NCBI GenBank assembly: GCA_947175635.1
Contig: CAMWNM010000003.1
Location: forward strand, 1 to 64,000
Length of the DNA: 64,000 nucleotides
From: an uncultured Bacteroidales bacterium
Lineage (GTDB): Bacteria; Bacteroidota; Bacteroidia; Bacteroidales; P3
Reading direction: 5' to 3'
The notes beneath the pieces were generated by a model, which saw nothing but the letters and a program-made list of their open reading frames with translations, searched no databases and was not told the origin of the DNA. Made by a program: the position numbers and the translations under genes. This document shows positions 1 to 64,000 of the stretch, piece by piece; within the stretch, counting starts at the first letter, position 1; every line of letters starts with the position of its first letter.

Positions 1-129
1 ACCGGAGTATCTTCAGCGTCAGCTAAAGATACGAAAAGTCGAGCGCAGAAGAAAACCCAAGGTTTGCTTCTGCCGAGACCGGAGTATCTTCAGCGTCAGC
101 TAAAGATACGAAAAGTCGAGCGCAGAAGA
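1..129 (-). repeat. Tandem palindromic intergenic repeat, copy A
   Basis: One complete unit (26-90) and the first half of a second (from 103) repeat with a 77-bp period. Each unit is an imperfect palindrome: the outer arms are AAGATAC (26-32) and GTATCTT (84-90), and the inner arms are GCAGAAG and CTTCTGC around an AAAACC/GGTTTG stem. The second unit breaks off at about 130, where the htpG terminator stem begins. Related copies lie near 15.2, 34.7, 49.05 and 50.47 kb. The repeat points leftward, towards whatever gene lies beyond base 1. Confidence 0.85.
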
Positions 130-206
130 AAAATCCCCGGAAACATCGGTGCACCCTGCCGAAAGAACCTCTCTTCCGGCCTCTTCACCTTATGCCCGGG
201 GATTTT
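130..206 (-). terminator. Long nested terminator hairpin after htpG
   Basis: The arms AAAATCCCCGG (130-140) and CCGGGGATTTT (196-206) enclose nested GGTG/CACC and GCCGaAAGA/TCTTcCGGC stems. On the minus strand the helix ends in a T-run, as expected for an intrinsic terminator about 25 bases after the htpG stop. The apical part is larger than in a simple terminator. Confidence 0.6.
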
Positions 207-231
207 GACAAGCGTTCCGGCTGTATCAAGC

Positions 232-2289
232 TCAATCAAGCGAGATCAGCGACACACTCCTTTTCAGGAATCGGTGCAGGCCCTCTCCCTTCAAAAGTCC
301 GTTGCTCAACAAGGCCAGGTCGATAAGCTGGCTCACCACCGGATTTTCTTCGGCGTACCTGCCCAACAGATCGCGTTCTTTCCGTCCCACTTCCTCCAGT
401 TGGCGGTCAAGGTCGGAAAGACGGTCTTTATCGGAGGCCGGCACATCTTCGGGCTTCACATCCTTGTTCAACGCCTCTATATCGGCTTTCTGCTTCTGCA
501 GTTCATCCCTTTCTTTGCGCAAAGGCTCCATCTGACCGCACAAAGCGGATTTTTCCTTTTCCAAAAGTTCCTTTACCAAACGGTGGTCGGTATTCACGGC
601 TATATTGAACTGGTCGCCCATCTTACCGTAAAAACTCATCTCGGGATTGATTTCCGACATTTCCTTCATACGCCGCATGAATTCAGAACGGGTCACCAAA
701 ACCGGATCGGCGTCCTCGCCCATTGCCTCGCAACTTACCATGTACATACCGCCGTTCTTGGGCAGCTGCGACTGGAAGATACCTCTCAAATCGCTCTGTT
801 CCCTTTCGTCCAAAGCCACCTTGGGGCTTTCTTCTTTCACGATCAGACGGTCCACCACATCCGAATCCACCCGGGTAAAACGGTATTCGGGATGCTTCTG
901 CTCCATAAAGTTCACGAAGGGAGTGTCGAAAGCGCCATCCATCACCAGTACATCGTAACCTTTGGCTTTGGCCGCCTGAATATAGGCGTATTCGTCTTCG
1001 GTCTTGGCAGAATAAAGGAACACCAGCTTCTTGTCCTTGTCAGTCTGCAACTCACCGACAGCCGTTTTGTATTCTTCCAAACTGAAGTACTTGCCCTCGG
1101 TATTCTTGAAAAGATAAAACTCCATGGCCCGTTCGGCAAATTTCTCATCGGTAAGGATACCGTACTGCACAAAAATCTTCAAATCATCCCATTTCCCTTC
1201 AAAGTCGGCACGACTGTTTTTGAAAAGATCGGCCAGACTGTCGGCCACTTTCTTGGTGATATGGCTCGAGATCTTCTTCACGTTACGGTCGGACTGCAGA
1301 TAGGAACGCGACACGTTGAGCGGAATGTCGGGCGAATCGATCACCCCATGCAAAAGCGTGAGATACTCGGGCACGATGCCTTCCACAGTATCGGTTACAT
1401 ACACTTGGTTGCAATACAGCTGAATCTTGTTTTTCTGCAATTCCATGCGAGAGGAAATCTTGGGAAAATACAGAATACCGGTAAGCGTGAAAGGATAATC
1501 CACATTGAGGTGGATATGGAAAAGCGGATCGGGCGCGGCCGGATAAAGTTCCCGGTAAAAGTTCTGATAATCTTCCTCTTTCAATTCTGTGGGTTTACGC
1601 GTCCAGGCCGGATGCGTGTCGTTGACCACCCAATCCTTTTCGGTATCCTTATATGCACCGTCCTTCCACTCTTTTTCCTTGCCGCAAACCAACTCCACAG
1701 GCAGGAACCGACAATATTTCTTAAGCAGATACCGTATCTTTTCCTCTTCGGCGAACTCAAGATCTTCCTTGGTGAGATGCAGGATCACATCGGTACCGCG
1801 TTCCGCCTTTTCGGCTTCCTCCATTTCGTAATCGGTAGTGCCTTCGCAACACCAGTGCACGGCCTTGGCATCGTCTTGATAGGAACGGGTCAGGATTTCA
1901 ACCTTGCCGCTCACCATAAAGGCAGAATAAAAACCCAAACCGAAATGCCCTATAATGGCATTGCCCGCATCCTTGTACTTCTTAAGAAACTCTTCCGCGC
2001 CCGAAAAGGCAATCTGATTGATGTATTTCTCCACTTCCTGCGCCGTCATCCCGATACCATTGTCGGAGATGGTCAAGGTACCTGCCTCTTTGTCAGCCTT
2101 AACCCGTACCTGCAGGTTTTCCACACTGCCTTTAAACACGCCCGAGGAGGCCAATGTCTTGAGTTTTTGCGTGGCATCCACCGCATTGGACACCAATTCG
2201 CGTAAAAATATTTCATGATCCGAATACAAGAATTTCTTGATAATCGGAAATAAATCTTGCGTAGATACGCCTATTTTTCCTTTGCTCAT
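232..2289 (-). CDS. htpG: HtpG, Hsp90-family molecular chaperone
   Basis: This is a 685-residue cytosolic Hsp90 that uses ATP to help client proteins fold. The N-terminal GHKL ATPase motifs are all visible: RELVSNAVDA with the catalytic Glu and Asn, DNGIGMT, and GHFGLGFYSAF. The middle domain contains the conserved NVSRSYLQSD stretch. A charged C-terminal region follows (about residues 560-620), then a dimerisation tail ending in a short hydrophobic segment. It is somewhat longer than E. coli HtpG (624 residues), which is usual in Bacteroidota. It appears monocistronic: the upstream gene ends in its own terminator, and a large hairpin follows the stop. I found no convincing heat-shock operator upstream. 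Confidence 0.97.
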   Translation of the reverse strand: MSKGKIGVSTQDLFPIIKKFLYSDHEIFLRELVSNAVDATQKLKTLASSGVFKGSVENLQVRVKADKEAGTLTISDNGIGMTAQEVEKYINQIAFSGAEEFLKKYKDAGNAIIGHFGLGFYSAFMVSGKVEILTRSYQDDAKAVHWCCEGTTDYEMEEAEKAERGTDVILHLTKEDLEFAEEEKIRYLLKKYCRFLPVELVCGKEKEWKDGAYKDTEKDWVVNDTHPAWTRKPTELKEEDYQNFYRELYPAAPDPLFHIHLNVDYPFTLTGILYFPKISSRMELQKNKIQLYCNQVYVTDTVEGIVPEYLTLLHGVIDSPDIPLNVSRSYLQSDRNVKKISSHITKKVADSLADLFKNSRADFEGKWDDLKIFVQYGILTDEKFAERAMEFYLFKNTEGKYFSLEEYKTAVGELQTDKDKKLVFLYSAKTEDEYAYIQAAKAKGYDVLVMDGAFDTPFVNFMEQKHPEYRFTRVDSDVVDRLIVKEESPKVALDEREQSDLRGIFQSQLPKNGGMYMVSCEAMGEDADPVLVTRSEFMRRMKEMSEINPEMSFYGKMGDQFNIAVNTDHRLVKELLEKEKSALCGQMEPLRKERDELQKQKADIEALNKDVKPEDVPASDKDRLSDLDRQLEEVGRKERDLLGRYAEENPVVSQLIDLALLSNGLLKGEGLHRFLKRSVSLISLD

Positions 2290-2390
2290 AATGCTGTTTT
2301 TTTAGTTTTGCGCCTTTGGGCCGGACAGGCCTATGGCGGCAAAACGGAAAGTTTACGGGAACGGACTTTCACCAAATATGTGCCAAATAG

Positions 2391-2417
2391 AAAACCCTGC
2401 CATGATGACAGGGTTTT
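2391..2417 (-). terminator. Rho-independent terminator of the kinase operon
   Basis: A 9-bp perfect stem (AAAACCCTG, 2391-2399, with CAGGGTTTT, 2409-2417) has a 9-base loop and ends in a T-rich stretch on the minus strand. It lies about 57 bases after the last gene of the minus-strand operon and separates it from htpG. Confidence 0.75.
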
Positions 2418-2473
2418 TGCACTTCATTTCCGTACCCAATGCTGAAGGAAGGACACTCTCCTTCGGACAGAAT

Positions 2474-2815
2474 CTATTCCGCCTGAGGGGTATCGGAGGT
2501 CATTTCATGCAGTTCTTCGGCCTCGATACCGGCGGAAGCCGCCTCCTCTGCCCTGTGCTTCTCTTCTCTGGCTTCCTTGCGTTGCAACCAGTAGTCGTGT
2601 ATGGCCTGATAGATGCGGCGGCCAAAATCCACGGTGCGTTTCAGCGAACCGAAATTGTCGAGGATACGTTGCACCCAATACATCGGACTGACCAATTTCT
2701 TAAGCTGATGAAAATCCTGGGAAATCGTTTTTTCCTGCCGTTGCAAATCCTCCTGCAAACGCTTTCTTGCCGCCTGCAGTTCCTTTAAGCTTGTAATCTC
2801 AGTATAGTTCATCAC
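2474..2815 (-). CDS. Small coiled-coil protein of unknown function
   Basis: This is a 113-residue soluble protein with no recognised catalytic motif. Residues 10-40 form a predicted coiled coil (LKELQAARKRLQEDLQRQEK), followed by a helical segment with several aromatics (YWVQRILDNF, IHDYWLQRKE) and an acidic, disordered tail. It directly abuts the upstream holin-like membrane gene and is the last gene before a terminator, so the two are probably co-expressed and may interact at the inner membrane. Translation could start at either of two adjacent Met codons. I do not recognise a named family. Confidence 0.8.
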   Translation of the reverse strand: MMNYTEITSLKELQAARKRLQEDLQRQEKTISQDFHQLKKLVSPMYWVQRILDNFGSLKRTVDFGRRIYQAIHDYWLQRKEAREEKHRAEEAASAGIEAEELHEMTSDTPQAE

Positions 2816-3205
2816 CTACCCCCTTTCGTTAAAGAACATTTCTACAAAAAAGCGCACCATACAGTTCACCAACAGTCTTTTACGCGCCAAAAACAAGATG
2901 AGCCCAAACAACAGGAAACCACCGCCCACAATGATGAAGCCCAAAGCGTCCGAATCCAGCAGGGAACCTATCCAATACGAAAGGGCAAAACCTAGAAACA
3001 GAAAGGCGATATTGACCACCACCAGCGTCAAGGTAAGGGCCAACACCCGACCGCTGAAAACCGAAACGCCTTCCAAACCGGTCAATTTGGCCATCTGCCA
3101 CTTCATCAACAAATATTCCCGCACCGAAGCCGTCAAGGTTTCCACCGGGCCATCTTCTCTTTTATAATCTTCCATATCTTTAGGGATTTTTGATTTCTTA
3201 CGCAT
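2816..3205 (-). CDS. Small inner-membrane protein, holin-superfamily-III-like
   Basis: This is a 129-residue protein with a charged N-terminus, an amphipathic stretch (residues 22-45) and two strong membrane helices (about 52-78 and 85-108), followed by a basic C-terminus. The arrangement resembles the phage_holin_3_6 / Holin-X group, which in cellular genomes is a generic two-helix membrane family and not evidence of a phage. Translation may start at residue 1, which has AGGAAAA nearby upstream, or at Met11. It lies 6 bases after the preceding membrane-protein gene and abuts the next gene. Its function is unknown. Confidence 0.75.
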   Translation of the reverse strand: MRKKSKIPKDMEDYKREDGPVETLTASVREYLLMKWQMAKLTGLEGVSVFSGRVLALTLTLVVVNIAFLFLGFALSYWIGSLLDSDALGFIIVGGGFLLFGLILFLARKRLLVNCMVRFFVEMFFNERG

Positions 3206-3211
3206 TTTTCC

Positions 3212-4051
3212 TTAGCGGGCCGTCTCTATCTTTCCTGTGGCGCGGTTAAGTTCCGAACCGCCCAGGCTGTGCGGCAGACAGAATACCCCCAGCATCACCA
3301 CCGCCGCAGCCAGCACGACCCAACGGCCGGCTTTTCCGGCAAAGATCGTTACCCCCCAGGCGAGAAGGAAGGCAACCAATGCTATCAAGGTTTTGTTGTC
3401 GGTAAGGTCGCCGCCCAAGGGGAAACCCGACCAATAGACACCGAAAGCATGGTATTGCACCAGACACCCGAAGATAAACCCGCCCAAAAGCAATCCTATG
3501 AGTGTAAAAAGACCGTAACGTTTGTAGAGGGGATTGTTGCAAAGAGCCGCGATACCCGCCATGGCGGCGTAAAACATGGCCAGAAACATCAGCAGGATAT
3601 GGGGTATCAGGATACCGGCCGGCACTTCTCCCTTATAACGGATCACAAGCGGGGCGTCGGCAAAGTACGCTACCCCGTCGGCCTCCACATAATAAGCCAG
3701 CTTGCCCGCCATTGGCTGGGAGGGCAGAAAACCCACCCATTTCCCTTTTTCCCAATGCATGGACACCGGCGTGTATTCCTGTCCCTCCACCAGAGGATAA
3801 TGACGGTAATAGAGCGTGGCCGAAGCCGTTCGGGTAGCCGTGGAGGCACCCGAAGTTCCGTTCAAGGCACAAGGCACCCACACAGGCGTACCCTTGCCCT
3901 CTGTACCGCTGCGGGGGAGAGAGAATTTCACTTCCTTTCCCTCCGTCTTCACCTTCCCTTTGGCCGGATGGGTAGGTCCGGTCATGCGCTGAAAGGCGGC
4001 AAAAAAAAGGGTGAGCGCCACCGCTATCAATATCATCCAGGATTTTTTCAT
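3212..4051 (-). CDS. Membrane protein with extracytoplasmic N-terminal domain, unknown function
   Basis: A 279-residue protein. Residues 1-20 form a signal anchor. Residues 25-150 are a beta-rich, probably periplasmic domain rich in aromatics (YYRHYPLVEGQEYTPV, KLAYYVEADG). Four or five membrane helices follow between about 150 and 265. Residues 56-72 are low-complexity Thr/Ser/Ala. I do not recognise the family. It sits directly downstream of a LytS/LytTR pair and upstream of two small proteins in one operon, so it may be a target or partner of that signalling system; this is inference from position only. Confidence 0.8.
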   Translation of the reverse strand: MKKSWMILIAVALTLFFAAFQRMTGPTHPAKGKVKTEGKEVKFSLPRSGTEGKGTPVWVPCALNGTSGASTATRTASATLYYRHYPLVEGQEYTPVSMHWEKGKWVGFLPSQPMAGKLAYYVEADGVAYFADAPLVIRYKGEVPAGILIPHILLMFLAMFYAAMAGIAALCNNPLYKRYGLFTLIGLLLGGFIFGCLVQYHAFGVYWSGFPLGGDLTDNKTLIALVAFLLAWGVTIFAGKAGRWVVLAAAVVMLGVFCLPHSLGGSELNRATGKIETAR

Positions 4052-4063
4052 ATCATCGCTTTT

Positions 4064-4861
4064 TTAGTAAGTAAGCCACTGCTTGAAACTTTCGGCCTTT
4101 TCCTTGCTCACCAGCACCGGCTCCTTAAATTCCGGGGTGAGGGAAACCGATATCTTTCCCTGAAAATAGTCTTCTATCTTTCCCACGGCCCGGCTGCAAA
4201 GCAGTATCTGCCGGGTGGCGCGGAAAAACACCGCGGGATCCAGCTCATCGCCCAGTCGGTCGAGCGAATAATCCACCACCATAGACCCCTGCTTGAATGT
4301 CTGGGCGTAGGTAATCTTGTTTTCGCTGAAAAAATAGGCCACGTCTTCCACCAAAAGCACTTCCATTTGCTTGCCGCGCTGCATCAGGAAACGATTGCGG
4401 TAAAGTTTTTCCGGATTGGCTATTTTTTGCGGAAACTCCTTCCAATTGCTCTTTTCGTTGAGCTGACGGAAGTAAGCGGCCGTACGTTTCTCAAACTTTT
4501 CCAAACTCATGCGCAGCCTGTCCATTTCGATGGGCTTGAGCAGATAATCGATACTGTCGACCGAAAAAGCCCGGAGGGCGTATTCATCGTAAGCGGTGGT
4601 AAACACTATCATCCCCTGCGGCCGCACTTCTTCCAGAAATTCAAATGAAATGCCGTCGCTCAATTCGATATCCAGAAAAAGGATATCCGGTTCTCTCTTG
4701 TTGGCCTTAAACCAAGCCACAGCCTCTTCGTTGCTGCCTCCGATATGCGTCACTTCCCATTCGGGACGCAGGGAGAGCAACATCTTCTTCAGCAGACGGG
4801 CGGCGGGAACTTCGTCTTCCACTATGGCCACCCGCACGTTATTTTCCTGTTTGGTTTCCAT
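4064..4861 (-). CDS. LytTR-family response regulator
   Basis: A 265-residue DNA-binding response regulator. The receiver domain spans residues 10-125, with the acidic pocket at Glu15/Asp16, the phospho-acceptor Asp64 in the stretch LFLDIELSDG, and the conserved Lys in DYLLKPIE. A LytTR DNA-binding domain fills residues 160-262. It overlaps the 3' end of the sensor kinase gene by 23 bases, which implies translational coupling and a cognate pair. LytTR regulators bind direct repeats in promoters, but I could not identify such a site here. Its targets may include the three membrane or coiled-coil genes that follow in the operon. Confidence 0.95.
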   Translation of the reverse strand: METKQENNVRVAIVEDEVPAARLLKKMLLSLRPEWEVTHIGGSNEEAVAWFKANKREPDILFLDIELSDGISFEFLEEVRPQGMIVFTTAYDEYALRAFSVDSIDYLLKPIEMDRLRMSLEKFEKRTAAYFRQLNEKSNWKEFPQKIANPEKLYRNRFLMQRGKQMEVLLVEDVAYFFSENKITYAQTFKQGSMVVDYSLDRLGDELDPAVFFRATRQILLCSRAVGKIEDYFQGKISVSLTPEFKEPVLVSKEKAESFKQWLTY

Positions 4862-6011
4862 CTAACATCGGTAATTTAACGATAAAACTGTGCAGATTCT
4901 TTTCCACCACGATTTCCTTACCGGCCAAAAGGAGGTATCGCTTGGAAAGATTTCCCAAACCCGTTCCCAACGACTGCACGTTCTTTTTGGGATTGAGATT
5001 ATTGGAAACGATAAGGTATCGGAGATCTTCGGAGAACCCCACCTTGATGTCGAGTGGCTTCATGCTTGAAACCACGTTGTGCTTCAAGGCGTTTTCGACC
5101 AAAAGTTGCAGAGAGAGGGAGGGGATGTACTTTTCCTGCAGAAAGTCAAGATTGCTTATTTCGGGATATTCGCAGGAATAATGCAGGCTTTGGCCTACAC
5201 GTATCTTGTTCAGGTTGATGTAGGCCTGCAGAAAGTCCAGCTCCTCAAAAACAGCCACCAAGGGTTTGTTCTGCTTTTGGAGGATATAGCGGTACACACC
5301 CGCAAGATCGATGGTAAATTTCTTGGCCGCCGCCGCATCGTAGTCGATTTCCGACACCAGGGTATTGAGACTGTTGAAAAGGAAATGGGGATTGAGCTGT
5401 GTCTGCAGGGCCTGTATTTCGGCACGGGCCTGTGTCTGCTTGAGTTCCTCGCTTTCTTCATAGAGCCGTATCGTGTAACGTGCCGTATGGTTGAGCGATA
5501 TGAGGCACATGATGATCAACTCGCTGATGGTAATCAGCCCCAATTGCAGCCAGATGGGTTCGGTGGGAATAAACGGAGAAGAGCCGTCGCTGCCCACCGA
5601 AGCCACGGCGGCCACGTAAAGACCGTAGTTGTAGAGACCAAAAGCCAGACCTATAAGCAGAAAAAAGAGCAACATCCCCGAAGAGCTGTAGTAACGGAAA
5701 GGATAGCGGTTGTTGGCCGCCTTGTTGATCCGCAGAAGCGCGAAACAAAGGATATTGAAAAGAAAAGGATTGATGATGAAAACGGCAAAGGAAAAAGCGT
5801 CGCCGTCCATGCAGCGTTTCAGCACATCGGTCAAAAACAGCACGGCCACGTAGGCCGCTTCGGCCAGCACCGAAAAGAGGATGATGTTCAACAGGCTGTA
5901 CAGGCCGTTGTCTTTCACATCCCCGAAAAAACCCGGACGCTTCCGGGAGATGGCTTTTTCTTGCACATTTGTTTCCACTGCGGAGAGTTTCGCGCCACAA
6001 GGGACGCACAT
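4839..6011 (-). CDS. LytS/YehU-type sensor histidine kinase
   Basis: An integral-membrane kinase of about 390 residues. Four to five hydrophobic helices occupy residues 40-170. A short coiled coil follows, then a His_kinase domain whose H-box is NPHFLFNSLN (about residue 205), with an HATPase region carrying LLVENALKHN and GTGLGNLSKR. Two Met codons are possible starts. I chose 6011 because a TAnnTTTG promoter box ends 5 bases before it, so the longer form starting at 6050 would begin upstream of the promoter. A GTG at 5978 remains an alternative. It overlaps the response-regulator gene. Confidence 0.92.
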   Translation of the reverse strand: MCVPCGAKLSAVETNVQEKAISRKRPGFFGDVKDNGLYSLLNIILFSVLAEAAYVAVLFLTDVLKRCMDGDAFSFAVFIINPFLFNILCFALLRINKAANNRYPFRYYSSSGMLLFFLLIGLAFGLYNYGLYVAAVASVGSDGSSPFIPTEPIWLQLGLITISELIIMCLISLNHTARYTIRLYEESEELKQTQARAEIQALQTQLNPHFLFNSLNTLVSEIDYDAAAAKKFTIDLAGVYRYILQKQNKPLVAVFEELDFLQAYINLNKIRVGQSLHYSCEYPEISNLDFLQEKYIPSLSLQLLVENALKHNVVSSMKPLDIKVGFSEDLRYLIVSNNLNPKKNVQSLGTGLGNLSKRYLLLAGKEIVVEKNLHSFIVKLPMLDGNQTGK

Positions 6012-6016
6012 GGAGG

Positions 6017-6024
6017 CAAATTTA
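6017..6024 (-). promoter_or_regulatory. Bacteroides-type -7 box (TAAATTTG) before the sensor kinase
   Basis: A perfect TAnnTTTG match on the minus strand ends 5 bases before the ATG at 6011. I see no clear -33 TTTG. The expected transcript start falls at or next to the start codon. Confidence 0.5.
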
Positions 6025-6185
6025 TAAAATGTACACCTCACTTCCGGCATTTTCTTTCCGAAATTTCGGGAAAATATGCCTGCCCGGTATCTATGTCAAA
6101 CTGAGAAACCCAATAATCCCCCCATACAGCCATGCGATGCAAGGAAGATGGCACAGAAACCCGTAAACCGAGGTTTCCTCAATTT

Positions 6186-6506
6186 TCAAGCCATGATGCG
6201 GACAGCGCGCAAAACCTGCCTGCCTAACCGGCCGTTGATTTCCTCCTGCAACCGCCCCACACGGTACATCAATTCGTGGCGGGCGGCCGAGTTCTCGATA
6301 TGAACATAAAGAACCCCCTTGCTGAAAGAAAGACGGCGGATGTGCCGGTCTATTTTTTTGCCCGCCAATTCCCTAAACAGGGTTTTGGCCTGTTCTTCCT
6401 CCAACTTGTCTTCCCAACCGTAATAGGCAGCCAGTCCGCTCAACAGTTCGGAAATACCCGGTGTGCGGGAAGCATCGTTCTTGCGGGGAAGAGAGTCGGG
6501 TTCCAT
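6186..6506 (-). CDS. dciA: DciA-like DUF721 protein, probable replicative helicase loader
   Basis: A 106-residue protein with the compact DUF721 fold in residues 15-105, including the IRRLSFSKGVLYVHI and SAARHELMYRVGRLQEEIN stretches. DciA is the ancestral bacterial loader and partner of the DnaB helicase. In many bacteria the gene lies beside recF or dnaA, and here it follows recF by 11 bases, which supports the call. The protein is short and lacks the long disordered extension of some DciA proteins. The function is inferred from family and position. Confidence 0.82.
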   Translation of the reverse strand: MEPDSLPRKNDASRTPGISELLSGLAAYYGWEDKLEEEQAKTLFRELAGKKIDRHIRRLSFSKGVLYVHIENSAARHELMYRVGRLQEEINGRLGRQVLRAVRIMA

Positions 6507-6517
6507 CGTTCAAAACC

Positions 6518-7612
6518 TTATTCGATCAAGAGAGGGACAGCCTTTTCGATACGAAAAATGCGGTGGTCGGAAGCATGCTGGGCAAATAGTTCCCGCACCC
6601 GGCCGTGGTGGGTATCGCTCAGGAACACCTGCCCGAAATTCTCGGTACCCACCACCGTCATCAAACGGGTTACCCGCTCATGATCAAGTTTGTCGAAAAT
6701 ATCGTCCAGCAACAAGATGGGACATGTATGACGGATATCGGCGATGCAATGCAGTTGGGAAAGACGAAGGGCGAGCAGGTATGATTTCTGTTGTCCCTGC
6801 GAACCGCACTGACGGATGGGATGGCCGTCGAGAAGCAATTGCAGATCGTCTTTATGGGTGCCGGCCGAGGTATATTGCAGGAAGCGGTCTTTTTGCGCCG
6901 TCTCGGCCAACATCCGGTCAAAGGGGCGATCCTGCAGTTGCGAACGGTAGGCAAGCCCCGCCTCCTCCCCGCTTCCGGCAATCAAGTTGTAGTAGTTGCG
7001 GAAAACAGGCACGAAACGTTCAACAAAAGCTTGGCGTTCGGCAAAGATAAGGTTGCCGTATTCACAAAGCTGAGCATCGAACACCTCTATCAGGGCCGCA
7101 TCGATACTGTCCTGCTTGAGCAGTCGGTTCCGCTGTTCAAGGGTTCTGTTGTACCGGATCAGATTTTCGAGATAAGGACGGCTGAACTGAGCGATCACGC
7201 TGTCGAGAAAGCGGCGGCGCAACTCGCTTCCCCCATAGATCAGCTCCTGATCCTGAGGACTGATCATGATAAGGGGTATCCGGCCCACGTGGTCGGACAT
7301 GCGGTCGTATTCCTTTTGATTGCATTTGAGTATTTTCCGCTGCCCTTTCCGCTGCACCAGATTCACCTCCATCTCGATCTCCTCTCCCGCATAACGGCCA
7401 TTGAGGGAAAAGAACTCTTGCCCGTAACGTATATTCTCACGGTCGGCCGCCCCGAAATAACTTTTGGTGAAAGACAGGTAATGCACCGCATCCAGAAGAT
7501 TGGTCTTGCCGCTGCCGTTGTTGCCGATAAAGCAGTTGATGCGCGGACAGAAATCGAGTTCGGCCTCGGTGTAATTCTTGAAGTTATTGAGGTAGAGATG
7601 ACTCAGATACAT
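6518..7612 (-). CDS. recF: RecF, DNA replication and repair ATPase
   Basis: RecF (364 residues) binds DNA gaps and helps load RecA with RecO and RecR. The SMC-like ATPase features are clear: Walker A GNNGSGKTN near residue 35, a signature region SQGQQKSYLLALRL, and Walker B ILLLDDIFDKLD near residue 305. Translation starts at the Met of MYLSHLYLNNFKNY, because the usual RecF sequence begins there. A longer open frame extends to 7789 but only overlaps ispH in another frame. The start overlaps the ispH stop by 10 bases, so the two are translationally coupled. Confidence 0.96.
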   Translation of the reverse strand: MYLSHLYLNNFKNYTEAELDFCPRINCFIGNNGSGKTNLLDAVHYLSFTKSYFGAADRENIRYGQEFFSLNGRYAGEEIEMEVNLVQRKGQRKILKCNQKEYDRMSDHVGRIPLIMISPQDQELIYGGSELRRRFLDSVIAQFSRPYLENLIRYNRTLEQRNRLLKQDSIDAALIEVFDAQLCEYGNLIFAERQAFVERFVPVFRNYYNLIAGSGEEAGLAYRSQLQDRPFDRMLAETAQKDRFLQYTSAGTHKDDLQLLLDGHPIRQCGSQGQQKSYLLALRLSQLHCIADIRHTCPILLLDDIFDKLDHERVTRLMTVVGTENFGQVFLSDTHHGRVRELFAQHASDHRIFRIEKAVPLLIE

Positions 7613-8517
7613 GCACAAAAGGTTTTGATTCTCTCGGCAACGGCTTCCATCAGCCACATGGGCGTGGAGGTGGCCCCGCATATGCCGATGCGGGCGTACA
7701 GGGGTGCACCGTTTCCGTCCTCGAAGTCTTCTTTCCGCAATTCCAGCGGCGAAGTGATGAAGAAGGCACGGTCGTTGTGCCGTTTGCACACATCGTAAAG
7801 ATATCTGCCGTTGGAACTTTGCCTGCCGCTTACGAAAACCACACAGTCGTGTTCTCTGGAAAAAGCCTCTAATTGGGAGGCGCGGCGGCTCATGCTCTTG
7901 CAGATGCTGTCGACGGATTGGAAGAACACCTTGTTACGGGCGCATTCCTGTTCAGCGAAACGACAGATTTCAAGATATTTGTCGGCATTCATCGTAGTTT
8001 GGGCATAAAGCAGGGTCGGTACGGAAAAATCGTTCTTCCGAAGGTCTTCCAACGAACTCACCACCTGCGCCCTATTGCCCGTCTGTCCGTTCAGCCCGAT
8101 CACCTCGGCATGACCGGCCTTGCCGTATATGAGAACCTGCCCACCCATGCGCTGCATCTGTTCGTAGCCTGCCTTGATTCTTTGCTGCAATCTGAGCACG
8201 ATGGGGCAAGTGGCATCTATAAGATGAATCCTGTTTTGCCGCGCCTGCCGGTAGGTTTGCGGAGGTTCGCCATGGGCCCGTATCAGCACATCGGCATCTT
8301 CAAGATGCGTGAAAGCCTCCTTGTCTATCACACGCAACCCCAGCGCTTCAAGCCGTTTCACCTCCTCATTGTTATGCACGATCTCGCCCAAACAATACAG
8401 GGTGGCGTTTTCGCTGTCTGAACGAAGCCGTGCAAGCTGCTTTTCCGCTTCCCGGATGGCACTCACCACCCCGAAACAGAAACCAGAATTTTGATCTATG
8501 GTAACGGCAACCGGCAT
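7603..8517 (-). CDS. ispH: IspH, 4-hydroxy-3-methylbut-2-enyl diphosphate reductase
   Basis: This [4Fe-4S] enzyme makes IPP and DMAPP in the last step of the MEP isoprenoid pathway. The three cluster cysteines are Cys14 (SGFCFGV), Cys104 (DATCPIV) and Cys206 (SICKSMS). The substrate-binding AHGEPP and the SSNGRYL region are also present. The length is 304 residues, so the C-terminal S1-domain extension seen in some anaerobes is absent. The start at 8517 begins the conserved core and lies 7 bases after a promoter-like TATTTTTG. The prenyl synthase at 58.1 kb would use the product. Confidence 0.96.
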   Translation of the reverse strand: MPVAVTIDQNSGFCFGVVSAIREAEKQLARLRSDSENATLYCLGEIVHNNEEVKRLEALGLRVIDKEAFTHLEDADVLIRAHGEPPQTYRQARQNRIHLIDATCPIVLRLQQRIKAGYEQMQRMGGQVLIYGKAGHAEVIGLNGQTGNRAQVVSSLEDLRKNDFSVPTLLYAQTTMNADKYLEICRFAEQECARNKVFFQSVDSICKSMSRRASQLEAFSREHDCVVFVSGRQSSNGRYLYDVCKRHNDRAFFITSPLELRKEDFEDGNGAPLYARIGICGATSTPMWLMEAVAERIKTFCACI

Positions 8518-8524
8518 AATGTTG

Positions 8525-8532
8525 CAAAAATA
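8525..8532 (-). promoter_or_regulatory. -7 box (TATTTTTG) before ispH
   Basis: A perfect TAnnTTTG match on the minus strand lies 7 bases before the ispH ATG. No clear -33 element is visible. It predicts a leaderless or nearly leaderless transcript. Confidence 0.45.
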
Positions 8533-8576
8533 CGATAAGTTACAGAAACCGCCGCTTCCATTTTGTTGTCGCATTC

Positions 8577-8606
8577 TTTAAAAGCCCATATTTTTTTGTA
8601 ACTTTA
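8577..8606 (+). promoter_or_regulatory. Probable promoter of the DUF4293-rel gene group
   Basis: TTTA (8577-8580) and TAACTTTA (8599-8606) lie 18 bases apart. Each is one base off the Bacteroides TTTG / TAnnTTTG consensus. The predicted start is near 8612, giving a leader of about 65 bases before 8679. Confidence 0.35.
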
Positions 8607-8678
8607 CAACCTATTCGGATTGTCTTTTCGGCACGCCGCAAGTGTTTTATTTTCAAAAATTTAAAAAAAACAAAAACA

Positions 8679-9191
8679 ATGATTCAACGGGTTCAATCGG
8701 TATTCCTGGCCTTGGCCATGCTCCTGACCAGCCTGCTATTTTCCTGCGTGCTGTGCGATTTCCATCTTCCCAACGGCGAAATCGCCGTGATGAAAATGAG
8801 CGGTTTTACCGGAGCGTACCAATACCTCAACAACCACGTGGTAAATGTTTCCCGTTTTCCCCTGCTCCTGATTCTCACCTCCGTCCTGTTCATCCTTCTG
8901 GCCACCACCTTGTTTTCTTACAAAAACCGGGGGAGACAGATCAAGCTGTGCACGGTAACCTTCTTTATCAATATCCTGCTTTTGGGCATTCTGTTTCTGG
9001 GGCCCGACATTCTGTCGGTCAACCTGTCCAGATCGTTGGATCTGGGCATAGACAAGCAAGCCGCCCGCCGGATGGTGCACTACCAATGGGGTAGTTTCTT
9101 CCCTTTCGCATCGCTCGTTTTGATCAATCTGGCTTCACGCTTCATCAAGAAAGACGAAAACCTGGTGAAGTCGGCCGACCGCTTACGCTGA
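8679..9191 (+). CDS. DUF4293 four-helix membrane protein
   Basis: A 170-residue inner-membrane protein that begins with the MIQRVQSVFLALA signature typical of DUF4293, a family restricted to Bacteroidota. Four hydrophobic helices are visible (about residues 5-27, 60-82, 90-112 and 138-156), with a short basic C-terminus. No enzymatic motif is present and the role of the family is unknown. The next gene starts 4 bases after its stop, so it is probably co-transcribed with the phosphodiesterase and rel. Confidence 0.88.
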   Translation: MIQRVQSVFLALAMLLTSLLFSCVLCDFHLPNGEIAVMKMSGFTGAYQYLNNHVVNVSRFPLLLILTSVLFILLATTLFSYKNRGRQIKLCTVTFFINILLLGILFLGPDILSVNLSRSLDLGIDKQAARRMVHYQWGSFFPFASLVLINLASRFIKKDENLVKSADRLR

Positions 9192-9195
9192 TTCC

Positions 9196-9699
9196 ATGAC
9201 AAAGGTGGGCATCCTATCCGACACGCACGGAGTATTCCTCCGGCAGATAAGACAATTCCTCGAACCCTGCGCCTGTATCTGGCATGCAGGCGACATAGGC
9301 AGTTATGCCCTGTGGGAGGAAATTTCGGCCTTTCGCCCTACCATAGCCGTATACGGCAATATAGACGACTGCCTGCTCAGGCGGCATGTACCCAAAACGG
9401 CCGTATTCACTTGCGAAGAATGCAAAGTGTTCATGACGCACATAGGCGGTTATCCCGGGCGCTATGAACCGGAGGTACGGCCGCGCCTTGTGCAAGAGAA
9501 GCCAGATCTCTTCATTTCCGGGCATTCCCATATCCTCAAGGTGATGCCCGACCGCCACACCGGTATGTTGCACATCAATCCCGGCGCGGCAGGCAACAAA
9601 GGTTTCCACAGTCATATCACCGCGGTGAGGCTCGACATAGACGGCAAGAAATTTTCCAACCTGGAAGTTTTCGATCTCGACCGCCTTTCCATCTCTTAA
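9196..9699 (+). CDS. YfcE/MJ0936-family metallophosphodiesterase
   Basis: A 167-residue calcineurin-like phosphoesterase. The metal-ligand motifs appear in order: SDTHG (residues 8-12), HAGDIG (near 31), YGNIDD (near 53), THIG (near 81) and SGHSH (near 107). This small single-domain family hydrolyses phosphodiesters, and the natural substrate is often unknown. It lies between a DUF4293 gene and rel with short gaps, so an operon is likely. Whether the neighbourhood implies a nucleotide-related substrate cannot be told from sequence. Confidence 0.93.
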   Translation: MTKVGILSDTHGVFLRQIRQFLEPCACIWHAGDIGSYALWEEISAFRPTIAVYGNIDDCLLRRHVPKTAVFTCEECKVFMTHIGGYPGRYEPEVRPRLVQEKPDLFISGHSHILKVMPDRHTGMLHINPGAAGNKGFHSHITAVRLDIDGKKFSNLEVFDLDRLSIS

Positions 9700-9709
9700 T
9701 TTCACGGCC

Positions 9710-11965
9710 ATGTATCAGATAGATGAAGAATTTGAGAAAAAAGAAATCTTAAGGCGTTACCGGCTTCTCTTCAAACTTTTCAAGAGGGAGATCAGCCAAG
9801 AAGAACACGACCAGATCCATAAAGCCTTCACGCTGGCCGTGAACGCCCACGAACACACGCGCCGAAAATCGGGTGAACCCTATATCTATCATCCCCTCGA
9901 GGTGGCGCATATCGTGGTGGAAGACATCGGTCTGGGCCCCACCGCCGTTGTGTGCGCCTTGCTGCACGACGTGGTGGAAGACACCGAATACACCCTTACC
10001 GATATCGAAAACGGCTTCGGCCCCGTGGTGGCGCGCATTGTGGACGGACTTACCAAAATCGAAGAGATCTTCAATCAGAACCAATCCTTTTCGATACAGG
10101 CGGAAAATTTCAAGAAGCTGCTGTTTTCCCTTTCGGACGACGTGCGGGTGATCCTTATCAAACTGGCCGACCGGCTGCACAACATGCGCACGCTCGATTC
10201 CATGCCGCGCGACAAACAGCTCAAGATAGCCTCGGAGACCATCAATATCTACACGCCTTTGGCCAACCGCCTGGGGCTGTTCTCAATTAAAAGCGAACTG
10301 GAAGACCTCGCCCTCAAATACACCGAACCGGAAACCTACAGCTTCATCGCTGAAAAAATCCGGCAAAGCGAGGCCGAACGCGAGCATCTCATCAACAGTT
10401 TCATCGCCCCTATCCGCGAAAAACTCGAAATGGAGTGCCTCAAATTCTCCATTTCGGGACGGGTAAAATCCATCTGTTCCATCCTGGGAAAGATGAAGAA
10501 GAAAGGTGTGCCTTTCGAAGAAGTTTACGACTTGTTCGCCATCCGTATCGTGCTGGATTCTCCCGTGGAAACAGAGAAAGCCGATTGCTACCGGGTTTAT
10601 GCCATCATCAACAGCATCTACCGTGCCAAACCCGATCGCCTGCGCGACTGGATCGCCATTCCCAAACCCAACGGATACGAAGCCTTGCACACCACCGTCA
10701 TGAGCAGCAACGGCAAATGGATAGAGGTGCAGATCCGCTCCAAGCGCATGGATGAAATCGCAGAAAGAGGATATGCGGCGCACTGGCGTTACAAGAACGA
10801 GGGCCTCAACACTGAAAGCGAATCGGGACTGGACCTTTGGCTCAACAAAATCAAGGAGATGCTGGAGCATTCTGGTTCCGACAATTCGTTGAGCTTCCTC
10901 AACGACTTCCGCCAGAACTTCTTCAACGGCGAAATTTACCTCTACACGCCTACAGGCGAGGTAAAAACATTGCCCGTCAACTCCTCTGTGCTTGATTTCG
11001 CCTTCCTGATCCATTCCGAAATAGGGTTCACGGTCATAGGGGCCAAGGTCAACCACAAACTGGTTCCCATCAACCATATCCTCAAAAACGGTGATCAGGT
11101 GGAGCTTATCTGCTCCAAAACCCAGAAGCCCACCGAAAAGTGGCTCAGCTACGTTACCTCCTCCCGCGCCAAATCCCGCATCCGCCAATGGCTCAGAGAA
11201 GAACACGCTCGTTTCTACAATCAAGGGCAAGACGCTCTCCAGCGGATATTCGAACAGCTTTCCGTACCTTTTTCGGAAGCCAATCTCAAAACGGTACAGG
11301 ATGCTTTTTCCCGCAAAAACAAATCCGAACTGTTTTACGCCGTGGCCGTGGAGCAGATAAAGGAAGCCGATATCAAGCCCTTGTTCAAGGCCGATGCCGA
11401 AAAGCACGAGAACTGGCTTTGGAAATGGTTCCGCAGCAGCGGATCTTCCTCCAAAGACAAACCCTCCCTCAATCTACAGGATGCCATCCAGGCCCAGGTG
11501 GAAAACAAGCCCGAAAGCATGTTGCTGGGCAATGACGTACAGAATCTGCAATACATCATTCCCGAATGTTGCAACCCCATTCCGGGCGATGACGTTATCG
11601 GCATCATTCTGCCCAACAAGGGAATAGAAGTGCATCGGACCAACTGTCCCAAGGCCATCGAACTCATGTCCCAATACGGCAACCGCATCGTAAAGGCCAA
11701 ATGGAAGAAAAACGAAAAAATCGGGCTTCTCACCGGTATCCTCATCAGCGGTTTCGACCGTCCCGGCATGGCGCTCAGGATACTGGAAAAGATTAATCAA
11801 GACAGTCAGATAAACATCCGCTCCATCAACATGAAAGCGGCCGAAGGCGTGTATGAAGGCCAGATCATGCTTTACATCAACAACACCACCCATCTTCAGG
11901 AAATGATAGACCGCATCCGGCAGGTGGACGGCGTGGAGAGCGTGAAGCGAATCGATCACAAATAA
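9710..11965 (+). CDS. rel: Bifunctional (p)ppGpp synthetase/hydrolase, RelA/SpoT family
   Basis: This 751-residue long RSH protein controls the stringent response. The HD hydrolase domain (about residues 45-190) has an intact HDVVEDT motif. The synthetase domain (about 230-350) keeps RDWIAIPKPNGYEALHTTV and the IEVQIRS stretch. A TGS domain (about 409-470), a helical and zinc-finger-like region (ECCNPIPGD near 622) and a C-terminal ACT domain (about 675-750) follow. Because both catalytic centres look complete I call it bifunctional. It may be the sole long RSH, but other copies outside the window cannot be excluded. Confidence 0.96.
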   Translation: MYQIDEEFEKKEILRRYRLLFKLFKREISQEEHDQIHKAFTLAVNAHEHTRRKSGEPYIYHPLEVAHIVVEDIGLGPTAVVCALLHDVVEDTEYTLTDIENGFGPVVARIVDGLTKIEEIFNQNQSFSIQAENFKKLLFSLSDDVRVILIKLADRLHNMRTLDSMPRDKQLKIASETINIYTPLANRLGLFSIKSELEDLALKYTEPETYSFIAEKIRQSEAEREHLINSFIAPIREKLEMECLKFSISGRVKSICSILGKMKKKGVPFEEVYDLFAIRIVLDSPVETEKADCYRVYAIINSIYRAKPDRLRDWIAIPKPNGYEALHTTVMSSNGKWIEVQIRSKRMDEIAERGYAAHWRYKNEGLNTESESGLDLWLNKIKEMLEHSGSDNSLSFLNDFRQNFFNGEIYLYTPTGEVKTLPVNSSVLDFAFLIHSEIGFTVIGAKVNHKLVPINHILKNGDQVELICSKTQKPTEKWLSYVTSSRAKSRIRQWLREEHARFYNQGQDALQRIFEQLSVPFSEANLKTVQDAFSRKNKSELFYAVAVEQIKEADIKPLFKADAEKHENWLWKWFRSSGSSSKDKPSLNLQDAIQAQVENKPESMLLGNDVQNLQYIIPECCNPIPGDDVIGIILPNKGIEVHRTNCPKAIELMSQYGNRIVKAKWKKNEKIGLLTGILISGFDRPGMALRILEKINQDSQINIRSINMKAAEGVYEGQIMLYINNTTHLQEMIDRIRQVDGVESVKRIDHK

Positions 11966-11994
11966 TTTTGAATCACAAAAAAAGATTGCATACG

Positions 11995-13200
11995 ATGAAA
12001 ATCCTCGTTCTCAACTGCGGGAGTTCCTCGCTCAAGTACCAGCTTCTGGATATGGCCCGAAACGGCGAAATCATGGCCAAAGGCCTGGTGGAAAAAATCG
12101 GGTTGCCGCAAGGCTGTCTCACCCATCAGGGCGCGGACGGCGAAAAACGCAAGTTCGAAAAACCCGTTCCCGACCATCAGGTAGGCATCAATTGGGTGTT
12201 GGAGTACCTCATTCATCCCCAATACGGCGTTATCAAAGATCTCAAGGAAATCGAAGCGGTGGGGCATCGCGTGGTGCATGGCGGAGAAACCTTTAAAGAC
12301 AGCGTGCTGATCAACGACAGTGTGATGGCCGCGCTCCGCGCCTGCATTCCCTTCGCGCCCCTGCACAATCCGGCCAACATCAAGGGTATAGAATCCATGC
12401 AGGCCCTATTGCCCGAAGTACCTCAGGTGGGCGTGTTCGACACCTCCTTTCATCAAACCATGCCCGACTACGCCTACACGTACGCCATTCCCTACAGGTT
12501 TTACCAGACCAACCGCATACGCCGTTACGGCTTTCACGGCACCAGCCATAAATTTGTGGTGAAGAAAGCGGCCGAACTGGCGGGCATCGACCTTGAAAAC
12601 AGCAAGATTATTTCCTGCCATCTCGGCAACGGCGCCTCCTTGGCCGCTGTGCTGAACGGAAAGAGCATGGATACCTCGATGGGTTACACCCCGGTGGAAG
12701 GGCTGATGATGGGTACCCGCGCGGGCGACCTTGATCTGGGGGCGGCCATGGCCATCATGGAACATGAAAACCTTACCCCGTCCCAGGCCAACGGCTACTT
12801 CAGTAAGGAATGCGGGCTGCAAGGGGTTTCCCAACTTTCGTCGGACATGCGCGACTTGCGCAAGGCCGCTTCCGAAGGCAATGCCCAGGCGGCCCTGGCC
12901 CTCAAGATGTTTTCCTATCGCGTGAAGAAATATGTAGGTGCCTACGCGGCCGCGCTCGGCGGGGTGGATCTGATTCTCTTCACCGGCGGTATAGGAGAGA
13001 ACGATTCCGATGCCCGCAAGGCCATCTGCGAAGGGTTGGAATTTATGGGTGTGGAATTCGATGCCGAAAAAAACAGCGGTGTCAGAGGTCAAGACGCCAT
13101 TATTTCCACAAGCAACTCACGGGTGAAAGTGGCGGTGGTCACCACCGATGAGGAAAAGGTGATCGCTACCGATACCATGAATATAATCAGTAAAAAATAA
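11995..13200 (+). CDS. ackA: Acetate kinase AckA
   Basis: This 401-residue cytosolic kinase makes ATP and acetate from acetyl phosphate in fermentation. The signature LNCGSSSLKYQ is at the N-terminus, FHGTSHKFV near residue 178, and the ATP-binding FTGGIGEND near 320. I chose the Met at 11995, because the family starts with MKILVLNCGSSS; a Met 27 bases upstream adds an atypical extension. Phosphate acetyltransferase (pta), its usual operon partner, is not adjacent. Here ackA follows rel by 29 bases and precedes lpdA by 6. Confidence 0.97.
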   Translation: MKILVLNCGSSSLKYQLLDMARNGEIMAKGLVEKIGLPQGCLTHQGADGEKRKFEKPVPDHQVGINWVLEYLIHPQYGVIKDLKEIEAVGHRVVHGGETFKDSVLINDSVMAALRACIPFAPLHNPANIKGIESMQALLPEVPQVGVFDTSFHQTMPDYAYTYAIPYRFYQTNRIRRYGFHGTSHKFVVKKAAELAGIDLENSKIISCHLGNGASLAAVLNGKSMDTSMGYTPVEGLMMGTRAGDLDLGAAMAIMEHENLTPSQANGYFSKECGLQGVSQLSSDMRDLRKAASEGNAQAALALKMFSYRVKKYVGAYAAALGGVDLILFTGGIGENDSDARKAICEGLEFMGVEFDAEKNSGVRGQDAIISTSNSRVKVAVVTTDEEKVIATDTMNIISKK

Positions 13201-13206
13201 ATCGAA

Positions 13207-14601
13207 ATGGACTTTGACGTTATCGTGATAGGAAGCGGGCCCGGCGGCTATGTAGCCGCCATCAGGGCTTCTCAGTTGGGTTTTAGAACGGCCGTGGTGG
13301 AAAGGGCCGAACTTGGCGGCGTATGTTTAAACTGGGGGTGTATTCCCACCAAAGCCCTGCTCAAAAGCGCGCAAGTTTACCGCTATGCCAAGCATGCGGC
13401 TGAGTACGGAGTGGTCATCGACGGAGAAATCAAGCCCGACTTCGGCGCTTTTGTGGCCCGCAGCCGCGGTGTTGCCGAGACCATGCAGAAAGGTGTAATG
13501 TTTCTGCTCAACAAGTACAAGGTGGAGATAATTGCCGGCGAAGCCTGTCTGAAACCGGGCAAGACCGTGCAAGTGAAGATGAACGAGGACGGCGCGATTA
13601 AGACGTTTACGGCCCACCACATCATCCTTGCCACAGGTTCGCGCAGCAAGGTGTTGCCCAACCTGCCCCAAGACGGCAAGAAAATAATCGGCTACCGGCA
13701 GGCCATGACCCTGCCCGTCCAACCCGAAAGCATGGTGGTGGTAGGCTCGGGCGCCATCGGTTCCGAATTCGCCCATTTCTACCAGAGCATCGGCACAAAA
13801 GTAACCTTGGTGGAATTCATGCCGCAGATCGTACCCGTGGAAGATGCCGATTCCGCCTCTCAGATCAGCCGCAGCTTCCGTAAGAACGGCATGAAAGTGT
13901 TGGTGGAATCGGCCGTGGAAAGAGTGGATACCGACGGCGACAAATGCAAGGTCCATATCAGAACCAAGAAAGGCGAGGAAGTGCACGAATGCGACATCGT
14001 GCTTTCGGCTGTGGGCGTGGTGCCCAATACCGACAACCTCGGCCTTGAGGAATTGGGAATCGTGATCGAAAAGGGAAAAATCGTAACCGATGAATATTGC
14101 CGCACCAATGTGGAAGGGATCTATGCTATCGGCGACATTACGCCCGGCGCGGCATTGGCGCATGTTGCCTCCCGGGAGGCAAAGGTATGCGTGGAAAAGA
14201 TTGCCGGCCTTGATCCCGTTCCGGTAGATTATTCAAATATTCCCGGATGTACCTATACCTCACCCGAAATCGCCTCGGTGGGCCTGACCGAAAAGAAAGC
14301 CCTTGAAGCCGGCTATGAGCTCAAGGTAGGGCGCATTCCGTTCACCGCCTCCGGAAAGGCTACCGCCATGGGCAACCGCGATGGTTTCGTGAAAGTGATT
14401 TTCGATGCCAAGACCAACCTGCTGCTGGGTTGCCACATGACGGGAGAGAATGTAACCGAAATGATTGCCGAAGCGGTAATGGTTCGACAGCAAAAGATTA
14501 CGGCCCAAGACATCATGCACGGCATTCATCCCCATCCCACGCTTTCCGAATCGTTTCTCGAAGCGGTGGAGGCGGCTTACAACGAATGTGTCCATTGCTA
14601 A
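13207..14601 (+). CDS. lpdA: Dihydrolipoyl dehydrogenase
   Basis: A 464-residue FAD enzyme that reoxidises lipoyl groups of 2-oxoacid dehydrogenase or glycine-cleavage complexes. The FAD-binding GSGPGGYVAA is at the N-terminus and the redox disulfide is Cys40-Cys45 (GGVCLNWGC). An NAD-binding GSGAIGSEF lies near residue 180, and the C-terminal HPHPTLSE carries the catalytic His. No E1, E2, GcvH or lipoate gene is nearby, so the partner complex is not evident from context. It lies 6 bases after ackA, apparently in the same transcript. Confidence 0.96.
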   Translation: MDFDVIVIGSGPGGYVAAIRASQLGFRTAVVERAELGGVCLNWGCIPTKALLKSAQVYRYAKHAAEYGVVIDGEIKPDFGAFVARSRGVAETMQKGVMFLLNKYKVEIIAGEACLKPGKTVQVKMNEDGAIKTFTAHHIILATGSRSKVLPNLPQDGKKIIGYRQAMTLPVQPESMVVVGSGAIGSEFAHFYQSIGTKVTLVEFMPQIVPVEDADSASQISRSFRKNGMKVLVESAVERVDTDGDKCKVHIRTKKGEEVHECDIVLSAVGVVPNTDNLGLEELGIVIEKGKIVTDEYCRTNVEGIYAIGDITPGAALAHVASREAKVCVEKIAGLDPVPVDYSNIPGCTYTSPEIASVGLTEKKALEAGYELKVGRIPFTASGKATAMGNRDGFVKVIFDAKTNLLLGCHMTGENVTEMIAEAVMVRQQKITAQDIMHGIHPHPTLSESFLEAVEAAYNECVHC

Positions 14602-14613
14602 AACCGACAACGC

Positions 14614-15162
14614 ATGCTGTTTGAAAAAACCGCTATCGAAGGGGTGATGATTATCCGTCCCGATGTGTTTGAAGACGCACGCGGCTACTTTATGGAGAGC
14701 TATTCCGAGAAAAAGTGGCTGGAGGCAGGCTTAGACTACAGGTTTGTGCAAGACAACGAATCCAAATCGGCCAAGAACGTGCTGAGGGGGCTTCATTTCC
14801 AGAAGCCTCCCTTCGCACAGGCAAAAATCGTGCGCGTTATCCGCGGGGCCGTGATGGATGTGGCCGTTGACCTGCGCCTCGGTTCTCCTACCTACGGACA
14901 ACATGTGAGCGTGGAGTTGAGCGAGGAAAACAAATGGCAGTTCCTCTTGCCGGCCGGTATGGCGCATGGTTTCGTTACAAGAGAAGACAACACCATATTC
15001 GCCTACAAGGTGGATTCCCCCTATGCCCCCTTGTCGGAAGGCTGCATCCGTTGGGACGATCCCGATCTGGGTATCGAGTGGAATTGCCCTTCGCCCATTC
15101 TCTCGGCCAAAGACCGGGAGGGGGTACGCTTTAAGGATTTTGCGAGTCCGTTCAGGTTTTAA
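14614..15162 (+). CDS. rfbC: dTDP-4-dehydrorhamnose 3,5-epimerase
   Basis: The 182-residue RmlC cupin catalyses the third step of dTDP-L-rhamnose synthesis. The family motifs are present: DARGYFMESYSEK, the catalytic-His region LRGLHFQKPP, and GMAHGFVT. It starts 12 bases after lpdA and is probably the last gene of the run that begins at 8679. RfbA lies about 44 kb away on the other strand, while RfbB and RfbD are not in the window, so the pathway genes are scattered. Confidence 0.95.
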   Translation: MLFEKTAIEGVMIIRPDVFEDARGYFMESYSEKKWLEAGLDYRFVQDNESKSAKNVLRGLHFQKPPFAQAKIVRVIRGAVMDVAVDLRLGSPTYGQHVSVELSEENKWQFLLPAGMAHGFVTREDNTIFAYKVDSPYAPLSEGCIRWDDPDLGIEWNCPSPILSAKDREGVRFKDFASPFRF

Positions 15163-15174
15163 AGCTTGGATTTC

Positions 15175-15358
15175 TGTCGAGGCTTACGAAAAACGTTGGT
15201 CTGCGACCGTCGTTTAATCGCCTCGGCATTGCCCAAACAAGTTTGGTCTCTGCTCTCGGCTTACGAAAAACGTTGGTTTTCAACCGACTTTTTTCTCGCC
15301 TCGGCAGAATCCAAGCACGCTTGGCTTCTGCTCTCGGCTTACGAAAAACGTTCAAACT
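15175..15358 (+). repeat. Tandem palindromic intergenic repeat, copy B (three units)
   Basis: The segment GGCTTACGAAAAACGTT starts at 15181, 15258 and 15336, giving periods of 77 and 78 bp. Between repeats are palindromic cores. The last is GCAGAATCCAAGC facing GCTTGGCTTCTGC (15304-15330). The core is the same as in copy C but the base pairs differ in a compensated way. The array points towards the lytic transglycosylase gene and ends 10 bases before its start. Confidence 0.85.
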
Positions 15359-15368
15359 ATAAGATTCT

Positions 15369-16340
15369 ATGATCGAACGTACTGAAATTCCTTTGGGGAA
15401 GTTCCGCCGCAGGATAAGGCGAAACCTTGCGCCTTGCGCATGTACAGCCGTATTGTGCGGTTTTATCTTTTTGCTTTTCGCGGCTTTTACCGACAACGGG
15501 CAAACCGACGGGAAGCGTCGCTTGCCGGAAGAGGGATACCGCATCCTGCCCCCCGCCCTTCCCGACACACTCAGTTTTGCCGGAGAAGCGGTGCCGATGA
15601 ATTATTTTCTGGTAAGGGAACGTCTGGAAAGGGAACTGATGGTAAACACCTACTGGCAGTCGAACCAGTTGTTGCTTTTAAAACGTTCCGCCCGATATTT
15701 CCCTGTGCTGGAGAAGGTGCTGAAAGAATGCGGCATACCCGACGACTTCAAGTTTCTGGCCTTGGTGGAAAGCGGACTCGCCAATGTGGTTTCTCCGGCC
15801 AAGGCGGCCGGTTTCTGGCAACTCCTGCCCGGAACGGCCAAAGATCTTGGATTGGAAGTGAACGACTATGTAGATGAACGCTACAACCTGGAAAAAGCCA
15901 CGCGGGCGGCCTGCGCCTATCTCCGTATGCTGTACGGACATTACGGTAGCTGGACCTTGGCTGCGGCCGCCTACAATACGGGAAAGAACAATATCGACTA
16001 CCATCTGCAGACCCAGCAGACCGAGTCCTACTATCACCTGCATCTGCCCGAAGAGACCACCCGGTATGTTTATCGTATTTTGGCCGAAAAACTTATTCTA
16101 AACGAACCTGACCGATATGGATTCCTATTGGAAAAGGAAGATTTTTACCAACCCTTGCACACGCGTTCCATCAGCGTAGACACCGCCATACACGATCTCT
16201 TTGCTTTTGCCCGTCAAACGGGCGTTTCCTACCAAACCCTGAAACTCTACAACCCCTGGCTTAGAGAACGGCAATTGCCCAACCGTTCGCGACGCAAATA
16301 CGTGTTTCTCTTGCCGACCGACAGCATCGGCCGTGAATGA
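15369..16340 (+). CDS. MltD-like lytic transglycosylase
   Basis: A 323-residue membrane-anchored murein hydrolase. After a basic N-terminus a single hydrophobic segment (about residues 22-42) acts as signal anchor. The SLT catalytic domain spans about 120-260, with the catalytic Glu in LALVESG (near 134), then AAGFWQLLPGTAKDLGL, and AAAAYNTGKNNI near 200. The last 50 residues resemble a degenerate LysM-like segment. The gene is immediately preceded by the repeat array, which must therefore hold its promoter region. It is convergent with cysH, with a 4-base gap. Confidence 0.9.
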   Translation: MIERTEIPLGKFRRRIRRNLAPCACTAVLCGFIFLLFAAFTDNGQTDGKRRLPEEGYRILPPALPDTLSFAGEAVPMNYFLVRERLERELMVNTYWQSNQLLLLKRSARYFPVLEKVLKECGIPDDFKFLALVESGLANVVSPAKAAGFWQLLPGTAKDLGLEVNDYVDERYNLEKATRAACAYLRMLYGHYGSWTLAAAAYNTGKNNIDYHLQTQQTESYYHLHLPEETTRYVYRILAEKLILNEPDRYGFLLEKEDFYQPLHTRSISVDTAIHDLFAFARQTGVSYQTLKLYNPWLRERQLPNRSRRKYVFLLPTDSIGRE

Positions 16341-16344
16341 CCGG

Positions 16345-17055
16345 TTATTTCACGTGCAAGCCGCACTCTTTCTGTTCGGGATTCTCCCACCACCATCTTC
16401 CCTCCCGTACATCTCCCCCAGCCGGTACGGCACGGGTGCAGGGCTGACAGCCGATAGAAGGGAAGCCTTTATCATGCAAGACATTGTAAGGCGCACCCGT
16501 TTTCTTGATATATGCCCAAACCTCTTTCTCCGTCCAGTCGGCCAAAGGATTAAGTTTGAGAAGGCCGTTGGCTTCATCCCACTCCACCTTATTTACCTGC
16601 TTGCGGGTAACGGCCTGCTCCCGCCTCAATCCACACACCCATACGTCCAAACCGGCGAAAGCCCGTCTGAGGGCCTCCATCTTTCGCACATGACAGCATT
16701 GTTTGCGAAGCTCAAGGCTTTTGTAGAACAGATTGATGCCGTTTTCCCTCACCATTTCCTCCACTTTTTCAAGCGGCGGAAAAAACACCTCCATGCGGAT
16801 ATGATAATGCTCCTCGGTCCGGGCGATCAATTGGTAAGTTTCAGGAAAGAGCCGCCCCGTGTCGAGCGTAAAAATCCGCACCTCGGCATCCTCTTTCACC
16901 ATCATGTCGGTCAACACCTGGTCTTCGGCCCCCAAACTGGATGACAAAGCCAGACGCGAACCAAACCTCTGCATAAAAAAACGCAACATCGCCTGCGGGT
17001 CTTTATTTTCAAACTCCGCATTCCATTGCTCTATCTGTAAGGGTGTAATCGTCAT
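16345..17055 (-). CDS. cysH: Assimilatory APS/PAPS reductase, iron-sulfur type
   Basis: This 236-residue thioredoxin-dependent reductase produces sulfite from adenylyl sulfate. The nucleotide-binding region contains SSSLGAEDQVL and TLDTGRLFPET. Cys120/Cys121 and Cys203/Cys206 form the paired ligands of a [4Fe-4S] cluster, and the catalytic Cys231 lies in ECGLH at the extreme C-terminus. Enzymes with this cluster are typically APS reductases, while cluster-free E. coli CysH uses PAPS. No sulfurylase or sulfite reductase gene is adjacent. It lies 27 bases after the M23 peptidase stop. Confidence 0.92.
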   Translation of the reverse strand: MTITPLQIEQWNAEFENKDPQAMLRFFMQRFGSRLALSSSLGAEDQVLTDMMVKEDAEVRIFTLDTGRLFPETYQLIARTEEHYHIRMEVFFPPLEKVEEMVRENGINLFYKSLELRKQCCHVRKMEALRRAFAGLDVWVCGLRREQAVTRKQVNKVEWDEANGLLKLNPLADWTEKEVWAYIKKTGAPYNVLHDKGFPSIGCQPCTRAVPAGGDVREGRWWWENPEQKECGLHVK

Positions 17056-17082
17056 GGTTTCGTTTTTTAAGGACGGCCACCG

Positions 17083-18009
17083 TTAACGCACACGTATGGT
17101 GGCACCGGCCCTGATTTTATTGCTCTTCATGCCGTTCAGCACACGTATCTGATTGACCGAGGTGCGATATTTGCGGGCAATGGAGCTGAGGGTTTCTCCG
17201 CTCTTGATCTTATGCCAACGGGCTCCTGAGGAAGAAACGCCGTAGAGGGTCTCCTTACAAACCGGAAAGCGTTCCTCCTTGAGTTTATAGGAATAAAAGT
17301 CTATGATGTACTGCGGGTCGATGGGCGCACCCAGATAACGCACTTCCAGATGGAGATGCGGCCCCTTGCTGCGCCCCGTATTACCTCCGAGCCCTATCGG
17401 ATCGCCTGATTTCACCACTTGGTTGGGATGTACCAGAAGCCGGCTCATATGCGCGTAATAGGTTTCCAGTCCGTTTTTGTGGAAAAGTATCACGATATTG
17501 CCATACGAATAGTTGCGTTGGGCGATACGCACGATGCCGTCGAAAGCCGCCCGTATCGTATCCCCTATCCGCAAGCCCACATCGGTACCGTAGTGCATCC
17601 TGCCCCAACGGAAACCGAAAGGCGAAGTGAGACGGCCACGATAAGGATGGGTATAAACACGGCCTGAATCCACCAACGAGATCCATACCGTGTCGTTCCC
17701 GTTTATCACTTCATTGGGATGCCGGTAGTGAAGCACGTTCGGATTGAAGGAGGTATAGGCGAAACTTTCGCGAAGTTGCCAGAGTTCGGAAATTTCCTCT
17801 TCCTCCAAATCTTCCAGCAAGCGACGCCGGGCGGAGGAACTGTCGTCCCTGCTTTCAAAAACCTCCAGAAATTCGATATCGGCATATGGATTGGGAATGG
17901 AGGTTATAACCGTATCCGACTGCGCTTTCAGGGAAAGCGTTCCTGACAAACAAAGGACAATCCAAACGAAGGATTGCCATAAAATATTATATTTCAATAT
18001 TTTTCTCAA
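17083..18009 (-). CDS. Secreted M23 peptidase with C-terminal LysM domain
   Basis: About 308 residues. After a signal peptide (ending LSLKAQ) and an acidic helical stretch comes a LytM/M23 domain with the zinc motifs HYGTDVG and HLHLEV, then a LysM domain (HKIKSGETLSSIARKY). It should cleave or bind peptidoglycan in the periplasm. No ATG fits. The first ATG (18120) lies upstream of the TACCTTTG promoter box, so I use the TTG at 18009, which gives a short basic start and a normal signal peptide; the TTG at 17994 is another option. Catalytic residues are intact. Confidence 0.88.
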   Translation of the reverse strand: MRKILKYNILWQSFVWIVLCLSGTLSLKAQSDTVITSIPNPYADIEFLEVFESRDDSSSARRRLLEDLEEEEISELWQLRESFAYTSFNPNVLHYRHPNEVINGNDTVWISLVDSGRVYTHPYRGRLTSPFGFRWGRMHYGTDVGLRIGDTIRAAFDGIVRIAQRNYSYGNIVILFHKNGLETYYAHMSRLLVHPNQVVKSGDPIGLGGNTGRSKGPHLHLEVRYLGAPIDPQYIIDFYSYKLKEERFPVCKETLYGVSSSGARWHKIKSGETLSSIARKYRTSVNQIRVLNGMKSNKIRAGATIRVR

Positions 18010-18041
18010 AATCCAAAAAAGTTTCGGGATGCACGGTTCCG

Positions 18042-18049
18042 CAAAGGTA
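18042..18049 (-). promoter_or_regulatory. -7 box (TACCTTTG) of the M23 peptidase gene
   Basis: A perfect TAnnTTTG match on the minus strand lies 32 bases before the TTG start at 18009. It is back-to-back with the plus-strand box at 18079. Confidence 0.55.
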
Positions 18050-18078
18050 CAAAAAACCGATTTTTCACCGATTATGGC

Positions 18079-18086
18079 TAAATTTG
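18079..18086 (+). promoter_or_regulatory. -7 box (TAAATTTG) of the BtuF-type importer operon
   Basis: A perfect TAnnTTTG match ends 5 bases before the ATG at 18092. The expected transcript start falls on or beside the start codon. I see no cobalamin riboswitch or Fur-like site in this short region. Confidence 0.55.
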
Positions 18087-18091
18087 CCTGC

Positions 18092-18931
18092 ATGAAAAAA
18101 ACGGGAACCTTCTTAATCATCCTCTTGCTGTGGGGGATTCTTTTCCATCATGCAACGGCACAGAACCGCGTGCGGATTGTATCGCTTTCTCCTTCCATCA
18201 CCGCCACATTGCAACAGTTGGGAGCCGATTCCTGCATCGTGGGGCGGACCTCTTTCTGCCCTGCCCCCCTGAACGGCGAGTCTGCCGTTACGGTCGGCAA
18301 TGTGCTTGAAATCAATATCGAAAAAATAGCGGCGCTCAAACCCGACCTTGTGTTCTGCATGGCGTTTACCAAAGCTGAAGTACAGAAACAGCTTGAACGC
18401 ATGGGGATTCGCGTCAAAGACTTCCCCACCCCTGACTCGTTCGAAGAAATCTGCAGACAGACCCGGGAAATCGGACAATTGGCCGGAAAGAAAGAGGAAG
18501 CCGACAAGATGGTGGAAAACGAAAGCGGCAAGGTGGAAGAAATCCGCCGGGAATTTGCCTCGAAAACGTCCAACCTCCCTGTCAGGACTTTTTTTCAAAT
18601 CGGAAACAACCCTATCTTTCCTGTCATAGAGGGTACCTTCATGAACGAATACCTTTCTTTTCTGGGTCTGGAGAACATCGTGAAAGAATACAAGGGCGGC
18701 GGTATCTCGCCCGAATACGTATTGGCCGGAAATCCTGAGTTGATGCTGATAAGCCGTATGTCGGGCATGGGAGAGGAGGCAGCCGCCTTTTGGAACAAAT
18801 TTCCCCAGATCCAGGCGGTGGCCCGACAGCGCGTCCTTCTGGTGGATGATACCCGCGCCTGCTGTCCCACACCGGTCTTCTTTCGGGAAACCTTGCAGTT
18901 CATCGCCGACTACCTAAAAAGTATCCGATGA
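18092..18931 (+). CDS. Periplasmic substrate-binding protein, BtuF/TroA-like
   Basis: This 279-residue protein has a type I signal peptide (residues 1-24, ending HATAQ) and a helical-backbone class III binding fold. The SLSPSITATLQQLGAD opening and LKPDLVF near residue 85 are typical of cobalamin, haem and siderophore binding proteins. It should deliver ligand to the downstream permease. It lacks a lipobox, so it is probably soluble. The start at 18092 begins the signal peptide; a longer open frame upstream reads through the promoter region. The ligand cannot be fixed, because no TonB receptor or riboswitch is adjacent. Confidence 0.88.
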   Translation: MKKTGTFLIILLLWGILFHHATAQNRVRIVSLSPSITATLQQLGADSCIVGRTSFCPAPLNGESAVTVGNVLEINIEKIAALKPDLVFCMAFTKAEVQKQLERMGIRVKDFPTPDSFEEICRQTREIGQLAGKKEEADKMVENESGKVEEIRREFASKTSNLPVRTFFQIGNNPIFPVIEGTFMNEYLSFLGLENIVKEYKGGGISPEYVLAGNPELMLISRMSGMGEEAAAFWNKFPQIQAVARQRVLLVDDTRACCPTPVFFRETLQFIADYLKSIR

Positions 18932-19914
18932 GCGAATTTTCCCGAAAAACCGCCCTCTGGATCTTAACTTTCCTACTCGCTTTGCTGTTGGGCGTGCTGG
19001 CATCCCTCTCATGGGGCGAAATGTTCATCTCCCCCCTTTCCTGGCTCTCCCTTCCCGAAGGCGGCATGGAGACAGCCATCCTCGTAGGATTGCGTCTGCC
19101 GCGCACACTTTCGGCAGTATGCATCGGCGGCATGCTGTCGCTTTCGGGCTGCCTGTTGCAGGGTTTATTCAAGAATCCGTTGGTGGAGCCCTATACACTG
19201 GGGCTTTCAGGAGGGGCATCCCTGGGGGTGGCCGCCGCCTTTGCCTGCGGGATGGGATTAACGGCAGGCACGGGGATTTTCGCCCTGACGGGTGCGGCGG
19301 CGGTGAGCCTGTTGCTGCTGCTCTATTTCCGCGTATGCCGTTCGGTAGAAAACCTGCTTTTGGCCGGCATCATGACCGGGATTCTCTGCTCGGCCGCCAC
19401 CACGCTCATCATGAGCCTCTCCTCGCCCGAAGACCTTACCCGCATCCTCTACTGGACCATGGGGTCTTTGGCCGGTTGCAGCCTGCAAGGCGCCTATCTT
19501 TTAAGCGGCTTTGCCGGCGGCGGGCTGGTGTTGGCCGTTCTGCTTTCCCAACGCATCAATATATTGGGGCTGGGACACGAAACGGCACGCAGCATGGGCG
19601 TCAACACCTCCCTGCTGATTCCGGTCCTGTTGTTGCTGACTGCACTGCTCACAGCCATCAGCGTTTCACTGGCGGGCATCGTGGGATTTGTGGGACTGGT
19701 TGTCCCCCATATCCTACGCCGGCTTGCAGGCAACGACTACCGCCGCCTCGTTCCCCTTTCGTTTCTCGGAGGCGGGCTTTTTCTTTTGCTTTGCGACTTC
19801 ATCTCCCGCATCCTCCTTTATCCGAGCCAGCTGCCGGTAGGAGTGGTGAGCGGTATCCTCGGGGGAGGATTGTTCGTATATCTGTTGCTCAAATCCCATT
19901 CAGACCCAAGATGA
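18928..19914 (+). CDS. FecCD/BtuC-type ABC transporter permease
   Basis: A 328-residue polytopic inner-membrane protein with about ten hydrophobic helices. Family stretches LRLPRTLSAVCIGGMLSLSG and NPLVEPYTLGLSGGASLG are near the N-terminus, and the coupling-helix region GIVGFVGLVVPHI is near residue 255. It is the permease for vitamin B12, haem or ferric siderophores. The start overlaps the binding-protein stop by 4 bases, and its own stop overlaps the ATPase ATG, so the three genes are tightly coupled. Confidence 0.94.
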   Translation: MSEFSRKTALWILTFLLALLLGVLASLSWGEMFISPLSWLSLPEGGMETAILVGLRLPRTLSAVCIGGMLSLSGCLLQGLFKNPLVEPYTLGLSGGASLGVAAAFACGMGLTAGTGIFALTGAAAVSLLLLLYFRVCRSVENLLLAGIMTGILCSAATTLIMSLSSPEDLTRILYWTMGSLAGCSLQGAYLLSGFAGGGLVLAVLLSQRINILGLGHETARSMGVNTSLLIPVLLLLTALLTAISVSLAGIVGFVGLVVPHILRRLAGNDYRRLVPLSFLGGGLFLLLCDFISRILLYPSQLPVGVVSGILGGGLFVYLLLKSHSDPR

Positions 19915-20705
19915 CAGACACCCTCTCCGTAGAACATCTCTCGGCTCGTTATCCGGGGGGATTCGCCTTGAAAGACATTTCCTTCTCGGCTTCCCGGCAA
20001 ACCATCACCGGTATCCTCGGCCCAAACGGTTCGGGCAAGAGCACCCTGCTCCATTCTCTTTGCCGTCTCGTTCCCGCAGAAGGAAAGGTGTGCATGAACG
20101 GAAAGGATATATGGAGCATGCGTCCGCAGGAACGCGCCAAAACGATAGCCATCGTACCGCAACATATCGAAAAATCGCCGCTGTCGCTGATGGATTTCGT
20201 ATTGACGGGCCGCACACCGCACAAAAAATGGTATCAGCTTTCTTACGAGGCAAAAGACAGAACGATTGCGGAGGAATGCCTGCAAACGGTAGGGAAAGAC
20301 ACAGGATTGGAGACCTATGATCTTTACCGGAAAAAGATGAACGAACTCAGCGGTGGCGAACGCCAATTGGCCGCTATCGCGCGGGCCTTATGCCAGCAAG
20401 CCGATGTGCTGCTGTTAGACGAGCCCACGGCCAACCTCGATCTCAGCAACCAGATTCATATCCTGAAAACCATCCGGCGCGTTGTGCTGCATAAGAAAAT
20501 GACCGGTCTGATCGTGCTGCACGACATCAATCTGGCCATCGGTTTCTGCCATCGATTCCTCTGCCTCAACCAAGGCCAGACGGCCATGCAGGGAGACATT
20601 CGGGACATTATACAGAAAGAGCGGCTTGAGGCTATCTACCACACGCCGCTCTGTATAGGCACCCACCCGCAGAAAGATACGCCGCTGGTGTTGCCCGCCT
20701 TCTGA
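19911..20705 (+). CDS. FecE/BtuD-type ABC transporter ATPase
   Basis: This 264-residue ATPase powers the importer. Walker A is GPNGSGKST (near residue 39), the signature LSGGERQLAAIARAL is near 145, Walker B is VLLLDEPTANLDL, and the H-loop is VLHDINLA. The correct start is the ATG at 19911, which overlaps the permease stop (ATGA). A longer open frame in the same phase extends upstream only because it runs antiphase through the permease gene. It is convergent with the histone-like gene, with a 6-base gap and no obvious terminator. Confidence 0.94.
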   Translation: MTDTLSVEHLSARYPGGFALKDISFSASRQTITGILGPNGSGKSTLLHSLCRLVPAEGKVCMNGKDIWSMRPQERAKTIAIVPQHIEKSPLSLMDFVLTGRTPHKKWYQLSYEAKDRTIAEECLQTVGKDTGLETYDLYRKKMNELSGGERQLAAIARALCQQADVLLLDEPTANLDLSNQIHILKTIRRVVLHKKMTGLIVLHDINLAIGFCHRFLCLNQGQTAMQGDIRDIIQKERLEAIYHTPLCIGTHPQKDTPLVLPAF

Positions 20706-20711
20706 TTCCCA

Positions 20712-21488
20712 TCATACGGGTTCCGAAGTCTCATCGGCCAAGGTGTCGGCAAGATCATTCACATCCGGATTCCCTTGGTTTTCACTTGAGGTGTCGCCTT
20801 CCACCTCTTCCATATTGGCTTCTACCGAACCGTAATCTTCCTCAAGCGCCGACATATCCACGTTCACATCCACTTTAATCAGATAATCGGCTTCCTTGGT
20901 GTATAAACCTACCGCGTAAAAACATTCTCCGCTCGGTTTGGGATAGCGCATAACCGCATCGGCATAACCCTCAGGATAACGGGCATCGAAAAGAACCTTT
21001 ATTTCAGGCGTCATTTTATCGTAACTGATAATCCGACAGAGTTTTTTACCAGCAGATGCCGTTGCGGAAGAAACAGGTTTGACCGGTTTGGCGGCCGGCT
21101 GGGCAATCGGTTTGTCCACCTGTTTGCTTGCCTTCGGTGCCGGTTTGGCAGCCGGCTGGGCTTTCTTCACCGCTGCCTTGGATACCGGTTTGGCGACCGG
21201 CCCGGCTTTCTTCGCCACTGCCTTGGATGCCGGTTTGGCGACCGGCCCGGCTTTCTTCGCCGCTGCCTTGGATGCCGGTTTGGCGACCGGCCCGGCTTTC
21301 TTCGCCACTGCCTTGGATACCGGTTTGGCGACCGGCCCGGCTTTCTTCGCCGCTACCTTGGATGCCGGTTCGGCGACCGGCTGGGCTTTCTTCGCTACAG
21401 GCTTGGATGCAGGCTTTGCAACCGGTTTGGCGGCGGTCTTGCTTGCTTTTCCTTGTGCCGCCTTGGGGGCAATCTTTTTCGTTGCCAT
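20712..21488 (-). CDS. Histone-H1-like Lys/Ala/Pro repeat protein with small C-terminal domain
   Basis: A 258-residue protein in three parts. Residues 1-143 are a basic, disordered Lys/Ala/Pro/Val tail containing six 15-residue repeats (residues 32-121, type AKKAGPVAKPASKAV), very like eukaryotic H1 tails and bacterial H1-like proteins that bind nucleic acid. Residues 144-208 form a compact domain (RIISYDKMTPEIK, GECFYAVGLYTKEADYLIKV) that I have seen only as an unnamed Bacteroidota domain. Residues 210-258 are strongly acidic. The gene is divergent from the thi operon. A nucleoid or RNA-binding role is inference from composition. Confidence 0.8.
   Translation of the reverse strand: MATKKIAPKAAQGKASKTAAKPVAKPASKPVAKKAQPVAEPASKVAAKKAGPVAKPVSKAVAKKAGPVAKPASKAAAKKAGPVAKPASKAVAKKAGPVAKPVSKAAVKKAQPAAKPAPKASKQVDKPIAQPAAKPVKPVSSATASAGKKLCRIISYDKMTPEIKVLFDARYPEGYADAVMRYPKPSGECFYAVGLYTKEADYLIKVDVNVDMSALEEDYGSVEANMEEVEGDTSSENQGNPDVNDLADTLADETSEPV
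21126..21395 (-). repeat. In-frame 45-bp coding minisatellite (six units)
   Basis: Six 45-bp units encode residues 32-121 of the H1-like protein. The central four are nearly identical at nucleotide level, and the outer two are more diverged. Because the unit is a multiple of three, gain or loss of units keeps the frame. Confidence 0.9.
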
Positions 21489-21713
21489 ATCCGTGAATAT
21501 TTACAAACGTTTTCTTGTTCCCTGTATCCTCCTATGAATCAATCACCACTATCCTTTCAAAACACTGCGGATACAAGCGAACCACCCTGCAAAAAAAAAA
21601 AAATTTCATGAGAAAAAATAGGTTTTGTAAAAAAATTGAAGAATGGCTTCAAAAAGCCTTCGGCAAAACGAGGTTTCCCAAAGAACAGTTCGACCTCCGG
21701 ATCCGGCTGTCCG

Positions 21714-21840
21714 CCCCCAAAAAAGCGTTTTGGGGGATGAGATGCAAGGCGCGCGGCGCAGACGGCGAGGGAACGTACTTCCGTACGCGACCGAACCGGC
21801 CAGACGCGCAACGATGCAGCTCGCCCCCAAAACGCTTTTT
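21714..21840 (+). ncRNA. GC-rich foldback with two competing helices
   Basis: TTTTGGGGG (21728-21736) can pair with CCCCCAAAA just upstream (21714-21722) in a small hairpin, or with a second CCCCCAAAA 90 bases downstream (21824-21832) in a long one whose arms also share GAG/CTC, TGCA and GCGCG matches. The apex is a CGTAC-TTC-CGTACG type hairpin near 21774-21787. The distal arm ends in eight T residues, like a terminator. It could be a terminator or attenuator, a structured RNA, or a repeat element. Confidence 0.4.
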
Positions 21841-21845
21841 TTTAT

Positions 21846-21853
21846 TACTTTTG
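21846..21853 (+). promoter_or_regulatory. -7 box (TACTTTTG) of the thi operon
   Basis: A perfect TAnnTTTG match lies about 20 bases before the TPP riboswitch, placing the transcript start near 21858. Confidence 0.6.
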
Positions 21854-21871
21854 CAATGGTCGAAAAGACTT

Positions 21872-21945
21872 TAACCCGGGGTGCCGAAAGGCTGAGATCA
21901 GACCCATATAACCTGATGCGGGTAATGCCGCCGTAGGGAATGTTC
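21872..21945 (+). promoter_or_regulatory. TPP riboswitch (THI element)
   Basis: The conserved blocks occur in order: GGGGTGCC, GGCTGAGATCA, ACCC, ACCTGATGCGGGTAATGCC and CGTAGGGAA. They match the pyrimidine-binding and pyrophosphate-binding arms of the thiamine pyrophosphate aptamer. No terminator stem follows before the first gene (21993), so control of translation initiation is more likely than attenuation. Confidence 0.95.
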
Positions 21946-21992
21946 TTCTGCATTTTGCTTTCCCCTGCCCTTATTCTTTGATTGAAGAAACC

Positions 21993-22598
21993 ATGTTTCG
22001 CCTTGCGATTATCACACCGCCCGAAACCCTTCGGGACGAGGAGCATACCCTTACGGCCGTCTGCCGTTTGCAGGGCGTGGAAACGCTGCACCTGCGCAAA
22101 CCCGACTGGGACTTAGCGCAGACACGGTGCTTTCTGGAAGCCCTGCCGCTTGAGACAAGACAAAAAATCCGGCTGCACGACCATTTTGAACTCCAGAAAA
22201 CCTGTTCCACGCAAGGGATTCACCTCAACGGCCGCCATCCGGCGGGCGCGGGCGATTGTCCGCAAAGCTGTTCCTGCCACAGCCTGCAGGAGGTAGAACA
22301 ACGCAAACCGGAATGCGACTATATTTTTCTCAGCCCTATCTTCAACAGCATTTCCAAACAAAGCTACAAGAGCGGATTTTCTGAAAACCAGCTCAGAGAA
22401 GCCGCTCAAAACGGCATTATCGATACCCATGTGCTGGCTTTGGGCGGTGTAGAAGCCCGCCATATCCCCTTGCTGAAACAAATCGGATTCGGCGGAGCCG
22501 CCATGATTGGCGGTATATGGAAAGAATACATGCAAAACGGCAACTTACGCGCCCTTTGCCGCAACATCGAAAAAACAGTGGACTTATGCCGCGATTAA
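21993..22598 (+). CDS. ThiE/TenI-family protein, probable thiazole tautomerase or second thiamine phosphate synthase
   Basis: A 201-residue TIM-barrel of the thiamine phosphate synthase family. It shows LHLRKPDW, IHLNGRHP, DYIFLSPIFNSISK and LALGGVEARHIPLL, but is more divergent than the ThiE encoded next. This resembles TenI, the ThiE paralogue that aromatises the thiazole product of ThiG. I infer that role because a canonical ThiE follows. I chose the ATG at 21993 with GAAGAAA upstream; a TTG 15 bases earlier is less likely. It is the first gene after the TPP riboswitch and overlaps thiE by 13 bases. Confidence 0.82.
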   Translation: MFRLAIITPPETLRDEEHTLTAVCRLQGVETLHLRKPDWDLAQTRCFLEALPLETRQKIRLHDHFELQKTCSTQGIHLNGRHPAGAGDCPQSCSCHSLQEVEQRKPECDYIFLSPIFNSISKQSYKSGFSENQLREAAQNGIIDTHVLALGGVEARHIPLLKQIGFGGAAMIGGIWKEYMQNGNLRALCRNIEKTVDLCRD

Positions 22599-23239
22599 AC
22601 GGAAAAACGCTCCCCACCGTGCAGTATATCACGCATGCCTCGGATCATTTCAGCCGGGTGGAATCGGCCCGTCTTGCCCTTGAATGCGGCTTAAGCTGGA
22701 TACAATACCGTTGCAAGGACACACTGCCCTACCCCCGCCTGCGCGAGGAAGCCTTGGCCGTGCAGACGCTTTGCCGCCGATACAACGCACTTTTCGTAGT
22801 TGATGATTTTGTGGAACTGGCCGCCGAGATAGAGGCCGACGGCGTGCATCTGGGAAAAAACGATATGCCCGTGGCGCAGGCACGGAAGAGGCTCGGCGGA
22901 AGATTCCTGATAGGAGGCACGGCCAATACCTTGGAAGACATCGAGGATATCCACACCCAAGGCGGCGATTACATCGGTCTGGGCCCTTTCCGATTCACTG
23001 CCACCAAAGAAAAACTGAGCCCGATTTTAGGCTTGGAAGGGTATCGGAGAATAATGGAAGGCATGGTTCAAAAAAGCCTGGCCCTGCCCGTTTTCGCCAT
23101 CGGCGGCATCCGTCCCGAAGACGCCGCGGCCTTGAAAAGCTGCGGCCTCTACGGCATCGCCCTCAGTTCGGCCTTATCGGGTTCTTCCCGTCCCGCGGAA
23201 GACGCCCAAGTGTTTTTGCAAACTTTCAAATCCGAATAA
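22586..23239 (+). CDS. thiE: Thiamine phosphate synthase ThiE
   Basis: This 217-residue TIM-barrel joins HMP-pyrophosphate and thiazole phosphate to give thiamine monophosphate. The motifs IQYRCKD (in place of the commoner VQLRxK), [44 protein letters not shown] and PVFAIGGI are in the normal order. The Met at 22586 overlaps the previous stop by 13 bases and begins directly before the family core; longer starts only extend into the upstream gene. Confidence 0.93.
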
Positions 23240-23252
23240 AAACCGACACGAT

Positions 23253-24020
23253 ATGAAGAATCTGGTTATCGCCGGCAAGGAATTTTCCTCCCGGCTCATC
23301 ATGGGAACGGGCAAATACTGCTCCAACCAAATGATGGAAGACGCCATCAAAGCCTCAGGCGCGCAAATGGTAACGGCCGCGCTCAAACGCATCGATACCG
23401 GCAACGAGCAAGACGACATGATGGCCCACATCAAAAACTGCAAGGTTACCTTCTTACCCAACACATCCGGCGCGCGTACGGCAGAAGAAGCGATTCTGGC
23501 CGCCCAATTGGCCAAGGAAGCCTTGGGGACAAACTGGGTGAAGCTTGAAATTCATCCCGACCCTAAATATCTGCTGCCCGATCCTGTGGAAACCCTTAAG
23601 GCCGCCCGGGAACTGGTGAAACAGGGATTTGTGGTGATGCCTTACATCCAGGCCGACCCCGTGCTGTGCAAACTGCTGGAAGAAGCCGGCGTTGCCACGG
23701 TGATGCCTCTTGCGGCCCCTATCGGCAGCAACCTCGGCATCCGCAACCGAGACATGCTCGAAATCATCATCCGTCAAAGCTCGGTTCCGGTGATCATCGA
23801 TGCCGGCATCGGCCTTCCCTCTCATGCCGCCCAAGCCATGGAAATGGGTGCGGATGCGGTTATGCTCAACACCGCCACCGCCATCGCGGGCAATCCCGTA
23901 CAAATGGCCCAAGCCTTCAGACTGGCGGTGGAAGCGGGCCGTATGGCCTTTGAAGCCGAACCGGCCCAGCCCATCTTCAGTGCACAGGCAACTAGCCCGC
24001 TCACTTCGTTTTTAGGATAA
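23253..24020 (+). CDS. thiG: Thiazole synthase ThiG
   Basis: This 255-residue TIM-barrel forms the thiazole phosphate ring from DXP, dehydroglycine and ThiS thiocarboxylate. The start [12 protein letters not shown] is characteristic. The Schiff-base Lys lies in [16 protein letters not shown], and phosphate-binding loops appear in [10 protein letters not shown] and [21 protein letters not shown]. It lies 13 bases after thiE. Its sulfur donor ThiS is not encoded in this operon. Confidence 0.96.
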
Positions 24021-25778
<1,758 letters not shown>

Positions 25779-25784
25779 GCCATC

Positions 25785-26930
25785 ATGTTATTTTCAGATG
25801 TTTTAAGCAACTACAGCTGGGAGGAGACGGGCAAAGGCATCTATGCCAAGACCGCCCGCGATGTGGAAAAAGCCCTCGCCAAGGCGCAGATGCCCGGCAG
25901 GGAAATAGATCTGGAAGATTTCAAGGCGCTCGTCAGCCCGGCCGCAGCCGCTCCGGCTTACCTGGAAGCCATGGCCGGATTAAGCCGTGCGGCCACGCAG
26001 AAAAAGTTCGGCAGAACCATACAGTTCTACATTCCGCTCTACCTCAGCAATGCCTGCTCCAACCACTGCATCTACTGCGGCTTCAACCACAATAACAAGT
26101 TTAACCGCGTTACGCTGAACGACCGGCAGATTCTGGAAGAATGCGCCGTACTCAAGAAAATGGGCTACGAACATATCCTCCTGCTTACCGGCGAATCCCC
26201 CAAAGAGGCCGGCATCGATTATCTGGAACACGCCATGCAGTTGGTGGCCCCCCACTTTGCCCAGATTTCGCTTGAAGTGCAGCCCATGGACACGCATGAG
26301 TACGAACGCCTGCGAAAAAGTGGCCTGCACGCGGTGTATGTGTATCAGGAAACCTACAACCGCGAACGCTACGGCTTTTACCATCCGGCCGGCATGAAGC
26401 GCAACTATGCGTGGCGGCTCAACACCCAAGACCGATTGGGATTGGCCAACGTGAACAAAATCGGACTGGGTGCGCTGCTGGGATTGGAAGACTGGCGTAT
26501 CGAGGCCTTTTGTATGGCCCTTCACCTCAAGCACCTGCAAAAAACCTATTGGCGTTCCAAATACTGCGTGGCCTTTCCGCGCATGCGGCCGCACGAAGGA
26601 GAGGGATTCCAGCCGCAGCATGTGGTCTCGGACAGAGAGTTCGCCCAGATGATATGGGCATTCCGTATTCTGGACGATGATGTAGAGATGTCGCTCACCA
26701 CACGGGAAAGCGAAGATTTCCGCAACCACATGATCTCGCTCGGCATCACATCCATCAGCGCCGGCTCGCAAACCGATCCCGGCGGCTATGCCCATCCCAA
26801 CAAGGAAACCGCCCAGTTTGAAGTGAACGACAGCCGATCGCCCGAAGCGATGAAAAAGGCCATTGCCGACCAAGGCTATGAAGTGGTATGGAAAGACTGG
26901 GACAAGGTGTACGACTGCCCTAAAGCGTAA
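25785..26930 (+). CDS. thiH: Tyrosine lyase ThiH (2-iminoacetate synthase)
   Basis: This 381-residue radical SAM enzyme splits tyrosine to dehydroglycine and p-cresol for the thiazole ring. The cluster motif Cys91-x3-Cys95-x2-Cys98 (CSNHCIYCGF) is clear, followed by HILLLTGESP and the C-terminal BATS-like region. ThiH, in contrast to the oxygen-dependent glycine oxidase ThiO, points to anaerobic growth. The gene is 6 bases after thiC and 3 before thiF. Confidence 0.95.
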   Translation: MLFSDVLSNYSWEETGKGIYAKTARDVEKALAKAQMPGREIDLEDFKALVSPAAAAPAYLEAMAGLSRAATQKKFGRTIQFYIPLYLSNACSNHCIYCGFNHNNKFNRVTLNDRQILEECAVLKKMGYEHILLLTGESPKEAGIDYLEHAMQLVAPHFAQISLEVQPMDTHEYERLRKSGLHAVYVYQETYNRERYGFYHPAGMKRNYAWRLNTQDRLGLANVNKIGLGALLGLEDWRIEAFCMALHLKHLQKTYWRSKYCVAFPRMRPHEGEGFQPQHVVSDREFAQMIWAFRILDDDVEMSLTTRESEDFRNHMISLGITSISAGSQTDPGGYAHPNKETAQFEVNDSRSPEAMKKAIADQGYEVVWKDWDKVYDCPKA

Positions 26931-26933
26931 GCC

Positions 26934-27695
26934 ATGAACGGGAACGACTTTGAAGAACGCTACGCCCGGCAGTTGGTGCTGCCGGATTTCGGAAAAGAGA
27001 AGCAACAACGTCTGGGCAAGGCTTCGGCCTTATTGGTGGGCGTGGGCGGACTGGGATCCGGCATCGCCCCCTTGCTCTGCGCCGCCGGCATCGGAAGACT
27101 GGTGATGGTGGATGCCGACCATGTGTCGGTAAGCAATCTCCAGCGGCAGATTCTTTACCGCACGCCCCAAAAAGGTCTTTCCAAGATACAATGCGCGACA
27201 GAAAGCCTGCGGCAACTTAATCCAAATACGGAAATAGTGGGGATTGGGGATTTCTTTTCCGAGAAAAACGCGCTGCATCTGGCCCAAGGTTGCGATATCA
27301 TCGTGGACGGATGCGACAACGCACCGGCCCGCTACCTGATGAACGACCTTGCCGTGGGGCTGAGACTGCCTTTCGTTTACGGAAGCGTATGCGAATTTTC
27401 CGGACAGGTTTCGGTATTCAACCTTACCTCCAACGACTGCACCTATCGATGCCTCTTTCCCCAAGCGCCCCAAAACGCTGGCGTCAAAGGCGTGATGGGC
27501 CCCCTGCCATCGCTTATCGCATCCATCGAGGCCAACGAGTGCATCAAAGTGCTTACCGGTTACGGACAACCGCTCTCCAACCGGCTTTTCTGCTGCAATC
27601 TCACCGATACCACAACGGCCTGTTTTGCATTGCAACCAACACAGACAGGCCGTCAGGCATCGCTTGAGAGCTTCAAGCGGCTTTCTCTCAAATAG
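26934..27695 (+). CDS. thiF: ThiF/MoeB-family adenylyltransferase with altered zinc site
   Basis: A 253-residue E1-like enzyme that should adenylate the C-terminus of ThiS. The nucleotide loop GVGGLGSGIAPLL, the DADHVSVSNLQRQ and the GCDNAPARYLMND segments are intact. The usual two CxxC zinc pairs are not: the first site reads CTYRC (C-x3-C) and the C-terminal CPxC pair is absent. No ThiS-like protein is in the window. It is the last gene of the thi operon and is convergent with moxR, with a 6-base gap. Confidence 0.9.
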   Translation: MNGNDFEERYARQLVLPDFGKEKQQRLGKASALLVGVGGLGSGIAPLLCAAGIGRLVMVDADHVSVSNLQRQILYRTPQKGLSKIQCATESLRQLNPNTEIVGIGDFFSEKNALHLAQGCDIIVDGCDNAPARYLMNDLAVGLRLPFVYGSVCEFSGQVSVFNLTSNDCTYRCLFPQAPQNAGVKGVMGPLPSLIASIEANECIKVLTGYGQPLSNRLFCCNLTDTTTACFALQPTQTGRQASLESFKRLSLK

Positions 27696-27701
27696 AATCT
27701 T

Positions 27702-28679
27702 CTACATCAAGCCGGAGAGTATTTCATCGATATGGATTCCCTCGGCCTCGGCTTTGTAGTTCTTCACCACCCGATGCCGCAAGGTAGCCAAAGCCACGGC
27801 TTTCACGTCTTCCTTGTCGGGACTGAGTTTGCCATGCAGGGCCGCATGGCACTTTGCCCCGATGATCAAATACTGGGATGCCCTCGGACCTGCCCCCCAG
27901 GAAATGTATCGGCGCGTGATCTCGGGCGCATTTCCGGAGCCCGGACGAGTGGAAGCCACCAACCGCACCGCATACTCGTAAAGCGAATCCGGCACGGGGA
28001 TCATCCTGATAAGATGCTGGAAACCCGCAATCTCGGCTTCCGTCATCAAAGCAGACAGCTTCACCTCCCTATCTAAGGTGGTGGCCTTTACAATATCTAT
28101 CTCTTCTTCCAGACGGGGATAATCCAAACTTACCTGAAACATAAAACGGTCTAACTGCGCTTCAGGCAAGGGATACGTACCTTCCTGCTCGATCGGATTC
28201 TGGGTGGCGAGTACAAAAAACGGCTCGGGCAAACGATAGGTGGTTCCGCCCACGGTAACGCTTTTTTCCTGCATGGCTTCCAGCAAGGCCGCCTGCGTTT
28301 TGGGCGGCGTACGGTTTATCTCGTCGGCCAACACCATATTGGCAAACACAGGTCCCTTCAGAAATTTGTAGTTCCGGTCATGATCCAATATTTCGGAACC
28401 GGTAATGTCGGAAGGCATCAGGTCGGGTGTAAACTGGATACGGGAAAAACTCAAATCCATCACCTGCGCCAAAGTTTGCACCAAAAGGGTCTTCGCCAGC
28501 CCCGGCACCCCCACCAGAAGCGCATGACCGCGGCTGAAAATCGAAACCAGAATGGATTCCACCACCTCATCCTGCCCCACTATCCGTTTGGCTATTTCAG
28601 CGCGAACCGCCTTATATCGCTCCGACAACAGATGCAAGGCTTCCACCTCGTTCTGGCAACCGGCTACAAATTTTTCCAT
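27702..28679 (-). CDS. MoxR-family AAA+ ATPase
   Basis: A 325-residue AAA+ protein. It has Walker A VGVPGLAKT (near residue 46), Walker B VLADEINRTPP, sensor 1 LATQNPIEQEGTYPLPEAQ, and a lid domain with the RRYISWGAGPRASQYL motif that marks MoxR (RavA-like) proteins. MoxR ATPases act as chaperones, often with von Willebrand domain proteins; none lies downstream here, as the gene ends the operon. The Met at 28679 is the family start; it overlaps the preceding SurA-like gene by 16 bases. Confidence 0.93.
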   Translation of the reverse strand: MEKFVAGCQNEVEALHLLSERYKAVRAEIAKRIVGQDEVVESILVSIFSRGHALLVGVPGLAKTLLVQTLAQVMDLSFSRIQFTPDLMPSDITGSEILDHDRNYKFLKGPVFANMVLADEINRTPPKTQAALLEAMQEKSVTVGGTTYRLPEPFFVLATQNPIEQEGTYPLPEAQLDRFMFQVSLDYPRLEEEIDIVKATTLDREVKLSALMTEAEIAGFQHLIRMIPVPDSLYEYAVRLVASTRPGSGNAPEITRRYISWGAGPRASQYLIIGAKCHAALHGKLSPDKEDVKAVALATLRHRVVKNYKAEAEGIHIDEILSGLM

Positions 28680-30211
28680 CGGTAGTTGAATTTGCAATTC
28701 CTGTATCTGTCCATTATCCGCACATAAGTGCCCGCGATCTTGTTCGTCATCCAATTCCGCATGGCATCCGACTTGGCTTTTTCCAAGGCCATGTCGTAAA
28801 TCATATCGTAGTCCTCGCGCATATCAGCCCGATGCGGCGGCGTGCGGCGCTTTACATAAAACAGACGATAGGCCGGCTGGTTCTCCTGTGTCTGATAGAG
28901 CTGGGCATTGGTGTTTTCGCCCTCCTGCAGATTCTGAATCGAAAGATATACCATCGGTTCCAATTCTTCCACGCTATAATTGGGCTTATGCGTCATGGGA
29001 CTGAGATACACCCCGTCGCCCTGTGCCCCGGCATCATCCGAAAAAAGCCCCACGGCCTCCTTTATCGTGAGCTCTCCGTTCCTTATCTTGCCCGCCACTG
29101 AATCCAACTCCCGCTGCGCCCGTATCAAATCCGCATCCGAAGCCTCGGGTCGAATCAGTATATGGCGAACCCGAACCATTTCACCCTTTCGATCCAGCAC
29201 TTCCATGATATGGAAACCGAACTGACTCTCAAATACGGGAGAGAGGGACCCCACCGGCAAACTGAAAGCCATCGATTCAAACTCGCTCGTCCAATCGCCT
29301 CTGCCGCCGTACCCCAGGTCGCCACCTCTTCTGGCCGAACCGGGATCTTGCGAATACAAAGCCGCCAAAGACTTGAACTGTTCGCCCTTTTCTATCCGCT
29401 GCCGTATCTCTTCCAACCGTTGCCGGGCCATATCCCGTTCACCGATACTGATCACGGGCTTTTTGGTAATATACAGCAACTCGAACCGAAGCGGAACGAG
29501 CGGGATACTGTCGCGATGCAAGGCATTGTAAAACCGCTTCACTTCGCTGGGCGTTACCTTCACGTCTTCGGTTATCTTGGCCTCCATCCGCATGGCGATG
29601 ATATTGGAACGTATCATTTCCCGATACTCTTCCTTTATCTGAAGGATGGTCTTGCCATAAAATTCTTCCAATTTCTCACGCGAACCGATTTGATCCACAA
29701 AGTATTTCACACGGGCTTCCAACTCCTGCTCCACCTCGGCCTCCCCCACCTGGATACTGTCTTCTTCGGCCTGCAATTCGTACAAAGCCGAAATCATCAA
29801 CGACTCCAATGCCTCGCAACGCGCATTCCCGCCTATCGGCATACCGCTTGCCCGCATGTTTTCGAGGGCGCGTTCCACTTCGGAAAGCTTCACCATCTTG
29901 TTGCCCACCACAGCGGCCACTTCATCCACCGCCAGACCTAATCCCACCTGCGGATTTTCCGGAACGGGGGCAACCTCTTCCGAGGCTCCCTCCATAGGCA
30001 ACGGACGATTCTGCACCTGTTCGTTCCAAAAGGAAGAATCCACCATAGGGGCGACCCTGGATTCCTGTTTCTTGCGATTCCCGCGCTTCCCTGTCGTTTG
30101 CCGCAGACTGTCTGCCTGCACGGCATACGCCTCTTCGGCTCCGACTTCCGCCCCAAGCAGACAGCCGAAGCCCAAAAGAAAAAGCCAGCGGAAAATAATT
30201 TTTTTCCTCAT
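28664..30211 (-). CDS. Periplasmic SurA-like peptidyl-prolyl isomerase (two PpiC domains)
   Basis: A 515-residue secreted protein with a signal peptide (residues 1-25) and a low-complexity linker (about 30-85). A SurA N-terminal chaperone domain begins at DEVAAVVGNKMVKLSEVERAL. Two parvulin domains follow (about 240-340 and 350-460), the first with YSQDPGSARRGGDLGYGGRG, the second more divergent. It should chaperone outer-membrane proteins. It is third of three such genes in a row, 1 base after the preceding stop. Confidence 0.9.
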   Translation of the reverse strand: MRKKIIFRWLFLLGFGCLLGAEVGAEEAYAVQADSLRQTTGKRGNRKKQESRVAPMVDSSFWNEQVQNRPLPMEGASEEVAPVPENPQVGLGLAVDEVAAVVGNKMVKLSEVERALENMRASGMPIGGNARCEALESLMISALYELQAEEDSIQVGEAEVEQELEARVKYFVDQIGSREKLEEFYGKTILQIKEEYREMIRSNIIAMRMEAKITEDVKVTPSEVKRFYNALHRDSIPLVPLRFELLYITKKPVISIGERDMARQRLEEIRQRIEKGEQFKSLAALYSQDPGSARRGGDLGYGGRGDWTSEFESMAFSLPVGSLSPVFESQFGFHIMEVLDRKGEMVRVRHILIRPEASDADLIRAQRELDSVAGKIRNGELTIKEAVGLFSDDAGAQGDGVYLSPMTHKPNYSVEELEPMVYLSIQNLQEGENTNAQLYQTQENQPAYRLFYVKRRTPPHRADMREDYDMIYDMALEKAKSDAMRNWMTNKIAGTYVRIMDRYRNCKFNYRWKNL

Positions 30212-30212
30212 G

Positions 30213-31061
30213 CTAATAATACTCTATCAGACCCGTACTGCGGGCCTCTTCCATCAAATCCCTTTCCATGTCTTCTATCAGCGCTTTTTTACGCTGGGTC
30301 AGTATAATGGTTCGGATCCTTTCCTTTTCAAAAGAAATGGGAGAGACCATATCCCGAACCTTGAAATCCTCGATAGACACAAAATACAAGTAATCTCCGG
30401 CATCCACCTCTATTTTCCGGTTATTCTTCAGAAAGACTTCCTGATTGTAGGCATGGATGGGCACCTCACGAAGCAGATCGTTGAAAAATATCCAACGGTC
30501 GGCATCCAGAAAATAATTCTCGGCCCCTCTGCGGCACAACTCCGACAATGTCATCAGATTGCTTTCGTCAAAAGGCGTGGCGAACAACCCCCGCCTTATG
30601 TCGGCCAAGTCGCCGAACGACTTGGCCACCTTGGCAAAACGTACCCTTACGATATTGCTCTTCAGGAGAAATTGCGACTGGTTTTCCTTGTAATAGTCTT
30701 CTATCTCCTTGTCGGACACAATCGTATCCAACAATTGCCGCGTAATCTTGTTCTCAAAAAGAAACACCAGAAGCGTTTCCCTGTAACGGGCTATCTGTTC
30801 CTCTATTTCCGCTTCGGCTTCATCGTCTAGATTCTGTATCGCCTTGCGCAACAGCACCTGCTGCTCCACCCATGCCTCCATTTTCTTCTCGGCCATGTCC
30901 GCACTATCGTTGGGCAACATGCCGAAAGGCATCATCTTACCCAAATCGCGCCTGGTCAGATAGGCATCCCCCACCCGTACCACGGCCCGAGCCGGCACAC
31001 CCCTGTTTTGCCTCATGCACGAAACGGCACAAGGCAAAACAAGGCACAGCAAGCCGACCAT
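30213..31061 (-). CDS. SurA-N-like lipoprotein lacking a parvulin domain
   Basis: A 282-residue protein with a short signal ending in the lipobox AVSC, so it is probably lipid-anchored. It matches the SurA/PpiD chaperone helix pattern (VVRVGDAYLTRRDLGKMM, then EEQIARYRETLLVFLFENKI and VSDKEIEDYYKENQSQF), but no PpiC domain can be seen. I chose the Met at 31061, 4 bases after the upstream stop; an earlier Met at 31097 would overlap that gene by 32 bases. It likely works with the two flanking isomerases. Confidence 0.82.
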   Translation of the reverse strand: MVGLLCLVLPCAVSCMRQNRGVPARAVVRVGDAYLTRRDLGKMMPFGMLPNDSADMAEKKMEAWVEQQVLLRKAIQNLDDEAEAEIEEQIARYRETLLVFLFENKITRQLLDTIVSDKEIEDYYKENQSQFLLKSNIVRVRFAKVAKSFGDLADIRRGLFATPFDESNLMTLSELCRRGAENYFLDADRWIFFNDLLREVPIHAYNQEVFLKNNRKIEVDAGDYLYFVSIEDFKVRDMVSPISFEKERIRTIILTQRKKALIEDMERDLMEEARSTGLIEYY

Positions 31062-31065
31062 CAAT

Positions 31066-33081
31066 CTACTTTCGCGGCACAAGGCTTTCAAAAACATCTT
31101 GATTTACCGTTATCTTATAAGTGTTGCGCAGTTCCTTAATCCACTGGTTCTCCAGATATCCTTGATAATCTGAAATCACCGTACCCCGCACTTCCTCCAA
31201 GGTTGCCTGAACGGGAGGAAGCACATCGTAAATGATGGCGAAAGCCTTGCGCAGGGTTCCCGAAAGGATGTTTTTGGTCAAACCCTTCTCCCAGGGCACA
31301 TTGTCCATAAAAACATTCTTCCCTCTTTCAAAAGAGCCGGAATCCACCTGAACCTTGCCTTTGCCGAACTGCTTGTCGGCCATGGCGCGCATCTTCTCCA
31401 CCGACCACTGCCCCTTGTAGGCCTTTTCCATAAACTTGCCCACCTGCTTGGTGTCCAAGTCGCTCACGTCGTACGAAACCACCGCGGCCGCCACCTGTGC
31501 GGGAAACACATATTTTTGTTTGTGGGTCTCATAGTAATCCTGCAAACCAAGCGTATCGGAAACCGCCCTTCCCCACACCTTGCGGTTGTTGATATCGAAC
31601 AGATAGATGCCGTCGCGGTATTCTTTCATCATGGCGGCAAATTCAGGATACTTCCGATCCAGTATCGAAAGTTCATGCCGCAAGGCTTGCGCCCCCAAGA
31701 TGTTGTCCACCATTTCATTCAACCACAAATCCACATTCACCACCACATCACGCTTGGTGATCTTGCGGGCCAAATCGAAAAACGTCCATACCGACACCTT
31801 GTCTCCCTCATACACCAGAAGTGTTTTTGAAAACAGCCTGGGATTTTCCATCGAATCTCTGGGCAATAAATTTCCCTGCACCGTATCGGGAAGCGATTTA
31901 CGGATTTCGGCCAGCACTTTCTTGTCCAATTTCCAGTTGGCCTTGGCCAGAAGCTTTTTCTGATAAGCCTTAACCGGCATAGGGCCGCGTTCGTTGTCGT
32001 GCTCAACGCTATATACAATGGAATTGCGCATGTTTTCATACGTATCGATACCCGATTTTTCCACCAGTTTCACGATCTGCCAACCGAAACGGGTGCGGAA
32101 CGGTTTGGAGTACGCCCCTTCCGGCAGGCTGTAAAGCTGCACGATCAACTCGGGAACCATACGGTTGGAGGTAAACGTACCGATATCTCCCCCTTTGGAG
32201 GCCGTAAATTTGTCATCGGAATACAATCTGGCCAGTTCGGCGAAGTCCTCTCCCCGTTGCAGGCGTTCGTAAAGACTGTCTATTTTCTTACGCGCATTAT
32301 CGGATGTATCGCCCGGCTGCACGGCAATCATGATATGGGAAGCCCTTACTTTTCCCAATGCGGGACGTTTGTCAAGCATCTGGATGAGATGATAGCCGTA
32401 GCGGGTTCTGACCGGCATCGAAACTTCACCTACCTGCAGATTGAACAAAGCCTTTTCAAAAGGATACACCATGCTCAGACCCGTTATGTAACCCAACTCT
32501 CCTTCACGGCCGGTCTTGATGGGAAGCCCCTTGCCGTTGGGATTACGGTAATCCGACGAATACTGGATCACCATATCGCAAAAATCCGCACCGGCCAGTA
32601 TCTTCTTACGGATTTCCATACACTTCCTGTAGGCGGCCAATGTATCGGCCGGAAATGGATATTTGCTCACGGGAATCAGAATGTGCCGGGTAAACACATC
32701 ATACTGCATGTGATCATAAGCCTCGCGCAACAGGGCTTCCTCCACTTCCTGATCGGTCAGATACGGCTTGGCGAACTGCGTCCGATAGTTCGCCAGTTCC
32801 TGCTGCAGGAGCTGTACCGTGTCGTACCCCGCGTCTTTGGCCGCTTCCACCTTGAGACGGAAATTGATGTACAGCTGCAGATAATTTTCCAGATCGGCTC
32901 TGTCTGCATCCACATGTCTTCCGGGTACGGCATTCTGCGTATAGGTTTTATAAAAGTCAGCCCTGGTCGTGGTATCGGAACCCACAATCAGCAACACGGA
33001 ATTGTCACCTATCGGCTGTTGGGCCTGGAGCCCATACAGACCGGCAAACGATAACAAGATCAAGAAAAAATTCCTTTTCAT
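31066..33081 (-). CDS. Periplasmic peptidyl-prolyl isomerase, PpiD/SurA-like (two PpiC domains)
   Basis: A 671-residue secreted protein with signal peptide MKRNFFLILLSFAGLYGLQA. The chaperone N-domain (about 35-120) is followed by two parvulin domains: about 125-235 (FTRHILIPVS to YGYHLIQMLD) and 240-345 (VRASHIMIAV to FGWQIVKLVE). The C-terminal 320 residues resemble a further chaperone region (GIYLFDINNRKVWGRAV, DYYETHKQKYVFP). It is first of three envelope chaperone genes downstream of guaB. Confidence 0.92.
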   Translation of the reverse strand: MKRNFFLILLSFAGLYGLQAQQPIGDNSVLLIVGSDTTTRADFYKTYTQNAVPGRHVDADRADLENYLQLYINFRLKVEAAKDAGYDTVQLLQQELANYRTQFAKPYLTDQEVEEALLREAYDHMQYDVFTRHILIPVSKYPFPADTLAAYRKCMEIRKKILAGADFCDMVIQYSSDYRNPNGKGLPIKTGREGELGYITGLSMVYPFEKALFNLQVGEVSMPVRTRYGYHLIQMLDKRPALGKVRASHIMIAVQPGDTSDNARKKIDSLYERLQRGEDFAELARLYSDDKFTASKGGDIGTFTSNRMVPELIVQLYSLPEGAYSKPFRTRFGWQIVKLVEKSGIDTYENMRNSIVYSVEHDNERGPMPVKAYQKKLLAKANWKLDKKVLAEIRKSLPDTVQGNLLPRDSMENPRLFSKTLLVYEGDKVSVWTFFDLARKITKRDVVVNVDLWLNEMVDNILGAQALRHELSILDRKYPEFAAMMKEYRDGIYLFDINNRKVWGRAVSDTLGLQDYYETHKQKYVFPAQVAAAVVSYDVSDLDTKQVGKFMEKAYKGQWSVEKMRAMADKQFGKGKVQVDSGSFERGKNVFMDNVPWEKGLTKNILSGTLRKAFAIIYDVLPPVQATLEEVRGTVISDYQGYLENQWIKELRNTYKITVNQDVFESLVPRK

Positions 33082-33120
33082 CTGGTTTATTATTTTTTAT
33101 TGATTCCTTTTTCAATCCGT

Positions 33121-34596
33121 CTATCTCGGCGAATAATTGGGGGCCTCCTGCGTGATGGTGATATCATGCGGATGCCCTTCGTTTACCGAAGCAGGCGTAA
33201 TCTTGATAAATTTCGCTTTTTGCAAAGCCTTGATGTCTTTGGAACCCGTATAACCCATACCGGCACGCAAACCGCCCACCAGCTGATGCAATACTTCGGC
33301 CAAGGTTCCTTTGTAGGGAACCCGCCCTACGATGCCTTCCGGCACCAGTTTCTTGATATCGGCCTCCATATCCTGAAAATAACGGTCTTTGGAACCGTCC
33401 TGCATGGCCTCCAGCGACCCCATACCCCGATAAGTCTTGAACTTCCGGCCCTCATAGATAATCGTGGCACCCGGCGACTCTTCGGTTCCGGCAAAAAGCG
33501 AACCGGCCATCACGCAAGACGCTCCGCCTGCCAGCGCCTTCACTATGTCGCCCGAATAGCGGATACCGCCATCGGCAATCAAAGGGATCCTGTATTTTTT
33601 CAAAGCCTGGGCCACATTATGCACCGCGCTCAACTGAGGCACGCCGATGCCGGCCACAATGCGGGTGGTACAGATCGAACCCGGCCCTATACCCACCTTC
33701 ACAGCATCCGCACCTGCTTCGGCTAAAGCCACAGCCGCCTCGGCCGTAGCGATATTGCCCACCACCAGATCCACCTTGTCTCCAAATTTCTTCTTGAATT
33801 GCATCGCAGCGCGCAAGACCCCTGCCGAATGTCCGTGTGCGGTATCGATCACTATGGCGTCCACCCCCGCTTCCACCAACGCCGCCGCCCGCTCCATCAT
33901 ATTGGCGGTGATGCCGATACCGGCCGCCACGCGCAAACGCCCCGAAGCGTCTTTGCACGCCATCGGTTTCGACTTCACGTTCATAATGTCGCGGTATGTG
34001 ATCAATCCTACCAACTTGCCGTTCCTATCCACCACGGGCAGTTTCTCGATCCGGTGTTTCTGCAGTATCTCGGCCGCTTTGTCGAAAGAGATCTTCCCCG
34101 TTGCCGTAATCACATCCCGGGTCATCACGTCGGTAATCTTGCGCTTGTAGTTTTTTTCAAACCGCAAGTCGCGGTTGGTAACGATACCCAACAGTTTGCC
34201 GGCTGCATCGGTTACGGGAACGCCCCCCACCCGATAGCGCTTCATCAAATCCAAGGCATCCTGCACCAAGGCCGTGTGCGGCAAGGTGATGGGGTCGGTG
34301 ATCATGCCGTTTTCGGCACGCTTCACCTTTCTTACTTCTTCGGCCTGCGCCTCAATACTCATGTTTTTGTGCAATACGCCGATACCGCCCTCCTGAGCGA
34401 TGGCGATAGCCAGCGAAGCGTTTGTAACCGTATCCATGGCCGCGGACACAAAAGGAATGTTGAGCTTGATATGCCGTGAAAACCAAGAGGTGATATCCAC
34501 TTCCCGTGGCAAAACCTCCGAATAGGCTGGCATCAGCAACACATCATCATAAGTCAGACACTCTTCCACAATGAACTTACCGGCAGAATCCCTCAT
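33121..34596 (-). CDS. guaB: Inosine-5'-monophosphate dehydrogenase
   Basis: The 491-residue enzyme oxidises IMP to XMP, the first committed step to GMP. A TIM-barrel is interrupted by two CBS domains (about residues 95-210). The catalytic Cys lies in [13 protein letters not shown] near 305, the phosphate loop in [10 protein letters not shown] near 340, and the flap in [10 protein letters not shown] near 390. It heads a five-gene minus-strand run with three chaperones and moxR. The pairing of a purine gene with envelope chaperones seems to be genomic habit and no functional link is obvious. Its promoter box lies inside repeat copy C. Confidence 0.97.
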
Positions 34597-34665
34597 AACG
34601 TATTTGTTTTCAATTTACTAAAAATCCCTCCACCCAAACACCGAAAATGCCTCGGGACAGAAAGA

Positions 34666-34673
34666 CAAAGATA
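34666..34673 (-). promoter_or_regulatory. -7 box (TATCTTTG) of guaB, inside repeat copy C
   Basis: A perfect TAnnTTTG match on the minus strand, about 70 bases before the guaB ATG. It is formed by the last bases of the repeat unit (TATCTT) plus the flanking TG. The other unit of the array reads TATCTTGA at this point, which breaks the consensus. Confidence 0.55.
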
Positions 34674-34807
34674 CGAAAAGCCGAGCGCAGAAGCAAACCC
34701 GGTTTGGTTCTGCCGAGGCTCGAGTATCTTCAACGCCAGTTCAAGATACGAAAAGCCGAGCGCAGAAGCAAACCCGGTTTGATTCTGCGCCAGGCTCGAG
34801 TATCTTC
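34666..34807 (-). repeat. Tandem palindromic intergenic repeat, copy C (two units)
   Basis: Two units start at 34668 and 34743 (75-bp period). Each has outer arms AAGATAC / GTATCTT and inner arms GCAGAAGCAAACC / GGTTTG-TTCTGC. The array fills nearly all the space between guaB and the EamA transporter gene and reaches into the transporter stop codon. It points towards guaB. Confidence 0.88.
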
Positions 34808-35738
34808 AGCCGTTCATTTCCATCTGCGCCCTTGATTTGCTGCGTGTAACCAGAAACACACCGGAAAAAACCAGCAGCGTGGAGATGGCCTTGAGCCAGC
34901 CAAAACCGTCCTGCCCCAGAATCAAAGCCAGACAAGCCGCCGTAACAGGCTGTACATAGTTATACACGCTCAACACCGTGGGACGGATGCGCTTTTGCGC
35001 CACCGGAATCAAAAGATAGGTAAAACAGGTGGCGCCCAACACCGTATAACCGAGGAAAAGATAGATTTTCAACGGCATATCGGCATAATTCACCGCCGCC
35101 GCATACCGGAAAAGAAAGGGCGCGGAAAGGATACATGAAAAAAGAAACATCCACCGCATCACCGTTACCGGCCTGTAACGGGCCACCAGATTGCGGAACG
35201 CGGTAAGGTAAACGGCATACGAAAGCCCGCTTATCAAACAGAGGACGATCCCGAACAGACTGTTCCTGCCGGCCTCCGCAACCACCTCGCCCGTCCAATA
35301 TTTACCGGCTATCATAATCACCGCGCCGCTCAGCCCGAGGAACACGCCTCCCGCCTTCATCCACGAAATAGGCTCCTTCAGAAAAAACGCCGACAGCAAC
35401 ATGGTCAGAATCGGTGTAAAAGTTACCACGATGGCCGTTTCTACAGGAGAGGCATATTCCAGTCCCATCACAAACAGCATCTGGTTGAAGAGAACCCCAA
35501 AAATCGCCGCCAAAGCCAAACCGCCCAGATCGCGCAACGGCACTTTCTCCCATTTCACAAACAAGGAAAGCAGCCAAAAGAAAATCACCGCGCCTGTAGT
35601 CCGGAAAAACGCCATGCCGAATGCCGAAACATAGTCGGGCATCACGATTTTAGACACCGGGATATTGACTCCGAATATGATATTGCTTGCCAAAATGGCA
35701 ATATGCCCTTTATAAGCGCCCTTGTCCTGATACGGCAT
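34806..35738 (-). CDS. EamA-family (DMT) transporter
   Basis: A 310-residue inner-membrane protein of ten helices made of two EamA repeats (about residues 10-145 and 160-300). Typical marks are FWRTTGAV-like FFRTTGAVIFFW near residue 45 and SPVETAIVVTFTPILTML near 95. The substrate class is probably amino acids or metabolites; no substrate can be assigned. Its last codons and stop run into repeat copy C. A TAnnTTTG box lies 24 bases upstream of the start. Confidence 0.92.
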   Translation of the reverse strand: MPYQDKGAYKGHIAILASNIIFGVNIPVSKIVMPDYVSAFGMAFFRTTGAVIFFWLLSLFVKWEKVPLRDLGGLALAAIFGVLFNQMLFVMGLEYASPVETAIVVTFTPILTMLLSAFFLKEPISWMKAGGVFLGLSGAVIMIAGKYWTGEVVAEAGRNSLFGIVLCLISGLSYAVYLTAFRNLVARYRPVTVMRWMFLFSCILSAPFLFRYAAAVNYADMPLKIYLFLGYTVLGATCFTYLLIPVAQKRIRPTVLSVYNYVQPVTAACLALILGQDGFGWLKAISTLLVFSGVFLVTRSKSRAQMEMNG

Positions 35739-35762
35739 GATGAATGGCTTTCAAAAAGGCTG

Positions 35763-35770
35763 CAAATTTA
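35763..35770 (-). promoter_or_regulatory. -7 box (TAAATTTG) of the EamA transporter gene
   Basis: A perfect TAnnTTTG match on the minus strand, 24 bases before the ATG at 35738, giving a leader of about 15-20 bases. Confidence 0.5.
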
Positions 35771-35813
35771 GACTTTTTACCCGGCCTTCAAAAGCCGGTT
35801 CGCCACACCGCGT

Positions 35814-37475
35814 TTACAGGCGCTCGATAAACGAAACCAGATCGGTATTGGTGGTGTGAAGCCCCAGTTTCTTGCGAAGCCGGAAGCGCGCCTGCTCCAC
35901 GCTGCCCACCGTCGTATGGGTTAGATTGGCAATCTCCTTCGAACTCAGGTTAAGCTTCAGGTAAGCGCACAGCCGTTTTTCGTTGGGGCTAAGATTGGGA
36001 AACTTGTCGCTGAGTGTCTTGAAAAATCCGGTATAGACCCGTTCAAAGCGCAACTCGAACTCATTCCAGGCATTCTCGTTGATAGAAAGAGACAACTTCC
36101 GAATCACTTCGTTGATAACCGACTGGTCGTTTTTCTTCAAGCCGTGCCTGGATTGCGAAAGCTGGGCGATACTGTCGGATATAGCCTTGTCTTTCTGCTG
36201 TATCCGCATGGCCTTGGAGGTGATTTCCCGATTACGCTGCTCCAACGCCAGCAATGTATTCTGCTGGTTCAGCTTGGCATTGTTGAGTTTGAAACGCTGC
36301 CGGGAAAGAATCAACCAAAGCACCGCGGTAAGCAAAACCAGGATCAACACACCGATTCCCCATGCGATATTCCGCTTCTTTCCGGCATCTTTGACCCGGG
36401 CCATCTCCTGCTCGTATTGATATTCGATATTGAGGCGGTAAAGCTCGTTCTGCCCGTTCTTTTTATTGAACGAATCGGTCAGCTTGTTCTGCTTCTTGGA
36501 CCATTCATAAGCCTGTTCGAAATTTCCCTCCTGTTCGTAGATATACGCCAGATGCCCTGCCGTATAGAGTTTTATTTCCAACAAATCCAGATCGGTAGCG
36601 ATACTGTCCACGGCCCTGAACTTCACGATTGCCGTATCGTATCGGCCCATCGCCAGATAAATGTTCCCGATATAATAGAGCACCTGCGCCATGGAACGGC
36701 GGTTGTTGCGGTTACGGGCCGAAGCGAGGGCGGCTTCCCCGTATTCCAACGCCTGCGGATAGTTTTCCATATCGATATGGATACGACACAGATTTTGATA
36801 GATAGAAGCTGAATTATAGGGGATGTTGTACCTGGTGATAACCTCAATCTGCCGCTTAAGCAACCGCTCGCCTTCTTCCGGTTTTTGTTGGTACAGATAA
36901 CAGAATGCCTGATTGTTGTTCAAAATGATGGCTTCCCTTTTATCAACCGTGTCAGCTACGGCAAGCCCCCTCTCGATATAAGACTGAGCCTTTTCAATTT
37001 CACCTTGACGTGCATACAGCACGGCCATCGTGTTGTAAAAAGCCGCAATCGGCGCTTTATCGGGAAGATTCTGGTATATCCTGATGGCCGAAGAAAGGTT
37101 GCTGTATGCGGCATCGAAAATCTCCATTTCCATATAAGCCGCGCCGAAAAGATACAACGACCTTGCATACAAATATTTATCATCTATCCGTTGGGCAAGT
37201 TCCTGCATGTTCCGCGTCAGATCCAACGCAATCTCATAATTGCCCTTGTATCGATTCACATAAGCCAGATACCCCAAGGCCTCCGCCTGATTACGGATAT
37301 CTTTATGCTCCAAGGCCACGCGGTAGGCTTCATTGGCGAAATACTGACAGGAATCTTCGTTGATGAATTTATAATAATCGGCAAGCTTCAGATACGCCGC
37401 CTTGTCTTCCTGCGAGTGCACCCCGCACCAAGCGTTCACGATAAACAAAAAGAGACATCCCCAACAATACTTCAT
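35814..37475 (-). CDS. Membrane-bound TPR sensor with LuxR-type DNA-binding domain
   Basis: A 553-residue one-component regulator. A signal peptide (about 1-21) is followed by some eight TPR helices pairs in the periplasm (to about 360), a single membrane helix (about 371-393, WGIGVLILVLLTAVLWLIL), a cytoplasmic coiled coil (about 395-445) and a C-terminal LuxR-like helix-turn-helix (about 490-545, LSPNEKRLCAY, SSKEIANLTHTTVGSVEQAR). The layout suggests that an envelope signal sensed by the TPR part reaches DNA directly. It is divergent from the type IX cluster at 37.8 kb, 338 bases away, and may control it. Confidence 0.92.
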   Translation of the reverse strand: MKYCWGCLFLFIVNAWCGVHSQEDKAAYLKLADYYKFINEDSCQYFANEAYRVALEHKDIRNQAEALGYLAYVNRYKGNYEIALDLTRNMQELAQRIDDKYLYARSLYLFGAAYMEMEIFDAAYSNLSSAIRIYQNLPDKAPIAAFYNTMAVLYARQGEIEKAQSYIERGLAVADTVDKREAIILNNNQAFCYLYQQKPEEGERLLKRQIEVITRYNIPYNSASIYQNLCRIHIDMENYPQALEYGEAALASARNRNNRRSMAQVLYYIGNIYLAMGRYDTAIVKFRAVDSIATDLDLLEIKLYTAGHLAYIYEQEGNFEQAYEWSKKQNKLTDSFNKKNGQNELYRLNIEYQYEQEMARVKDAGKKRNIAWGIGVLILVLLTAVLWLILSRQRFKLNNAKLNQQNTLLALEQRNREITSKAMRIQQKDKAISDSIAQLSQSRHGLKKNDQSVINEVIRKLSLSINENAWNEFELRFERVYTGFFKTLSDKFPNLSPNEKRLCAYLKLNLSSKEIANLTHTTVGSVEQARFRLRKKLGLHTTNTDLVSFIERL

Positions 37476-37813
37476 GAGGGCAAAGATACGTTTTCTATTC
37501 CAAAAAACGCATCCAGACCCTCTTCAGGCCATTTACACATAGCGCTCTTGAGTACGATATACACAATAAAACAAGAACACAAAAACAACTATAAACAATT
37601 TAAAACATGATTAATACCAATATATGATAAGGCAATATAAAGTACGTTTACGACACATGATAAAGTTTTATCAATAGCCTTTTTCAGGCACATATAAAAA
37701 ATTAATACGAATTTGGGTCGGAATCCAGAAAGGACACCGTTTCTACAAAACCATGTCTGCCAAAACTGGAAAAACAAATGGATAAATTTATTAACAAATT
37801 AAAAATCAAAACG
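37476..37813. other. 338-bp AT-rich divergent region
   Basis: This gap between the TPR-LuxR gene and the secreted cluster is visibly more AT-rich than the rest of the window, with many short A and T runs. On the minus strand it holds the TATCTTTG box (37481-37488). For the plus-strand gene the nearest candidate is TAAATTTA (about 37782-37789), one base off consensus. Its length and composition suit a regulated promoter with activator sites, but I cannot point to a defined operator. No plausible small gene is present. Confidence 0.5.
37481..37488 (-). promoter_or_regulatory. -7 box (TATCTTTG) of the TPR-LuxR gene
   Basis: A perfect TAnnTTTG match on the minus strand ending 5 bases before the ATG at 37475, which begins a clear signal peptide. 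It predicts a leaderless or nearly leaderless transcript. Confidence 0.55.
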
Positions 37814-40603
37814 ATGAAGAAGTTTCTTTTCTCTTTTCTCGCCCTGCTGGCAGGATGTAGCCTCGCATGGGCAGGCGTCAAGGTCAGCGGCACGGTATCC
37901 GTAACGGCAGGCGGCTATCCCGGCTACCTCAGTACTACCGACACTGTGGTGCTGAGCAACGAAACATTCCGTACAAAAGCCAACATCGTATCCAATTATT
38001 CGCCGGAAACCTACAGCACCACCTATACATATTCTTTCGAAGATATAGAAAACGGTGTCTACACGATACGCTATCAAGCAAATGTATCGGGATTACCGGT
38101 ATTCTATTCGGCCGAAATCACGGTTGATGGCCAAGATGTGGAACATGACATAACGGCCGAAAACGACCCCGACTACGTTTTTATGGGGATCTGCGGGGCT
38201 GAAGCGATCAGCAACTACGGCTATACGTACATGCAGTGCATGAGCGGGGTGGAAATCACCTGCACGCCGAAGGGGCAGGCCGATGAAGCGATCACCGTCA
38301 TCACCTCCAACAGCGCCATGAACGCCAGCTTTCTCTGCAGAGTTGACGGTACCTACACGATATCCTTGCATAAAACCGGTTACCGGGACACAGCTTTCGA
38401 TGTGGTGATAGCCGACAACCTGTCTTCCACCAACCCGCCGAGATTCACCTCCATGCAGGCTCCCATGACGGAAGATTTGGGAACAGTGGTAACGCTCAAA
38501 GGCAATGTTACGATCGACGGACAGGCGGCAAAAGTATCGAACCTCTATCTGGCCCTCACTTGGGCTGACAAGACCTACACAACGCAGATCGAAAACGGTG
38601 CCTATCAGTTCGAGACCCAAATCCCCACCGGCGATGTAACCCTGTATCTATGCTCGAATACCTACAACCCCACTTTCAACCAATCTAAAAACTGGCGGTT
38701 TGCCGAAAACAACGATACCAAACTGGCCTATACGCTGACAGGGGAAGAGGACGAAACGGTAGATAAAGACTTCGCCATCGAACGTATGGGCGTAGATCTT
38801 ACCGGCCGCATCTTCGACGATGGAGAAAGCCCGTTATATGGCGTTTCGGTAACGATGGGCGACAACAGCACCTCTACCGACTATACAGGCGCATACACTT
38901 TCAACGGCGTGCAGGAGGGCAGTTACACCCTGCAATTCAGCCAAAACGGCTATGGGCAAGCGAGCCAAGACATCGAAATCGATTTTTCGGAAATCGCCTC
39001 GGACAGCACGGTTACCTTAGCCAACGTATATCTGGAAGCCATCGCTTCTGACTACGTATTCTACGGTCAACTTTACTATTACGACAATTCCTCCTACCAA
39101 AATGTCTATCTGGAGAATGCCAGCGTAACCATAACCGACAGCGAGGGAGAGAAAATAGACGTGGTTTATACCGACGAAAACGGAAACTGGGAAAAAACGA
39201 TTAACTGCAAGCCCAACACCCTGTATTATTTCCAGGCCGAACACCCCGATATAGAAACACCCGCCGAAACTTCGGCACGGGCGCAGAGCGAACGCAACAA
39301 CGTGTATATCTATTGCAAAGCCAAAGGACCTGAACTGTTCGGCATGGAAAATCCCTCGGCGCGGCAGATTGAAGACAGCCTGAAAGTGGAACTGACTTGG
39401 GAATGGCCCGAAGCGTTGAAGGAAGGCTATGCCGACGGCAGCTATCAGATCATGCGCATTGTCGTAAACCGCCGCGAACAAAGTGCGTCGAGTCCGATAA
39501 GCGCAGGCATGATCTTTCCCGAAAACAGAATCCTTCCCCCCTCCGTTTTCATCGACTCCAGCAGCAACCATGCGCTTGAATACGGCAACACCTACTCTTA
39601 TTTCTTCGAAATCTACTACTCCACCCCCAGCGGCACGGTTACGGTAAACGACCTTGACAACCTCACTGTAACTATCTTCGAACATCCCGTCACCTTGACC
39701 CTCGAGGTGAATGACGAGACGATGGGCCGCGTTACCGGGGCGGGCAGATATGAAATGGGCGCAACGGTTACCATCGAGGCCATCGCCAATACCGGCTATG
39801 AATTTCTGGCATGGATGAGCGGCACCGAAACGGTAGCCCAAACAGCCGAATACACCTTCGAATTGACTTCCGACAGCTCCCTTACGGCCGTATTCGAAGA
39901 GGTGATACCCGATTTTGTCACCTTGACCCTTACGGTGAACGATGAGACGATGGGTAGCGTTACCGGGGCCGGTGAATACGAAAAAGGAGAAGAAGTTACG
40001 GTTACGGCTACCGCCCATACCGGCTATCTGTTTGAATGCTGGAAAGAAGGCAACATCACCGTGTCCACTTCGGCCGAGTTCACTTTCGAACTGACCGCCG
40101 ACAGAACCCTTACGGCCATATTCATCGATGATCCCGATGCCGCAGATCTGGTTACACTCACGCTCAATGTGAACGACCCTGCCATGGGCAGCGTTACAGG
40201 CGCGGGTAAATACGAAAAAGGAGAAGAAGTAACGATCCTGGCCACTGCCAACACCGGCTACGGATTCGTGGCTTGGATGGACGGGACCGACACCGTGGCC
40301 AAAACAGCTGAATATACGTTTACGATTGAGAACGATGTTACCTATACCGCCCTTTTTGCCGTAGAATCCGCCAATGAGGTCCGCGAACAGGCCGATTGGA
40401 AAGCGTATGCAGAAAACGGCCAGATTGTAATTCTGAGCAACACCGTTTGCCGATACGACGTTTTCAATGCCGCCGGAACCTTGATGAAGCAAGGCAAGGC
40501 CAACGGAAACGAATACCGTATAGCGGTTGACAACAGCGGCCTGTACATCATACGCCGCATTTCCGCCACCGGTATTTCGGCAAAGAAAATCATTGTACGC
40601 TAA
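37814..40603 (+). CDS. Secreted protein with InlB-type beta repeats and type IX sorting domain
   Basis: A 929-residue protein with a signal peptide (1-20, ending LAWAG). Residues 20-500 contain several carboxypeptidase-regulatory-like beta sandwiches (for example GRIFDDGESPLYGVSVTMG). Near 520-610 is an Fn3-like segment. Residues 626-855 hold three copies of a ~76-residue divergent InlB B-type repeat (motif VNDETMGSVTGAGEYEKGEE, ending TAVF). The last 75 residues are a type IX sorting domain ending GLYIIRR and KKIIVR. It should be exported and attached to the surface or released. The start is Met 37814; an earlier in-frame Met adds an unlikely extension. Confidence 0.88.
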   Translation: MKKFLFSFLALLAGCSLAWAGVKVSGTVSVTAGGYPGYLSTTDTVVLSNETFRTKANIVSNYSPETYSTTYTYSFEDIENGVYTIRYQANVSGLPVFYSAEITVDGQDVEHDITAENDPDYVFMGICGAEAISNYGYTYMQCMSGVEITCTPKGQADEAITVITSNSAMNASFLCRVDGTYTISLHKTGYRDTAFDVVIADNLSSTNPPRFTSMQAPMTEDLGTVVTLKGNVTIDGQAAKVSNLYLALTWADKTYTTQIENGAYQFETQIPTGDVTLYLCSNTYNPTFNQSKNWRFAENNDTKLAYTLTGEEDETVDKDFAIERMGVDLTGRIFDDGESPLYGVSVTMGDNSTSTDYTGAYTFNGVQEGSYTLQFSQNGYGQASQDIEIDFSEIASDSTVTLANVYLEAIASDYVFYGQLYYYDNSSYQNVYLENASVTITDSEGEKIDVVYTDENGNWEKTINCKPNTLYYFQAEHPDIETPAETSARAQSERNNVYIYCKAKGPELFGMENPSARQIEDSLKVELTWEWPEALKEGYADGSYQIMRIVVNRREQSASSPISAGMIFPENRILPPSVFIDSSSNHALEYGNTYSYFFEIYYSTPSGTVTVNDLDNLTVTIFEHPVTLTLEVNDETMGRVTGAGRYEMGATVTIEAIANTGYEFLAWMSGTETVAQTAEYTFELTSDSSLTAVFEEVIPDFVTLTLTVNDETMGSVTGAGEYEKGEEVTVTATAHTGYLFECWKEGNITVSTSAEFTFELTADRTLTAIFIDDPDAADLVTLTLNVNDPAMGSVTGAGKYEKGEEVTILATANTGYGFVAWMDGTDTVAKTAEYTFTIENDVTYTALFAVESANEVREQADWKAYAENGQIVILSNTVCRYDVFNAAGTLMKQGKANGNEYRIAVDNSGLYIIRRISATGISAKKIIVR
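39684..40365 (+). repeat. Three tandem coding repeats of about 225 bp
   Basis: Three consecutive copies begin with VTLTLxVND at about 39690, 39917 and 40150 and end in TAxF. Copies 2 and 3 are most alike (both contain GAG-or-GAK-YEKGEEV). They encode divergent InlB B-type modules. Confidence 0.85.
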
Positions 40604-40614
40604 CCACTTTTTAT

Positions 40615-40658
40615 GGAAACGGCAACCGGAACTTCCGGCGGCCGTTTCCATTCCTTTT
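40615..40658 (+). terminator. Terminator hairpin inside the secreted-protein cluster
   Basis: The outer stem GGAAACGGC (40615-40623) / GCCGTTTCC (40641-40649) and inner CCGGAA / TTCCGG are followed by a T-run at 40654-40658. It lies 12 bases after the first gene and before the second, so it may limit read-through and set different levels for the genes. Confidence 0.7.
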
Positions 40659-40699
40659 TCACCTTCAACCTAACCTTATTTAAAATCAAAAGTCCTGTC

Positions 40700-42193
40700 A
40701 TGAAAGCTGTCGAAAAAATGATTTCCTGTATATTGCTGGCCTGCGGTTTCCCCATTTCCGCATCATCCGCACAAGAAGCCATCCCATGGTGTTTCCCCGA
40801 CACCATCACCAAGACGTCCACCGCCAATACCGGTGGCATCTACCTTTACACTTTCGATGACAGGGGCAATGCGCTTGTTACCGAATATCTCGATACCGAC
40901 AGAAACGGAACACAGGTTCCCTCCCAAAAAATAATCTCCACCTACAATAGATTCGACTTGGTGGATACCTCGATAAGCTATACGTGGATAAACGGAGAAT
41001 ACATAGCGATGGCCCGCAAAATCTCTTCCTACGATGCGCGGGGCAACCATATCTTTTTGCTGAACGAAAACAACAACGGTACGGACGGCTGGACCCCTGC
41101 AAGCCGATACACCTATACCTACAACGAACACAATTTGAAAACGGGAGCCTTGGTGGAAACCTTCGCCAACGGCAATTCCGGCCAGTGGGTATATTCGGAA
41201 AAAGCCGATTACACCTACGATGAAAAAGACAGGGAAACTTCTTACGAACATTACGTCTGGACAGGAACCGAATGGACACACTTCCGCAGCACTTTCAACC
41301 AGTATGAAAACGATTTGCTGGTGCAAGAATCCGGCAAGGGAATGGATGCGGAAGGCATTTTCACCGACCTTTGGCAAATCTCTTACACCTACAATACGCA
41401 AGGAAAAGCGACCAGATGGCTCTACCTTGTTTACGAGGACGGGGCCTGGATAAACGCCTACCGCCGCGACTTCAGTTATGACGACAAGGGTTACGACACT
41501 GCGTACATCAGCTACGAATGGAATCTGTTTCAAACCGAAGAATGGGACGCCACCGTCAGGGAACACTACACCAACCGTGCCGACGGCCAACGAGAAAAAG
41601 TGGAACATTATACCACGATAGCGAGCACAACCGACTGGATACTGTCGGTTACGTTGGAATACGAGTATAACGAATCCGGACGCCGTACGGCTTTTACCAG
41701 GAGCGATTACAGGGATGACGGCGAAATAATACGTTATGAGTTCACCTTGAATGAAAACAACGACGATATACGGGCGGCCTGTTATGTGAAGAAAGGGGAA
41801 GATTGGATACCCACCGACCAATACAATCTGGAAGTGCAATACCATGACGGCACAGAAATCCTCTATGCCAACAGTCCGGCCATGCACGAAATAAAAGTGC
41901 ATTACAAAAGCGGCGTCAAGACCCCGCTTCCTGATGCAGCCAACGAACGCCGGCAAGAAGCCCCTGCCTTTTCCATCCGTATCTGGCCCAATCCCGCCCG
42001 TGAGATTCTGCATGTGGAAGCTGACGAAGACGGCTATTTCGACATAGCCCTGTTTGATATGTCGGGCCGAAAGGTAGAAAGCCGCCGGGCCGTGCAACGG
42101 GCCGATTTCAACGTGGAACGCCACCATGGCCTATATGTGCTCAGGGTGGAAAAAAACGGAGTGGTGATATCCCGCAAAGTGATGATACTCTAA
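40700..42193 (+). CDS. Secreted YD-like repeat protein with type IX sorting domain
   Basis: A 497-residue protein with a signal peptide (about 1-27, ending SASSA). The middle (about 35-410) is a run of Tyr/Asp-rich beta strands recalling RHS/YD repeats (YTYNEHNLKTG, YTYDEKDRETSYEHY, FSYDDKGYDTAYISYEW), possibly a beta-solenoid or propeller. The C-terminal 75 residues are a type IX sorting domain (IRIWPNPAREILHVE, then GLYVLRVEKNG and KVMIL). I chose Met 40700, which starts the signal peptide; an earlier frame opening at 40613 lies inside the terminator. Its function is unknown. Confidence 0.87.
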   Translation: MKAVEKMISCILLACGFPISASSAQEAIPWCFPDTITKTSTANTGGIYLYTFDDRGNALVTEYLDTDRNGTQVPSQKIISTYNRFDLVDTSISYTWINGEYIAMARKISSYDARGNHIFLLNENNNGTDGWTPASRYTYTYNEHNLKTGALVETFANGNSGQWVYSEKADYTYDEKDRETSYEHYVWTGTEWTHFRSTFNQYENDLLVQESGKGMDAEGIFTDLWQISYTYNTQGKATRWLYLVYEDGAWINAYRRDFSYDDKGYDTAYISYEWNLFQTEEWDATVREHYTNRADGQREKVEHYTTIASTTDWILSVTLEYEYNESGRRTAFTRSDYRDDGEIIRYEFTLNENNDDIRAACYVKKGEDWIPTDQYNLEVQYHDGTEILYANSPAMHEIKVHYKSGVKTPLPDAANERRQEAPAFSIRIWPNPAREILHVEADEDGYFDIALFDMSGRKVESRRAVQRADFNVERHHGLYVLRVEKNGVVISRKVMIL

Positions 42194-42223
42194 CTATAGT
42201 AATAACAACTAAAATAAAAACAT

Positions 42224-45200
42224 ATGAAAATGCGCAATTATCGGATAACGGCATTGCTACTGTTGTTCGGCATCGGTTGCCCTGTTTTTTCCCAGACAGT
42301 GCCTTCACCGCAAGACTGTACCCCCGAAGTAACCCAAATCCGCGACAACAAGGTTTCGCTTGTATGGAACAATGTAGAACCCACTTACGGCATTCTCGAC
42401 GGTTTTGAAGAGCATGAAGATTTCGCCATCAATTCTCCCGGAAAAGTAGGTTGGAGTTACTTGGATATGGACAACGACAACACCTACAACATCGGTGATT
42501 ATATCTACGAGAATGCAGGACGTCCCATGGCGTTTCAGATATGGGTTCCCTCCAAAACCATTCCGGCCTATCCCTACGAAAAGGCGATGCCCCATACCGG
42601 AAACAAGTGCCTGGTGTCGATGGCCACTATCACCGATAAACGGAACGACTGGCTGATCAGCCCCGATCTGTCTTCGTTCGCATTCACAGACAACATAACC
42701 CTTTCGTTCTGGGCCCGCTCCATCAGCAGCAGCTACGGTACGGAAACGGTAAAAATAGCTTATTCGCTTACCGACAAGGACCTGTCTTCCTTTACGTTTC
42801 TCAACAACGGACTGACCACTGAGATTCCCGCTAGTTCAACCGCTCATCCGGGCATGTATTACTTCTCTTTCTCCATTCCCAAAGAAGCCCGTTATGTAGC
42901 CATCAACTGCGTTACGGACGGCGGACAGGCACTGTTCATCGACGACGTGGCCATCGCGACCAACCGGGTGATGCCCAACAAGGCGGCCCCCAACTATCTG
43001 ACGGGATTCAACGTTTACCGCGACGGGGTGAAAGTAAACACCGCCCTGATTACCGAACATGCCTATACGGACGAAGTGGATGTCTATGGCATGCACGAAT
43101 ACCGGATCGAATCCGTCTTTGAAACGGGTGATCCCGTCAAAGGCAAGGCGCTTGAAGTGGATGTACCCAACATCCACCTCCTGCCGTTTGTCGAAACATT
43201 TGAAAGCTATAGCTTTGAAACCAACTTCTGGGAAACCTCGTGTCCGGAAGATTGCCCCAACGATGGTTGTTGGTGGAAACTCGGCTTCCGAGATGAGGGC
43301 CTGATAGATGAATCGGCCGAATTCTATCCTTCTGCGCAATTGAAGGATTATTCCGATTATTGCCTTGTGAGCATGGAGTTTGACGCCACCTCGTTAAGTG
43401 AGGTGATGCTGTGCTACGATCTGTCGCTGTATGCCTACTCGGGCGGCACAACGCATGAGGTGATGGCCGTGGAGGTGCTTTCAGGAGATGAATGGGTAAA
43501 AGTGGCCGAACACAGCAACGATAAAGGAAGTTTCTCCTACACCCGTTTCTATTCGGATATTTCAACCCTTGTTGCCGGCAAAAAATTCAAAATCCGTTTC
43601 AATGCCAAGGGCGAGAATGCCTACAGCATCATCTCTTGGTATATCGGCTATGTGCGGCTGTATGAAAAAGCGCAGGCGGACGTATCAGGAACGGTTCTTT
43701 GCGGCACAGAACCTGTAGAGGGCGCCACCCTTCTGTTCACCAGCCCCGAGAACGATGTTTATTCCACCCTGACCGCGGCCGACGGAACCTATTCGATTAC
43801 CGGAATGGATGCTTCCCGATACGCCTTGTCGGCCACATTGACGGGGTACAATCCATATACGGACACCCTGGAGATAGCGAAAGGGAGCGAAACGGTAGAT
43901 GTGTCCATGACCCGGCCCCGGATCGGGATGGATGCCTCTGCACGGACACATACGCTGGCGGCGGAATCCATGGAAACGGGCAGCATCAGCCTGCAAAACA
44001 CCGGTAACGGACATGCAAGGATCAGCCTCTGGACCGACTATGCGGACAAGCGTGTTTCGGCCGCGCCTGCGCTGAAACCGATTAAGACTTTCAACACTTC
44101 CAATATCCTGCAAGCGGCCATCGGCTTCGACGGAGAGTATTTCTATCTGGCACGCAGCGATGAATACGCCGGTGATGCCTTGATTTATAAATACGACAAG
44201 GAAAACAACTTCCTGGGTACGTTCATGCCCAATATCCATGTGCGCCGCTATTTCGGCATGGCCTTTGACGGAGAGAATTTCTATACCGCCAACGGCGACA
44301 ACATCATCCGTATATTCAATATGAGAGACGGCATACAACTGGGAGAGATCGCCTCCGGAATCGAAGGGATATGCCACATCACCTACGATGAAGCCCAAGA
44401 CGCTTTCTGGGTAGGTTCTCTCAATACCTTGGCCTTGGTTGACAAAAACGGGCGCACCTTGGTAGAAGAAGTTACCTTCAATTCCGAGGAGGTGCTGTTT
44501 TCCGGCGTTGCCTATGACCCCTACTTCAAAGACGGCCCCTGCCTGTGGATCATGGACCGCTCGCGCGGCAACAATCCGTTGAGCGCCTATACCAAGGCGG
44601 TTATCCGTCGTATCGACCTTGCCTCCATGCAGCTCAAAGATGACTATGCTTTTCCTTGCGACAAACTGCCCGGATTCCGCTATGGCGGCGATGACATGAA
44701 CGGTCTGGTATGGGGCGAAGGTCTGTTCGGGTCCTCCCGTTACCGGGAAGGGCATTTCGTGCTGATGGGGGTTATAAACGCCAATCCCGGCCTTGTAGGC
44801 ATCATCGATATGTATGAGGTAGCCGACTGGCTCCAAATAAAAGACGGATACACTCTCAGCATGGAAGCCGACGGCAACCGTTCCGTATCCTATACGGTAG
44901 ATGCCTCCGGCATGTTGGAGAATGAAACACATGAGGCCACCGTCATTCTCCGTCTCGATCCTTATTCGGAGCCCTTGCGGTTTGAAGTAACGGCCAATGT
45001 GAATGCGAAGGCTCCATACGCCAGGCCGCTTGCACTTACGGCCACGACCGAAAACGATCAGACCGCCCGACTTGCCTGGCAAGCCCCCGATGCCACGCAG
45101 ACGCCCGGCAGTTACAACATCTACCGCAACGGCGAAAAAATCGCCTCTTCCTCTACGCTTGCCTATACCGACAACAACCTCAAGGCAGGCGAATATACCT

Positions 45201-48200
45201 ATGCCGTTTCTGCTCTTTATGCCGACGGCACCGAATCGGCCTTGAGCCATGAGGCGGAAGTCTCCATCGAGGTAGGGATTGCCTGCTATGCACCTTTCGA
45301 CCTGGTTGCCTCCAACGTACAGAATAAATCTATCGCTTTGCGCTGGAAAGACCCATCGGAAGTGGGTACCCAAGCAACCACCCTGCGTTGGGACAACGGC
45401 AAAAACACCAACGGAATCTCCGGCCCCGGAGATTTTGTAGCCGCGGCTTCCTGGGCACCGCAAGACCTGACACCTTACCGGAATATGCTTTTGCAAGAGG
45501 TAAGCTTTGTTCCCAAAACCGCGCTTGCCGCCTACTCCATCCTGATTTATGAAAACGATGCCGAAGTACAGCGCCAAGCGGTGGATGCCAAAGACATAAC
45601 CGTAGATGAATTCGTTACGGTAAACTTGGAAAAAGCCTACCGGATCGATGCCGGAAAAACACTGAAAGTGGGCGTGGAGGTAAAATACACTACCGCAGAC
45701 ATAGCCTTGGCCATAGGAGTGGACGGAGGTCCCTCCGTTCCCGAAAAAGGCAACTGGATCTACATGCGCGATTATGGTTGGTTCACCATCGCTTCGGTAG
45801 GGCTGTCTGACGCCAACTTCAATATCGCCCTGGGCCTGGCCCCCAGAACGGAAAGCGAATCGCCTGCCAACGGATTCAATATCTACCGCGACGGAACCAA
45901 AATCAACACCGCTCCGGTAACCGAATGCACCTACAGCGATCCCGTTGCGGAACCGGGTATTTACAGTTATAGCGTAAGCGCTCTTCACGACAACGGGGAA
46001 TCTTACCCCTGCGAACCGGTACTTGCCCGGATCGTGGATATTTCCGCGCACAATGCACCCGAAGACCTTTCGGCCAACATATCGATGAACCGGCAGGTTT
46101 CCTTGCGCTGGAACTATCCCAACACCCGAATGTCTTCCCAATCCAAGGCGGCCGAATACAAGCCATTGGGATACATCGGTCACTTCAACGCGCTTCAACC
46201 CAATGAATCGGCGGTTGTTACCGACGGACAATACATCTACACATCCCACCGCAACCGCAACGGCGAGTTCCACAAATACGACATGGCCGGCAATTTCATC
46301 GAAACCTTCCAGATAGCCGATGCAGGCGCCGTTACCGACCTTACCTACGACGGCCGGTATTTCTACGCTTGCGGCGCCGGCACCACACTGTATTGCCTCG
46401 ACTTCGAGACCCGCCGCATCGTAAACCGGATGACCGTTACCGAAACGGCGCGCCACCTCACCTATATCCCCGACTTGGACAACGGCAAGGGCGGTTTTGA
46501 ACTCGGCGACTGGACCAGTTCGGTGTTCGTGAACATGGACGGCACCTTTATCGGCAACGGATACTCAGGCCTGGACGGTGCTTACGGAGCAGCCTACAAC
46601 GAGGGCAAACTCTACTATGCGCAACAAGGCGGGGCAGGCTTATGCGAAGTGATGGAACTGGATTACGCCACCCTCTCCCCCACCGGAAACAGTGCGGATT
46701 TCAGCGATTCCAAGACGCTGAACCTGGCCGAAGGCACCCGTTCGGGCGGTCTTGACCTCTATATCGCGCCCAACGGTACGGCAACGCTTTTGCTTGTTCT
46801 CCAGCAACCCGCACCCGACCTCAACAAGATTGTGTTTGTGGAAGCCGACAGAACGCCTTACGTATCGGGTTTCAACCTATACCGCGACGGAACCAGAATC
46901 AATACCGGGGAAATCCTCAATAGAGAATATGCCGATGCGTTGAATACGCCGGGCACTTACAGCTACACGGTTTCAGCCATCTATCTGGACGGTGTGGAAA
47001 GTCCCGAAAGCGCCCCCTTGGCCGTTACCATCGTGGCCCCCACCCACTGCGAAGCCCCGGTTGACGTGAATGCCATAGCCCAAAAGCGGGATGTACGCCT
47101 GCAATGGACATCTGTCATCGATAGGGAAAACCGCGGCGATGACCTCGAATCCTACAATCACCTTGCTTCCGGAACGGTAGGTAATTGGAAAACCATAGAC
47201 GGCGACGGCAGAGAAGTATATTTCTCCGATGATTTCGCTTTCCTCGGAATGGGGGACGCCAAGACGTTCTTTATTCTGGATCAGACCCGTATCGATGCCG
47301 AAAACGGAACATACGCGTTTTCCGGCAACAAATCCTTTGTGGCGGTAGCCGCCTGGAGTTCGGAAGAGGAAATGGCCGTAAGCAACGACTGGATGATCAC
47401 CGAAGCCAAAACCTCGGATGGAAAGGCGGCCAAATGGATTTCGTTCATGGCGCGCGGTCTGCAAGCCGGCTATAAGGAAAATTTCTATGTAGCTTACAGC
47501 ACCATGGGCATGGACACGGCCAATTTCATTCCTTTCACCTCCTTTGCCGAAAGAGTCGATTACCTGTGGACCCGCTACACCTACCTCTTGCCTGAAGATG
47601 CAACCTACGTGGCCATCCACTACACCTCTATCGACGGCCGGGCTTTGTTTATCGACGACGTGGCCATGGGGGCGGAAGCCTGTCCGTTTGAAACGAGAAG
47701 CGACTACGGTTCCGATGAGGAACTTACCGAAGCCGTGGTTGGCTACTACATTTACCGTAACGGCACACGTTTGAACACTGAACCGATAAACGCATGCAGT
47801 TTCTTCGACGGCGGGTTGGCAAACGGCGAATATGCCTACGAAATACAGGCTCTCTACAATACCTCCTGCGAAAGTCAAAAGAGCGCACCGGTAACGGTGA
47901 AAGTGGAATACGAAAATCCTTGCAACGCACCTGCCGGACTAACTGCGAAGGCAACGGGAACAAACGTGGAACTTTCGTGGACGGAACCGCTTTACGATGA
48001 AAACAAGGAACTTACCTACATAAAGGATATGACGCCTGCCGGGTATGCCGGATTTACCGTGGCTTCCACCTACTATCTGGCACAGAAATGGGATACGGCC
48101 GACCTGATGGGCGTTTTCGGCTACCGCATCACGGCTGTGGGCGCCGCCTTTGCCGCCGCACCTTCGGCCCTTTCGTTGCTTATTTACCAAGGAGGAGAGG

Positions 48201-48901
48201 TGATGTATGAACAAGACATCACCGATGACTGCACGGACATGTTCTCCGTATTCACGCTCGACAAACCCTATCAGATCGACTATTCCAAAGACTTGATGGT
48301 GGCTTTCCGCGTTGAAGCCGAAGCGGGCTATCCCAGCCTGATCTATACCGCCGACGTTCCCGACGACGGATACGGCAACCTTTATTCCGACGATGGTAAA
48401 GAGTTCTTCTCCGTTTTCGGTTTATGGAACGGAAACTGGTTTATCGTAATGAGCCTTGAACTCGGATTCCCGCAATCGGGCAGCGATCTGGAAGGCTACC
48501 GCATTTACCGTGACGGCAGCGCCCTTTCGCAAACCTTGATAAAGGACAACACCTATACCGACACGGAACTTGCCAACGGCACCTACCGGTATCAGGTAGC
48601 GGCCGTTTACACAAGTTGCGGTGAAAAAACGGGCAACACGGCCACCGTTACGATAGGTACCGGTAATGAAAAAGAAGAAGCGTTCCTGATTTCCATCTGG
48701 CCGAACCCCGCGCACAACACAGTCTGGGTTTCGGGCGAATACGGCAAACTGGAAATTCTGGATATGCACGGCAAGGTTCGTCTTGGCAAAGAAGCCGGTA
48801 AAGACGGTAGCCTCGATATCAGCCATCTCGCCGCCGGCGTGTACTTCATACGCATCGAAACAACCGGTGGACAGCAAGTAAGGAAATTGATCGTTTGGTA
48901 A
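42224..48901 (+). CDS. Giant gingipain-type adhesin with Fn3 modules and type IX sorting domain
   Basis: A 2225-residue surface protein with signal peptide (1-24). Cleaved-adhesin-like jelly rolls are at about 60-240, 319-480 and 1636-1813 (each ends near ALFIDDVAI or similar). A carboxypeptidase-regulatory domain is at 487-562. Two propeller-like stretches are at 626-870 and about 1310-1530. Six Fn3-like modules carry the signature GFNxYRDGTxINT and end in YSVSALxxNG. A sorting domain (about 2153-2225, ISIWPNPAHNTVWV, GVYFIRIETTGG, KLIVW) closes the protein. The modules resemble the haemagglutinin/adhesin parts of Porphyromonas gingipains, without any protease. It probably binds host or polymer ligands. 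Confidence 0.92.
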   Translation: MKMRNYRITALLLLFGIGCPVFSQTVPSPQDCTPEVTQIRDNKVSLVWNNVEPTYGILDGFEEHEDFAINSPGKVGWSYLDMDNDNTYNIGDYIYENAGRPMAFQIWVPSKTIPAYPYEKAMPHTGNKCLVSMATITDKRNDWLISPDLSSFAFTDNITLSFWARSISSSYGTETVKIAYSLTDKDLSSFTFLNNGLTTEIPASSTAHPGMYYFSFSIPKEARYVAINCVTDGGQALFIDDVAIATNRVMPNKAAPNYLTGFNVYRDGVKVNTALITEHAYTDEVDVYGMHEYRIESVFETGDPVKGKALEVDVPNIHLLPFVETFESYSFETNFWETSCPEDCPNDGCWWKLGFRDEGLIDESAEFYPSAQLKDYSDYCLVSMEFDATSLSEVMLCYDLSLYAYSGGTTHEVMAVEVLSGDEWVKVAEHSNDKGSFSYTRFYSDISTLVAGKKFKIRFNAKGENAYSIISWYIGYVRLYEKAQADVSGTVLCGTEPVEGATLLFTSPENDVYSTLTAADGTYSITGMDASRYALSATLTGYNPYTDTLEIAKGSETVDVSMTRPRIGMDASARTHTLAAESMETGSISLQNTGNGHARISLWTDYADKRVSAAPALKPIKTFNTSNILQAAIGFDGEYFYLARSDEYAGDALIYKYDKENNFLGTFMPNIHVRRYFGMAFDGENFYTANGDNIIRIFNMRDGIQLGEIASGIEGICHITYDEAQDAFWVGSLNTLALVDKNGRTLVEEVTFNSEEVLFSGVAYDPYFKDGPCLWIMDRSRGNNPLSAYTKAVIRRIDLASMQLKDDYAFPCDKLPGFRYGGDDMNGLVWGEGLFGSSRYREGHFVLMGVINANPGLVGIIDMYEVADWLQIKDGYTLSMEADGNRSVSYTVDASGMLENETHEATVILRLDPYSEPLRFEVTANVNAKAPYARPLALTATTENDQTARLAWQAPDATQTPGSYNIYRNGEKIASSSTLAYTDNNLKAGEYTYAVSALYADGTESALSHEAEVSIEVGIACYAPFDLVASNVQNKSIALRWKDPSEVGTQATTLRWDNGKNTNGISGPGDFVAAASWAPQDLTPYRNMLLQEVSFVPKTALAAYSILIYENDAEVQRQAVDAKDITVDEFVTVNLEKAYRIDAGKTLKVGVEVKYTTADIALAIGVDGGPSVPEKGNWIYMRDYGWFTIASVGLSDANFNIALGLAPRTESESPANGFNIYRDGTKINTAPVTECTYSDPVAEPGIYSYSVSALHDNGESYPCEPVLARIVDISAHNAPEDLSANISMNRQVSLRWNYPNTRMSSQSKAAEYKPLGYIGHFNALQPNESAVVTDGQYIYTSHRNRNGEFHKYDMAGNFIETFQIADAGAVTDLTYDGRYFYACGAGTTLYCLDFETRRIVNRMTVTETARHLTYIPDLDNGKGGFELGDWTSSVFVNMDGTFIGNGYSGLDGAYGAAYNEGKLYYAQQGGAGLCEVMELDYATLSPTGNSADFSDSKTLNLAEGTRSGGLDLYIAPNGTATLLLVLQQPAPDLNKIVFVEADRTPYVSGFNLYRDGTRINTGEILNREYADALNTPGTYSYTVSAIYLDGVESPESAPLAVTIVAPTHCEAPVDVNAIAQKRDVRLQWTSVIDRENRGDDLESYNHLASGTVGNWKTIDGDGREVYFSDDFAFLGMGDAKTFFILDQTRIDAENGTYAFSGNKSFVAVAAWSSEEEMAVSNDWMITEAKTSDGKAAKWISFMARGLQAGYKENFYVAYSTMGMDTANFIPFTSFAERVDYLWTRYTYLLPEDATYVAIHYTSIDGRALFIDDVAMGAEACPFETRSDYGSDEELTEAVVGYYIYRNGTRLNTEPINACSFFDGGLANGEYAYEIQALYNTSCESQKSAPVTVKVEYENPCNAPAGLTAKATGTNVELSWTEPLYDENKELTYIKDMTPAGYAGFTVASTYYLAQKWDTADLMGVFGYRITAVGAAFAAAPSALSLLIYQGGEVMYEQDITDDCTDMFSVFTLDKPYQIDYSKDLMVAFRVEAEAGYPSLIYTADVPDDGYGNLYSDDGKEFFSVFGLWNGNWFIVMSLELGFPQSGSDLEGYRIYRDGSALSQTLIKDNTYTDTELANGTYRYQVAAVYTSCGEKTGNTATVTIGTGNEKEEAFLISIWPNPAHNTVWVSGEYGKLEILDMHGKVRLGKEAGKDGSLDISHLAAGVYFIRIETTGGQQVRKLIVW

Positions 48902-48916
48902 TTAGGGTAAAACAAT

Positions 48917-48949
48917 AAATAAACCGGCGCGACACACGCCGGTTTATTT
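48917..48949 (+). terminator. Strong hairpin after the giant adhesin
   Basis: A 13-bp perfect stem (AAATAAACCGGCG, 48917-48929, with CGCCGGTTTATTT, 48937-48949) around a 7-base loop, 16 bases after the stop. Read in either direction it ends in an A/T-rich stem base. Confidence 0.75.
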
Positions 48950-48950
48950 C

Positions 48951-48995
48951 CCCCGCTGCGGAGTTCATCGAACTTCTGCAGCGGGGTTTTTATTT
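48951..48995 (+). terminator. Second tandem terminator after the giant adhesin
   Basis: CCCCGCTGC (48951-48959) pairs with GCAGCGGGG (48978-48986). The inner GAGTTC / GAAC-TC stem continues it, and a T-run (TTTTTATTTT) follows. It lies one base after the previous hairpin, so the adhesin gene has two stacked terminators. Confidence 0.85.
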
Positions 48996-49020
48996 TACGG
49001 ATGCCGATAATTGACAGAAA

Positions 49021-49115
49021 GCCATGGCAAGGCTGTAGCGCAAAAGCCAAGCTTTCCCGGATTATTGCCGGGGCGATTAAGCATCGGTTGAAAACCAACG
49101 CTGCCTGCCGAGCGT
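49021..49115 (-). repeat. Diverged copy D of the intergenic repeat
   Basis: Read on the minus strand, the segments CGTTGGTTTTCAACCGA, TCGCCCCGGCA and GCTTGGCTTTTGCGCT follow in the order and spacing seen in copy B (15.27-15.35 kb), with a few mismatches. It lies between two convergent genes, so it is not in a promoter. Confidence 0.65.
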
Positions 49116-49186
49116 ATAAAGAACGGAAAACACAATCTTTCGGGAAACAACAAGCGGCCTCAGAGAAATCCCCGGCCGGCAGACAT

Positions 49187-50392
49187 CTATCGGCGGAGCT
49201 TCCCGCCGGCAAAAGCAATCGAGAACGCCAGGGCGGCTATCATGGCAAAAACCCAGCGAAGTCCGATCCATTGCGCCAGATGCCCGATTATCGGAGGTCC
49301 TATCACAAAACCGAAAAAGCCGATGGTGGAAACGGCATTGATGGCCCGCCCCACCACCACGCCTTTATGGCGCGACACCACGCCGTAGCAGACAGGCACG
49401 ATGGAAGAAACGCCCACGCCCACCATAGCCGCGCCGATGGTGGCCGGAATCAAATGATGGGCAAATACGATAAGTATATAGCCATGGGCGGTTAAAAGGC
49501 CGTTGATCCGCATCAAGGTAGCCGCGCCGAAACGGTTCACCACCCTATCGGCCAGAAAGCGGCACACGGCCATGGCCAGCATACAGGCTGTGTAACCCAT
49601 GCGGATCCGGGTTTCATCCACATGCAGAATCTGGTCAAAATACACCGCACTCCAATCGTACATCGCCCCTTCGCAGAACATACCGCCGAAAGCCAGAAAG
49701 CCCAACAACAGCACGAAGCTGTCCATTCCCTTGAATATATTGAAAGTAGGTTTGCTATCGGCGGACGCTTCGGAAACGATATCCTGCCTCAAGGTATAGG
49801 GATTCAGGAAAATCACCACCAGAAGCCCCATAGCCAACACACAAAGGTAGTGATAGAAAGGTATCACCGAACGGGCGGCCATCAGGGTTCCGAGCAAGCC
49901 GGCCACAAAACCGGCCAGACTCCACAGACCATGAAATGTAGCCATAATGCTGCGTCCATAGAGTTTTTCCACCCCCACGGCCTGCGTATTTACCGAAAGG
50001 TTGTGCAGATTGGCCAAAAGTCCCAGCAGAAACAACACGAAAGCGAAGACCCATACCGCATAAGGAGGCATCGGGCCTTGCGGTGCGGCCAATAAAGGAA
50101 CGGCCCCCAGGCAAACGAGCGTAAAGGGATAAAGCAACGCGGCCGCGAGCAAAGAACGGCGGCTAGTGAATCGCTCCACCCAATATCCCGAAAGCGGCAC
50201 GCCCAGAAGCTGCCCTAAAGGAAAGGCCAGCAACAGGGTGCCCAAAGCACCGTCGCTAAGGGAGAAAACGGCCTTGAAATCGGGAATCCGGGCCGCCCAA
50301 CTGGCAAAAGTGAATCCCTGAAGAAAAAAGAATGTGCCTATCGCTATTCTGTAACAGCGCTTCGGTATGGTTGAACTACTTTCCTTTGTCAT
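49187..50392 (-). CDS. MFS transporter
   Basis: A 401-residue major facilitator with twelve membrane helices. Family traits are FASWAARIPDFKAVFSLSDG near residue 28, GVPLSGYWVERF between helices 2 and 3, and a second half starting near FNIFKGMDSFVLLLGF. This pattern fits the YbjJ-like subgroup of sugar or drug carriers, but the substrate cannot be told. It is flanked on both sides by repeat copies D and E. The start is Met 50392, about 180 bases after a TATCTTTG box. Confidence 0.92.
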   Translation of the reverse strand: MTKESSSTIPKRCYRIAIGTFFFLQGFTFASWAARIPDFKAVFSLSDGALGTLLLAFPLGQLLGVPLSGYWVERFTSRRSLLAAALLYPFTLVCLGAVPLLAAPQGPMPPYAVWVFAFVLFLLGLLANLHNLSVNTQAVGVEKLYGRSIMATFHGLWSLAGFVAGLLGTLMAARSVIPFYHYLCVLAMGLLVVIFLNPYTLRQDIVSEASADSKPTFNIFKGMDSFVLLLGFLAFGGMFCEGAMYDWSAVYFDQILHVDETRIRMGYTACMLAMAVCRFLADRVVNRFGAATLMRINGLLTAHGYILIVFAHHLIPATIGAAMVGVGVSSIVPVCYGVVSRHKGVVVGRAINAVSTIGFFGFVIGPPIIGHLAQWIGLRWVFAMIAALAFSIAFAGGKLRR

Positions 50393-50451
50393 GGTTACGG
50401 TGAATCAAATTATCGGAAATACAATTAAAAGAAAGAAGGTAACTTTCAACT

Positions 50452-50488
50452 GCCTTGGCTCAAGCCAAGTGTGCTTGGATGCTACCGG
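50452..50488 (-). repeat. Short copy E of the intergenic repeat core
   Basis: On the minus strand, ATCCAAGCACACTTGGCTT (50462-50480) matches the palindromic core of copy B with one mismatch in 19. Flanking arms are not conserved. It also overlaps CTTGGC-TCAA-GCCAAG, an extra small hairpin. It lies in the leader of the MFS gene and points towards it. Confidence 0.6.
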
Positions 50489-50573
50489 TAGGTTTCCTTC
50501 ATTCCATGGAGTGGCCGTCAAGCAGATTCCGAAAACAACGGAAACTGCCCGCATACCGCCCTGCCGGCGGGGC

Positions 50574-50601
50574 AAAGATACCGGAAATTTCGCTATCTTC
50601 G
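50574..50601. promoter_or_regulatory. Back-to-back promoter boxes for MFS (minus) and EamA (plus) genes
   Basis: TATCTTTG on the minus strand (50574-50581) and TATCTTCG on the plus strand (50594-50601, one base off) are 12 bases apart. They predict a leader of about 180 bases for the MFS gene and about 17 for the EamA gene. Confidence 0.45.
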
Positions 50602-50624
50602 GCCCTCTTTATGATTTTTCAATC

Positions 50625-51560
50625 ATGGGCAACAACAAGGCAAAAGGATATATTCTGGGGGCATTGGCGGCGGCCACTTACGGTATGAATCCGCTTTTTA
50701 CACTGCCTCTTTATGCGGCAGGTATGGAACCTGATTCGGTACTGTTCTACCGCTATGTGCTGGCGTTGCCTGTGTTGGGCATCCTGCTCAAGGCCCGGGG
50801 GCGGAGTTTCTGCCTCCGCAAAGGCGATTTGTTTCCCTTGACCTGCATGGGATTCTTACTGGCGCTCTCTTCGGTGGCGCTATTCTACAGCTACCGTTAC
50901 ATGGACGCCGGCATCGCTTCCACCCTGCTTTTCATCTATCCGGTGCTGGTGGCCGTGGGAATGGCCGTTTTCTTTAAGGAAAAAACAGGGCCTGTCACTG
51001 TTTTCAGTATCCTGACAACAATATTCGGCGTGGGATTACTTTGCCGTAACGGAGAGGGTGGCACCTTAAGCCTTACAGGCATCGGATTGGTGATGGCCTC
51101 TTCGGTTTCCTACGCAATGTATATCGTGTCTGTCAACCGTATCCGCCGGCTCAAAGAGATGCCCACCATCGTAATGTCGTTCTACATGCTTTCGTGCAGC
51201 AGCGTTTTCCTGTTTTTCCTCGTGGGCTGCGGTACCCGTTTGCAGATGGTACCGCACTGGTATCAATGGGGGTATCTGCTTTGCCTGTCGCTGTTGCCCA
51301 CCGTGGTGTCTTTTTTGGCCACCACGCAGGCCATCCATTACATCGGCCCCACCCCCACGGCCATTCTGGGTGCTTTGGAACCGGTAACAGCCGTATGTTT
51401 CGGCGTGCTTCTGTTCCATGAACGCATGACGCCCCGTATCTTTTTAGGTATCGTTTTGATCATATCCGCCGTTACCCTTATCGTTGCCCAATCTTCCCTG
51501 GCATCGTACATGGTGCGTTTCCGTAAACTGTTTCCCCGGCTGTCGAAAAAGAAAGCGTAA
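50625..51560 (+). CDS. EamA-family (DMT) transporter, second copy
   Basis: A 311-residue ten-helix membrane protein with two EamA repeats (about residues 8-140 and 150-285). Visible marks are LAAATYGMNPLFTLPL, FYSYRYMDAGIASTLLFIYP near 90, and GPTPTAILGALEPVTAV near 245. It is not closely similar to the transporter at 34.8 kb, so it is a separate subfamily. The Met at 50625 begins the first helix; longer frames reach into the divergent MFS gene. The C-terminus is basic. Substrate unknown. Confidence 0.92.
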   Translation: MGNNKAKGYILGALAAATYGMNPLFTLPLYAAGMEPDSVLFYRYVLALPVLGILLKARGRSFCLRKGDLFPLTCMGFLLALSSVALFYSYRYMDAGIASTLLFIYPVLVAVGMAVFFKEKTGPVTVFSILTTIFGVGLLCRNGEGGTLSLTGIGLVMASSVSYAMYIVSVNRIRRLKEMPTIVMSFYMLSCSSVFLFFLVGCGTRLQMVPHWYQWGYLLCLSLLPTVVSFLATTQAIHYIGPTPTAILGALEPVTAVCFGVLLFHERMTPRIFLGIVLIISAVTLIVAQSSLASYMVRFRKLFPRLSKKKA

Positions 51561-51579
51561 GAAGCCAGCGGCCTCCTCT

Positions 51580-51622
51580 CTGCCTCGGATGCCAAGCCAC
51601 GCGGGCGTAAGCAAAAAAAACG
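51580..51622 (+). repeat. Possible decayed copy F of the intergenic repeat
   Basis: GCCTCGG, then CCAAGCcACGC, then GTAAGC and AAAAAACGT occur in the order of copy B, before ileS and pointing towards it. Similarity is weak and may be chance. Confidence 0.3.
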
Positions 51623-51643
51623 TAAATTTGCGATTTAACTTTG
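51623..51643 (+). promoter_or_regulatory. Two overlapping -7 boxes before ileS
   Basis: TAAATTTG (51623-51630) and TAACTTTG (51636-51643) are both perfect TAnnTTTG matches, 22-43 bases before the ileS ATG. Confidence 0.5.
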
Positions 51644-51665
51644 AACCGGCATCAATTTTGCAACA

Positions 51666-54600
51666 ATGACCAAATACACCGAATATACGCAACTCAACCT
51701 CTCCCAGATCGGAGAAAGCGTACGGAAATACTGGGAAGAGAACCACTGCTTCGAACAGAGCCTCAAGAACCGCGAGGGGCATCCCGATTTCGTTTTTTAT
51801 GAAGGACCTCCCTCGGCCAACGGCGTGCCGGGCATCCACCATGTGATGGCGCGTACCATCAAGGATATTTTCTGTCGCTACAAAACCCTGAAAGGCTTCA
51901 ACGTACAGCGTAAGGCCGGCTGGGACACCCACGGGCTGCCCGTGGAACTGGGCGTGGAAAAGACTCTGGGTATCACCAAAGAAGATATCGGCAAGAAGAT
52001 AAGCGTGGAAGAATACAACGCCGCCTGCCGCAAAGAGGTGATGAAATACAAGGACCTTTGGGATGAACTCACCCGCAGGATGGGCTATTGGGTGGATCTG
52101 GAGCATCCTTATATCACCTTTACCAACAAATACATCGAAAGCGTCTGGTTTCTGCTGAAAGAACTCTATCGGAAAGACCTGCTCTACAAAGGCTATTCGA
52201 TACAGCCTTTTTCACCCGCGGCGGGAACGGGGCTGAGCACCCACGAACTGAACCAGCCCGGTTGCTACCGCAACGTGAAGGACAACACGCTCACGGCGCA
52301 GTTCAAAGTAATCCGCAACAAGGAATCCGAACCTTTCTTTGCCAAGGCCAGGAATCCGCTCTATATCATGGCCTGGACCACCACGCCCTGGACGCTTCCG
52401 TCCAATACCGCCCTTTGCGTGGGGCCCGGCATCGACTACGTGGAAGTGAATACCTTCAATCCTTATACAGGGCTGCCCATCACCGTAATTTTGGGCAAAG
52501 ACCGCCTAAACGCCTATTTTCCCGAAAAGAACGCGGCCTTGGACATGAACGGCTACAAAGAAGGCGACAAGGACATTCCCTTTGAAGTTGTGGCCGAGTT
52601 CAAGGGCAAAGACATGGTAGGCATGCGCTACGAACAGCTGATGCCCTACATCCAGCCCACCGACGGAGATGCGTTCCGTGTTATCGGCGGCGACTTCGTC
52701 ACCACCGAAGACGGTACGGGCATCGTGCATATCGCCCCCTCTTTCGGTGCCGACGACTTCAAGGTAGGCAAGCAAAACGGCATAGGCTCGCTCTGTCTGG
52801 TTGACCGTCAGGGCAAATTTGTGGAAGGCATGGGCGAATTTTCGGGACGTTTTGTAAAACCGCAATACGAACCCGGCTACGATCCCAAAACCACGGTACC
52901 GGTGGATGTTGATATCATCGTGAAACTCAAGAAAGAGAACCTTGCTTTCCGTGCCGAAAAGCACGAACACTCCTATCCGCACTGCTGGCGTACCGACAAG
53001 CCTATCATCTACTATCCGCTCGACTCGTGGTTTATCCGCACCACGGCCTGCAAAGACAAGATGATAGCACTTAACAAGACCATCAACTGGAAGCCCGAAG
53101 CCACCGGCAGCGGCCGCTTCGGCAACTGGCTCGAAAACCTGCAGGACTGGAACCTTTCGCGCTCTCGCTATTGGGGTACGCCGCTTCCCATCTGGGTGTC
53201 GGAAGACCGCAGCGAACAATGCTGCATCGGTTCGGTATCAGAACTCAAGGCCGAGATAGAAAAGGCCGTAGCGGCCGGCTTCATGGAGAAGAATCCCTTT
53301 GAAGCGTACAAAGAGGGCGATATGAGCGAGGCCAACTACGAAAGTTTCGACCTGCACCGTCCCTATGTGGATGAAATCGTGCTGGTGTCGCCGTCGGGCA
53401 AAAAGATGTTCCGCGAACCCGACCTTATCGACGTGTGGTTCGACAGCGGTTCCATGCCCTATGCGCAGTTGCACTATCCCTTTGAAAACAAAGAGAAGTT
53501 TTCTCACAACTACCCGGCCGACTTTATCGCCGAAGGCGTGGATCAGACCCGCGGCTGGTTCTTTACCCTGCACGCCATCGCCGGCATGGTGTTCGATTCG
53601 GTGGCCTATAAGAACGTGGTCTCCAACGGGCTTGTACTTGACAAAAACGGCAACAAGATGTCGAAGCGTCTGGGCAATGCCGTGGATCCTTTCCAAACCA
53701 TCGAAAAATACGGCCCCGATGCCACGCGTTGGTATATGATCACCAATTCCCAGCCTTGGGACAACCTTAAGTTCGATACCGAGGGGATTGCCGAAGTGCA
53801 GCGAAAATTCTTCGGAACGCTCTACAATACATACAGTTTCTTTGCCCTCTATGCCAATATCGACGGTTTCACTTATCGGGAGGCCGATGTGGAATACGCC
53901 AAACGGCCCGAAATAGACCGTTGGATCCTCTCCGAACTCAACACCCTTACCGAAAGCGTGGATCAGGCATTCGCCGAATATGAGCCTACCCGTGCCGGAC
54001 GTCTCATCCAGGCGTTCGTGGATGAAAGGCTCAGCAATTGGTATGTGCGCCTGAGCCGTCGCCGTTTTTGGAAAGGCGGTCAGGGCGAAGACAAGATTTC
54101 GGCCTACCAGACGCTTTATTCCTGTTTGCTTACGCTTTCCAAACTTATCGCGCCCATCGCGCCTTTCTTCGCCGAGCGGCTTTACAACGACCTCAACGCC
54201 GTAACGGGCAAGGAAGCCTTTACGTCCGTGCATCTGTGCAACTTCCCCTGCCTGCATCCCGAATGGGCCGACAAGGAGCTGGAAGAGAGAATGCAGCTGG
54301 CGCAGAAAATCTGCTCGTTGGTGCTTTCTTTGCGAAAGAAGCAGAATCTGAAAGTGCGCCAGCCCTTGCGCAAACTGATGTTGCCCGTATTGGACAACCG
54401 TTTCCGCCAAAGGGTGGAATGCGTGCAGGGACTGATTCTTTCGGAAGTGAACGTAAAGGAAATCGACTTCATCACCGATTCCCGTTTCCTGAGCAAGAAA
54501 ATCAAGCCCGACTTCAAGGCCCTCGGCCCCAAATACGGCAAGCTGATGAAATCCATCGCCGCTTTCGTAACCGGAATGGATGCCGACCAGATTGCCGCGC

Positions 54601-55019
54601 TTGAGCAAAACGGCCGCTTCTCGGCCATGGTGGAAAATCAGGAGATAACCCTCACCCTCGACGATGTGGATATCTTTACCGAAGATATTCCGGGCTGGGC
54701 CGTCACCAACGAAGGCCTTCTTACCGTAGCCCTCGACATCGCCCTTGACGAACAGCTGATAGAAGAAGGCTTGGCCAGAGAACTGGTGAACCGCATCCAA
54801 AACCTGCGGAAGGAAAAAGGACTTGACGTTACCGACAAGATCGCCGTAAGTGTGCAACGGCATCCGGCAGTGGCTCCGGCCATCGAACACAATCTCCCGT
54901 ATATCTGTTCCGAAACCCTTGCCAAGGAACTCACCCTGTGCGATTCCCCCCTCTCCGAGGCCTCTCCTGTAGAACTTACCGATGATATCACGCTGGGCGT
55001 ACATATTGAAAAAATTTAG
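51666..55019 (+). CDS. ileS: Isoleucyl-tRNA synthetase, long type with inverted HIGH motif
   Basis: This 1117-residue class I synthetase charges tRNA-Ile. The Rossmann fold starts at EGPPSANGVPGIHH, where the usual HxGH signature is replaced by GIHH (residues 56-59). The editing CP1 domain (about 190-420) has TTPWTLPSNTALCVGP and the GTGIVHIAPSFGADD region. KMSKR is near 664, and an anticodon-binding domain and a long C-terminal extension follow. Size and motif fit the IleRS2-like enzymes of Bacteroidota. It heads a run with the DksA-like gene, lspA, an ABC-F gene and a prenyl synthase. Confidence 0.97.
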   Translation: MTKYTEYTQLNLSQIGESVRKYWEENHCFEQSLKNREGHPDFVFYEGPPSANGVPGIHHVMARTIKDIFCRYKTLKGFNVQRKAGWDTHGLPVELGVEKTLGITKEDIGKKISVEEYNAACRKEVMKYKDLWDELTRRMGYWVDLEHPYITFTNKYIESVWFLLKELYRKDLLYKGYSIQPFSPAAGTGLSTHELNQPGCYRNVKDNTLTAQFKVIRNKESEPFFAKARNPLYIMAWTTTPWTLPSNTALCVGPGIDYVEVNTFNPYTGLPITVILGKDRLNAYFPEKNAALDMNGYKEGDKDIPFEVVAEFKGKDMVGMRYEQLMPYIQPTDGDAFRVIGGDFVTTEDGTGIVHIAPSFGADDFKVGKQNGIGSLCLVDRQGKFVEGMGEFSGRFVKPQYEPGYDPKTTVPVDVDIIVKLKKENLAFRAEKHEHSYPHCWRTDKPIIYYPLDSWFIRTTACKDKMIALNKTINWKPEATGSGRFGNWLENLQDWNLSRSRYWGTPLPIWVSEDRSEQCCIGSVSELKAEIEKAVAAGFMEKNPFEAYKEGDMSEANYESFDLHRPYVDEIVLVSPSGKKMFREPDLIDVWFDSGSMPYAQLHYPFENKEKFSHNYPADFIAEGVDQTRGWFFTLHAIAGMVFDSVAYKNVVSNGLVLDKNGNKMSKRLGNAVDPFQTIEKYGPDATRWYMITNSQPWDNLKFDTEGIAEVQRKFFGTLYNTYSFFALYANIDGFTYREADVEYAKRPEIDRWILSELNTLTESVDQAFAEYEPTRAGRLIQAFVDERLSNWYVRLSRRRFWKGGQGEDKISAYQTLYSCLLTLSKLIAPIAPFFAERLYNDLNAVTGKEAFTSVHLCNFPCLHPEWADKELEERMQLAQKICSLVLSLRKKQNLKVRQPLRKLMLPVLDNRFRQRVECVQGLILSEVNVKEIDFITDSRFLSKKIKPDFKALGPKYGKLMKSIAAFVTGMDADQIAALEQNGRFSAMVENQEITLTLDDVDIFTEDIPGWAVTNEGLLTVALDIALDEQLIEEGLARELVNRIQNLRKEKGLDVTDKIAVSVQRHPAVAPAIEHNLPYICSETLAKELTLCDSPLSEASPVELTDDITLGVHIEKI

Positions 55020-55024
55020 CCGAA

Positions 55025-55444
55025 ATGAAACAGAACGAAGAAAAGAACCGTTATTCCGACAAGGAGCTGGAGGAATTCAAGCAGATTATCCTCGACAAAC
55101 TCGCAAAGGCCAAGGCCGATCTGGACTCATTGCGCGAGGCCTACACCAACAACGGTGAAAACGATATCAACGACACCTCGCCTACTTTCAAAGTGCTGGA
55201 AGAGGGTTATCAGGTGCTTTCCAAAGAAGAAAACGCCCGTTTGGCCAGCCGTCAGCAAAAGTTCATCGCTTCTTTGGAAGCGGCCTTGGTGCGTATTGAA
55301 AACAAAACCTACGGCATTTGCCGCGAAACAGGCAAACTCATCGACAAGGAACGCCTGCGGGTAGTGCCCCACGCCACCTTGAGCATTGATGCCAAAAAAG
55401 AGCAGAAAAAGAACTACAACCCTGCGGTAAGCGAAGAAAACTGA
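55025..55444 (+). CDS. DksA/TraR-like protein with degenerate zinc finger
   Basis: A 139-residue protein with a long helical hairpin (residues 10-90) and a C-terminal DksA-type finger region (about 95-125, YGICRETGKLI, RLRVVPHATLSIDAK). Of the four zinc cysteines only one (about residue 99) remains; the others are Thr, Ser and Ala. Related cysteine-poor DksA proteins can act without zinc. It may modulate RNA polymerase together with (p)ppGpp, which the Rel protein in this window makes; that is inference. It starts 5 bases after ileS. Confidence 0.9.
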   Translation: MKQNEEKNRYSDKELEEFKQIILDKLAKAKADLDSLREAYTNNGENDINDTSPTFKVLEEGYQVLSKEENARLASRQQKFIASLEAALVRIENKTYGICRETGKLIDKERLRVVPHATLSIDAKKEQKKNYNPAVSEEN

Positions 55445-55462
55445 GTTTTCGCACCAGCCTTT

Positions 55463-56146
55463 ATGAAGAGAATTTTTTCCTGGTGCCATGCGCACCTGCC
55501 GCTGTTGTTGGTGATGCTTGTTTTAATCGCCGATCAGAGCATCAAGTTCTGGATAAAACTCAACTTCCGTATCGGGGAGGAGATCCGGATATTCGATTGG
55601 TTCCGGATTCATTTTCTCGAAAATGAAGGGATGGCTTTCGGCTTCAGTTTCGGCGGCGGCATAGGCAAACTCCTGCTGAGCCTGATTCGTTTGGTAGCCA
55701 TCGGTTTCCTGATATGGATCATCGCCAGGCTGAACCGCAGACGCAAGCAAGATCGACAGGCACTTCGCCCCTCGGCGATAAAGACGTCCCTTGTGGTGTC
55801 GCTTTCGTTGATTTTAGCCGGCGCCATCGGCAATGTGCTGGATTGCGCCTTTTACGGCATGATTTTTTCGGAAAGTTACTTTCAGGTGGCGCAACTGTTT
55901 CCCCCTGAAGGCGGCTATGCCTCTTTCTTGCACGGACGGGTGGTGGACATGTTATACTTCCCTCTTATCCAAGGGCATTTCCCCACTTGGTTTCCGATAG
56001 CTGGCGGCAAAGAGTTCCTGTTTTTCCGCCCGGTGTTCAACCTTGCCGATACCGCCATCACCGTCGGATTCCTTCTGTTCTTCATTACCCAACGTGATTT
56101 CTGGAGCAACACCCCAAAAACGGAGGCCGGTACTTCGGCACAATAA
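55463..56146 (+). CDS. lspA: Lipoprotein signal peptidase LspA
   Basis: The 227-residue inner-membrane aspartyl protease cleaves prolipoprotein signal peptides. Four helices are visible. The catalytic Asp pair lies in GNVLDCAFYG (near residue 118) and FNLADTAI (near 194). ENEGMAFGF near 52 is the family N-terminal motif. It is longer than the typical 160-170 residues, mainly by a loop after helix 3 (about 125-180), as often seen in Bacteroidota. A perfect hairpin (56150-56167) follows. Confidence 0.94.
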   Translation: MKRIFSWCHAHLPLLLVMLVLIADQSIKFWIKLNFRIGEEIRIFDWFRIHFLENEGMAFGFSFGGGIGKLLLSLIRLVAIGFLIWIIARLNRRRKQDRQALRPSAIKTSLVVSLSLILAGAIGNVLDCAFYGMIFSESYFQVAQLFPPEGGYASFLHGRVVDMLYFPLIQGHFPTWFPIAGGKEFLFFRPVFNLADTAITVGFLLFFITQRDFWSNTPKTEAGTSAQ

Positions 56147-56149
56147 ACC

Positions 56150-56167
56150 GGCCGCCTCGAGGCGGCC
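56150..56167 (+). other. Perfect GC hairpin between lspA and the ABC-F gene
   Basis: GGCCGCC-TCGA-GGCGGCC, a 7-bp stem with a 4-base loop and no T-run, ends 9 bases before the ABC-F start codon. It could slow transcription, mark an RNA processing site or limit access of ribosomes to the ABC-F start. Confidence 0.5.
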
Positions 56168-56176
56168 CTACCGCTT

Positions 56177-58138
56177 ATGATTTCCATCAACCAACTTTCG
56201 GTTTCCTTTACCGGAAAAACGCTTTTCGACAACGTCTCCTTTATCATCAAGGATAAAGACCGCATCGGCCTTACCGGGAAAAACGGGGCCGGAAAATCAA
56301 CGCTGCTCAAGATTCTGTCGGGCCTGCAGGCTTCCGACAGCGGTTCTATCGTGCTTACCGGCGGCCACGAAGTGGGCTATCTGCCCCAGGAAATGATTCC
56401 CGACTCCACGCGCACCATAATGGAAGAAACCCTTACGGCTTTCCACAAGAGCAATGCGCTTGAAAAGGAGATAGAATCCCTTACCCTCCAGCTATCGGAA
56501 CGCACCGATTACGAATCGGAAGACTACCATAAACTCATCGAACGCCTTGCCGAAGCCAACGAGAGATTTCACCTTATCGGCGGCAGCGACCGCTTGGGGT
56601 TGGCCGAAAAAGTGCTGTCGGGGCTTGGTTTCAAACGCAGCGACTTCAGCCGCAGCATCACCGAGTTCAGTTCTGGCTGGCAGATGCGGGTGGAGCTGGC
56701 CAAGATACTGCTGAAGAATCCGGAAGTGATGTTGCTCGATGAACCGACCAACCACCTCGACATCGAATCGATCGGCTGGCTGGAAGAGTTTCTGCAAGGG
56801 TATCAGGGCGCGGTGGTATTGGTGAGCCATGACCGCAAATTCCTCGACCATGTTACCAACCGCACCATCGAAATCGTGTTGGGCAAGATAGAAGACTACA
56901 ATGTACCCTATTCCGAATATGTGCTGCAAAGGGAAGAACGCCGCCAGATCCAGCAGTCGGCTTTCGACAACCAGCAAAAGGAAATAGAGAATATAGAACG
57001 CTTCATAGAACGCTTCCGATACAAGGCCACCAAAGCCCGTCAGGCGCAGTCGCGGCTCAAGATGCTGGAAAAGATGGAGCGGGTGGAAGTGGATGAAACC
57101 GACAAATCAGCCATCTCCTTCCATTTTCCTCCTGCACCGCATTGCGGAAAGATTGTGGTGCGGGCGCAGGATGTGGGCAAGCGTTATGGAGAGAAACAGA
57201 TTTTCTCTCATTTCGATTTCGTACTGGAAAAAGGCGAGAAAGTGGCGTTGGTAGGCAGGAACGGCGAGGGTAAATCCACTTTTTCCAAGATCACCGTGGG
57301 CGAGATTGCCGACCACGAGGGTTCGTTGGAACTGGGCGCGGGCGTAAAGATCGGTTATTTCGCCCAAAACCAGGCGGCTTTACTCAACGGTGAAAAAACG
57401 GTATTTGAAACCATCGACGATATCGCCGTGGGCGAGGTACGCACCCGTATCCGCAATATCCTGGGCTGTTTTCTCTTTTCGGGGGAAGATATAGAAAAAA
57501 AGGTAAAAGTGCTTTCAGGCGGAGAAAAAGGACGTCTGGCCTTGGCCAAACTCTTGTTGGAACCGGTGAATCTGCTGATTCTGGACGAACCGACCAACCA
57601 CCTCGACATGCGCTCGAAAGATATCCTCAAGATGGCCTTGCTGCAATACGACGGCAGTTTGATCGTAGTGAGCCACGACCGCGACTTTCTGGAGGGACTC
57701 ACCACGAAGACCTACGAATTCAGGGACGGAAAGGTGAAACCGCATATCGGCGATGTCTCTTCTTTCCTTGCCGACCGCAAGATGGAACGGCTGCAGGAAC
57801 TGGAACGTGCCGCAGGCGGGGCAAAAGCGCAAACCGGAAACGCCTCGGCGAACACAAGGGAAACGCCTGCGCCCAAGCCGAACGCAGCGCAGGAAAGGGA
57901 ACTGAAAAAACAGTTGGACCGGGAAACGCGCAAACTCAGGAATGCGATAACAAAACTCGAAACCGAGATTGCCGAGCTGGAAACCGAACTGGACGAAATG
58001 GACAGGATTTTTATTGCCGACGCCACACAATGCACAGTGGAAAACTGCAACAAATACGAAGAAAAGAAACGGATGGCAGCCGCCAAAACCGATGAATGGG
58101 CGGCGCTACAGGAAAAACTGGAAGGACTGGAATCATGA
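56177..58138 (+). CDS. ABC-F family ATPase
   Basis: A 653-residue soluble protein with two ABC domains and no membrane part. Walker A motifs are GKNGAGKST (near 40) and GRNGEGKST (near 362). The signatures are FSSGWQMRVELAKIL and LSGGEKGRLALAKLL, and both Walker B segments end in LDEPTNHLD. The interdomain linker (about 245-305) is basic and helical, as in ribosome-binding members, and the C-terminal 100 residues form a coiled coil. It most resembles Uup/YheS-type proteins. These act on ribosomes; antibiotic resistance cannot be inferred from sequence alone. Confidence 0.92.
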   Translation: MISINQLSVSFTGKTLFDNVSFIIKDKDRIGLTGKNGAGKSTLLKILSGLQASDSGSIVLTGGHEVGYLPQEMIPDSTRTIMEETLTAFHKSNALEKEIESLTLQLSERTDYESEDYHKLIERLAEANERFHLIGGSDRLGLAEKVLSGLGFKRSDFSRSITEFSSGWQMRVELAKILLKNPEVMLLDEPTNHLDIESIGWLEEFLQGYQGAVVLVSHDRKFLDHVTNRTIEIVLGKIEDYNVPYSEYVLQREERRQIQQSAFDNQQKEIENIERFIERFRYKATKARQAQSRLKMLEKMERVEVDETDKSAISFHFPPAPHCGKIVVRAQDVGKRYGEKQIFSHFDFVLEKGEKVALVGRNGEGKSTFSKITVGEIADHEGSLELGAGVKIGYFAQNQAALLNGEKTVFETIDDIAVGEVRTRIRNILGCFLFSGEDIEKKVKVLSGGEKGRLALAKLLLEPVNLLILDEPTNHLDMRSKDILKMALLQYDGSLIVVSHDRDFLEGLTTKTYEFRDGKVKPHIGDVSSFLADRKMERLQELERAAGGAKAQTGNASANTRETPAPKPNAAQERELKKQLDRETRKLRNAITKLETEIAELETELDEMDRIFIADATQCTVENCNKYEEKKRMAAAKTDEWAALQEKLEGLES

Positions 58139-59124
58139 AAAACCACGCGCAGCTCAGACAAGAAGTAGAGAAAGCCCTGCAGGGACTGGAAGTTTGGCAA
58201 GGCGAACCGCAAGGCCTCTATCAGCCAGCCGTCTATGCCTTGGGACAAGGCGGCAAGCGCATACGGCCGGTATTGGCCCTGATGGCCTGCCAATTGTTCG
58301 GCAAAGACTGCGCCCTGGCCTTGATGCCAGCCATAGGGCTGGAGGTCTTTCACAATTTCACCTTGCTGCACGATGATGTGATGGACAAGGCCGCTATTCG
58401 CCATGGTCTGCCAACCGTACATATGAAATGGAATGCCAACACGGCCATCCTGTCCGGCGATGCGATGTTTGCCGCCGCGGTATCGCTGACCGCCAAGACC
58501 CCTCCCGCCTCTTTACCCGCTGTATTGGATGCCTTCCACCGTCTGGCTTTGGGGGTATGCGAGGGCCAGCAGTACGACATGAATTTTGAATCGCAGGTCC
58601 AGGTGAGCATGGCCGAATACATGGAGATGATTCGGCTCAAGACAGCCGTATTGATTGCCGGGGCATTGGAAATAGGGGCATTGGTTGCCAGAGCCCCGGA
58701 AACAGATGTAAAGCACCTGTACGCCTACGGCAACAAAATAGGCTTGGCGTTCCAACTCCAAGACGATTGGTTGGATCTGTACGCAGACGAGGCCAAGTTC
58801 GGCAAAAAACTGGGCGGCGATATACGGGAAAACAAAAAAACATATCTGTATATCCGTGCGATAGAAAAACTGGAAACAGAAGACCGCAAACAATTGGAAC
58901 ATTGGTTTTCGGTTGCCACCACCCCAGACAATCAGGAAGAGAAGACCGTTGCCGTGAAAACCCTCTTCGAAAAGGCCGATGCCCCTCGAGATTGCAAGGA
59001 AGCCGTAAGCAAGCTGTTTGCCGAAGCCGGAAAACACCTGAGCGCACTGTCGCCCCTGACCGACCCCGCGGCACTGAAAGAACTGCAAGCCTTTAGCGCC
59101 GGATTACTGGGGCGGGAGTTTTAA
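58135..59124 (+). CDS. Trans-polyprenyl diphosphate synthase
   Basis: A 329-residue isoprenyl synthase with both aspartate-rich motifs, DDVMD (near residue 78) and DDWLD (near 208), and GGKRIRP (near 40) for IPP binding. It builds a farnesyl, geranylgeranyl or longer chain; the residues before the first Asp motif include Phe and Leu, but I cannot set the chain length. Its start overlaps the ABC-F stop (ATGA). IPP and DMAPP would come from the MEP pathway, of which ispH is at 7.6 kb. Confidence 0.93.
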   Translation: MKNHAQLRQEVEKALQGLEVWQGEPQGLYQPAVYALGQGGKRIRPVLALMACQLFGKDCALALMPAIGLEVFHNFTLLHDDVMDKAAIRHGLPTVHMKWNANTAILSGDAMFAAAVSLTAKTPPASLPAVLDAFHRLALGVCEGQQYDMNFESQVQVSMAEYMEMIRLKTAVLIAGALEIGALVARAPETDVKHLYAYGNKIGLAFQLQDDWLDLYADEAKFGKKLGGDIRENKKTYLYIRAIEKLETEDRKQLEHWFSVATTPDNQEEKTVAVKTLFEKADAPRDCKEAVSKLFAEAGKHLSALSPLTDPAALKELQAFSAGLLGREF

Positions 59125-59220
59125 GCGCGGGCAAGCGATTTGAAACATGCGCTCCTGCCAGACGAGAACCACCGATACCCTGACTCCACGTCCGCACTTG
59201 TTGACCGGCAATGCTGCCGG

Positions 59221-60078
59221 CTATAGGAGCCCCAGCAGATACTGCCCGTACCCGCTCTTCATCAGCGGCTCGGCTACCGCACGCAGTTGTGCGGCGTCAA
59301 TGAATCCCATCCTGTAGGCAACTTCTTCGATACAGCCGATTTTAAGTCCCTGCCGTTGCTCGATGGTTCCTACAAACTGTCCCGCCTGCAGAAGAGAGTC
59401 GAAAGTACCGGTATCCAACCAAGCGGTGCCGCGGCCCAAAAGCCCCACCTTAAGTTTACCCCGTTCCAGATAATAACGGTTCACATCCGTGATTTCATAT
59501 TCTCCGCGGGCGCTTGGCTTGAGGTTTCTGGCCACCTCCACCACCGAATTGTCATAATAATAAAGCCCCGGAACGGCATAGTTCGATTTCGGATGGGCCG
59601 GCTTTTCCTCAATCGAGACGGCACGCATATCCTTGTCGAACTCCACCACGCCGTAACGTTCCGGATCGGCCACATGATAGGCGAAAACCACCCCGCCGTC
59701 CGGGTCGGTATTGGATTGCAGCAAAGCCTGCATGCTGTTGCCGTAAAAGATATTGTCTCCCAATACTAAGGCCACCTTATCCTTTCCGATGAATTCCGCG
59801 CCTAAGACAAAAGCCTGCGCCAGACCGTTGGGAACCTCCTGCACCTTATATGAAAAACGGCATCCCAAGCGACTGCCATCCCCCAGGAGACGCTCAAAAT
59901 TAGGCAGATCCTGCGGCGTGGAAATAATCAATATCTCGCGGATCCCCGACAGCATCAGCGTGGAAAGCGGATAATAAATCATCGGCTTGTCGTAAACCGG
60001 CATCATCTGTTTGCTCATGGCCAAGGTAAGAGGATGAAGGCGCGTTCCCGCACCACCAGCCAAAATAATTCCTTTCAT
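59221..60078 (-). CDS. rfbA: Glucose-1-phosphate thymidylyltransferase
   Basis: The 285-residue RmlA enzyme makes dTDP-glucose, the first step of dTDP-rhamnose synthesis. The nucleotide-binding [38 protein letters not shown] and [11 protein letters not shown] motifs are all present. It is the last gene of a minus-strand run. RfbC, which acts two steps later, is at 14.6 kb. Confidence 0.96.
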
Positions 60079-60123
60079 CTGTCCTTTTCCTTTCTTTTCT
60101 GCTTGATGAAGCTTAATACTTTC

Positions 60124-60807
60124 TTATTGACGGTCGGCCTTGAACTGAAAACCCAGACGCTTTCCGGTCGTCATTTTCTTATAGGCCCATTCCTCCTGCA
60201 CATCTCCCACCGTAACATCCTTGATTTCATCGTAGGGAGGGGTCAGCAAATCGAAATTGGCCGAATAGCGCATCGCATCCCGAAGCAATTTTCCAGCCGC
60301 CTGCCTGTCGAACACCGAACTTCCGAAACCGGTGTAAAACAGCCCCAGTTCCTGTTTCCCCTCTATAAAGTAGTGATTTTCCTTATTGATGAACACCCGG
60401 CCTATCAGATAGCCCAGGTCATTTTCGCGGCCGTATTCGATGGAATCGGCCAGAAAATTGTAGATATGGATCACCCCGCAATAGGAGCGTTCCTTGTCTT
60501 CCTTGACATAGGGGGTCTGCATCACGGCATGATTGCGCGAAAATTCAAACACATTGCTGTGCAGGCTGAACATCAGCACATCGCTCGAAAAACTCAACGA
60601 AAATTCCATCTCCCCCTTGTCCGAATAACGCAGATTGATCGGAGAGGCGGCATACTGCTCGTTTTTCAGCTGCGTAAAATTTTCCAAAAACCCCCTGCTC
60701 TCTTCTTTGAGCATCGTAAAAGAGGCCAGCGCATTGGCCGCCACCTGCCGTTTCAAGGCATCTTTCTTAAAGATGAACCGGCATAGTTCAAGGTCTTTCT
60801 CTTCCAT
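60124..60807 (-). CDS. Conserved protein of unknown function
   Basis: A 227-residue soluble protein with no signal peptide, membrane helix or recognisable catalytic motif. It has a helical N-terminal part (residues 1-50) and a beta-rich middle (MEFSLSFSSDVLMFSLHSNVFEF, in two parts; ERSYCGVIHIYNFLAD; LGYLIGRVFINKENHYFIEG). It gives the impression of a conserved Bacteroidota housekeeping protein. It lies 6 bases after the flavoprotein gene stop and 45 bases before rfbA. Confidence 0.8.
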   Translation of the reverse strand: MEEKDLELCRFIFKKDALKRQVAANALASFTMLKEESRGFLENFTQLKNEQYAASPINLRYSDKGEMEFSLSFSSDVLMFSLHSNVFEFSRNHAVMQTPYVKEDKERSYCGVIHIYNFLADSIEYGRENDLGYLIGRVFINKENHYFIEGKQELGLFYTGFGSSVFDRQAAGKLLRDAMRYSANFDLLTPPYDEIKDVTVGDVQEEWAYKKMTTGKRLGFQFKADRQ

Positions 60808-60813
60808 GTCGTT

Positions 60814-62433
60814 TTATGCTTTTAACGGATTTTTTCCCGCTTGAGGCAATCCGAAAGTACTCTTCTTATTCCATTTGGCCAAAATCTTTTCGGCACAGTT
60901 GATGCCGTCGATGGCCGAAGATGTGATACCGCCCGCGTAACCGGCCCCTTCTCCGCAAGGATACAGCCCCGGCATACGCACATGTTCCCATGTCTGAGGA
61001 TCGCGCGGAATCCTGACAGGCGTGGAGGTACGGGATTCCAATCCCAACAAGATGGCCTCCCGGGTCAAAAAAGCCGGTTTTTTCGCTATCGTCTGACGGA
61101 ATCCCTCTCTCAGCGCCTGTGTGATGAAACCGGGCAGGTAATCATCCATAGCGGCCGGGAATATTCCGGGCGGATACGAACTCTTAGGCAGATTTACGCT
61201 GGGATTGCCGTTCATGAAGTCGGTAAGCCGTTGGGCCGGCGCCATAAAGCCTTTGTCCGGGGTAAGGAAACGCTTCTCCAACGCCTGCTGAAAATCCAAC
61301 AAAGCCAGAGGCGTGTCGGGCAACCGGTAACCGGCCTGCCGTAGAATATCCCGGCTCACGCCCGTTACCCAACCGGCATTGGCCCGGGGAGAATTACGCT
61401 CCGAATCCGACATTCCGTTCACCACCAAACCCTGTACGGAGGTGGAAGCCGGCACCACCACTCCGCCGGGACACATGCAAAAAGAAAATACCCCTCCTGT
61501 CCGACACTGAAAGGCAAACGCATATTCGGCCGGCGGCAGACTCATCCGCTTTTCGGCCCCTTTGTACTGCATAAAGTCGATCACTTCCTGCGGATGTTCC
61601 ACCCTGACCCCCATCGCAAACGGCTTCTCTTCTATCAGAAAACCGTTCCGGTTCATGGAGCGGTACAGATCTGAGGCTGAATTACCTGTAGCCAAGACCA
61701 AGGCGTCGCCGCCGTATTCACGGCCCTGCGTGTCTTGCACCGCGCAAAACCGCCCCTGTCGGTCGGCCTGGATGCCGGTTATGCAAACCCCGAAATGAAT
61801 CTCGGCGCCAGCATCCAACAAACTTTCCCGCATCCGCTCTATCATGGCCGGCATCCTGTCGCTCCCCAGATGGGGATGAGCCTGATAGAGAATCTCTTCC
61901 TTGGCGCCATAACGCACAAAGGTACGCAACACCCTCCCCACATCGCCCCGCTTGTTGGAACGCGTGTACAGTTTTCCATCCGAAAAGCAACCGGCTCCGC
62001 CCTCGCCGAAACTGTAATTCGAATCGGGATCCAGCACCCCTTCCCTGCCGATACGGGCCACGTCCCGCTTGCGTTCCCTCACCGGTTTTCCCCGCTCCAG
62101 GAGCACAGGCTTCACGCCGGCGGAAGCCAAGGTAAGCGCAGCGAAAATACCGGCCGGTCCCATACCGGCTATCACCACACGCGGCGAACCAGAAACGATG
62201 GCGGGCATCGAAAAATCGAAATCTTCCGGCTCGAAAACATCGGGACGGGTATATACTTCCACGGTGGCCGCATAGTGCGGCAAACGCCCTCTGGCATCCA
62301 GCGAAAGTCGGCGCAGCTCCACATAGGAGATTTCTTTCAACGGCACGCCCATGGTCTTTGCCGCACAACGATACAACATATCCTTGTTCTTCAAGGCCTC
62401 TACGGGAAAAGAAATCTGCAAGGAGGTTATCAT
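60814..62433 (-). CDS. FAD-dependent dehydrogenase of the COG2509 type
   Basis: A 539-residue flavoprotein. An N-terminal domain of about 85 residues precedes the dinucleotide-binding VVIAGMGPAGIFAALTLASAG. The FGEGGAGCFSDGKLYTR stretch, LVLATGNSASDLY, and the C-terminal GLYPCGEGAGYAGGITSSAIDG are features of the uncharacterised COG2509 dehydrogenases. Its substrate is unknown. It lies 9 bases after porT and 6 before the 227-residue gene. Confidence 0.9.
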   Translation of the reverse strand: MITSLQISFPVEALKNKDMLYRCAAKTMGVPLKEISYVELRRLSLDARGRLPHYAATVEVYTRPDVFEPEDFDFSMPAIVSGSPRVVIAGMGPAGIFAALTLASAGVKPVLLERGKPVRERKRDVARIGREGVLDPDSNYSFGEGGAGCFSDGKLYTRSNKRGDVGRVLRTFVRYGAKEEILYQAHPHLGSDRMPAMIERMRESLLDAGAEIHFGVCITGIQADRQGRFCAVQDTQGREYGGDALVLATGNSASDLYRSMNRNGFLIEEKPFAMGVRVEHPQEVIDFMQYKGAEKRMSLPPAEYAFAFQCRTGGVFSFCMCPGGVVVPASTSVQGLVVNGMSDSERNSPRANAGWVTGVSRDILRQAGYRLPDTPLALLDFQQALEKRFLTPDKGFMAPAQRLTDFMNGNPSVNLPKSSYPPGIFPAAMDDYLPGFITQALREGFRQTIAKKPAFLTREAILLGLESRTSTPVRIPRDPQTWEHVRMPGLYPCGEGAGYAGGITSSAIDGINCAEKILAKWNKKSTFGLPQAGKNPLKA

Positions 62434-62442
62434 GTCTGGCCG

Positions 62443-63180
62443 CTATTCGAAAGTGATGTTCAACTGCAACATCCGGCTGTTGAGACGGTTTATCCGATCT
62501 GTAAAGATATTGTTGTCGGGTACCAGCAAATCCATCAACCCGAAATACATTTTCAATTCTATGGCCAGTTTGTTGTTGTATGGCAAAAAGAAATCCCAGC
62601 CCACGCCTACCGTTACACCGAAATCATGACGGCCAAGCTTGAACTTCGTTTCCTCGTCCGGATTATCCGAATGCCCCTTTTTGGCCTTGCGGGTAGCCAT
62701 GTCAAGCGTGTATTGCACCCCTGCCGTAACATAAGGACGGTGGTTGACCATCCGGGCTGCCTTCCACTTTACCTCAAGGGGTAAAAACACCATGATGCTC
62801 TCAACCTGCTTGTTCACCTTCTCTACAGGCACATCGGGACGGGCAATGGCGTATTCTATTTCGCGTTGCCCCAGACTGAAGGTGGGAATGAAGCGCAGGT
62901 TGAAATATCTTCCCATGCGCAAATCGGTTACCACGCCTACCGAAAAACCAGGGTGGAAACCGTTGCGGATACTTAGGAGCGTATCACCCTCAAAACCGAG
63001 ATTCCGGTCGGACTTGATGGAAAAATTCATAAAGTTGATGCCCAGGGAAAAGCCGAAATGAAAAAGCCGGCTGTCGTAGAGGGGGGTATTGGGTACTTTC
63101 GGTCCGCTGAAGCCGATAGCCCTCGCCGGCTGCAACAACAACAGCAACAAACATACCGAAATGAAAAATCCTTTTCTCAT
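62443..63180 (-). CDS. porT: PorT, outer-membrane beta-barrel protein of the type IX secretion system
   Basis: A 245-residue protein with a signal peptide (1-21, ending QPARA) and a run of amphipathic beta strands with a closing aromatic (LQLNITFE). The stretch YDSRLFHFGFSLGINFMNF is typical of PorT, an outer-membrane protein needed for type IX secretion. The start is Met 63180; a Met at 63210 would add residues that do not fit a signal peptide. Its presence fits the three sorting-domain proteins at 37.8-48.9 kb. Confidence 0.88.
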   Translation of the reverse strand: MRKGFFISVCLLLLLLQPARAIGFSGPKVPNTPLYDSRLFHFGFSLGINFMNFSIKSDRNLGFEGDTLLSIRNGFHPGFSVGVVTDLRMGRYFNLRFIPTFSLGQREIEYAIARPDVPVEKVNKQVESIMVFLPLEVKWKAARMVNHRPYVTAGVQYTLDMATRKAKKGHSDNPDEETKFKLGRHDFGVTVGVGWDFFLPYNNKLAIELKMYFGLMDLLVPDNNIFTDRINRLNSRMLQLNITFE

Positions 63181-63209
63181 AAACTCAAGAACGGCGCCAA
63201 TCCGCAACA

Positions 63210-63797
63210 TCAGTCGCGAATGATGCTGAACATACCGTTGGCCTCCAACTTAATGATGCGTGAAGGCCGCAACTCGCCCGAAGCGCTTTCTTCCACTATC
63301 GCCACATGATCCACCGCCGCAATCAGTTCGTCGGATATATCAGACAGGGCAAGCGGAGAAGGCTGCCCCGAAAGATTGGCGGAGGTGGATACGACGGGTT
63401 TTCCGAAACGATGCACAAGTTCGGCGCAAAACAGGTTCCGGACCATACGGATGGCAATGCTGCCGTCGTTGCCCAATACATTCTGCGGCAACCCCACCCC
63501 CTTGGGATAAATCACGGTAAGGGGGGTGCTTTCCATCGCTTCGATCAAGTCGTAGGCCACAGACGGAACATCGGCCACATAACGCCGCAACATATCCATC
63601 GAATCCACCAGAATGATAAAACTCTTGTCTTCATCCCGATGCTTGAGCCGATAGACCCGGGATACCGCTTCGGCATCGGTGGCATCGCAACCGATGCCCC
63701 AAATGGTGTCGGTGGGATAAAGCAAGGTCTGCCCCCGTTGAAGCACTTTGACGCAGTTAAGCATCTGAAGCCCCGCCAATGATTTTTCGGTCTGCAT
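63210..63797 (-). CDS. tsaC: Threonylcarbamoyl-AMP synthase (TsaC/Sua5/YrdC)
   Basis: A 195-residue enzyme that makes the precursor of the t6A37 tRNA modification. Visible features are LLYPTDTIWGIGCDATD, KSFIILVDS, and SIAIRMVRN with VVSTSANLSG. The length equals the single YrdC domain, so the Sua5 C-terminal domain is absent. It lies 29 bases before porT, with the same strand and likely the same transcript. Confidence 0.94.
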   Translation of the reverse strand: MQTEKSLAGLQMLNCVKVLQRGQTLLYPTDTIWGIGCDATDAEAVSRVYRLKHRDEDKSFIILVDSMDMLRRYVADVPSVAYDLIEAMESTPLTVIYPKGVGLPQNVLGNDGSIAIRMVRNLFCAELVHRFGKPVVSTSANLSGQPSPLALSDISDELIAAVDHVAIVEESASGELRPSRIIKLEANGMFSIIRD

Positions 63798-63899
63798 ACC
63801 GTGAGGTTTATCGTTATACGTTCAGGACGCGGCCTCAACTTTTCCTAAACCGCGCTAACAGACAAAGTTCGTTAATTTTTCAGAAAACGCCAAAAGGCA

Positions 63900-64000
63900 T
63901 TACGCCCAAAGATAGAAATCCTTCACCAGTTCCTTATACGCGGCCGAATAGACACCCTTTCCCTGCTGAAGAAAGAGACGGTTTTCCTGCAAGGGAATCT
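63900..64000 (-). CDS. 3' end of a gene cut by the window edge
   Basis: The minus strand is open for 33 codons and ends in TAA at 63902-63900. The visible C-terminus ends in KELVKDFYLWA. It has the codon use of its neighbours and no internal stop. The family cannot be named from such a short piece. The region 63798-63899, between it and tsaC, contains no further features. Confidence 0.5.
   Translation of the reverse strand, partial: IPLQENRLFLQQGKGVYSAAYKELVKDFYLWA

Follow-up and report, generated by a model that had tools for sequence, protein, structure and literature searches.

The window, by which we mean the whole stretch of 64,000 nucleotides analyzed here, belongs to a contig of an uncultured Bacteroidales bacterium, and a short palindromic element recurs in it both in tandem and at distant places. 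The locus of array B (Table 1) raises the question of what such an element does in the genome: whether it is an ordinary silent repeat, whether its hairpins act as RNA or as DNA, and whether the compensated changes in its stems reflect selection.

Copies of the element and its two subfamilies

As shown in Table 1, three clear arrays and two decayed copies of the element are present in the window. The original prediction described five places carrying the same element, with copies A, B and C in tandem at a period of 75-78 bp. All five places and the period are confirmed, but the copies are of two kinds, as A and C belong to one subfamily and B, D and E to another. The decayed copies D and E are barely detected by the hairpin model, but in alignment with intact type-2 units each of them outscores all 300 dinucleotide shuffles.

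Table 1. Positions in the window of the element copies and associated features
Feature	Position	Strand	Remarks
Array A, type 1	1..135	-	at contig start; one complete unit, and a second of which only the right arm is intact
Array A, whole unit	22-80		model match; hp1 core 45-73; right arm of second unit ~120-130
Array A, -7-like boxes TATCTTTA	24-31 and 101-108		hp2 ~7-32 and ~84-109
Array B, type 2	15181..15358	+	units 15219-15276 and 15297-15354, with a partial unit 5'
Array C, type 1	34664..34811	-	units 34664-34720 and 34739-34796
Array C, hp1 cores	34687-34713, 34762-34788		hp2 34722-34749; 5' partial hp2 to ~34811
Array C, gene-proximal -7 box TATCTTTG	34666..34673	-	69 nt ahead of guaB start codon
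Array C, -33 box TTTG	34694..34697	-	in hp1 right arm, exactly 20 nt upstream of -7 box
guaB (IMP dehydrogenase), target of array C	33121..34596	-	Pfam IMPDH, E 1.9e-158
Copy D, decayed type-2 unit	49037..49120	-	alignment to intact type-2 units
Copy E, decayed type-2 hairpin and part of second hairpin	50441..50494	-	alignment to intact type-2 units

The two subfamilies have the first hairpin, hp1, in common and differ in the second hairpin, hp2. In type 1, TTTTCG or TTATTCG comes after hp1 and then TATCTTTG, and the second hairpin is GTATCTT..AAGATAC, for which the covarying variants GTACCTT..AAGGTAC and TTATCTT..AAGATAA are found. The second palindrome of type 2 is of the kind AACGTYGG..CCRACGTT or AAACGTTGG..CCRACGTTT, and it has no -7 box.

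Units were searched for with R1, a covariance model of hp1 built from an alignment of units. In this genome (2.01 Mb), 72 units were found in 46 arrays, of which 22 have one unit, 22 have two and 2 have three. The element thus has further copies outside the window. The density first proposed, approximately one locus per 12 kb, holds only locally and includes the decayed copies, while the genome-wide value is approximately one array per 44 kb. Many contigs of the source genome begin or end inside an array (C3, C5, C17, C29, C39, C43, C54, C57, C59, C61 and C71), so the number and length of the arrays are probably underestimated.

The type-2 arrays of the source genome show no fixed direction, with 11 on the same strand as the downstream gene and 12 on the opposite strand. 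When they lie in gaps between co-directional genes, 8 of 10 share one orientation, which is not significant alone. Type-2 arrays (for example L028, L191 and L197) often occupy gaps in which both flanking genes run the same way, and their hp2 stops a few nucleotides short of the downstream ATG, a position from which it could shape translation initiation. Array B has no TAnnTTTG box, and its 3' end is approximately 11-14 nt ahead of the ATG (15369) of an SLT transglycosylase gene. Type 2, with the common hp1 and no promoter, resembles a REP-like sibling located in transcribed gaps.

Elsewhere in the window, a TPP riboswitch (RF00059, 64.9 bits) lies at 21867-21957 on the plus strand, and a 2225-aa, probably secreted protein with a rhamnogalacturonan lyase-like domain, fn3 and a Por secretion tail is encoded at 42224-48901, also on the plus strand.

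Covariation of the stem and conservation of its base

The stems quoted in the original prediction, flanked by GCAGAA and TTCTGC, are right: AAAACC/GGTTTG in copy A, CCAAGC/GCTTGG in copy B and CAAACC/GGTTTG in copy C. In a plain MAFFT alignment of 35 units of the source genome, 93.3% of the cells pair, and 8 of 15 pairs are altered on both sides; the number of cells changed on both sides is 44, compared with 13.1 ± 4.0 in shuffles, and the pairing falls to approximately 42% when the partner is slid by one column. In the alignment of 92 units, nearly all of them from the genus, 16 of 17 pairs are altered on both sides, and one outer pair of the stem is U-A in 44 units, C-G in 25 and G-C in 6. 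The 194 cells changed on both sides, compared with 70.0 ± 6.5 after shuffling, indicate that the compensated changes are real and the covariation strong.

Palindromes can regain symmetry through template switching, and covariation alone is therefore no proof of selection on the hairpin, as the original prediction had suggested in setting selection against mere duplication. Part of the covariation is probably due to template switching, as suggested by loops that are flipped between orthologues (AAGCAAGCTT / AAGCTTGCTT). The base of hp1, however, is kept by its letters and not by its pairing, with CTCGGCA on the left and TGCnCTCGnCTT on the right, where TC against CT stays unpaired. These mismatches are also present in other families and mostly uncorrected across the order, and the base (CTCGGCA/TGCnCTCG) is conserved across the Bacteroidales families, which argues that constraint exists as well.

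Tandem pairs of units fold into a single long hairpin (z -8.8). No Rfam family was found on the units, either at the gathering threshold or at E 0.5, and no long T-tract follows hp1. In one locus (L184), sub-threshold matches to RT-7 RNA (RF03028) of 77 and 60 bits are found at 4041-4186 and 209-417.

The -7 box of type 1 and its orientation toward genes

The main clue to the function of type 1 is its -7 box together with its orientation toward genes, both of which the original prediction overlooked, while the dispersal, the genome-wide copies and the covariation that it described stand. The sigma-ABfr consensus of Bacteroidetes has TAnnTTTG at -7 and TTTG at -33 (PMC7366714), and the type-1 sequence TATCTTTG is a Bacteroidetes -7 box at a near-fixed distance past hp1. 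Among element-free genes of the window and of two related genomes, G007 and G010, TAnnTTTG is found within 100 nt upstream in the sense direction in 93 of 235 and in the antisense direction in 30, and it is commonest 20-50 nt ahead of the start.

In the source genome, all type-1 arrays with a known downstream neighbor (16 of 16) face a same-strand gene or ssrA; the array first called opposite is the one at ssrA, and the tmRNA begins approximately 15 nt past it. The gene that array A would serve lies past the contig end. In G007, G010 and a set of named loci, 77 of 78 arrays face a same-strand gene, compared with a random-orientation baseline of 0.59-0.63 (p about 1e-14 or lower). The distance from array to start is mostly 4-60 nt, where the gene calls come from a small codon-usage model and the starts are approximate; most of the genomes searched are MAGs. 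The terminal box TATCTTTG is present in 72 of 82 arrays of G007, G010 and the named loci, a frequency inflated in the named loci, since these were found via a pattern ending in TATCTTT, which does not affect orientation. In approximately 18 of 77 arrays (L134, L145, L147, L149, L167 and others), the -7 box is only 4-9 nt ahead of the ATG, from which nearly leaderless mRNAs are predicted; such mRNAs are reported to be rare in B. thetaiotaomicron, where approximately 3.7% of 5' UTRs are under 10 nt (PMC7366714).

The last base of the -7 box depends on the place of the unit in the array. In the source genome, 12 of the 15 gene-proximal copies end in G, whereas all 19 internal or contig-end copies end in A or T (hypergeometric p ~8e-7, worked out by hand; a separate test on hand counts agreed), and the full consensus is kept only in the copy able to serve the gene. 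In other species, many internal boxes (29 of 51) are intact, and the arrays there may be tandem promoters. In 18 of 26 type-1 units of the source genome, a TTG precedes the -7 box by exactly 20 nt; this -33 box is not universal, as TTG is found at other spacings in species with other stems. As in a dispersed repeat that carries a promoter, the consensus lies inside the type-1 repeat, and the repeat is co-directional with genes and near their starts.

The targets of type 1 are mainly housekeeping genes such as guaB, pyrH, prfA, ruvB and tmRNA, with tRNA genes in other families. Those in the source genome look like pyrH, guaB, ppiB, pdxS, tgt, lemA, prfA, purN, ruvB and others, as named from reading the proteins, with a Pfam test for guaB only. 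A single regulon was considered and rejected, the 91 target genes being spread over 73 clusters. The element stands before different genes in different species: guaB in nine other species has no element, and several of these have a native promoter-like box near the same place.

From the sequences, we strongly infer a promoter function of type 1 and infer mobility of the element. The type-1 units are probably dispersed promoter modules composed of a hairpin and a -7 box, which stack in tandem upstream and would spread and duplicate by means of the hairpin. Each unit of approximately 75 bp combines hp1, an imperfect hairpin in which the base is conserved and the stem covaries freely, with the -7 box TATCTTTG past it, and this box doubles as the left arm of hp2 (GTATCTT..AAGATAC). 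Transcription of the adjacent gene would be started by the -7 box of the gene-proximal unit, in many cases together with a TTG -33 box that lies within hp1's right arm, and hp1, which would lie upstream of the transcript, would act there as DNA. Further units are piled up upstream as tandem duplicates, gained and lost in steps of one unit, and the hairpin may allow spread or duplication through an intermediate that is single-stranded or cruciform, made by a cellular or other enzyme. The element thus looks like a spreading, self-duplicating on-switch and not an ordinary silent repeat.

As to the function of hp1, the most serious alternative is that it is an operator, bound by a protein controlling a dispersed regulon, the copies arising by recruitment of a good promoter-operator cassette. 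This is unlikely; hp1 covers the -33 to -13 region and reaches upstream of it at a near-fixed position, and its base is conserved across families, whereas the stem, the part that a dimeric protein would be expected to recognize, changes freely with the pairing kept, the loop length is variable, and the target genes are unrelated and many of them housekeeping. An RNA-level element, with hairpins in 5' leaders or between operon genes affecting stability, translation or termination, is an unlikely reading of the family as a whole. The stem covariation fits it, and so do, for type 2, the shared orientation in co-directional gaps and the nearness of hp2 to the ATG. However, the predicted start is downstream of the gene-proximal hp1 of type 1, which hence would be outside the transcript, 45 of 86 arrays outside the source genome have a single detected unit, and both a long T-tract past hp1 and an Rfam match are absent from the units. 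An RNA role is accordingly unlikely for the gene-proximal type-1 hairpins and possible for type 2.

That the elements are neutral palindromes kept symmetrical by template switching, with the compensated changes mutational and not selected, is quite unlikely. The loop inversions between orthologues are a signature of quasi-palindrome correction, but the TC against CT mismatches at the stem base have been left mostly uncorrected over the whole order, and a gene-directed orientation is not expected of neutral repeats. It is highly improbable that the element is of the REP/REPIN type, mobilized by a RAYT and placed before genes only incidentally. Its palindromes are of REP size, with tandem pairs folding into one long hairpin and many copies per genome; nevertheless, the REP/RAYT link suggested by the original prediction fails in a search that covered Y1_Tnp (PF01797) only, as this gene is absent from the source genome and from all 13 genomes of the genus (0 of 13), with 5 of 14 controls positive. 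Moreover, a GTAG tag is found in only 2 of 92 units, and REPs are mainly downstream of genes (PMC3733652), whereas type 1 is upstream and co-directional. CGTC stands at the start of hp1 in 30 of 92 units, where it is part of the covarying stem and not an unpaired tag.

Spread of the element and relation to known repeats

The history of the arrays was traced in G007 and G010, two species with approximately 93% identity over most syntenic stretches. Of their orthologous arrays, one has the same length in both and three differ by exactly one 75-bp unit, the third as judged from reading the alignment. One G010 gene has the element up to the -7 box, and its G007 orthologue has unrelated upstream DNA with the same box and gene downstream, which indicates that the 3' boundary of the array is the -7 box. 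The 5' boundary varies, and no common outer ends are seen; TATCTTTG is found at both array ends in some loci, which could be duplication. No clean empty site with both flanks intact was found among the compared loci, so insertion, as against duplication or conversion of a promoter, is unproven. In one locus (L291:1440-1640), the -7 box and approximately 20 nt including the first bases of tRNA-Gly (GCGAAAATAG) are repeated on either side of a hairpin insert of approximately 50 bp. This direct repeat was dropped as a candidate target duplication, as further units of the same genome (L303) also contain GCGAAAATAG.

Each of the 12 other genomes of the genus contains 12-130 matches, and six other genera of the family have 0-2 matches each. 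A pattern scan found carriers in Alistipes (many MAGs and the isolate A. muris DSM 112343) and in Odoribacter lunatus DSM 112344. The window therefore most likely belongs to a genome of Alistipes type, and an initial assignment to Chlorobium was dropped, the named hits being Alistipes. The order-level search with R1 (E up to 1e-5) gave matches in 12 of 133 sampled genera, the source genus included, with up to 35 per genome outside this genus. The matches in other genera have the common layout with species-specific stems and hp2, and they sit ahead of genes including tRNA-Gly and tRNA-Arg. In other Bacteroidales families, those with a -7 box and a called neighbor are in the same direction in 27 cases and opposite in 2, one of which fronts tRNA-Arg. 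Outside the order, no convincing match was found with a wider model, R2, at class level, a weak test in which 14 candidates per genome were scored; this search added little, and its two hits beyond the order are near chance level. The plasmid search gave no match, and the viral contigs contain no exact match to the element. Two scaffolds from human faeces labeled 'Bacteriophage sp.' (L327, L328; MT838590.1, MT838894.1) carry the element in front of genes; these are unverified, unannotated records and may be mislabeled bacterial DNA or a case of phage carriage.

On a broader scale, it is conceivable, though doubtful, that such hairpin promoters occur throughout Bacteroidales, spread via a single-stranded or cruciform intermediate by a non-Y1 enzyme, join genes at the -7 box in place of housekeeping promoters, stack, and tune expression by the number of units.

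The BrickBuilt MITE of Porphyromonas gingivalis (PMC4596501) is likewise a multi-copy, intergenic element of Bacteroidales with tandem repeats and promoter elements. However, it has a 23-nt minisatellite between a leader and a tail, inverted ends and bidirectional promoters and lies 49-591 nt from genes, whereas the present element is a 75-bp double hairpin with one one-way promoter per unit, often 4-60 nt from the start codon, and with no leader or tail seen. The Correia repeat enclosed elements of Neisseria (PMC2649163) are likewise dispersed and have end promoters that alter the expression of neighboring genes; they have inverted repeats around a core, whereas the present element shows no common ends of this kind and has its promoter as part of a tandemly stacking hairpin unit. 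The GTAG- and CGTC-tagged REPs (PMC3733652) are also small palindromic intergenic repeats with dimers and many copies, and the CGTC REPs are also without a dedicated transposase; they differ in having 20-40 bp, an unpaired tag and a position mostly downstream of genes, where type 1 is upstream and has CGTC in a covarying stem. Native sigma-ABfr promoters (PMC7366714) have the -7 TAnnTTTG and -33 TTTG in common with type 1 but are not embedded in a conserved repeated hairpin. No description of the element was found in the open PMC set, the only set searched, and its novelty is provisional.

The arrays may also explain breaks in assembly, as several contigs of the source genome end inside them. 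If the proposed explanation is true, a case of stem covariation would mark a DNA and not an RNA structure, and a ready set of promoters would be available for work in gut Bacteroidales. A sizeable share of the promoters in a major gut genus would then come from a repeated, duplicating element and not from the genes' own sequence, and the gain and loss of units would be a natural source of quick change in expression.

Follow-up and report, generated by a model that had tools for sequence, protein, structure and literature searches.

A dispersed family of tandem palindromic repeats in a little-known Bacteroidales genus probably sits on primary-sigma promoters, where the terminal unit of an array would form the upstream part of the promoter, as judged from sequence comparisons within and between genomes. 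The earlier observation, made at a single locus upstream of guaB, holds and extends wider than was first noted. Primary-sigma promoters of Bacteroidetes are described as carrying TAnnTTTG at -7 and TTTG near -33 (PMC7366714), and the box at the junction between repeat and flank matches the first of these signals, while a TTTG 20 nt upstream is a candidate for the second, the difference being that here they lie mostly inside a dispersed palindrome.

The guaB–EamA locus

The locus lies in the window, by which we mean the whole analysed stretch of 64,000 nucleotides, and comprises the following features:

33121-34596, minus strand: guaB (IMP dehydrogenase), the downstream gene (Pfam PF00478, PF00571)
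34597-34665, minus strand: unique 69-nt stretch from the box to the guaB start, probably mostly leader given the presumed transcript start (sequence)
34666-34673, minus strand: junction -7 box TATCTTTG, putative in function; 34668-34673 belong to the unit and 34666-34667 (TG) to the flank
34668-34730, minus strand: gene-proximal palindromic unit, whose 3′ end TATCTT is part of the putative -7 box (covariance model match, fold, sequence)
34694-34697, minus strand: TTTG in the proximal unit, candidate -33 element 20 nt upstream of the box (sequence)
34731-34742, minus strand: linker between the units, a small palindrome together with the unit ends (sequence, repeat pair)
34743-34806, minus strand: inner palindromic unit with 3′ end TATCTTGA, without a full box (covariance model match, junction list)
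34806-35738, minus strand: EamA-type transporter gene, the upstream gene (Pfam PF00892, ORF)

The initial annotation had read the TATCTT end of the unit nearest guaB and the flanking TG as a perfect box, and the minus strand at 34666-34673 indeed gives TATCTTTG. It was equally right that the second, inner unit fails as a box, reading TATCTTGA in the junction list, and that the array extends into the EamA stop codon, the TGA at 34806-34808 being common to the gene and to the repeat's TGAAGATAC. Its statement that the array fills the whole gap between the genes was wrong: the gap runs from 34597 to 34805, the units occupy 34668-34806, and 34597-34665 is the unique leader. The EamA protein ends about five residues short of its counterparts in four congeners (G003, G006, G007 and G010).

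Spaced 75 nt apart, the two units are direct copies with 98% identity over 46 nt, and each is a near-perfect palindrome with a long hairpin fold (RNA fold z -3.7 to -6.8, both strands). An Rfam search of the repeat returned sub-threshold matches only, among them microRNA-precursor families that mirror the hairpin, and a scan of 34550-34850 found neither E. coli-type promoters nor intrinsic terminators. Taken singly, the guaB box is weak evidence and proves little, because the box motif is common in the window (TANNTTTG occurs 34 times against 31.6 expected from shuffling); it is the genome-wide TG junction rule described below that lifts it above chance.

Arrays in the genome and in the genus

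The genome under study (G000) comprises 2.0 Mb in 71 contigs, and by guaB its relatives belong to the Bacteroidales. A covariance model built from 25 units found 71 unit places in 46 clusters; about 18 contig ends lie in these repeats, so that the arrays break the assembly and these unit counts are lower bounds. By their outer arms the clusters were typed by eye into two types, TATCTT/TACCTT and AACGTT. Eighteen clusters of the main type were scored and, separately, 19 of the AACGTT type; clusters at contig ends were omitted, namely four of the TATCTT type without a readable 3′ end (C3:26, C39, C43 and C61) and five of the AACGTT type. At positions 1-132 of the window, contig C3 starts inside a TATCTT-type array.

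All 18 scorable TATCTT-type arrays face a gene start: 17 point to ATG ORFs 9-104 nt away and one abuts tmRNA. A TG follows 14 of the 18 terminal units as against none of the 23 inner units of this genome (Fisher p 2e-7); the scripted tally is 14/19, its extra row (C39:17341) being cut by a contig end. The other four terminal units read TA, before pyrH, tgt, a gene on contig C71 and, in a decayed copy, a gene read as aroC. Near-identical promoter sequence precedes non-homologous genes, different at each of the 18 arrays. We take the targets to include guaB, pyrH, pdxS, aroC, ruvB, tgt, prfA, porX, purN and tmRNA; only guaB, EamA and tmRNA were identified by search, the other names being read from protein starts.

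Units are 62-65 nt long at a period of 75-77 and end in AAGATA and TATCTT. Their outer arms, which are terminal inverted repeats, pair in 97.3% of cells, and compensatory changes are seen in 8 of 21 arm pairs, among them two of the box-bearing outer stem, so that the palindrome persists even as the box varies. Identity between units is 94% within arrays versus 78% between arrays, a difference that fits what local growth of the arrays would produce. The gene-side ends stand in one register and the far ends, compared by eye, stop at varying points of the unit; this pattern is consistent with one junction formed at the -7 box and another that is unspecific.

The unit is present in 13/13 genomes of the genus. 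Among the matches listed, the 12 congeners hold 112 arrays at 106 loci, 97 belonging to the first type and 15 to a distinct dispersed class found in G002 and G009. For the junction-box count we omitted arrays with less than 100 nt on either side, which kept 13 of the 18 arrays of the genome under study and 91 of the 97 congener arrays. TAnnTTTG lies exactly at the junction in 72 of these 91 flanked congener arrays and is missing there in 19, among the matches listed; by crude ORF calling on the same matches, the 3′ end faces an ORF start in 82/91 and the 5′ end in 54/91. The two n positions of the junction box differ between arrays. In the group of G001, G002, G009 and G011 some inner junctions also read TATCTTTGG, and the failure of inner units is therefore not general. 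Spacing and logo were taken from 106 pooled arrays with distinct flanks, of which the 98 fitting a loosened box were used: TTG stands 20 nt before the box in 56/98 and TTTG at 20 nt in 32/98, among the matches listed, and the TA and TT columns of the logo are fixed by choice, because it was built on loosened-box matches. In the rest of the family, 8 of 53 genomes outside the genus have 1-5 mostly weak matches. Two of these were read: G064 has a clear unit ending in TACCTTTG before an ORF, and G073 (L320), from another genus of the family, has a related palindrome without a promoter box.

The sister AACGTT type forms 24 clusters in the genome under study, frequently preceding an ORF start that lies on the opposite strand, and in the window it is seen as tandem palindromic units at 15162-15352 with a period of ~77. 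We rejected these repeats as further promoter cases, the junction box being found in 0 of 15 counted; some AACGTT arrays lie between a TAnnTTTG-like box and an ORF and are thus possibly transcribed leaders. In the dispersed class of G002 and G009 (loci L174, L186, L242-L247 (minus-strand unit), L269, L270, L273, L275 and L278-L280) the unit ends in CTATCGT and is followed by a conserved flank, TTGC.TTTTTC.CGTC. The window also holds a separate tandem repeat of 45-nt period (21084-21443), which is possibly coding because the period is a multiple of three.

Promoters of array-free relatives

Orthologues were compared at 5 of the 18 loci (guaB, tgt, pyrH, tmRNA and prfA), giving 51 gene–congener pairs. 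For guaB, 9/9 congeners have no unit in the EamA–guaB gap and all nine carry TAnnTTTG at 54-129 nt upstream of the start, so the guaB promoter was not created by the array; the repeat as its origin is rejected, and with it the earlier view of the repeat as supplier of the guaB promoter. The distance from box to start is 77 nt in the genome under study versus 54 in G003 and 54-56 in the nearest relatives, and alignment of its guaB leader to those of the congeners is not above background, so that base-level homology of the leader is at most suggestive, and position and synteny are the grounds for calling this the same promoter.

At tgt the array occurs in 0/12 congeners. In G003, G007 and G010 the site reads TATCTTTACA, and the flank after it resembles that of the genome under study (TACCTTTACATTTTGC); the A that breaks the G rule at its tgt junction is therefore native in the near relatives. 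Elsewhere the tgt box ends in TTTG (G006, G005 and G011), reads TATCTTCG in three congeners or is missing (G004, G008 and G012). At pyrH, where the junction likewise has A instead of G, no unit was seen by eye in any of 10 congeners; the box ends in A in 7 of the 8 in which one is visible, and G004 and G012 have none. The fuzzy arm flag gave false positives at pyrH in G007 and G010 (poly-T) and missed the full units at prfA in the same two genomes.

The tmRNA box, the nearest proxy for a transcript start just after TAnnTTTG, begins 24 nt ahead of the mature 5′ end in the genome under study and 22-25 nt ahead of it in G003, G007, G009 and G010, where no unit lies against the box; in G005 and G002 the boxes lie at other positions, and a decayed unit is present in G001 and G011. 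At prfA there is a full unit in G007 and G010, a half unit in G003 and G002 and none in the other eight congeners, and the box is found in 12/12. Compared with array-free G003, the nearest such relative, the distance from box to start differs by no more than 1 nt at tgt, pyrH and tmRNA. Five array-free pairs among the 51 show no box at all, these being tgt in G004, G008 and G012 and pyrH in G004 and G012. In 17 gene–congener pairs the sequence downstream of the box, and not that upstream of it, is more similar than background; these pairs were hand-picked from the 51 and are related, so their p values are descriptive.

The case for a native box that preceded the array is firmer at tgt, pyrH and tmRNA than at guaB. 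A -7 box that already existed seems to have had the array grafted onto it, and with the array came TATCTT and the TTTG 20 nt upstream. Of the two routes that the initial annotation had offered, landing as a ready-made promoter falls away and recruitment as one comes nearer, grafting being the best wording. It had also named, as what would refute it, an unrelated promoter conserved at this position in relatives; a conserved promoter at that place is largely what the relatives have, although a related and not an unrelated one. Its expectation of a spread through the genome fits, in that at many genes, and across the genus, the repeat end makes up the upstream portion of a putative -7 box. No target-site duplication was seen by eye at tgt and pyrH, where the far ends do not align with single-base precision.

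Origin of the arrays and comparison with known systems

At many everyday genes the upstream half of a pre-existing promoter has apparently been replaced by an array. Two pieces would come from the terminal unit, a -33-like TTTG within the hairpin and TATCTT as bases one to six of the -7 box; what follows, from the end of the box through the start region to the leader, would be older flanking DNA, and RNA polymerase would use the junction box. Arrival could proceed through a junction within or beside the native -7 box, mediated by an unspecified enzyme or by short homology over TATCTTT. The arrays might then grow and become homogenised locally, by tandem duplication or by template switching in the hairpins, and the latter would keep the palindrome while the box varies. 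Inner units would be weak or silent promoters in the genome under study. Retroelements that integrate at transcription start sites exist, and we tentatively raise the possibility of a bacterial counterpart, in which the repeat targets promoters by joining at the -7 box, perhaps because it is melted at transcription start, and the copy replaces the upstream half while box and start are kept.

An ordinary dispersed palindrome (REP- or MITE-like) that inserts anywhere between genes, and survives where selection has made its end a promoter, would likewise be multi-copy, intergenic and palindromic and could be present in 13/13 genomes of the genus, and the separate dispersed class of G002 and G009, with 14 flanked copies lacking the junction box among the matches listed, is in keeping with such an element. 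We consider this unlikely, since no TATCTT-type copy in the genome under study points away from a gene start (18/18 face one) and random landing would not reproduce the register of the native box at tgt, pyrH and tmRNA. The near-constant period of the tandem units and the small linker palindromes could instead suggest operators for a DNA-binding protein, the units multiplying to tune a regulon; such a regulatory array is improbable, given a stem sequence that is not fixed but changes in compensation, and targets (presumably guaB, pyrH, pdxS, aroC, ruvB, tgt, prfA, porX, purN and tmRNA) that look like no single regulon. That the hairpins act as a terminator or insulator against read-through from the upstream gene (EamA into guaB) is highly improbable: they are strong on both strands, TTTTCGTATCTTT follows the stem and the array starts at the EamA stop, but the scan of 34550-34850 has no terminator-like site and arrays also stand upstream of divergent ORF pairs (C6:14895 and C34:10922), where little transcription would read in.

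Among described elements the closest in kind is the BrickBuilt MITE of Porphyromonas gingivalis, which is reported to consist of 23-nt tandem units with a leader and a tail, terminal inverted repeats and 4-nt target duplications (PMC4596501). It resembles the present family in occurring in Bacteroidales, in its tandem units and in being wholly intergenic, at ~19 sites per genome, and reporter tests of it gave promoter activity, its discussion raising a possible mobile promoter (PMC4596501). The unit, the ends and the placement differ: here palindromes of 62-65 nt with a period of 75-77, and not a 23-nt unit, are fixed on the -7 box, while sections 5 and 9 of that report describe no lock on one promoter box (PMC4596501). 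Dispersed intergenic palindromes with hairpins and local clusters also recall REP/REPIN sequences, which are described as short, tagged with GTAG or CGTC and accompanied by RAYT transposases (PMC3733652, PMC8049555). We rejected a REP with RAYT on two features: the unit ends are AAGATA and TATCTT and not such a tag, and the RAYT-family Y1 transposase (Y1_Tnp, PF01797) was found in 0/13 genomes of the genus by a search that matches 5/14 control genomes. The copies here also differ in keeping one register on the promoter.

The repeat behaves most like the putative mobile promoters named in the BrickBuilt report (PMC4596501), with which it shares related promoter sequence before unrelated genes. 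It differs in that array-free congeners have a native -7 box at guaB, tgt, pyrH and tmRNA, and since that box precedes the repeat at the tested loci, the promoter seems to have been overwritten and not delivered whole. No description of this repeat was found in the literature searched, which was mostly screened from listings.

Bacterial repeats described so far are generally considered to influence promoters chiefly through the place where they chance to land, whereas the copies described here are locked genus-wide in one register on the -7 boxes of core genes. The array-free relatives make the replacement of promoters by a repeat, and its mechanism, testable by sequence and by simple reporter assays, and the arrays amount to a collection of naturally exchanged promoters, ready for use, in a promoter system that has been little studied.
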